25,801 nt of DNA. Source: a virus. Where the stretch lies: positions 1-25,801 of IMG/VR virus record IMGVR_UViG_3300001282_000061, one strand, 5' to 3'. Made by a program: the position numbers and the translations under genes. Below are positions 1 through 25,801 of the stretch, piece by piece; the stretch's first letter is position 1, and each line of letters opens with the position of its first letter. Under the pieces are notes generated by a model. That model saw only the letters and a program-made list of their open reading frames with translations. It made no database searches and was not told the DNA's origin.

Positions 1-1859
1 TGGTATGTCAACAAACTTGATACTGTCGGTATTCCTACGCCATCCCAAAGTGCTGTTCCTGAATTGTATATCAAACGGTTGTTTACACCTACTGCACTTG
101 CAGCCACATCATCCAATGATGCCAAAGTTAATTTTGGTGCAAATGGTATGAATTTACTTGTACCACTATCCCACTTAAATGAGTTTCCGTTGGCAAGTCC
201 ACTATCATTTACATCTCCTAATAATCTGTAAGTGTTGTTTACATTCACCCATGCAGTTCCGTTCCATTTTATAATTTGTCCGTTTGCAACAGTTGTTATA
301 GTAACGTCTGTTAAGTCGTTTAATGTGCCTGCTGTTTGAAGTCTAAATTTAAAGGTTGTGGTTGCATTGTCATAATACAAAACCATATTGTCTGCAAGTC
401 CTGTATCGTCAACATCCGTTAAGTTAATTAAACTTGTACTTGATGTTCCTCTTACCCATCTGCTTGTTCCTGCACTCCAAAGCAATACTTGTCCGTTTGC
501 TGCTGCAATATTTCCGGTGTTTACATCAGACAAGTCATCTATACTTGCTGCTGCAATTGCTTGTTCTGCAAGGTTTGTTACAAATGCACCATTTATTTCA
601 ATATCAAAAGTGGTTGTATCTCCAACTGTGTTTGAGGAAATTGTTATTGAACCATCTGTTGAAATGATTAATATTGTGTTTCCACTTCCTCCAACATTCT
701 GACAACAACCTACTACTTGTTGAGGCGTTTGGTCATCACATGGCCCACAATCGTCACATCCACAACCACAATCTGCTGCAACTGCTTTAATAATTTCTAA
801 GTATTGTGCATAGTCATCTTTACCACATTTCATACCTACTGTGTATGCCATGTATGCTGCACTTGCTTGGTTAATAAACTTAGCCATTTCAAGTGCTTTG
901 TTTGGTGCTGATGTCAAATAAGCTGCATACTTTGTAGCCATATTTGTTAAGCAAGAATATACCTCACACAATCCTTGTGATGCGCTTACGGTAAATCTTT
1001 TTACACTTCTCAATTCATCAATTACTTCGATAATGCCATTGTTCAATTCTACATCTGCAATAAATACATTTACCCAAGTACCTGTCCAAATTGGAGTAAT
1101 ACTGAATGTTTGTAATGGACTAACCACATCTGCTTCTGGCACTAACATACCTGTTGGATAACTAACAGTATGTAATCTTACCACTGTTGAACCGCTTGGA
1201 TATGCAGTCAAATCTGTGATTGTCATTTCTGAACAACAATCGTCTGAGGTCCAATCTATGCAAACATCGGGTGATTGGTAAGTATAATTTTGAGTAAATC
1301 CTTTTGAGTAAATTACATCAACGGTGAAATTAAATTCAGCCAATGCAGTTAATGTTGGCAAAGTTTCGTTTACAACAATGGTTGTTAATCCTGTTGTTGC
1401 AGAATATGTTGCAGACACAATTGTTAATGAGGTTGTCCCTGCATCAATTATCTCCCATGCTGCTGCGGTGCCTGATACAACTTGACTTGCAATATCCCCA
1501 TTAACTGTAAAGGTTTTGGTGGCAATATTACTTGACACAACTAAGTGTGATTGTAACATATCCTCAATCTTTACTGTGTAAGTATAATTGTAGTTACCAT
1601 TTTTTACCAATGAGTTTTCTAAAGGTAATGTTCCTAAAGTTGCTGAATCGGTTGATGATGATATATCTATGTCTGGACTTCCATAGTTTACGTTATTGTA
1701 AAATTGTGAACCACTTGGGTCAACTGCCCTTAATAGTCCTAAGATATTACTATAAGTAACGTCTGAATAGTCAGTATTGTCTTTTAATCTAAAATCTTTT
1801 GGATTGTTAGTTAGGTCATATACTAAACCAATGTTAAGGTTTGATGCTGAAAATGCCAT
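1..1859 (-). CDS. Fibre-like structural protein, Cys-rich, 3' end outside window
   Basis: Open from an ATG at 1859 to the left edge, 619 codons with no stop; the C-terminus lies beyond the window. The start reads MAFSASNLNIGLVYDL. The composition is rich in Thr, Ser, Val and Asn, as in phage surface proteins. A Cys cluster CxCxCxxCxxC lies at residues 364-374, with a CC pair at 385-386. From about residue 440 there are five degenerate repeats, each carrying an (L)xDV core (Val at about 446, 483, 519, 550, 585) followed by a NGQxLxW..GT..W-like stretch; repeats of this style are common in phage tail-fibre and appendage proteins. It follows the lysis cassette and may have its own promoter. Role in host binding or virion surface is inferred; the exact virion position is unknown. 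Confidence 0.75.
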   Translation of the reverse strand, partial: MAFSASNLNIGLVYDLTNNPKDFRLKDNTDYSDVTYSNILGLLRAVDPSGSQFYNNVNYGSPDIDISSSTDSATLGTLPLENSLVKNGNYNYTYTVKIEDMLQSHLVVSSNIATKTFTVNGDIASQVVSGTAAAWEIIDAGTTSLTIVSATYSATTGLTTIVVNETLPTLTALAEFNFTVDVIYSKGFTQNYTYQSPDVCIDWTSDDCCSEMTITDLTAYPSGSTVVRLHTVSYPTGMLVPEADVVSPLQTFSITPIWTGTWVNVFIADVELNNGIIEVIDELRSVKRFTVSASQGLCEVYSCLTNMATKYAAYLTSAPNKALEMAKFINQASAAYMAYTVGMKCGKDDYAQYLEIIKAVAADCGCGCDDCGPCDDQTPQQVVGCCQNVGGSGNTILIISTDGSITISSNTVGDTTTFDIEINGAFVTNLAEQAIAAASIDDLSDVNTGNIAAANGQVLLWSAGTSRWVRGTSSTSLINLTDVDDTGLADNMVLYYDNATTTFKFRLQTAGTLNDLTDVTITTVANGQIIKWNGTAWVNVNNTYRLLGDVNDSGLANGNSFKWDSGTSKFIPFAPKLTLASLDDVAASAVGVNNRLIYNSGTALWDGVGIPTVSSLLTY

Positions 1860-1878
1860 TGTAATTGTTTATTGGTAG

Positions 1879-1886
1879 CAAATTTA
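1879..1886 (-). promoter_or_regulatory. Candidate -7 element for the fibre-like gene
   Basis: On the minus strand this reads TAAATTTG, an exact match to the Bacteroidota -7 element TAnnTTTG, 20 bases upstream of the ATG at 1859. No TTTG is found at the ideal 19-21 base distance, so it is supported by one element only. Confidence 0.35.
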
Positions 1887-1915
1887 AACAATAATACAAT
1901 AGGTTGTTTTTTGAA

Positions 1916-2002
1916 TTATTTTTTGTTAGTGAAGTAGATTCCAAATCCAATAATTGCAGCCAAGATAATTCCTGCATTAAATATTAACCATCCTACACTC
2001 AT
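1916..2002 (-). CDS. 28-aa single-pass membrane peptide at end of lysis cassette
   Basis: Start MSVGWLIFNAGIILAAIIGF; residues 4-23 form one hydrophobic helix, followed by a short polar and basic tail (YFTNKK). Its ATG overlaps the stop of the spanin-like gene (ATGA), the same arrangement used by other genes of this cassette, which is the main evidence that it is translated. It could be a second holin, pinholin or antiholin-like peptide, or a small membrane anchor. The position after holin, endolysin and spanin suggests a role in lysis, but the sequence alone does not show function. Confidence 0.55.
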   Translation of the reverse strand: MSVGWLIFNAGIILAAIIGFGIYFTNKK

Positions 2003-2481
2003 CGTTTCAAAAGTATAAATAATCCCAAACATAATAATATTCCAAATGTCATTCCATAAACAAATCTATTCCACCACTTATCTTCTGGACAATCTTTTAT
2101 AATGACTTGTGGATTGATTGTTTCTTTAACGATTGGCTTTCTAATGTGTGTTAATACTATTTTGCCATTTATTAATTCTGCTTTGACATTACATAAGCTA
2201 TCTACAAACAATATTGGTTCAGCTTTTATTATTGAAAGAATTTTATTTGCCCTACCTTTAGTATAGCAAGTATCTTTTAAACTCCATGCAAGAATACTAT
2301 CTACATCATAAACTACTTTGGTACTGCCTGTATCTCTTACTGCATGAATGGTATCTCTAATAGTGTCTGTTTTATTATACATAAAACCATTTGTTTTTAA
2401 CCAATTTATTTTTCTATTGGCTTTTTGTTGAACACTACATGATGTAAAAATTAATAGTGATAGTATTATAAGGTATTTCAT
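1999..2481 (-). CDS. Putative unimolecular spanin (lipoprotein plus C-terminal TM)
   Basis: 160 aa. Residues 1-15 form a lipoprotein signal: a hydrophobic run ending in FTSC, with Cys15 as the likely lipidated residue, a form typical of Bacteroidota. The middle is a soluble, charged stretch of about 120 residues. Residues about 140-158 are a strong transmembrane helix (GMTFGILLCLGLFILL) ending in a basic LKR. A lipobox at one end and a TM at the other is the diagnostic layout of unimolecular spanins such as T1 gp11, which link outer and inner membranes and fuse them in the last step of lysis of a Gram-negative host. The gene lies downstream of the endolysin and overlaps both neighbours by ATGA. 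The function call rests on topology and context, not on sequence similarity. Confidence 0.7.
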   Translation of the reverse strand: MKYLIILSLLIFTSCSVQQKANRKINWLKTNGFMYNKTDTIRDTIHAVRDTGSTKVVYDVDSILAWSLKDTCYTKGRANKILSIIKAEPILFVDSLCNVKAELINGKIVLTHIRKPIVKETINPQVIIKDCPEDKWWNRFVYGMTFGILLCLGLFILLKR

Positions 2482-2612
2482 TTTTTTGTTGCTTCTTCTT
2501 TAATATAAGCATCTACAAGTTTTTCAACTGATGTGCCTACAAAGTTTTTCCCATTGTCTTTGAAAAAATTAAAAAAGTTAATTAGGTCGTTTTTTCTTTC
2601 TTTTTTTGTCAT
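2478..2612 (-). CDS. 44-aa small protein in lysis cassette
   Basis: A lysine-rich 44-aa protein starting MTKKERKNDLINFFNFF. It starts inside the stop of the 27-aa ORF (ATGA) and its own TGA overlaps the ATG of the spanin-like gene, so it sits in a chain of translationally coupled genes. No signal peptide or membrane segment is seen. Function is unknown; the conserved linkage style is the reason to accept it as a gene. Confidence 0.55.
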   Translation of the reverse strand: MTKKERKNDLINFFNFFKDNGKNFVGTSVEKLVDAYIKEEATKK

Positions 2613-2692
2613 TTTTTAATAGCTTCTTGTGGCTCGGGTGTATTGTCGGTACTTCGTGTACCTTTTGGCGATATAACCCTCACCTTATCCAT
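2609..2692 (-). CDS. 27-aa small ORF between endolysin and spanin
   Basis: Starts MDKVRVISPKGTRSTDNTPE and ends with ATGA overlapping the next ORF. The ATG lies 2 bases after the endolysin stop. It is hydrophilic and proline-containing, with no motif. It may only keep ribosomes moving between endolysin and downstream genes, or it may be a real micro-protein. Support is from spacing and coupling alone. Confidence 0.4.
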   Translation of the reverse strand: MDKVRVISPKGTRSTDNTPEPQEAIKK

Positions 2693-2694
2693 TT

Positions 2695-3261
2695 CTAATT
2701 ATCCCAGTTGGTAGTGATTGCTTGGGTTATTCTTTTGGAAATTATATCAATGTTAGTAAAATACAAATTCATGTCTGCTTCGTTATCCATGAAACAAACT
2801 TCTATTAAAATGTTATGTCCAATAGGCCTCATCCAACCAAGTCTTTTTCTTGCGGTTTGATGTTCTCCTTTCACACCTCTATTCTTAAAACCTAATCCTG
2901 ATAATAAATCTACAATCTTTTTTGCAATGTCTGTTTCTTTTTTACTTGCACCTGTTGGAACAATTACTTCCACACCATTTGCAACTTTATTAAAAGCATT
3001 GAAGTGAATATCTATTAAGATACTATCCTTGTCTGACTTAAATACATTTTTGATCCAAGCAAGTGTTTCTACCAAGGCATTTTTATTTAAGTCCGTTTGG
3101 GCATGTATTCCAAACCTCTTTAAATCTTCTACAATTCTATCTCTCAATTCTAAGGTAAGTTCTCCCTCAGATTTTCCTTTTGAGAATGGCGTTGGTGGAA
3201 CACCTTTGTCTTTTGCCCCTGAACCTGCTGAATGTCCTGCCGATATAAATATTCTTTTCAT
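2695..3261 (-). CDS. Endolysin: N-acetylmuramoyl-L-alanine amidase (Amidase_3)
   Basis: 188 aa covering one Amidase_3 domain. It should cut the bond between N-acetylmuramic acid and L-alanine in peptidoglycan, releasing progeny phage. The zinc ligands of the family are visible: His10 in IFISAGH, Glu32 or Glu34 in the SEGELTLEL segment, and His86 in IDIHFNA. The catalytic Glu is Glu154 in ILIEVCFMDN. There is no signal peptide and no separate cell-wall-binding domain, so export should depend on the holin. Its ATG overlaps the stop of the preceding 44-aa ORF (TAATG), and holin, endolysin and spanin lie in order. Confidence 0.9.
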   Translation of the reverse strand: MKRIFISAGHSAGSGAKDKGVPPTPFSKGKSEGELTLELRDRIVEDLKRFGIHAQTDLNKNALVETLAWIKNVFKSDKDSILIDIHFNAFNKVANGVEVIVPTGASKKETDIAKKIVDLLSGLGFKNRGVKGEHQTARKRLGWMRPIGHNILIEVCFMDNEADMNLYFTNIDIISKRITQAITTNWDN

Positions 3262-3395
3262 TATCTTAATTCGTTTATAATGGTTTTAATGTCTTTAACT
3301 TTTGCTTTACCTCTATTCCAAAAAAATAAATGCCAATAGCTTTTATATAATTCTTGATGCAACATTTTTTTTATTAAAGCTCTTTTTCTTTTCAT
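3261..3395 (-). CDS. 44-aa basic protein between holin and endolysin
   Basis: Starts MKRKRALIKKMLHQELYKSY, then an aromatic WHLFFWNRG stretch and a basic C-terminus. Its ATG overlaps the holin stop (ATGA) and its TAA overlaps the endolysin ATG (TAATG), so it is tightly coupled on both sides. Very basic with no clear transmembrane helix. Function unknown; an antiholin or a lysis-timing protein is possible by position only. Confidence 0.6.
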   Translation of the reverse strand: MKRKRALIKKMLHQELYKSYWHLFFWNRGKAKVKDIKTIINELR

Positions 3396-3655
3396 TCTCT
3401 TATTCTGTCTGTGTTTTCTGGCTTAAAATCTTCAACACCTTTTTTCTTGCCATATCTTGTGTCTGAAGGATTTAAGGCATTGTAAATTACAGGCAATACT
3501 GATACCACCCCTGCACTTAATAATTTCTTTGCCATAGAAATATCAAATGTAAACATATCATGTCCTGATGACAATTCTGCCATATATACTGCAACAACTG
3601 TTGTTAAAAACACTTTTACATAGCTGCCTATTGCTGTGCTAAAAAATTCATTCAT
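3392..3655 (-). CDS. Holin, two transmembrane segments (r1t-holin-like)
   Basis: 87 aa. Two hydrophobic helices, at residues about 9-28 and 44-62, are separated by a short polar loop and followed by a charged tail. The NPSDTRYGKKKG stretch after TM2 resembles the NPxDxRYG signature seen in phage holins of the r1t group. A holin oligomerises in the inner membrane, sets lysis time and lets the endolysin out. It is the first gene of the lysis cassette, and a long stem-loop ends two bases before its ATG, which may hold back its translation. Confidence 0.75.
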   Translation of the reverse strand: MNEFFSTAIGSYVKVFLTTVVAVYMAELSSGHDMFTFDISMAKKLLSAGVVSVLPVIYNALNPSDTRYGKKKGVEDFKPENTDRIRE

Positions 3656-3657
3656 GT

Positions 3658-3702
3658 GACAAATGTAGGAAAATTTTGTTATAGTTGTTTTCCTACATTG
3701 TC
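3658..3702 (-). promoter_or_regulatory. Long stem-loop abutting the holin start codon
   Basis: Read on the minus strand, GACAATGTAGGAAAA (3702 to 3688) pairs with TTTTCCTACATTTGTC (3673 to 3658), giving 15 bp with one bulged base and a 14-base loop. The 5' arm contains the last codons and TAG stop of the KilA-N gene; the 3' arm ends 2 bases before the holin ATG. No T-run follows, so it is unlikely to be an intrinsic terminator. It should cover the holin ribosome-landing zone, and ribosomes finishing the KilA-N gene could open it. Confidence 0.65.
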
Positions 3703-4349
3703 TTTTTGTACATATCTGAAAATTCTGCTAACCTTTCGTGTCTTGTTTTTATCGGCTTACATTCGTTAATCATTGAGATATTTATTTTTTGCAGTTTATT
3801 CATTAACTCTAATTCTTGTTCGGTTGCTTCATTTCTTGTTTTAGTTTGTCCGCTACCAAATACAAGATAGTTTAAAAACCTTGCTTCTCTTTGGAAAATT
3901 AATGGGTCAGGATTTTTGCCATACCAATTATGGTAAGTTTCACTAATTGACTTACACATTTCTTTATAGTGGTCCCCTGCCTCATGTCTAAAGTCTATCA
4001 AGTTGTCATAAACCCATTTAATAACTTTTACTTCAAATTGTGGCGATAACCAAAAACAAAACTTAACAAACAAATATGGATTTAACCATGTTGACCCTCC
4101 TCTACCCCTTGTAGAATCTACTAACTTTAAATGGGCGGAATTGTCCCCATTTAAAATCTCTTGTTCCAATGCTTCCATAAAATTAATTGTGTTTTGATTT
4201 TCAAAAAAATCTTTAAACCTTTTTTTAGTATCGTAGGTTAAGTTAAAACTTTGTAAAACATCGGTTGCATTAAAATAGCCATCTTTTGTTCGTTGACTAA
4301 CTTTAGTACCGTTTAAATCTCTTTGCATAATTTGATTAGTTTTTAGCAT
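3693..4349 (-). CDS. KilA-N domain protein
   Basis: 218 aa from the ATG at 4349. A TTG 21 bases upstream would extend the frame, but it is part of the promoter -7 element, so it is rejected. The N-terminal half matches the KilA-N DNA-binding domain: GYFNATDVL at residues about 24-32, then a helical segment, then GRGGSTWLNPYL at about 82-93 followed by WLSPQFEVKVIKWV. The remainder is helical and charged. KilA-N proteins occur in phages and large DNA viruses as DNA-binding proteins or antirepressors; the target here is unknown. It has its own promoter and lies between the capsid genes and the lysis cassette, so its transcript probably also feeds the lysis genes. Confidence 0.85.
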   Translation of the reverse strand: MLKTNQIMQRDLNGTKVSQRTKDGYFNATDVLQSFNLTYDTKKRFKDFFENQNTINFMEALEQEILNGDNSAHLKLVDSTRGRGGSTWLNPYLFVKFCFWLSPQFEVKVIKWVYDNLIDFRHEAGDHYKEMCKSISETYHNWYGKNPDPLIFQREARFLNYLVFGSGQTKTRNEATEQELELMNKLQKINISMINECKPIKTRHERLAEFSDMYKKTM

Positions 4350-4367
4350 AATTATTTTAAATATGTG

Positions 4368-4398
4368 CAAATATAAAACTATTTTAACAAATTACAAA
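4368..4398 (-). promoter_or_regulatory. Bacteroidota-type promoter of the KilA-N/lysis unit
   Basis: On the minus strand: TTTG at 4398-4395, 19 bases, then TATATTTG at 4375-4368. Both elements match the Bacteroidota primary-sigma consensus (TTTG, 19-21 bases, TAnnTTTG) exactly. The ATG of the KilA-N gene is 18 bases downstream of the -7 element. Confidence 0.7.
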
Positions 4399-4429
4399 CT
4401 ATTATATTGAAATAAATCCTTTTTAAACT

Positions 4430-4457
4430 AAAAACCCCCTACAACGTCTGCAAGGGG
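4430..4457 (-). terminator. Intrinsic terminator at the end of the candidate ncRNA
   Basis: On the minus strand CCCC, one bulged T and TGCA pair with TGTA and GGGG around a GACGT loop, followed by G and TTTTT. It lies just upstream of the KilA-N promoter and so separates that unit from transcription coming from the right. Confidence 0.55.
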
Positions 4458-4587
4458 TAAATTAGGGTTTGCTATAACTTATATCAATCATGCAATTTGA
4501 TTAATTTTCGTTTGTGCAGTAAATGGCCAACAAGCTTCAGTAGATAGGCATTGCAGGCACTATTGTTTGGCTGGCTTAAACTAAATG
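4430..4587 (-). ncRNA. Candidate structured ncRNA with its own promoter and terminator
   Basis: A non-coding interval of about 155 bases lies between the promoter at 4591-4623 and the terminator at 4430-4457. No ORF longer than about 10 codons is present on the minus strand. Visible helices: GCCAAACAA (4571-4563) with TTGTTGGC (4533-4526), 8 bp with one bulged base; AATCA (4502-4498) with TGATT (4490-4486) around a 7-base loop; and the terminator hairpin. The 5' end is inferred from the promoter position. It could instead be only an untranslated stretch between two units; it does not look like a tRNA. Confidence 0.45.
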
Positions 4588-4590
4588 ATA

Positions 4591-4623
4591 CAAAGATAAT
4601 TAATTCCAACAAAAAAAGCCAAA
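4591..4623 (-). promoter_or_regulatory. Candidate promoter of the ncRNA
   Basis: On the minus strand TTTG at 4623-4620, 21 bases, then TATCTTTG at 4598-4591, an exact TAnnTTTG. The -33 element overlaps the stem of the preceding terminator. Spacing is at the upper end of the usual range. Confidence 0.45.
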
Positions 4624-4637
4624 CATTTCTGCTTGGC
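4611..4637 (-). terminator. Intrinsic terminator after the 327-aa gene
   Basis: On the minus strand GCCAA (4637-4633), a 10-base loop, TTGGC (4622-4618), then seven T. The gene ends at 4671, so this closes the capsid-adjacent transcription unit. The plus strand also has a T-rich tail after the stem, so it may work both ways. Confidence 0.7.
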
Positions 4638-4670
4638 AATTTTTGTTTTTACACACCATGAAAGGTATCT

Positions 4671-5654
4671 TTATGAAGGTTGTCCTTCTGTATCGTTCAT
4701 TATCTTGTACGCTGCAACTTTCTCCTTAATTACTTCCAACACTTCTTGGTTGTCTGAAACTAAGTAAGTCATAAACGCACCCAATGGATCATGTTCACGT
4801 TCTTTCCATTTAAAGATTGCCTTACCGCTATTCTTGCCATTCTCATCACACATGAAGAAACTTCTTGTTTTGGCATCTTGATTGATTATCCTTGCCTCTA
4901 ACGCTTCAATTACTTCATACTGTCTTTGAGGTTTGTGCATGCCTGTAATGGCAGTTCTTGAAGTCAATCTAATAAACTCATCTGCCTTAATAGGGTTGGT
5001 AGTGATTTGCTCAAGCAATAATCTCAATCCATCTAAATTATCTTCATCCACATATCCTTGGACATTTGGAATTAACATGTTTTTAGATGCTTCAATTAAT
5101 TGCTCGTCATTTAAACCACCTTCCTCAATTTCAGAAAACAATTTTACTTTGACCATTGCAGCAATTCTTTTTGCTTTTACTTTTTCTACGTTCTCGTTTA
5201 CTTTGTCCTCAATCACAAACCAAGCATTGTTGTTTTGCATGTTCTCAGGTTTATCAAAGTTTTGTGGTGAGAAGTGATAAAAGAAGAACGCTAAGTCCTT
5301 ATCCATTATTAATGCTCTGCCATTCTCTATTGGTAAACTTTGAACACCAAATTCTAATTCGCCTGTTTTTGGATTAGGTCTGCCGGGAGTAGAAGAATAT
5401 CTTACTTCCGCATTTTCCTTATTTACATAGGCGCTTACAACAAACTTTAAACCAAGTGACCTTGGCATTGCAAACTTACCGGGGTTATCTCTGTCGGGTT
5501 GTATCAAACCATCTCTATACTTGATAGTAATTGGCTTGATTAATTTTCCTGATTTGTCAATGTTGCGTTCAAACTTTGCGTCAAACTCATTCATTGCAGT
5601 TCTCAATTCTGGGATTGAGTTGATTTTTGCTAATTCGTTATTAATATATATCAT
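4671..5654 (-). CDS. Capsid-adjacent protein of unknown function, 327 aa
   Basis: Starts MIYINNELAKINSIPELRTA. The N-terminal half is beta-rich and contains PDRDNPGKFAMPRSLG and RPNPKTGELEFG stretches; the C-terminal half is more helical, with several charged heptad-like runs. No catalytic motif or membrane segment was recognised. It is the gene directly downstream of the major capsid protein, separated from it by a terminator that must be partly read through unless an unseen promoter exists. That position suggests a head or head-associated protein (decoration, head-tail joining), but this is inference only. Its leader contains ATTTTACACAA just before the ATG, shared with the scaffold gene leader. 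Confidence 0.75.
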   Translation of the reverse strand: MIYINNELAKINSIPELRTAMNEFDAKFERNIDKSGKLIKPITIKYRDGLIQPDRDNPGKFAMPRSLGLKFVVSAYVNKENAEVRYSSTPGRPNPKTGELEFGVQSLPIENGRALIMDKDLAFFFYHFSPQNFDKPENMQNNNAWFVIEDKVNENVEKVKAKRIAAMVKVKLFSEIEEGGLNDEQLIEASKNMLIPNVQGYVDEDNLDGLRLLLEQITTNPIKADEFIRLTSRTAITGMHKPQRQYEVIEALEARIINQDAKTRSFFMCDENGKNSGKAIFKWKEREHDPLGAFMTYLVSDNQEVLEVIKEKVAAYKIMNDTEGQPS

Positions 5655-5674
5655 GTTGTGTAAAATTTAAAATT

Positions 5675-5709
5675 AAAAAAACACATGGGGATTTGTTGTC
5701 CCCATGTGT
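5675..5709 (-). terminator. Strong intrinsic terminator after the major capsid gene
   Basis: On the minus strand ACACATGGGG (5709-5700), a 9-base loop, CCCCATGTGT (5690-5681), then a T-run. The 10-bp perfect stem begins 11 bases after the capsid stop. It should strengthen the 3' end of the capsid mRNA and reduce expression of the next gene. Confidence 0.85.
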
Positions 5710-5720
5710 CAATAGTTTGT

Positions 5721-7115
5721 TTATGCTGAAACTAACAACATTTGATTTACACCCATTTGATGTGCGCCAATTTCTGAACGCATGTATGTAAAGTTCATGT
5801 CGATGTCTGTAACTTTTAAGCCGGGACCTGCACCGTTTACTGACCAGATTTCCATTTTTCTGCTGTAACCGTTTTTCTCTTTGTATCTTGCACCAATGTT
5901 ATCAGTCAATTGTAAAGACTTAGGGTCTTTCTTTTGAGCCATTGGAATAAATACTCCGTAAGTTTGTGCTACTGAACCTGTAATACCAAAAGTTTGTCTG
6001 TTAGAGAACTCCATGAATGTTTGATACATGAATGTTCTTGCACCTCTTTTTACAGAGTTGAAGTCAGTACAAATTGATTTACCTTGTCTGCCATATTTAG
6101 CTTCCATTTGAGCTTCAACATAGTTGATGTTAGTGTTAGCTAAGAATGCAGATAGTGCATTTTCAAACTCAGTAGTGTATGCTCTTGAGAATAATCCCAT
6201 AACAAAGTCACCTGCGTATTGAGTATCTAACAATCTGTTGTAAGTATCAACGTCTGCTAAACTTGTAGAACCCGGAGTGTAAGAATCTTGCATACCAAGT
6301 CTTTTAATTTCTGGAATTAAACCTTGAGTAGTGTAGATTGGTTCACCTGTTAATGGGTCAATTAATGAAGCATCACCTGATTCACCAAACAATAACGCAC
6401 CTGAAGTTTTTAAAGCCATTCTGAACTCAGCATCAGCAAAGTTGATGTTATACCAACTATCACCACTTGCAGTTTGCAAAGAGCCATCAAGACCACTTGC
6501 AGATACCCAACCATCAAACCATGTTTGAGTAGTTAATTGGCTACCTGTTACACCCATAGTTTCTTTGATGATTTGTGTGTAGTTAGTACGTTTTACTGCA
6601 CCCGGAACAACACCTTTAGGTTGTCTTGAACCTTCACTAAATGCACCTGAGAAAATACTGATTTCTTCGTTAGCTGCTACTGCAGGTAATTGGTAAGTAG
6701 TGCTTACAGGACTAATAGTCAATTCTGGTTGTGCAGGAGTAGTTACGTCAATAACAGTGATGATACCTGTTTGTCCACCTTTAAAGTAAACAACATCACC
6801 TAATCTTGGATAGAATCCGTTGTTAGTATCTACGTTTACTGCTGCTAAGATAACATCCATAGATGCCCCTGCTGCCGGTTGTGCTACGATACCTCTTGAA
6901 AGGAAAGTTGGATTTTTCAAATCATCCTCATAGTGAGAATAAATTTGATTAGCTACTGGTTTTAAAAAACCTAATTGGTTCAAAGTTAAGAACCATGATA
7001 AACCTTGATCATTGTAACGTTTGAACATTTTGCTCAATATGTCAGGTTTTACTACGTCGAATGCAGATACAATGTTCGATTGAAAATTGCCTGCAACTGC
7101 TGGGATGTTTGCCAT
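5721..7115 (-). CDS. Major capsid protein
   Basis: 464 aa, starting MANIPAVAGNFQSNIVSAFD. Expected to form the icosahedral shell, probably with the HK97 fold that tailed-phage capsids share. The evidence is position (terminase, portal, scaffold-like gene, then this), length typical of a tailed-phage capsid protein, Ala/Gly/Thr-rich composition without membrane or signal segments, and a strong terminator of its own directly behind the stop. An N-terminal helical region (residues about 18-45) is followed by beta-rich domains; the MEIWSVNGAGPGLKVTDID segment near the end fits a beta-strand P-domain-like region. No protease gene was seen nearby, so whether it is processed is unclear. Confidence 0.85.
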   Translation of the reverse strand: MANIPAVAGNFQSNIVSAFDVVKPDILSKMFKRYNDQGLSWFLTLNQLGFLKPVANQIYSHYEDDLKNPTFLSRGIVAQPAAGASMDVILAAVNVDTNNGFYPRLGDVVYFKGGQTGIITVIDVTTPAQPELTISPVSTTYQLPAVAANEEISIFSGAFSEGSRQPKGVVPGAVKRTNYTQIIKETMGVTGSQLTTQTWFDGWVSASGLDGSLQTASGDSWYNINFADAEFRMALKTSGALLFGESGDASLIDPLTGEPIYTTQGLIPEIKRLGMQDSYTPGSTSLADVDTYNRLLDTQYAGDFVMGLFSRAYTTEFENALSAFLANTNINYVEAQMEAKYGRQGKSICTDFNSVKRGARTFMYQTFMEFSNRQTFGITGSVAQTYGVFIPMAQKKDPKSLQLTDNIGARYKEKNGYSRKMEIWSVNGAGPGLKVTDIDMNFTYMRSEIGAHQMGVNQMLLVSA

Positions 7116-7195
7116 TTTTTATTTAATATTTTTAAAATTTGATTTGAACACTCCTTTACTTTAGTTTATTTTTTTTCATTTTTTTTGCCATTAGA

Positions 7196-8356
7196 CTACC
7201 TACCCATGTACTTTTCAAAAATAATATCTGAAACGTCTTTTTGAGTTGGTTGTGGTGGTGGCGTTCCGTTATTCCCAACCCCTGAAGGATTGTGAATCTC
7301 TTTTGCTGCACTTAGCTTTGCTTCTGCCTCAACTTTAGCTTGCACCTTTGCGATTGCTTTGTTAATGTTTCTTGCAATTGCAATTTGATGTTGCTCTGCT
7401 ACTGCTTTTATCAAGTTCTCATCACTTAATTCCAATCCAGAATTAACGAGATTTTGAATAGCTTGATTGGCATACTGCTTTGCCTCTGCTGCTGGTAGTT
7501 CAAGTGTGTCTATGGTTTCAAAAGTTTCTTGACCATTCGCATCTTTTCCCTTCGGTACTGTGATAGGAATTTTACTGAAAATTTTGTCCACGTTCTTGCC
7601 AATTACATCTTCCCATTGCGCTTTGAGTTGTTGTCTTTGTTCTTGAACTTTACTTATAGTGTCGGAATTAGATTCAGTATTCACCTTCTCTAAAATTCCT
7701 TCTATTTCTTTGATTGATTTTGAAGCATCTCTTTCAAGTTGGAACTTGTTTAGTTCTGCTTCATCTTGTGCTTTTTCCAATTCTTCACCATACAAATCTT
7801 CATCAACTGTTGTTTGGTACTTTCTTGAAATCTGCTTTCTTAGTAAGTTTTCTTTGCCTACTAATCCGGGGTCTTTTAAAATCTCTGCAAGCACCAATGC
7901 TTCAATAGGGTCTTTTTCAGTTGTGCTTGAAAAATTCTTTACTGCTTTAATGATTGTTGGGTCATCTATTCCTGTAACTGATGCAAAGGCGTTTAATTCC
8001 TCAATGGTCTTTGAATGGAATTTTGTTGCAGGAAGTTGGCTGATTTCATCATACTTAGATTTGTAATCTTTAAGTTGGTCGTAATCAGACAATCTTGTTT
8101 TTGCATCAACCGCATCTTCTAATGAAGCATAGTTTGTTCCTAACATTTCATTGATAGACTGTAACCTGATTGCATCTGTAATTGTAGGTGCAGTTGACTC
8201 AGGTGTTGCAGGCGTTTCTGTTGGTGCAGGAGGTTCTACTGGCGGTGTTGTTTCGCTTGGTGTAGCATCAATTGGTGCATCACTTGGGGGAGTTTCCCTC
8301 AAATGTGCTGTCCCTTCAAGGAACAAATCTTTTAAATATTCTCCGTTATCGCTCAT
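7196..8356 (-). CDS. Probable scaffolding protein
   Basis: 386 aa. Residues about 18-55 are a Pro/Thr/Glu-rich disordered stretch. The rest is strongly helical and charged with long coiled-coil-like runs (for example residues about 170-250 and 320-350). A Gly/Asn/Pro-rich linker then leads to a short conserved-looking C-terminal helix, DVSDIIFEKYMGR. This is typical of internal scaffolding proteins, whose C-terminal helix docks on the capsid protein. The gene lies between portal and capsid protein, the standard scaffold slot. The 80-base gap to the capsid gene holds only an 11-codon ORF. Confidence 0.75.
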   Translation of the reverse strand: MSDNGEYLKDLFLEGTAHLRETPPSDAPIDATPSETTPPVEPPAPTETPATPESTAPTITDAIRLQSINEMLGTNYASLEDAVDAKTRLSDYDQLKDYKSKYDEISQLPATKFHSKTIEELNAFASVTGIDDPTIIKAVKNFSSTTEKDPIEALVLAEILKDPGLVGKENLLRKQISRKYQTTVDEDLYGEELEKAQDEAELNKFQLERDASKSIKEIEGILEKVNTESNSDTISKVQEQRQQLKAQWEDVIGKNVDKIFSKIPITVPKGKDANGQETFETIDTLELPAAEAKQYANQAIQNLVNSGLELSDENLIKAVAEQHQIAIARNINKAIAKVQAKVEAEAKLSAAKEIHNPSGVGNNGTPPPQPTQKDVSDIIFEKYMGR

Positions 8357-8375
8357 GTTTGTGTAAAATTACTTG

Positions 8376-8410
8376 CAAAGTAAGGGAATAATTCAATAGG
8401 TTGTTACAAA
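8376..8410 (-). promoter_or_regulatory. Weak candidate promoter for scaffold-capsid unit
   Basis: On the minus strand TTTG at 8410-8407, 23 bases, then TTACTTTG at 8383-8376, one mismatch to TAnnTTTG. It lies between the portal terminator and the scaffold ATG (8356), where a promoter is expected. Spacing is long, so support is modest. Confidence 0.35.
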
Positions 8411-8431
8411 AGTGTCTAATATTTTAGAAAA

Positions 8432-8457
8432 CAAAAATGCCACAAATTAATGTGGCA
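8432..8457 (-). terminator. Intrinsic terminator after the portal gene
   Basis: On the minus strand TGCCACA (8457-8451), a 6-base loop, TGTGGCA (8444-8438), then TTTTTG. A 7-bp perfect stem located 60 bases after the portal stop. Confidence 0.8.
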
Positions 8458-8516
8458 CCCTTGCGAAAAAAAATAACACTCACGAAAGAAGTATTTTAAG
8501 GTTACAAATATAATGT

Positions 8517-10910
8517 TTATTTTGGAACCTGGTTATTCATTTTTTCTTGTTCTGCAATTTCTTTGATAATGTTCTCGTCATTCTTTTGTTCCATTTCCAT
8601 TTCCTTTAATCCAAATCTTAATTCCATTTCTTTTTCGTATTTAAGGACAAGGGTTGCTCGTTCTTCATTTGCTTGCAAGGTTATTTTTTGCATCTCCATA
8701 TCAAACAATGCTTTTTCTTGCTCACCTTTCATTTGTTGAAGTTGTGCGTTTTGTTCGCCTTGTTGTGCAATGGCTGCTTGTTTCTCTTGTTCCATTCTAT
8801 CAATTGCCTCTCTTTCTTTTTGGGCAATGTATGCTCTTGCATATTTAGTCATACCTAAGTTCACAAAGTTTTGGACCATTAGATAATCACCATACCCTAA
8901 CAATGGTTGACCTTGCCTTCCTACTCTCATGCTTTCCAAAGCTGCATTCATAATTTGATCTTTCTCTTGTTGGTTCGGTCTTGCCTCTATTCGTATTCCA
9001 AACATAGAGTTCTCAATCTCACTTCCAATTTTTAACACTTGAGTAATATTCTTTCCAAACACTTTAGTATATCCTAATTCATACACCTTATTAAACTTAA
9101 CCAACATTTGCATTCGTAAGGCAATATTTCTACATGACCTTTCTTTAACATTCAATATTGATGTCAACATTGGCTTTAAGGAATTGATTGTGGCACTCAT
9201 GCTTATTTCAGACACTCCTACCAATTGGTCTGCTGAAGGTGAACTTGCATCTGCTACTCTATTAATACCTATTGCAGTTCTTATGCTTTCCAAATGTGAT
9301 GCAATGATTGTAAGGTATTCATTTAATTGATTACCCATACCGCCTTGCAATTCTTGAACTGGTCTGTAATTTGTTTGTGATGGTAAATGGCTTTTGGTTG
9401 CACTTGCTTGGAACAATACATCTCCGGTTTGGTTGGCAATTCTTAAAACTTCCAATGGCGTTAATTTATTATTACCCATAGAAATGTTTGTCAAACTTCC
9501 ATATTCAATAGACAATCCTGCTGGTCTTGCTTTGGCTAATGCGTTTTGAAGTTTTAACCATGCCAATTGAATACCATCTAAATAAGGAACAATTCTTTCA
9601 ATGTATGAACCTGCTTTCATTTTATAGAAGTGGTAACTTGAATTGGCTTGTGAAGGTGTTGGTCTTGGAATGTCAAATTGATGTCCATAATCCCAAGCAT
9701 ATTCACTTCCTACAATCCACTTACATCTGTAATACATTTGCTTTTTAATAACGTGAGTTTTTTTCGTTTCTGAATTTCTCACTTTACCGTATGTATCTTT
9801 ATGGACTACTTTTTTACCATCGGCAGTTGTTCTTTCGGTATTATACTCGGTATCGTCTGACTTGTACTCACAGTCAAGTACCATTATTCTAAAGTTGTCA
9901 TACTCATATCTGCCAAAGGCATCAGGTTGCATGTTACTTATTACATTTGGATTACCCCATTGTGTAAGTGCAAACTTTGCAATATCACTTAATTCAGGTT
10001 CAGTAAAGATTGCACTTCCATCAGGGTTGGTTAAACTTCTAATGTCTGCAATATTATAAAAGGTGTATTCCCCTGCAAATGGCATGTTTGTAAATCCTTC
10101 TTGGTGGTTGTATGGTATCACACACAATTCAGGGTCACAATATCTTACTTTTACTTTTTGGGTGAATGGATCAACATAATCTTTTACGCCTACAACGCCT
10201 AACTCAAAGGCATCTTCTAATAGCTTTCTTCTAATTTCTTTCCAATCAGACAATTCTAATGTATAGCTTATCCCTTGCTCAATAGCCATTTCAGATTTTA
10301 GTTTAAATCCACCTAATTGTGAAAATAACTCTAACTCTTGGTTACTTGCAGGGATGTAGTCTGGCTTTTCAAATTTAACATTGGCAGTTTGTTCAATCTT
10401 CTCAAAGTAGTCTTTCATTTCTCTTTCTACCCAAAGAAGCCATTTCATTTGTTCTCTTTCGGCTGAACTTGCTTCATCAATTCCATCGGCAAACACATCA
10501 TAGTCCATATCCTCACCAATTCCAAGAATAATATTTTTAAAGTTTGGTGCCACAGGAACAATATCCCAATTGACATTCATAAAACCTTTTCTTACAGAAT
10601 CATTTGTCACCCTTGTTGGGTTGGCAGATGTGGTTACTTGCGTAGGGATGTTTGGTGCCTTTTGTTGGGTAATGCCAAGTAAATCCATGTACTGAAATTT
10701 ATCTTGTCTGCCATTCCCATACCTTCTCCACTTTCGGAATATTTCTGCATCGGTGTAGTTTAAACCAGACAGATTATTTCTGTAAAGGGAATCTATTGCT
10801 TTACAATACGCAACATTCCAATCTTTTTTAAGTTTGTCAGATGGATTTATGTCATGTGATGGGAAACCATATATCCCTACTGTATTGCCATTATTAAATG
10901 AATTTGCCAT
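8517..10910 (-). CDS. Portal protein
   Basis: 797 aa. The portal ring forms the DNA entry vertex and binds the terminase. The gene directly follows the terminase large subunit, with TAATG overlap, and precedes scaffold and capsid, the standard order. The N-terminus (residues about 20-70) has DWNVAYCKAIDSLYRNN and a FRKWRRYGNG stretch. The middle is mixed alpha/beta with tryptophan and aromatic-rich strands. The last ~120 residues are a long Gln/Glu/Lys-rich helix, consistent with a crown/barrel region. Length fits the large portals of Bacteroidota phages, including crAss-like ones. I assign it from context, size and layout; no single motif proves it. Confidence 0.8.
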   Translation of the reverse strand: MANSFNNGNTVGIYGFPSHDINPSDKLKKDWNVAYCKAIDSLYRNNLSGLNYTDAEIFRKWRRYGNGRQDKFQYMDLLGITQQKAPNIPTQVTTSANPTRVTNDSVRKGFMNVNWDIVPVAPNFKNIILGIGEDMDYDVFADGIDEASSAEREQMKWLLWVEREMKDYFEKIEQTANVKFEKPDYIPASNQELELFSQLGGFKLKSEMAIEQGISYTLELSDWKEIRRKLLEDAFELGVVGVKDYVDPFTQKVKVRYCDPELCVIPYNHQEGFTNMPFAGEYTFYNIADIRSLTNPDGSAIFTEPELSDIAKFALTQWGNPNVISNMQPDAFGRYEYDNFRIMVLDCEYKSDDTEYNTERTTADGKKVVHKDTYGKVRNSETKKTHVIKKQMYYRCKWIVGSEYAWDYGHQFDIPRPTPSQANSSYHFYKMKAGSYIERIVPYLDGIQLAWLKLQNALAKARPAGLSIEYGSLTNISMGNNKLTPLEVLRIANQTGDVLFQASATKSHLPSQTNYRPVQELQGGMGNQLNEYLTIIASHLESIRTAIGINRVADASSPSADQLVGVSEISMSATINSLKPMLTSILNVKERSCRNIALRMQMLVKFNKVYELGYTKVFGKNITQVLKIGSEIENSMFGIRIEARPNQQEKDQIMNAALESMRVGRQGQPLLGYGDYLMVQNFVNLGMTKYARAYIAQKEREAIDRMEQEKQAAIAQQGEQNAQLQQMKGEQEKALFDMEMQKITLQANEERATLVLKYEKEMELRFGLKEMEMEQKNDENIIKEIAEQEKMNNQVPK

Positions 10911-13090
10911 TAATATATTATTTCTTGTACAAAAGTAAGATTATTTTCGTCATCTTGTTGTAAATTATCTTTTTGGACATCGGGCCAATAATTTAAGTTA
11001 CCTATTAAGGCAAATCCACCTGCTGCAAATAAGTCATAATTGGTCATATCATCAATGTCTTTTATGTCCCTTATTTCTATAAGCAAGTCTGAGTGCCTTT
11101 CTCTCATACCATGCCTCTGAATGTATGTTCGGTATTCATTAAATATTCTTTGCTTTAATTTTACCGTAGTATCTTTACCTGCAATGGTATCATACTTACC
11201 TCTCTCATTCCACCTTACTAAAAATCTATCAAAACCTAATTTTTCAAAATGTTCTGTTACGAATGGCACGTTTGTTTCGGGAAACATTGGGCAACCATAG
11301 TACAGGCACATCATTATCATGTCATCGCCATAGTCCTCTTTTGTAGGCAATCTATTTGAGTAAGTACATACAAACCTATTGCTTTGCCAAAGTTCCACCT
11401 CTCTATCGTGAGGGTCTAATAAAATATCGTGGCCCCAAAATACTGCACCGGCACCATCTGATTTCTTTTTACTTTTTACTTTGTTAGACTTGAATGTATC
11501 GGCCCCTGCGCAATAACCTAAATTCAATGGTTCCCAGCTTTCAAACTCAGCGTTCCAAAAAAACTTGTTCGATTCATTTCCTTGGAGAATTTTAGACATT
11601 CTGAATCTTCCATTAGGATCTTCTACAAATTTTACCTTTGACATATAAGGTTGACCTAACCACTCAAAGTTCCCTCTTATCATCATAGTCTTATCATCCC
11701 TTAGTTGGTCCAACCTTTCTTCTATAAGTGGTATGTTAAAGAATGGGTTTCTTTGGTTTGTTCTGAAACAACCTCTGTAAGTAGTTGGATGTTGCCTTTG
11801 GAATGCAAGCAAATCTGTTTTGTCTGTTTTCCTTGATAGGTATTCTATTTGGTTTTCTATGTATTGTCTTGCACCAATCTTTTCTTTGGTGTAATAAAGT
11901 TGTTCCTCAGTAGGTTCATCTATGATAGACATGCCATAGCCATCAACAAATCCTTCCAATCCATCGTATGCAGGCATGAATAAAATATATAATCCAGTTG
12001 CAGTTTGTCCGTTGGCATTTCTTTCGCCATACATAGAGTTGTCACAAAGTTCTCGGAAGTTCTCACCACCACCTGCTTCCATTTCTCCAACAGTTGATGT
12101 CTGAATGGTAAATCCATGAATGTTTCTACCGGCACCTGTTGACAATGTTAGTTTGGCAATGTTCCATCTTTCTACAACATTTCCTTCAACCAATTTCCCA
12201 ATTTCCTCATGGTGATAGAAATATAATTTCGTACCATCATAGGCGGTTTCCCCTGATGACCTAAAACTAATTTCACTGTCTAAGGTTTTACCACTCTTTG
12301 CTTTTATTCCTTTTTTACCTCTTGAAGAAGATGCCCTAAATGACAATAATGTTTTGGGGTCATCACCACCATTGTGATTAGGCCTAAAGAAGAATGGCAT
12401 TTTTCGCCATGGGTCAATGATGTGTTTACTAAAAACGTCTTTTGCAGAAACGTCAGTCATGGATTGAATACCGCCCCTTGCATTATTTAGCATGGATATT
12501 ATTAGGTAATGTATGCAGCTTGTTTTGTAAGTTGCCCCTTCCCTTCTGTGTTTTGGATAAACAAATCCGTAGCAATTGGGGTCACTATAACAGTATCTTG
12601 CAAATAAAAAGAACCTTCTATCCCTATCCCTGTATTCGGGTGGTCCATGGTCAAGGTTGTAGAAGTTTAGATAAAAATAATTCCAGCCATCAATGTAGGT
12701 TGCTTTGCCATTATTAAAAAACCAATATCCTGACAATACTCTTTTCCATTGTAGTTTTATCCATTTAATTTCTTCGGCATAGTATTCTACATCCTCATCT
12801 ATCTTGGCCCATATTTCGTCTTGGGTTAAGAACTCACCATCCTCATCTTGTATTTCTTGAAGTGCTTGAAGTTTGCTTGGGACTTGTTGCCTTGTGAATT
12901 TTTGTTCTTTGGCAGGTTTCCCAAATCCATCAATCTCATTCCAATTAGGTGTTTTTGGCAAATGTACTCTGATAGTATCTAAGTCAGGGTCATCTTCGTT
13001 AAAATCAATAAAAGGGACTTCGTCTGAATATCCTTCTAAGATAGATTTCTTTATCCCATACCTTTTATATTTATCAAGAGTTTCTTTCAT
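10910..13090 (-). CDS. terL: Terminase large subunit (TerL)
   Basis: 726 aa; the motor that packages DNA and cuts it. ATPase half: a divergent Walker A, RREGATYKTS, at residues 182-191; a Walker B-like hydrophobic strand LYFYHHEE at about 289-296, ending in the Glu pair; and a coupling motif TSTVGE at 331-336. Nuclease half (RNase H fold): the first acidic residue is Asp531 in YCAGADTF, and the last is Asp686 in NYDLFAAGGFALIG, matching the usual DxxxAxxxA ending. The ATPase and nuclease are well separated by a helical insert (residues about 395-470). The stop overlaps the portal ATG, and its own ATG overlaps the stop of the 80-aa gene. Confidence 0.9.
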   Translation of the reverse strand: MKETLDKYKRYGIKKSILEGYSDEVPFIDFNEDDPDLDTIRVHLPKTPNWNEIDGFGKPAKEQKFTRQQVPSKLQALQEIQDEDGEFLTQDEIWAKIDEDVEYYAEEIKWIKLQWKRVLSGYWFFNNGKATYIDGWNYFYLNFYNLDHGPPEYRDRDRRFFLFARYCYSDPNCYGFVYPKHRREGATYKTSCIHYLIISMLNNARGGIQSMTDVSAKDVFSKHIIDPWRKMPFFFRPNHNGGDDPKTLLSFRASSSRGKKGIKAKSGKTLDSEISFRSSGETAYDGTKLYFYHHEEIGKLVEGNVVERWNIAKLTLSTGAGRNIHGFTIQTSTVGEMEAGGGENFRELCDNSMYGERNANGQTATGLYILFMPAYDGLEGFVDGYGMSIIDEPTEEQLYYTKEKIGARQYIENQIEYLSRKTDKTDLLAFQRQHPTTYRGCFRTNQRNPFFNIPLIEERLDQLRDDKTMMIRGNFEWLGQPYMSKVKFVEDPNGRFRMSKILQGNESNKFFWNAEFESWEPLNLGYCAGADTFKSNKVKSKKKSDGAGAVFWGHDILLDPHDREVELWQSNRFVCTYSNRLPTKEDYGDDMIMMCLYYGCPMFPETNVPFVTEHFEKLGFDRFLVRWNERGKYDTIAGKDTTVKLKQRIFNEYRTYIQRHGMRERHSDLLIEIRDIKDIDDMTNYDLFAAGGFALIGNLNYWPDVQKDNLQQDDENNLTFVQEIIY

Positions 13091-13332
13091 TAATCTAAAA
13101 CTGCTATTCTAAATTTACCTAACTGAATACTTTTATTGTGAGCATGCCCATTTCTTTCACTAAACAAAAAACCATGAATAGATGTGTTTTTCCACTTTAA
13201 TCCTTTATTAAATAATCTGAACCATCCAAATCCATTGTTATAATAAAATGACCATACACTAAATCCCAATACTTTTAATGAATGGCAAATTGTGTTTTCG
13301 GTGCTAAAATTGTAAAATCTTGTTCCTCTCAT
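13090..13332 (-). CDS. Small conserved-looking phage protein, 80 aa
   Basis: Starts MRGTRFYNFSTEN. The segment KGLKWKNTSIHGFLFSERNG followed by KSIQLGKFRIAVL resembles a family of small phage proteins of unknown function with a KGL.WKdT..H...FSERNG...L..W pattern. It is rich in aromatic residues and probably folds as a small beta structure. It sits directly upstream of the terminase with TAATG overlap. A small terminase role is possible by position but not shown. Confidence 0.65.
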   Translation of the reverse strand: MRGTRFYNFSTENTICHSLKVLGFSVWSFYYNNGFGWFRLFNKGLKWKNTSIHGFLFSERNGHAHNKSIQLGKFRIAVLD

Positions 13333-13336
13333 ATTT

Positions 13337-13969
13337 TTAATCTAATTCCTCAACTGTTTTTTCAACTCCTTTTTCTCTAATGCTTTTGGCAATATCTTCT
13401 GGCCTTAATTTTACTTTGTCATTATTAATGCTTTTATAGAGTGCAGACAATAACCCTTTGTCCTTATCATTCATTAATACGGTATGTATGGCATTGGTGT
13501 ATGCTTCTTTTGTTTTTTCAAGCTCACCAATCTTCTGAGTAATTCCACTTAGTACCTCTCGGTAAATTTGGAAGTACATTGCTTCAAGCAATATTAAGTG
13601 GGCATATTCTGCATCACAATGTAATTTAATGTAGGCAATAATCATATTGCACACTCTTTCATTCTTCCCTTGCAATATATCCTCGATTTCCTTTGGGAAA
13701 AATTCTCCTTCAAGTCCATACCCTGCATCAATCATTGCCTGAACTTTCCTTTGGGTTAAGTTCTTATACTTATCTCTGTAAGGGGAACCTTTGTCATAAA
13801 CATACACTATCCACTTAATGATTTTATTTCTTTCAAGTTTCTTAGGTATGATGTCTGAAAATTCCGTATAGATTTGTAATTGATGGAATTGATTTACAAA
13901 TGGCACACTCATGTCTGCATTGTAAACATCAATCATTAACCTATTAAAATCACTTGGTGCAAATTCCAT
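13337..13969 (-). CDS. Helical protein upstream of terminase, 210 aa
   Basis: Starts MEFAPSDFNRLMIDVYNADM. Predominantly helical, with IPKKLERNKIIKWIVYVYDKGSPYRDKYKNL at about residues 41-72 and a long helix-rich region at about 105-165. No catalytic motif. It is encoded two genes before terL in a tight operon, so it could be a small-terminase or head-completion protein, but there is no direct sign such as a clear helix-turn-helix. Function is unassigned. Confidence 0.7.
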   Translation of the reverse strand: MEFAPSDFNRLMIDVYNADMSVPFVNQFHQLQIYTEFSDIIPKKLERNKIIKWIVYVYDKGSPYRDKYKNLTQRKVQAMIDAGYGLEGEFFPKEIEDILQGKNERVCNMIIAYIKLHCDAEYAHLILLEAMYFQIYREVLSGITQKIGELEKTKEAYTNAIHTVLMNDKDKGLLSALYKSINNDKVKLRPEDIAKSIREKGVEKTVEELD

Positions 13970-13971
13970 AC

Positions 13972-14526
13972 TTATAATATATTAGGCAAATATGTTGTTT
14001 TTTCTTTGATTTTTAAAATAATATCTTCGGGGATGTCTTTATATTCATTAATTCCCTTCCTTTCATCTTCTACTTTAAACCTTCCATAAGGCACATTGTC
14101 ATCAAACTCGTAGTAGATTTTTATTCTATACCATACATGGTGGTGGAACATTTTTACACTATTCTTTGTAACCTTACTTTGTATGAGGGAATTGTGAACA
14201 GGCAATCCATAGTGCTTACACACTTGCTTAAAGATTTGTTGGCAAAAGTTTTTCATTGCCAGTTTCTTGAAGTTTACTTTAAGAGGTTTTTTACTAATGT
14301 AGTCCCCTCTGAGGATGCCATCAAATTCAGAAGTCTTGCATAAGTACACACTATCCATTTTTAATTTTAGAATCATATTTTTTCTAACATAGCAATATGG
14401 AACGCCATCGTGTCTATATACCGCCCTTCTTCTTTGGCTTACAAATGTCTTTAAATACCTAAATAGTTCGGCATAGTCATTCTCTTGGTTTGTACTTGCT
14501 ATATATTTAAGGTCGGTGTAAATCAT
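13972..14526 (-). CDS. Hypothetical protein, 184 aa
   Basis: Starts MIYTDLKYIASTNQENDYAE. Basic and aromatic-rich, with QRRRAVYRHDG at about residues 31-41 and a KMFHHHVWYRIKIYYEFDD stretch at about 129-147. No recognised domain. Its ATG overlaps the stop of the VRR-NUC gene (ATGA) and the next gene starts 2 bases after its stop, so it belongs to the packaging-upstream operon. Possibly nucleic-acid binding because of the basic patches; this is a guess. Confidence 0.7.
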   Translation of the reverse strand: MIYTDLKYIASTNQENDYAELFRYLKTFVSQRRRAVYRHDGVPYCYVRKNMILKLKMDSVYLCKTSEFDGILRGDYISKKPLKVNFKKLAMKNFCQQIFKQVCKHYGLPVHNSLIQSKVTKNSVKMFHHHVWYRIKIYYEFDDNVPYGRFKVEDERKGINEYKDIPEDIILKIKEKTTYLPNIL

Positions 14527-14960
14527 AGTAAATTCCCTACATACTTATCAATTATTCTCATTGCATCATCAATACTCCAAACAAAATCTGCCCAATAACC
14601 CCTTTCTCTAAGCTTCCTCAATGCCCTATCTTGTTCTTCAAGGTGGTCATATTTGTCAACTACTTTCCCGGCAACCTTTACTTCCACAGATTGTTTTTTT
14701 AAATTACCTTCTTTAGTGTATGGACTATTGACTTTTAATTCCATCATCAATCCATGGAACTTATCGTTTGGTTGTAGGATTATTAAATCAGGGCAACTAA
14801 AATCTCTCTTTTGAATTGCTTTGTTTCTTGCCCCTTGTTGGGGAGTTAATCTTACACTTGCAACTGTATCAGATAGAAATAGTACATGAGGATATTTCAT
14901 CTCTATGTACTTACATATTGCTTTTTGAAGTGCGTATTCTTTAAATGTAGTGTTAGGCAT
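14523..14960 (-). CDS. VRR-NUC domain nuclease
   Basis: 145 aa, the full length of a stand-alone VRR-NUC domain (PD-(D/E)XK superfamily). Seen motifs: an N-terminal helix with Gln12 (ALQKAICKYIEMKYP); CPDLIIL with Asp58; MELK with Glu74 and Lys76 as the ExK pair; then EEQDRALRKLRERGYWADFVWS with Gln110, which matches the conserved Q...L...G segment. Such phage proteins are thought to act on branched DNA during replication, recombination or packaging. It lies in the late operon upstream of terL rather than with the early nucleases, which suggests a role in resolving DNA before packaging. Confidence 0.85.
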   Translation of the reverse strand: MPNTTFKEYALQKAICKYIEMKYPHVLFLSDTVASVRLTPQQGARNKAIQKRDFSCPDLIILQPNDKFHGLMMELKVNSPYTKEGNLKKQSVEVKVAGKVVDKYDHLEEQDRALRKLRERGYWADFVWSIDDAMRIIDKYVGNLL

Positions 14961-14962
14961 AC

Positions 14963-15109
14963 TTAACTTAATTTAATGACCATTGTAATAATGTTTGTAT
15001 TTTCAGGGTCAATGTGTGTTGCCAATATTTCAACCTTAAAACCTTGTTTTTCAAAATCTCTTATTTTACTTGAGATAGTTGTATCTATTCCGCTTATTCT
15101 TTCTATCAT
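14963..15109 (-). CDS. Small hypothetical protein, 48 aa
   Basis: Starts MIERISGIDTTISSKIRDFE and ends NIITMVIKLS. It fills the gap between the double co-chaperonin gene (3 bases upstream) and the VRR-NUC gene (2 bases downstream) in the same direction and without a gap, which argues it is real. Alternating hydrophobic residues suggest one helix and two strands. Function unknown. Confidence 0.6.
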   Translation of the reverse strand: MIERISGIDTTISSKIRDFEKQGFKVEILATHIDPENTNIITMVIKLS

Positions 15110-15112
15110 AAC

Positions 15113-15937
15113 TTAAAACATACTTTCTTTAACAACCACCCCTTGAACTAAATTTTTCTGAACTCTCCAATACCTTTTATTATTTAATGTTTCATGGTAT
15201 TCAAGTGGAATATCACAATGCTTGTCAATGATAATTTCATCTTGCCATTTTAGTCCCCTTGCTTCTTCATACACATCAATAAGATACCCTTCATTATCAC
15301 TTCCATTGTAGCATACTTTAACTTTTTTCTTATCTGTATTGCCTATGGATTTAGGAATTTCTAAAAACTTGCTTGTAATTTCTTTTTCAATTGGCTCTAC
15401 AAGCATATATCCATTGAGCATGATAATATTCCAAACATTTTTATCCTTGTCAACCGTTACTCCAAGCATTTCCATAGCATCCACAGAAATGTCCTTATCG
15501 TGGTTAAGTTCTTTGAATAACTCTATCTCCACATCTTTCCATTTTCTTTTTGCAAGGAATATTCTATCATACCCACAGAAGAAGTGTTCTTCACCATCAA
15601 CTTCTACAACCTTACCTGCTTCTTCAAAGGCAGACTTGTAGGCATTAAAGTGAATAATGACCTCATCACCTTTCCTAAGTTCCATAGTTGTTTTCCAATC
15701 CATGCTATTAGGTTTTGGCATAAGGTTACCTCTTTGGTTCCTTTCGGTAGAATATCCAAACACTAATCTTTCGGGAGTGGCTACTACTTCACATACAATA
15801 TTTGCATGTTTCTCTGGCTCAAAGGAAGTGTCTATTGCAAGGATTGTCCCTCCTTTAAGTTCTACCTTATCATTGTACTTCTTTACCTTTAATAAGACAT
15901 TGTTATTAAGGAGTTTTATTTTTTCTAAGTTTATCAT
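15113..15937 (-). CDS. Double GroES/Cpn10-like co-chaperonin
   Basis: 274 aa with two GroES-like halves. Half 1 (about residues 10-130): NNNVLLKV, then KGGTIL at 28-33 matching the GroES mobile-loop GG-IVL, a later KGDEVIIHF strand (89-97) and the closing YDRIFLAK (123-130). Half 2 (about 172-270): LNGYMLVEP, KFLEIP at 190-195 in the place of the loop, WQDEIIID (231-238) and a closing RVQKNLVQGVV. One GroES subunit is about 97 aa, so each half is a complete, slightly enlarged domain. The arrangement recalls plastid Cpn20 and differs from single-domain phage co-chaperonins such as T4 gp31. Likely role: help the host GroEL fold the capsid protein. Similarity is read by eye. Confidence 0.7.
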   Translation of the reverse strand: MINLEKIKLLNNNVLLKVKKYNDKVELKGGTILAIDTSFEPEKHANIVCEVVATPERLVFGYSTERNQRGNLMPKPNSMDWKTTMELRKGDEVIIHFNAYKSAFEEAGKVVEVDGEEHFFCGYDRIFLAKRKWKDVEIELFKELNHDKDISVDAMEMLGVTVDKDKNVWNIIMLNGYMLVEPIEKEITSKFLEIPKSIGNTDKKKVKVCYNGSDNEGYLIDVYEEARGLKWQDEIIIDKHCDIPLEYHETLNNKRYWRVQKNLVQGVVVKESMF

Positions 15938-15952
15938 TATTATTTATTTTTT

Positions 15953-16309
15953 TTACTTTTGACTTTTATATTCATTTCTAAAATAATCCCTTCTTAGTTC
16001 TACGCACTTAGGCTTTTGAACTCTATTTATCCAATCAACTGTATATTCATACCTTTCACAAAAATGATTGTAAGCAACCATATACTCTAAGTCCTTTATC
16101 ACACTATCCTCTCCAAACAAATAGTAGATAAATTCATTCTCAATAGAATACAATCTTCTAATAATATCATTTGTTTCAAACATGAATGTTCTTTTTTGTT
16201 CCCTGTTTACAGGAACTGCCCTTACAATATAATACCCCTCAAAAGGATATAATCTTGGGGTGAAATCAAATTGTTGTTGGCCTAATACTAACACTTCACC
16301 ACCTTCCAT
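15953..16309 (-). CDS. Hypothetical protein, 118 aa
   Basis: Starts MEGGEVLVLGQQQFDFTPRL. Rich in Tyr, Phe, Arg and Glu, probably compact alpha/beta; no motif recognised. Its start overlaps the end of the 139-aa gene by 22 bases, and it is followed by the co-chaperonin gene after 15 bases. Second gene of the late block. Confidence 0.65.
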   Translation of the reverse strand: MEGGEVLVLGQQQFDFTPRLYPFEGYYIVRAVPVNREQKRTFMFETNDIIRRLYSIENEFIYYLFGEDSVIKDLEYMVAYNHFCERYEYTVDWINRVQKPKCVELRRDYFRNEYKSQK

Positions 16310-16707
16310 CCTTTCTTACCCATCAAACACATTTTCTTTAAATCAAATTCACTAACTCCTTCATTATAGACACATGCAGTAGCAACATCCCCAAACAATC
16401 CTTTTGGCGTTAAGTACATTACTCTCTCTTTCCCCCTCGTTACTCTCCCTGCAAGTATCATACTCCCCTGCAATCCTTTATCCGAACTTAGCAAATCAAC
16501 ATACCATTTAGGCTGTCTAACTTCCCCTGCCAAAAATCCATATCCAGCAACACCCCTCTTACATCTTCTTAAAATATAATTATCATAAGTGTCATTTGCA
16601 ATGGCCGCCTCTACTAAATTCTTAAAAACCCCCCTTGGAGTAATATAATCCCCCATATACTTTGGATGACATACACCACGCTTTCTATTACTAATTTTTC
16701 TTTCCAT
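16288..16707 (-). CDS. Tandem-repeat putative DNA-binding protein, first late gene
   Basis: 139 aa built from two similar units: residues 21-58 (YITPRGVFKNLVEAAIAN....LRRCKRG..GYGF) and 98-137 (YLTPKGLFGDVATACVYN....LKKMCLMG..GWKVV). The TPxGxF...AA......Rxx pattern is like the small helix-turn-helix repeats (NUMOD/IENR-like) found in phage homing-endonuclease tails and free-standing phage proteins, so binding to DNA is likely. There is no nuclease domain here. As the first gene after the late promoter it could regulate late transcription. Many Cys residues (13, 49, 112, 127, 139) are present. The function is inferred. Confidence 0.65.
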   Translation of the reverse strand: MERKISNRKRGVCHPKYMGDYITPRGVFKNLVEAAIANDTYDNYILRRCKRGVAGYGFLAGEVRQPKWYVDLLSSDKGLQGSMILAGRVTRGKERVMYLTPKGLFGDVATACVYNEGVSEFDLKKMCLMGKKGWKVVKC

Positions 16708-16733
16708 GCCTATTTTCTTTCTAAATTATACGA

Positions 16734-16765
16734 CAAAATTAATACTTAAAAGTTATACGACAAAA
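16734..16765 (-). promoter_or_regulatory. Promoter of the leftward late block with twin TTTTGTCGTATAA boxes
   Basis: On the minus strand TTTTG (16765-16761), 19 bases, TAATTTTG (16741-16734): a full Bacteroidota promoter. Both elements are followed by TCGTATAA, so the -33 and -7 regions form a direct repeat TTTTGTCGTATAA. The first late ATG is at 16707. Confidence 0.65.
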
Positions 16766-16767
16766 TT

Positions 16768-16775
16768 TATTTTTG
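16768..16775 (+). promoter_or_regulatory. Candidate -7 element of the 61-aa HTH gene
   Basis: TATTTTTG, an exact TAnnTTTG, 31 bases before the ATG at 16807 and only 2 bases from the divergent late promoter. No clear -33 element. Regulators bound to the boxes next to it could affect both directions. Confidence 0.4.
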
Positions 16776-16806
16776 ATTATTTTTAAAATTTAATTACTTT
16801 TACATA

Positions 16807-16992
16807 ATGAAACACAATCCATTGTTCAAAAAATACAACCTATCACATGCAGACCTTGCAAGAATGCTTGGATCTAAAAACGAAACATCCTTCAAAAACT
16901 CATCAGCTCACAAAAGATACATGCAATTCTTTGAACAACTCGCCAATCATATCGAATCCGAAATCATTAAAAAGATAAAAGACGAACGATAA
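16807..16992 (+). CDS. Small putative HTH DNA-binding protein, 61 aa
   Basis: Starts MKHNPLFKKYNLSHADLARM. Residues about 10-35 (YNLSHADLARMLGSKNETSFKNS) have the spacing of a helix-turn-helix: first helix LSHADLARML, turn GSKNE, second helix TSFKNSSA. A second helical part, residues about 36-60, could mediate dimerisation. It is transcribed divergently from the late block and is the first plus-strand gene, a typical position for a Cro- or repressor-like switch protein. Alternative: a small nucleoid-type protein. Confidence 0.65.
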   Translation: MKHNPLFKKYNLSHADLARMLGSKNETSFKNSSAHKRYMQFFEQLANHIESEIIKKIKDER

Positions 16993-17375
16993 ATACCCTA
17001 AAATAACCCCAAAAACAACAATAAATATATCAACCCCTGAAAATTTGATACAAAACTAATTCATTGTTTGAAAATGCCAGTCCAAAATAACCCCAAAAAA
17101 CACCCTTTTACTAAACCCACCCCCTCACATATCCATTCTTAAAGATACTATTGTAGAAGGTAAGGGTTAATGAGGGTTGATTCTGGGAAGTGATTGTTTG
17201 GGAATGTGGCGTTTTAGAAATAGGTTAGAATGAGGTTATTGTGTAAATATGGCGTTTTTAAAGGGGATTGTAGGGAAGTAATCGCTTTTGCAGGAGTATG
17301 TGGCAGGTGATATATATGAATGCCATACGCCCCTGTACGAACCGAATCCGAATTTACGCAAGCCACCCCCTTAAA

Positions 17376-17407
17376 TTGTCACTTTTAACCCTATTTATTG
17401 TCGTATG
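17376..17407 (+). promoter_or_regulatory. Degenerate copy of the late-promoter repeat
   Basis: Reads TTGTC, ACTTTTAA, then TTGTCGTATG. The late promoter on the other strand has the same parts in the same order (TTGTC, ACTTTTAA, TTGTCGTATA) with 5 more bases between the first two. The -7 element is imperfect, so activity as a promoter is uncertain. Confidence 0.3.
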
Positions 17408-17744
17408 AAGCAGAATTTTAAGCGTTTTCACATGCAAGGGGAGTGTCGTATAATAGGCAATAGATCAAATCTACTTAACATAATATTAATTATAAGACAA
17501 AATTTGATACAATAAAATGATCATAAAAAGCCCTCCCCTATCGTTTTTTTAAGAAGTTGATGTATAAGCGTAAACCCTTGAAAATAAAGGGGATTAAACA
17601 GGCTTTTGTGCCTTCATAGGTATATGAATTGATACACCCGCTTGCAATTTCCTTTTAATACTGCAAATTTTCAAAAAAAATTCTTTCATAGTCCTAAATA
17701 GATAAGTTAGGGCAATCTAACTTTAAAAGTTTTGTTTATATAGC

Positions 17745-17752
17745 TATTTTTG
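17745..17752 (+). promoter_or_regulatory. Candidate -7 element giving a near-leaderless mRNA
   Basis: TATTTTTG, an exact TAnnTTTG, ends 5 bases before the ATG at 17758. Transcription would start at or next to the start codon, so the winged-helix gene may be translated from a leaderless message. Confidence 0.45.
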
Positions 17753-17757
17753 TTAGA

Positions 17758-18435
17758 ATGATAAAGAAAAATAACACCTATATAAAAACATTTAAACCTT
17801 TTGTAAGGAATAAAAAGAAATTAGAACAGTATGAAGAATATAACATACTCAGTAATGAAACAAAAGAAGCGTTGAGAGTATTACCGGCAAGAGTATTAAT
17901 ACTTACAAATGAAAAATTGAGAGAGTATGTATATAGGGATATAACACTAAAAGCAGAAATAAAAAAAAATAAAAATGAAGTCAAAATACTTTTAGGTTTT
18001 GCCCTTTGTCATTCGCTTGTCTTTCCTTCAGTAATTGAAGAAATAAAAAAAAATAAAAAACTAAATATTTTTAAGGGTTTAAATTATTACACTATTCATG
18101 TTTTTTTGTCTTGTTATGTTATAAGTACGAAATTTAAAGGGGTGATCCAACAAAAACAAATATTAAAATTTCAAGCAAATGAAATGCACGACTTAAGGAC
18201 AATAATTGAAGATCTTGTACACATTGGATATATAGAGCAATTAAACACACAACAAGTTTATTCAAAAACTGGTTTAGTTTCCGCCTCAAATAACAAGGGA
18301 ACATACGCAAGAAAAAACTATAGAATAAGTTTAAAAGGTCATGCAGAAATTGACAGATTTATAAAAATTTATACCACTTTGCACGAAAAAATGACAGAAA
18401 ATACCTTTTTACACGATTTTTTGACACTAAAATAA
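17758..18435 (+). CDS. Putative winged-helix regulator or replication initiator, 225 aa
   Basis: Starts MIKKNNTYIKTFKPFVRNKK. Very Lys-rich and helical in the first 120 residues. Residues about 128-200 look like a winged helix: QKQILKFQANEMHDLRTIIEDLVHIGYIEQL, a beta wing carrying KTGLVSASNNKGTYARKNYRISL, then KGHAEIDRFI, as in MarR-type domains. It directly follows the repeat-bearing non-coding region, which is where an initiator or an early regulator binding those repeats would be encoded. No nuclease or ATPase motif. Regulator is the safer reading; initiator is a second option. Confidence 0.6.
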   Translation: MIKKNNTYIKTFKPFVRNKKKLEQYEEYNILSNETKEALRVLPARVLILTNEKLREYVYRDITLKAEIKKNKNEVKILLGFALCHSLVFPSVIEEIKKNKKLNIFKGLNYYTIHVFLSCYVISTKFKGVIQQKQILKFQANEMHDLRTIIEDLVHIGYIEQLNTQQVYSKTGLVSASNNKGTYARKNYRISLKGHAEIDRFIKIYTTLHEKMTENTFLHDFLTLK

Positions 18436-18597
18436 ACCCCTTTTTTATATCTTTTTGTTACTTTTTACAAAGTATTTTAAAATTTATTTTATTGATATTC
18501 AGTAAGTTATAACAATTTGTTAAAATTTACAAAAATATTTCTTGTTTATATTATTAATATGTCGTAGAATTGTACCAACAATTTAGATATTCAATTT
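18436..18597 (+). promoter_or_regulatory. AT-rich intergenic region with TGTCGTAGA box
   Basis: 162 bases of very AT-rich DNA. TATTAATATGTCGTAGAA at 18553-18570 resembles the promoter end TATTAATTTTGTCGTAGAA before the SbcC-like gene, with a one-base deletion and a change in the -7 element. It probably carries the start site for the 114-aa gene at 18598. No hairpin terminator was seen after the winged-helix gene. Confidence 0.4.
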
Positions 18598-18942
18598 ATG
18601 AAACCAACAAAACAACAGTTAATTAACGCAATTAATAAAGTTAATGTAAGATCAAAAGCCGGATTAAACGACGACGACCAAGTTTTTAACATGTTTAAAA
18701 TTGCCAATTCTTTAAAAGGTTATTATGTACAGCCACTTTGGGACATTTACGAAATATGCACAGATGAAGAAAGATTAAATTTTTTATCTAATAAATACGG
18801 CTATTGGAGTAATGAAGTAAAACATTTTAATACAATACTAACTAAAAAAGCTAATATAGACTATATGCGTGCTTTAAATAGCAAACTAATAGAAGCAAAC
18901 AAGCAACACGAAAGAACAAGAATACAACCACAATTATTTTAA
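18598..18942 (+). CDS. Hypothetical early protein, 114 aa
   Basis: Starts MKPTKQQLINAINKVNVRSK. Helical, with a GYYVQPLWDIYEICTDEERLNFLS stretch at about residues 40-63. No motif recognised. First of a run of small plus-strand genes behind a candidate promoter. Confidence 0.65.
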   Translation: MKPTKQQLINAINKVNVRSKAGLNDDDQVFNMFKIANSLKGYYVQPLWDIYEICTDEERLNFLSNKYGYWSNEVKHFNTILTKKANIDYMRALNSKLIEANKQHERTRIQPQLF

Positions 18943-18977
18943 TACATCAATATAAACCAATTTAATAAAATATCAAT

Positions 18978-19637
18978 ATGAACAATTTAATCAACCAAAC
19001 AACAGAAAACGCAATCATTAACTTTAATTTATGGTTCGAAGAATTAAACAAAAAAACAGAAGTTAAAGAAATTTTAGACTTTTGGACTTTTAACACATTG
19101 ATCCCTAAAAGCAATAAAAAAGACTTAAGCAATATTAATGACTTAAAAGCCTATTTAATTGCACGCAAACAAAAAGCAACAGCAAAGCAACTTAAAAAAC
19201 AAATTGATTTTATTAATTTAGTTTTTAACACTACAAAAGAAATCGAAACAATATCTATTTCAGTAGAGTGGAAAAAGTCAAAAATGTGGGGCAATAATCC
19301 AACAGCAACAGTAAACGTAAATTTTAAAGACTTTACACGAAATATTTTTGTAGGTAAGGCTTCAGGCTGTGGATACGACAAAGAGAGTGCCGCAATAGCC
19401 GAAGCACTAAACCAATGCAATGAATTAAAAAAGCTTTTATATATGGTTAAAAACGAAAATGTAGAAGCAAAAAACCAAGATATTTTTGGTTATGGTGCCG
19501 GCTATGGACAATTACCATATTTTGAAAGTGGCGTGGGTACATCGTGTTATAATTCAATTTTTGAAAAAATAGGTTTTAATTTTAAAAAAACAGCGTGGGG
19601 AAAAACGTTTGATGTTTACCATGTAGAAAAAAAATAG
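18978..19637 (+). CDS. Hypothetical protein with conserved-looking Gly/Cys signature, 219 aa
   Basis: Starts MNNLINQTTENAIINFNLWF. The first ~85 residues are helical and Lys-rich. From about residue 95 there is a distinct domain: ISVEWKKSKMWGNNPTATVNV, then GKASGCGYDKESAAIAEALN at about 120-139, then GYGAGYGQLPYFESGVGTSC and a closing GKTFDVYHVEK. I recall similar domains in uncharacterised proteins of Bacteroidota phages and mobile elements, but no function is known to me. The N-terminal part may be a separate helical module. No catalytic assignment is justified. Confidence 0.65.
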   Translation: MNNLINQTTENAIINFNLWFEELNKKTEVKEILDFWTFNTLIPKSNKKDLSNINDLKAYLIARKQKATAKQLKKQIDFINLVFNTTKEIETISISVEWKKSKMWGNNPTATVNVNFKDFTRNIFVGKASGCGYDKESAAIAEALNQCNELKKLLYMVKNENVEAKNQDIFGYGAGYGQLPYFESGVGTSCYNSIFEKIGFNFKKTAWGKTFDVYHVEKK

Positions 19638-19656
19638 CAAGCAACCCCCTTCACAA

Positions 19657-19724
19657 CCTTTGCCCCTTCGACAGTAAAACGTCAAGGGGTTAAGGCAGTG
19701 AAAAAAAACAACAAATTTAATAGT
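19657..19724 (+). promoter_or_regulatory. Structured leader, copy 1
   Basis: Hairpin 19657-19695: CCTT, tg, CCCCTT, bulged c, GAC, loop AGTAAAAC, GTC, AAGGGG, tt, AAGG. It is followed by CAGTG, an A-run and AACAAATTTAATA up to the ATG at 19725. Copy 2 at 20609 has the same loop start AGTAAA and the same tail GGGGTTRAGGCAGT but a different stem that still pairs. Confidence 0.6.
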
Positions 19725-19955
19725 ATGAATCAATTTATTTTAAGAGAAAACGTATTAACAGACAATGTATTGTTAATAGCGGACAAAGGCAAAGTATTTA
19801 AAGGCAATTATATTGCTATTTTAAAAGAATACAAGTATCAAAACGCATGGAACGACAAAGAAACAATTTTAAAGTTTAGAAGCGAAAAAAGCCTATTAAA
19901 CTATTTAAGTAAAAATTACAATGATGAAGAACTGGAACAAATTATTTTAAATTAA
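19725..19955 (+). CDS. Hypothetical protein, 76 aa
   Basis: Starts MNQFILRENVLTDNVLLIAD. A GTG at 19698 would add nine residues, but it lies in the conserved leader motif, where copy 2 has a TAG, so the ATG is preferred. Small alpha/beta protein: beta-strands around DNVLLIADKGKVFKGNYIAIL, then a helix with a Leu/Asn/Glu-rich end. Function unknown. Preceded by the structured leader. Confidence 0.65.
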   Translation: MNQFILRENVLTDNVLLIADKGKVFKGNYIAILKEYKYQNAWNDKETILKFRSEKSLLNYLSKNYNDEELEQIILN

Positions 19956-19961
19956 TAAACC

Positions 19962-20120
19962 ATGACATTAAAAAAGTACACCACAGAAGAAAAAGCGCAC
20001 AACATTAATATTTCAATCATTCGAGTATTAAATAGCGTAAACCATACAGCAACCCAAAAAGCTCAAATTTGGTATAAACTTAAAAAAGCAAAAGAAACAA
20101 TTTTGAAATATAAATTATAA
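19962..20120 (+). CDS. Small hypothetical protein, 52 aa
   Basis: Starts MTLKKYTTEEKAHNINISII and ends KKAKETILKYKL. Six bases after the previous stop and four bases before the next ATG, in the same direction. Basic and helical, with no motif. Accepted because it fills an otherwise empty slot in a gapless row of small genes. Confidence 0.6.
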   Translation: MTLKKYTTEEKAHNINISIIRVLNSVNHTATQKAQIWYKLKKAKETILKYKL

Positions 20121-20124
20121 TATT

Positions 20125-20541
20125 ATGAAATTACATCCAAAGTTTAATATTTTAGATCCCTTCACTTATAGAGTATTGTGCAACTATATGACATACGAAA
20201 TACAAGAAACAAGCACAGCGACTTTAAAAACGGCTTTAAACGACCTAAAAAGCGCTTATAAACAATACTCAGACAATAGCAAAGCGGAAAATTTAAGCAC
20301 AGAGGCGAAAATATGGATCATTGAACATGAATTGAAGTTAAGAAGTAAAACGCAAATAGAATGTATTTTAAGTAAACAAGCACACAAGCCAAAAAAGTAT
20401 TTTTTAGAAAAAATTTGTCCAGCTTCAGAGCATCCAAAAAATGCAAATTATTTTGATACTTGTTACCTTGAAAACGGCTTTTTAATAGATATTTATAAAA
20501 CGCCCTCCGGTAAATTTTACGGCAAACCACCGAGAAATTAA
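20125..20541 (+). CDS. Hypothetical protein, 138 aa
   Basis: Starts MKLHPKFNILDPFTYRVLCN. The N-terminal ~85 residues are helical. The C-terminal part has KKYFLEKICPASEHPKNANYFDTCYLENGFLIDIYKTPSGKFYG, with two Cys and a short beta hairpin. Function unknown. Confidence 0.65.
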   Translation: MKLHPKFNILDPFTYRVLCNYMTYEIQETSTATLKTALNDLKSAYKQYSDNSKAENLSTEAKIWIIEHELKLRSKTQIECILSKQAHKPKKYFLEKICPASEHPKNANYFDTCYLENGFLIDIYKTPSGKFYGKPPRN

Positions 20542-20608
20542 AAAAGCAAATTATAACAACTAAAGACAATAGTTAAAAAAGTATTTCGTGTAGGTATTAA
20601 ATTGTCAA

Positions 20609-20681
20609 GCCGGCGCCCCCTTCAGTAAATTGGAGGGGGTTGAGGCAGTAGAAAAAAGTAACAATTTAATAAAAAAGTATT
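20609..20681 (+). promoter_or_regulatory. Structured leader, copy 2
   Basis: Hairpin 20609-20646: GCC, ggcg, CCCCCTTC, loop AGTAAATT, GGAGGGGG, ttga, GGC. The tail AGTAG, an A-run and AACAATTTAATA lead to the ATG at 20682. Same 8-base loop length and same downstream words as copy 1, while stem bases differ in a pairing-preserving way. Confidence 0.6.
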
Positions 20682-20837
20682 ATGAAAAAAGCAATATCAA
20701 ATTACATCTTCTTTTTAATAGTTGCAATTTCCTCCTTCTTAATAGGGGGAATTGTAACCAAAAAACTAATAGAAGAACGACTTAAAAAAGCAAATGCAAA
20801 CGAATATTTAATAAGAAAAGCAATTTATAACAGATAA
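20682..20837 (+). CDS. 51-aa single-pass membrane protein
   Basis: Starts MKKAISNYIFFLIVAISSFL. Residues about 8-25 are a transmembrane helix, followed by a charged cytoplasmic-looking helix (KKLIEERLKKANANEYLIRK). Preceded by the second structured leader and followed after 4 bases by the next gene. It could act at the inner membrane, for example in superinfection exclusion; this is a guess. Confidence 0.65.
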   Translation: MKKAISNYIFFLIVAISSFLIGGIVTKKLIEERLKKANANEYLIRKAIYNR

Positions 20838-20841
20838 TAAT

Positions 20842-21117
20842 ATGAACATACCTACATTTTACGACAGAAAATTATTGTCAAAAGTATTGTTTGAATACAT
20901 GACAGACGAACTTGACATGGAAAGCGCCTTAAAAATTGCCTCCTTAGATGACCTTTTATTTGCTCAATACTGCAAACAAACAATCATACATGCAGAAGCA
21001 AACGGATATATTAACGAAGTTAGACGACTAAAAAGCGTTTTTCTTAGTTTTAATGTACTTAAAAGTGGTTTGACCATACAATCCTACCAAAATAAACCAA
21101 ACTATCAACAGAATTAA
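20842..21117 (+). CDS. Hypothetical protein, 91 aa
   Basis: Starts MNIPTFYDRKLLSKVLFEYM. Acidic, helical N-terminal part (EYMTDELDMESALKIASLDDLLF) and a more basic C-terminus. The YMTDE stretch loosely resembles YMTYE in the 138-aa protein (residues about 21-25), as does the general N-terminal layout, so the two may be distant paralogues. Function unknown. Confidence 0.6.
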   Translation: MNIPTFYDRKLLSKVLFEYMTDELDMESALKIASLDDLLFAQYCKQTIIHAEANGYINEVRRLKSVFLSFNVLKSGLTIQSYQNKPNYQQN

Positions 21118-21132
21118 AATAAATAAGCAAAT

Positions 21133-21345
21133 ATGATGAATTTTAAAGAAGTCAAAACAGAAGCTCAAGAAGAATTGGAATTTTGTGTTAAACGCAGACA
21201 AGAATATTTAGAAGAACGAAAAGCAATTATTGAAGCATTGGAAGAATGCAATAAATTGATTTCCCATTCAGAGCAAAAGCAAACAGCATTAAATAAAATA
21301 ATTAACGCTATCAATGAATTAAACACAGAATCAACACAACCATGA
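21133..21345 (+). CDS. Coiled-coil protein, 70 aa
   Basis: Starts MMNFKEVKTEAQEELEFCVK. Almost entirely helical with heptad-like Leu/Ile spacing (residues about 8-65), Glu/Lys-rich. Its TGA overlaps the ATG of the next gene (ATGA), and both proteins are short coiled coils, so they may pair. Function unknown. Confidence 0.65.
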   Translation: MMNFKEVKTEAQEELEFCVKRRQEYLEERKAIIEALEECNKLISHSEQKQTALNKIINAINELNTESTQP

Positions 21346-21548
21346 CACAATTAATAATCTTAACACAGGAACAAATCCAGTTAGCACAAGAAAAAGCAGA
21401 ATTGCTTGATCTACTAATCGAATCAGTTGAAGAAAAAAGAAACCATGCGCAGAAAAATGCAGAAGGTATGGATGAAGTAATGTATCGAGCAAACGATATT
21501 CAAAAATCATTTGAAAGCATTTTAAACACACTCAATCTTTTAAAATAA
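21342..21548 (+). CDS. Coiled-coil protein, 68 aa
   Basis: Starts MTQLIILTQEQIQLAQEKAE. Single long amphipathic helix by appearance, with Leu at heptad-like spacing and a Leu-rich end (ILNTLNLLK). Translationally coupled to the preceding coiled-coil gene by ATGA. Function unknown; a heteromeric complex with its neighbour is a reasonable idea. Confidence 0.65.
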   Translation: MTQLIILTQEQIQLAQEKAELLDLLIESVEEKRNHAQKNAEGMDEVMYRANDIQKSFESILNTLNLLK

Positions 21549-21555
21549 AAAAGCC

Positions 21556-21873
21556 ATGACCAGAAAAAAAATCATCAGAGTAAAAATCAAAACAGTAGGG
21601 TATCTTAACTTAAAGACCTTACAATTTTTTAAGAGCAAAGCCGAATTTCTAATTTCCATTGAAAAAGCAAAATTGAGAGAGTTTAATAAAAAAGTCAGTA
21701 TTGAGAGCAAAGCCTTTTTAAAGATTTGCCTTTTAGAATTGAAACTCCAAAAAGCGAAATTGATAAAAGGATATTCATGGAGGAAGTCTTGCTTGTTAGC
21801 ATCTTGTAAGAATGCCATCAGAAAAGTGAAATTTGAATTAAGTAAAGATAGTAGAGAATTATTATTTAGTTAG
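21556..21873 (+). CDS. Very basic helical protein, 105 aa
   Basis: Starts MTRKKIIRVKIKTVGYLNLK. About a quarter of residues are Lys or Arg, spread over the whole protein, with alternating hydrophobics. High charge suggests nucleic-acid binding, but there is no motif. Followed by the 51-aa gene after 2 bases. Confidence 0.6.
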   Translation: MTRKKIIRVKIKTVGYLNLKTLQFFKSKAEFLISIEKAKLREFNKKVSIESKAFLKICLLELKLQKAKLIKGYSWRKSCLLASCKNAIRKVKFELSKDSRELLFS

Positions 21874-21875
21874 TT

Positions 21876-22031
21876 ATGACAGACACAAGTATATTTGGAC
21901 TAATCATCCAAGCAAAAAAACCTTTAAAAGTAAAAACTACTAAGGTTAAGCCCTGCAAAAGTTTTGAAACATGGGTAAAGTATATGCAGTTTAAGAATAA
22001 AACAAAAATACAAGTACCTTCAGAAATATAA
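21876..22031 (+). CDS. Small basic protein, 51 aa
   Basis: Starts MTDTSIFGLIIQAKKPLKVK. Its TAA overlaps the ATG of the following gene (TAATG), and it starts 2 bases after the previous stop, which supports translation. Basic, with one Cys and an FETWVKYMQF segment. Function unknown. Confidence 0.6.
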   Translation: MTDTSIFGLIIQAKKPLKVKTTKVKPCKSFETWVKYMQFKNKTKIQVPSEI

Positions 22032-22318
22032 TGAAAATATACTCACCACCACCAATGCCCAAAGAAACTATTAGGGTAAGCATCACTAACAGACAAACAA
22101 AGGAGAATACCTACATGACATTTGTAGGGGCAAACCTTGGCGAAGCATATAAGATAATGAATGACTTGTTTGCAGAATACACAGGAACACCCCTTACAAC
22201 TATTCAACTTAGAATGCAAGTCAACCACATTCCCGGCAAAAGCGTTTCCTTTGGAGTGCCTATTGAAGTGGAAGATGTAATAAATGTTATAACAAATAGC
22301 TTTGAAATAGCAAAATAA
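22031..22318 (+). CDS. Hypothetical protein, 95 aa
   Basis: Starts MKIYSPPPMPKETIRVSITN. Alpha/beta, with a strand TIRVSITNRQTKENTYMTFVG, a helix NLGEAYKIMNDLFAEY and a C-terminal acidic region. One base separates it from the methyltransferase gene, so the two are co-translated. Function unknown. Confidence 0.65.
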   Translation: MKIYSPPPMPKETIRVSITNRQTKENTYMTFVGANLGEAYKIMNDLFAEYTGTPLTTIQLRMQVNHIPGKSVSFGVPIEVEDVINVITNSFEIAK

Positions 22319-22319
22319 G

Positions 22320-22865
22320 ATGAAATTAGATTTAATAACAAACAAAGCAGAAATGCAAGGGGTAATTAACCCGAATGATGAGTTTTACACTCCCAATTAT
22401 GCAATAGAACCGCTTATCAAGTATTTAAAGTCAAGTAGTTTTATTTGGTGTCCATTTGATACACACGAAAGCAACTTTGTAAAAATGCTTATTAAGGCAG
22501 GACACAATGTTCATTGGACACACATTGAGGCAGGTATGGACTTCTTTACAGAAGAACCGCCAAAGGGAATTGATTATATTATCTCAAACCCACCTTATTC
22601 ATTAAAGCACGAAGTTTTTGAACGATTGTTTAAATTAAACATCCCATTTGCAATGCTTGTTGGAGTTGTAGGATTGTTTGAAAGCCAAAAGCGATTTACA
22701 ATGTTTAAAGAAAATGATTTTGAAATAATGTATTTTGATAAAAGAATTAGTTACTTTAAAAGCTATTCAGATCAAAAGCCAAGTTTAAATCCACCATTTT
22801 CAAGCGTGTATGTTTGTAAGGATATATTGCCAAAGCAAGTAATGTTTGAACGCATAGCAAAATAA
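22320..22865 (+). CDS. DNA adenine-N6 methyltransferase
   Basis: 181 aa. Motif IV is NPPY at residues 90-93 in DYIISNPPYSLK, the catalytic motif of N6-adenine methyltransferases. DEFYTPNYAIEPLIKYL at 20-36 fits motif X, and FIWCPFDTHESNFVKML at 41-57 stands in for motif I with a ..PFDT.xS.f pattern in place of FxGxG. Acidic residues HIEAG at 68-72 fit motif II. It is short and lacks a target-recognition domain of normal size, as is common for phage solo enzymes. Likely use: mark phage DNA against host restriction or time packaging. RNA as substrate cannot be excluded. Confidence 0.8.
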   Translation: MKLDLITNKAEMQGVINPNDEFYTPNYAIEPLIKYLKSSSFIWCPFDTHESNFVKMLIKAGHNVHWTHIEAGMDFFTEEPPKGIDYIISNPPYSLKHEVFERLFKLNIPFAMLVGVVGLFESQKRFTMFKENDFEIMYFDKRISYFKSYSDQKPSLNPPFSSVYVCKDILPKQVMFERIAK

Positions 22866-22869
22866 AATC

Positions 22870-23100
22870 ATGCCAGTGAATGTAATCTTTGCATTTTTCG
22901 TTAAGGAAAGTGCAAGCTCAGACAAAAAACTTTTAGGAATGTTTACAAACCTAAAAAACGGAATCAGAAAAGTAAATAACCTTTATGACAACGACATTAC
23001 TTCAGGTGATTTGATGGACTTTGAACTTAAAGGAGTTTTGGATTTTGATGGTATGGAGATAACATACGAGGAAGTAAAAATCAACGAAATAATTGAATAG
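22870..23100 (+). CDS. Hypothetical protein, 76 aa
   Basis: Starts MPVNVIFAFFVKESASSDKK. Acidic C-terminal half (SGDLMDFELKGVLDFDGMEITYEEVKINEIIE), probably beta-rich. Lies between the methyltransferase and an 86-aa gene with minimal gaps. Function unknown. Confidence 0.6.
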   Translation: MPVNVIFAFFVKESASSDKKLLGMFTNLKNGIRKVNNLYDNDITSGDLMDFELKGVLDFDGMEITYEEVKINEIIE

Positions 23101-23101
23101 C

Positions 23102-23362
23102 ATGGATTCTAAAGAAGTGTTTGAAAAATTAGGTATTGAAGATTATGCAGATAGAATCTTTAAAAGCAATTCACATGGAGAATTATTCCACTTGCAACAA
23201 TACTACGATTTTGTTGAATTGAAAGCAAATAAAGAAAAGTTCCGTAAAGAATTTATTAAAGCGGTTGAATATGCAGAAAAGAATTGGGAAAGACCTGAAT
23301 CTGTATTTCAGCATATTCGTGACGCAATGTTTTTTATGTGGTCTTTAGAACAAGAAAAATAA
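23102..23362 (+). CDS. Hypothetical protein, 86 aa
   Basis: Starts MDSKEVFEKLGIEDYADRIF. An in-frame TTG three codons earlier lies inside the previous gene; the ATG one base after that gene's stop is preferred. Helical, with aromatic residues near the end (FQHIRDAMFFMWSLEQEK). Its stop codon lies inside the 5' part of the first promoter cassette. Function unknown. Confidence 0.6.
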   Translation: MDSKEVFEKLGIEDYADRIFKSNSHGELFHLQQYYDFVELKANKEKFRKEFIKAVEYAEKNWERPESVFQHIRDAMFFMWSLEQEK

Positions 23363-23370
23363 ATTTTTAA

Positions 23371-23400
23371 TTGACAAAAATATAGTTTAATTTTGTCGCA
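23371..23400 (+). promoter_or_regulatory. Promoter cassette before the SSB-like gene
   Basis: TTGAC at 23371, 12 bases, TAATTTTG at 23388-23395, then TCGCATAA. GACAAAA (23373) and TTTTGTC (23391) form an inverted repeat with an 11-base spacer, a possible operator overlapping both core elements. The same layout recurs at 25657. Confidence 0.6.
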
Positions 23401-23424
23401 TAACCTTATAAAAAAAGAAAAAAA

Positions 23425-24255
23425 ATGTCATCAAGAAGTAATTTCACAGAATTAGAGAACCCTTGCACAAGATGGTTCCAGTGGTCCGGTTCAGAAGGTA
23501 CATTATCGTACTACGACAAAGAAAAAAAGGAGAACATTCCTGTAACACTACCTTTTAGATTTATGTGGCTCACAAGCCTACATACAGTCAAAGGATTTGT
23601 AGAAGGTAAGGGTGGTGTTTATGCCAACGAAGTGGTAGACCTATCAAAGCAATCTTTAAATGTAAGGATTAACAAAGAATCCATTGCATTAGGCTTATGG
23701 AAGGACATCAAAGATACTACTAAAGCAAACGGTGGTAAGTACGCACAATCAACCTACATTGCCTACAAGGATGAAGAAGGTAATTTGAGAATTGGCAACA
23801 TCATGTTTGTTGGAAGTAGCCTTGCCGGAGGTAAACACCTAATTGACAAGAAAACAAAAGCAGAGATTGAATTGGATGGGTGGATGACTTTCTTCTCATC
23901 ACGCAAAAGCGAAATTTCAAAAGGTGCAGTAGAAATATCTTTGGAAGAAAGAGAATGTACTAAAGGGGCAACCAAGTATCGAATCCCTAAATTTAAAATT
24001 ATTGCATTAGATCCAAAAACAAATGAATCTGCAATGACCCTTGACAGACAACTTCAGGAGTATCTTGTTGCATACCTTTCAAAAACACAATCCGAAATCC
24101 CTCAGATTAGAGAAGTATCTAAGGAAGAACAAACTCACAACGATGCTATTGCAAGAAATAGAGCAGCAGTTGAAACAATGGCACCATTGCCTGATGGAGA
24201 AGATTTTGGGCCATTTGGTAAGGAGGAAGTAGTAGATACGGATTTACCGTTCTGA
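23425..24255 (+). CDS. Single-stranded DNA-binding-like protein
   Basis: 276 aa. The key sign is the C-terminus: an acidic linker (GEDFGPFGKEEVVDTDLPF) ending in DTDLPF, like the DDDIPF tail by which bacterial SSB recruits partner proteins. The N-terminal ~200 residues are beta-rich with many aromatics (CTRWFQWSGSEGTLSYYD, FRFMWLTSLHTVKGF), consistent with an OB-fold-type binder, although no standard SSB motif is certain. Such proteins occur next to recombination nucleases in Bacteroidota phages. It is the first gene after a promoter cassette and precedes the RecB-like nuclease by one gene, so it likely coats ssDNA during phage replication and recombination. Confidence 0.75.
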   Translation: MSSRSNFTELENPCTRWFQWSGSEGTLSYYDKEKKENIPVTLPFRFMWLTSLHTVKGFVEGKGGVYANEVVDLSKQSLNVRINKESIALGLWKDIKDTTKANGGKYAQSTYIAYKDEEGNLRIGNIMFVGSSLAGGKHLIDKKTKAEIELDGWMTFFSSRKSEISKGAVEISLEERECTKGATKYRIPKFKIIALDPKTNESAMTLDRQLQEYLVAYLSKTQSEIPQIREVSKEEQTHNDAIARNRAAVETMAPLPDGEDFGPFGKEEVVDTDLPF

Positions 24256-24261
24256 TATTAA

Positions 24262-24891
24262 GTGAAATTAAATTCCAACATCCCTTCCTTTAAGGGATTA
24301 GTTCGTAAATCATATTTTACCAAACAAGATTGTGACAAAGATATTTTCTTTAATGTTTATGTTTTTGGAATACAATCTTGTTCTGGTCAAATTTTAACCT
24401 TCCATGTGATGACTGATTGTGGTATGCTTCGTAGTAGAGTGCCATTGTCAGAGGTATATACAAAAGTGCCTACAAATGACATCCCTTTTAATATGAAGCA
24501 GTTATGGGATTGTTTTAGTGAGAATGTGGCAGTCATTGAATATGATTTCCTTGCATTCCACAGGGCGCAAATTGTATTAAGGGATGGCAGTAAGGTATGG
24601 GGTACATATATGTTCACAGTTGATTGGTTTAATAATCCATACAGCGATGAACCCTCAGACTATAAATGTGGTCACATATTTGAATCTGATGAAGGATATT
24701 TGCTTTGTCAACCTAACAACAGAATTTTTTGGAAGGATAGCAATTGGGTGACAAAACCATTGCAAGAAGATTTAAAACAATTCAAAGTAGATACTCAGAC
24801 AATTTCTGTAGAGAATCAATCCGATAGATGGGTAAGTGAAGATGGAGATAGTTATTATTACGATATTATAAATAAAAATGAAAAAAATTAA
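24262..24891 (+). CDS. Hypothetical protein in recombination module, 209 aa
   Basis: Begins at a GTG six bases after the SSB-like stop; the next ATG is about 50 residues in, so GTG is the likely start. Aromatic- and Cys-rich: VFGIQSCSGQILTFHVMTDCG, then LWDCFSENVAVIEYDF, a strand RAQIVLRDGSKVWGTYMFTVDWFNN and CGHIFESDEGYLLCQPNNRIFWKD. It looks beta-rich and globular. Proteins of this look often lie between SSB and exonuclease genes in phages, but no function is known to me. It overlaps the next gene by 14 bases. Confidence 0.65.
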   Translation: MKLNSNIPSFKGLVRKSYFTKQDCDKDIFFNVYVFGIQSCSGQILTFHVMTDCGMLRSRVPLSEVYTKVPTNDIPFNMKQLWDCFSENVAVIEYDFLAFHRAQIVLRDGSKVWGTYMFTVDWFNNPYSDEPSDYKCGHIFESDEGYLLCQPNNRIFWKDSNWVTKPLQEDLKQFKVDTQTISVENQSDRWVSEDGDSYYYDIINKNEKN

Positions 24892-25648
24892 CATAGACGA
24901 ATTATTATTTAGATCACATAGTCAAGGTGATTTAATGGGAGTAAAAGGATTAGGAGAAACAGGCCAAAAGAAGGCAGTTGAAACCTACATCCAAGCATGT
25001 ACCAACAGAAGAAAAGCATCAATTAAAAGTAAATATCTTGAAAAAGGTATATTGCTTGAACCTCAGTCAGTAGAACTTATTAAGGACATGACCGGCAATG
25101 AATATCAAAAAAACAATGTCCGAATGATGGATAAATTCCACGAAGGAGAATGTGATATTTACGCCCCAGAGGATGATCTTGTGCTTGATATTAAGAACTC
25201 ATGGGATATACATACTTATTGGGAAATGGTTGTTAGTAAGAACGACAATGCAAAGTATGAATGGCAAGGCAGGGTATATATGAAGTTATACAATGTAAAC
25301 AATTTCAGTTTGGTTTATACCTTATTGTCATCCCCAATCATGCAAGTAAACAAGGCGATTGAGAAAGAAAAATACTACAATGGTGGTGTTATTTCAGATT
25401 TTAAAATGGTAGAAATTGCTAATGATATGATTTTTGAAAAGGAATTGTTTGAGGAATGGTTTGAACAGGCAAACTTCTTTAACTTTGAATCAGACGATAG
25501 AGCCAAAAGAAAGTTTGAGGATTTTGTCAGCATACCTATTGAAAAAAGAATATATATCAAATCTTATTCAAGAGAAAAAGATAAGGAAACCCTTATGAAT
25601 AATAGAGTTTTAGACGCAAGAGATTACCTTAAAAATATCTTTAAATAA
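24878..25648 (+). CDS. PD-(D/E)XK exonuclease, RecB/Cas4-like
   Basis: 256 aa. Nuclease motifs in order: an N-terminal helix with Glu61 in KGILLEPQSVEL, Asp93 in GECDIY, Asp104-Ile-Lys106 in LVLDIKNSW as the D-x-K pair, and YEWQGRVYM with Gln130 as the QxxxY-type motif. This is the RecB-nuclease/Cas4/lambda-exonuclease arrangement. No Cys cluster of the Cas4 iron-sulfur type is present. With the SSB-like protein and the SbcC-like ATPase it forms a DNA end-processing and recombination set. The C-terminal 80 residues are helical and charged. Confidence 0.8.
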   Translation: MKKINIDELLFRSHSQGDLMGVKGLGETGQKKAVETYIQACTNRRKASIKSKYLEKGILLEPQSVELIKDMTGNEYQKNNVRMMDKFHEGECDIYAPEDDLVLDIKNSWDIHTYWEMVVSKNDNAKYEWQGRVYMKLYNVNNFSLVYTLLSSPIMQVNKAIEKEKYYNGGVISDFKMVEIANDMIFEKELFEEWFEQANFFNFESDDRAKRKFEDFVSIPIEKRIYIKSYSREKDKETLMNNRVLDARDYLKNIFK

Positions 25649-25656
25649 ATTTTTAA

Positions 25657-25686
25657 TTGACAAATTTGTTTATTAATTTTGTCGTA
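25657..25686 (+). promoter_or_regulatory. Promoter cassette before the SbcC-like gene
   Basis: TTGAC at 25657, 12 bases, TAATTTTG at 25674-25681, then TCGTAGAA. GACAAA and TTTGTC form an inverted repeat, as in the cassette at 23371, and the AT-rich 5' flank (AAATAAATTTTTAA) is identical. The ATG at 25700 is 18 bases after the -7 element. Confidence 0.6.
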
Positions 25687-25699
25687 GAAAAAAGATAAT

Positions 25700-25801
25700 A
25701 TGAAATTAGTAAAAGTATATATCCAAGATTTTAAGGCAATAAAGAACCTTGAAAAAGACATCAACGGACACAACATCATTCTTTTAGGAGATAATGGCGT
25801 A
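25700..25801 (+). CDS. SbcC/RecF-like ATPase, N-terminus only
   Basis: Only the first 34 codons are in the window. They read MKLVKVYIQDFKAIKNLEKD, then an INGHNIILLGDNGV stretch at the right edge. The opening beta-strand with a FKAIKNLE turn, followed by the start of a Walker A of the GxNGxGKS type, is characteristic of the SbcC/RecF/SMC-like ATPases. Together with the preceding nuclease it would process DNA ends. The Lys of Walker A lies beyond the edge, so the call needs the next bases. Confidence 0.7.
   Translation, partial: MKLVKVYIQDFKAIKNLEKDINGHNIILLGDNGV

Follow-up and report, generated by a model that had tools for sequence, protein, structure and literature searches.

A predicted non-coding transcription unit in the late region of a putative Bacteroidota phage

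We analysed a 25.8-kb IMG/VR virus record (the whole of this stretch is called the window below) and found that the 317-nt gap between a late gene and a KilA-N domain gene holds a promoter and an intrinsic terminator enclosing non-coding DNA, which together probably make an RNA of about 158 bases. The explanation that fits best, and to which we give about even odds, is a short non-coding start-stop unit at the edge of a variable gene slot that serves as transcription punctuation in cis, since the start and stop signals are conserved around a body that is not conserved. Should it be transcribed, an uncultured Bacteroidota phage would here provide a case of a transcription unit that codes for no protein. 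Its weight as a stand-alone finding is modest, as the RNA lacks a conserved body and any function in trans would be hypothetical.

The phage and its late genes

The structural genes of the window lie on the minus strand, which also encodes a small holin-like protein, an endolysin and a tail protein. The nearest matches of the large terminase, at about 29% identity, are in phages of Flavobacterium, Cellulophaga, Tenacibaculum and Maribacter, and these affinities point to a Bacteroidota host, an assignment that we regard as well supported. A second contig, IMGVR_UViG_2199352003_000020, differs from the window by one mismatch in 18.5 kb; it is the same phage and therefore carries no evolutionary information. 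The genes and late promoters to which the text refers are the following.

10910-13090, minus strand: large terminase
8517-10910, minus strand: portal
7196-8356, minus strand: presumed scaffold
5721-7115, minus strand: major capsid protein, SU10-like
4671-5654, minus strand: p327 (name given here), 327 aa, late gene directly 3' of the capsid gene and left border of the slot
3693-4349, minus strand: KilA-N domain protein, 218 aa, a separate accessory unit (PF04383, E=1.6e-18; ATG at 4349)
3660-3689, minus strand: late promoter of the holin-like gene, AACAAC-N16-TACATTTG, right border of the slot (motif, conservation)
8405-8376 and 1908-1879, minus strand: further late promoters, AACAAC-N16-TWnnTTTG

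Transcription signals in the gap

Read along the minus strand from p327, the order in the gap is T1, P1, the transcript body, T2, P2 and the start codon of the KilA-N gene.

4618-4637, minus strand: intrinsic terminator T1, GCCAAGCAGAAATGTTTGGC-TTTTTTT, closing the scaffold-capsid-p327 late unit (hairpin and T-run)
4591-4623, minus strand: promoter P1, host-type, TTTG-N21-TATCTTTG (pattern match, enrichment in the gap, conservation in L003)
4429-4586, minus strand: predicted non-coding transcript, about 158 nt, with its 5' end near 4586 and its 3' end near 4429
4459-4586, minus strand: variable transcript body, for which neither significant structure nor a relative was found (fold z, searches, comparison with L003)
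4434-4458, minus strand: intrinsic terminator T2, ACCCCTTGCAGACGTTGTAGGGGGT-TTTT (hairpin and T-run, homologue in L003)
4368-4398, minus strand: promoter P2 of the KilA-N gene, TTTG-N19-TATATTTG (pattern match, enrichment in the gap)

The strict promoter pattern occurs twice in the gap against 0.05 expected (2000 shuffles, P<0.0005), and terminators occur twice against 0.06 expected, a count that none of 300 shuffles reached. Across the window as a whole this pattern is about as common as chance predicts (4 versus 3.4), so the evidence for P1 and P2 lies in their position and conservation. The published Bacteroidota consensus has TTTG at -33 and TAnnTTTG at -7 (PMC7366714, PMC6847099), and P1 fits it. 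We regard T1, P1, T2 and P2 as real, non-random sequence patterns. The initial annotation had proposed promoter-like elements flanked by two terminators, as well as a separate promoter for the KilA-N gene; the former are present and enriched over shuffles of the gap, and the latter was found as P2 just 5' of the gene.

The predicted transcript and its body

The 5' end of the transcript was placed by assigning position -5 to the final G of the -7 element (PMC6847099), and the 3' end is where the T2 U-tract stops. ORFs of at least 60 aa are absent from the unit, and the longest coding frame within the transcript that begins with ATG, GTG or TTG has 10 codons; a 51-aa TTG frame in the ORF list begins upstream of T1.

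This is the canonical architecture of an intergenic sRNA, and a tentative alternative to punctuation in cis is that P1 to T2 is the gene of a lineage-specific small RNA acting in trans by pairing with host or phage mRNAs. There is precedent in B. thetaiotaomicron, where nine of 11 sRNA candidates were confirmed by Northern blot, eight of the nine with a start site and an intrinsic terminator (PMC7366714). The unit shares with the sRNAs of this kind, GibS among them, its own -33/-7 promoter (P1), a non-coding body of sRNA size free of any protein-coding frame, and a 3' intrinsic terminator (T2). Unlike them it is phage-borne, its body shows neither conservation nor structure, and its transcript is predicted only.

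The unit had been put forward as a stand-alone RNA whose structured body was built of an 8-bp helix and a 5-bp hairpin. The independent non-coding promoter-to-terminator unit is supported and the structured body is not: at z = +0.37 the body (4465-4588) has a slightly less stable fold than shuffled versions of itself, and counting in the terminator brings the full 163-nt transcript only to z = -0.89. The helix does exist (4505-4498 paired with 4490-4483), its quality being that of chance, and the hairpin is likewise indistinguishable from chance. When 514 stretches of 120 nt, taken from the two strands of the window, were scanned coarsely for structure, the slot was no outlier. The core of the body has a G+C content of 44%, against 28% for non-coding DNA overall. 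A 10-nt direct repeat, TTTAGTTTAA, flanks the body and was considered as an insertion scar; a repeat of such length is expected by chance in an AT-rich stretch, and the candidate was dropped.

No homologue with an alignable body was found in the phage, viral and genome collections searched. Rfam gave no match at the gathering cut-off, with only sub-threshold chance matches at E values up to 10. ARAGORN and Rfam found no tRNA or tmRNA in the unit, and a tRNA or tmRNA gene was discarded as its identity. Distant blastn against INPHARED returned two chance-level matches, to an Acinetobacter phage; an exact 17-mer against IMG/VR viral contigs found the same phage only; an 18-mer against GTDB genomes gave four matches in unrelated phyla, which we take as chance; and blastn of the transcript against 14 related contigs gave a best E of 0.02 besides the same phage. 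With no covariance-model match and a fold no better than that of shuffles, a conserved structured RNA family of the Rfam type is not supported. As conservation is confined to the signals for start and stop, transcription punctuation or a small RNA particular to this lineage seems more likely than a new structured RNA class.

Relatives and the variable slot

Relatives were anchored on p327 and the capsid protein, with capsid identities from 77% to about 26%. The nearest of them, L003 (IMGVR_UViG_3300042310_000427, capsid 77% identical), keeps T1 with an identical hairpin, TTATCTTTGTA behind T1 and a homologous T2 (CCCTTACAGAAATGTAGGGG-TTTTTTGGTTTAAA) in the same order. Its body between P1 and T2 comprises only about 40 bases, which are unrelated to those of the window and do not align with them. 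Beyond T2 lie TATATTTG and then, in the place of the KilA-N gene, a 167-aa ORF unrelated to it. A terminator at the position of T1 was also seen in the other close relatives inspected, while the conservation from P1 to T2 is that of two genomes, the window and L003.

In both of these phages T2 stands between P1 and the accessory gene, as it would if P1 gave rise to a 5' leader with an attenuator, whose transcripts stop at T2 and express the accessory gene by conditional read-through. We consider this unlikely: in either phage a good promoter P2 lies immediately 5' of the accessory gene and serves that gene, the downstream genes are unrelated (KilA-N versus the 167-aa ORF), and the predicted pairs of the window RNA include no alternative anti-terminator pairing.

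Of nine viral contigs, six have an empty interval between p327 and the holin-like gene: L014, L015, L016, L018, L019 and L020 (IMGVR_UViG_3300033571_004310, its slot read as L011) run p327-terminator-promoter-holin with nothing inserted. The initial annotation had staked the RNA on homologous phages that keep the interval and show covarying pairs; the unit is absent as a block from these six relatives, and in L003, where it has an altered form, the body cannot be aligned. In L017 (the same contig as L013) the slot holds, at 7536-7735, a tRNA-Trp and then an RNA of about 110 nt closed by GGGGC/GCCCC and moderately folded (z about -1.9), and the slot of L003 holds up to four RNA-like intervals. 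As judged from these contigs, the p327-holin interval is a variable slot that swaps RNA genes and accessory genes. Across 26 loci with 97 intergenic terminators, ten non-coding intervals between two terminators were listed, five of them with a promoter-like box, and three of these five fall in the p327-holin slot; the combination of two terminators and a promoter is rare.

The RNA genes found in the slot of relatives, a genuine tRNA in L017 and well-folded RNAs in L003, favour a small RNA acting in trans and count against punctuation in cis. Also against punctuation are the G+C-rich core of the body and the fact that the conservation comes from one relative only, and a sequence-specific RNA gene may be lineage-specific and weakly structured. 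The trans-acting RNA in turn has to contend with a body that is unconserved in L003, has no relative elsewhere in the collections searched and has no significant structure.

By its sequence relationships the KilA-N gene is a separate unit that starts at its own promoter P2. Its homologue in phage L058 encodes a 55% identical protein; the two phages are similar in DNA across the KilA-N gene and, weakly and collinearly, across P2, but not across the RNA unit. Since the homology to L058 starts at P2 without the RNA, the RNA unit appears to belong to the left border of the slot and not to KilA-N; a role for the RNA as a fixed KilA-N partner was rejected, L058 carrying KilA-N without it.

Late promoters and timing

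In this phage group the genes for scaffold, holin and tail have in common a late promoter of the form AACAAC-N16-TWnnTTTG, which was seen ahead of such genes in the relatives L006, L014, L015, L017 and L019. In nine related contigs AACAAY-N16-TWnnTTTG gave 43 matches, against one for the reversed control, nearly all of them on one strand per contig. The AACAAC element, which stands in place of the host -33 TTTG, suggests a phage factor that redirects the host polymerase, and the motif is useful for timing predictions in this phage group.

P1 and P2 lack the AACAAC late motif; together with the L003 counterpart of P1 and the promoter of the L017 tRNA they have, as read from the sequence, the host-type TTTG element. 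Since P1 has the host-type element and not the late motif, the RNA unit looks host-transcribed and not late, and we infer that the host polymerase in its unmodified form would read it, which would set it apart from the surrounding late genes. The earlier description of a late-region RNA holds for its position, but its expression class is doubtful, P1 being without AACAAC-N16-TWnnTTTG.

Promoter position also bears on a further explanation, that the unit is a stranded relic, either an old position of the holin promoter or what is left of an accessory gene or tRNA cassette that has been lost. P1 AATTATCTTTG lies right behind the p327 terminator, like the holin promoter AATTATCTTTG in L014 and L019, and the body is unconserved in a slot that gains and loses cassettes. 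Decay is hard to reconcile with how well L003 preserves T1, P1 and T2; P1 is also without the AACAAC of the holin promoter, and the holin gene has its own conserved late promoter. A relic is in our judgement improbable and, like an attenuator, less likely than punctuation in cis or an RNA acting in trans.

Proposed role and comparison with known systems

If the unit is transcription punctuation in cis, T1 would end the late capsid unit, host-type RNA polymerase would start at P1, and the transcript of about 158 nt would halt at T2, which would shield the accessory gene from P1 and from leaking late transcripts. The RNA body would be a by-product that evolves rapidly, or at the most an RNA specific to the lineage. 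The unit would be part of the phage backbone, placed where the slot begins on its left and just before the separately promoted P2-KilA-N. Transcription, host-type timing and the cis role are what we infer here from the arrangement of the DNA.

A small RNA acting in trans gains something from target prediction: the best target in the phage itself is the region around the start codon of the capsid gene (-28.9 kcal/mol, P = 0.016 as a single test). This is one of 32 start regions, the pairing fails correction and is unexceptional across the whole window, and the RNAs of L003 and L017 show no matching target pattern. On these grounds antisense pairing at the capsid start was rejected as a candidate. 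A wider conjecture is that the slot is a dedicated small-RNA site whose host-type promoters act before or independently of the late genes, with the window RNA repressing capsid translation early by pairing across the start codon; we think this very improbable.

The unit resembles phage 'moron' units in having an autonomous promoter and terminator among late genes, a promoter class different from theirs, and presence as a block in some relatives and absence from others. Unlike a moron it has no protein gene, and the adjoining accessory gene, KilA-N, is separately promoted. Several regulatory RNAs of phages are known, among them lambda OOP, P22 sar, P1/P7 c4 and VP882 VpdS (reviewed in PMC12197685). 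The predicted RNA is like these in being a short phage-encoded non-coding transcript; they have defined antisense or Hfq-dependent activities, none of which is supported for the window RNA. The roles in packaging, host takeover or decoying that had been suggested for it found no support either. In the phi29 packaging motor the strongly folded pRNA (phi29-type pRNAs have about 160-170 nt) is in the size range of the window RNA, which unlike pRNA has no fold signal, and the large terminase-portal set of this phage is of a different type.

Other RNA-like and regulatory features

Among the RNA-like intervals of L003, positions 8218-8355 form a separate promoter-to-terminator unit of about 125 nt (z = -4.0), in which 10 nt of the hairpin loop TGTGTGATAA match the complement of the terminator loop TTATCACACA perfectly; a kissing-loop or self-attenuating RNA is possible. 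At 8120-8205 (z = -4.35) a TATATTTG box is followed by two strong hairpins, of which the second is a terminator; the stretch could be an RNA unit in itself or simply the 3' end of the 167-aa ORF. About 300 non-coding bases at 8395-8700, with long helices, a z of only -1.3 and no Rfam match, could be a larger RNA.

The top of the structure scan was the portal-scaffold gap of the window (8357-8516, minus strand), with z = -5.2 in one stretch and -3.6 when refolded. The fold is a terminator within a longer helix, and its counterpart in L003 (3527-3670) has z = -5.4. At 16690-17530 the window has a divergent control region with 765 nt of non-coding DNA and repeated TTATACGACAAAAT and GTCGTAT motifs, which are possibly operators of an early/late switch. 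An inverted repeat, GTAGGAAAA...TTTTCCTAC, at 3656-3700 (minus strand) spans the KilA-N stop codon and the holin promoter and was not seen in L003.

In L058 about 1.5 kb 5' of the KilA-N homologue (1529-3001) is free of ORFs of 60 aa; it contains hairpins that resemble terminators, along with a tRNA match below the threshold (27.6 bits versus 29). ORFs that by eye are like GIY-YIG homing endonucleases occur in L016 (8264-8842) and L019 (8258-8848); such ORFs are inserted after the endolysin gene in some relatives and absent in others.
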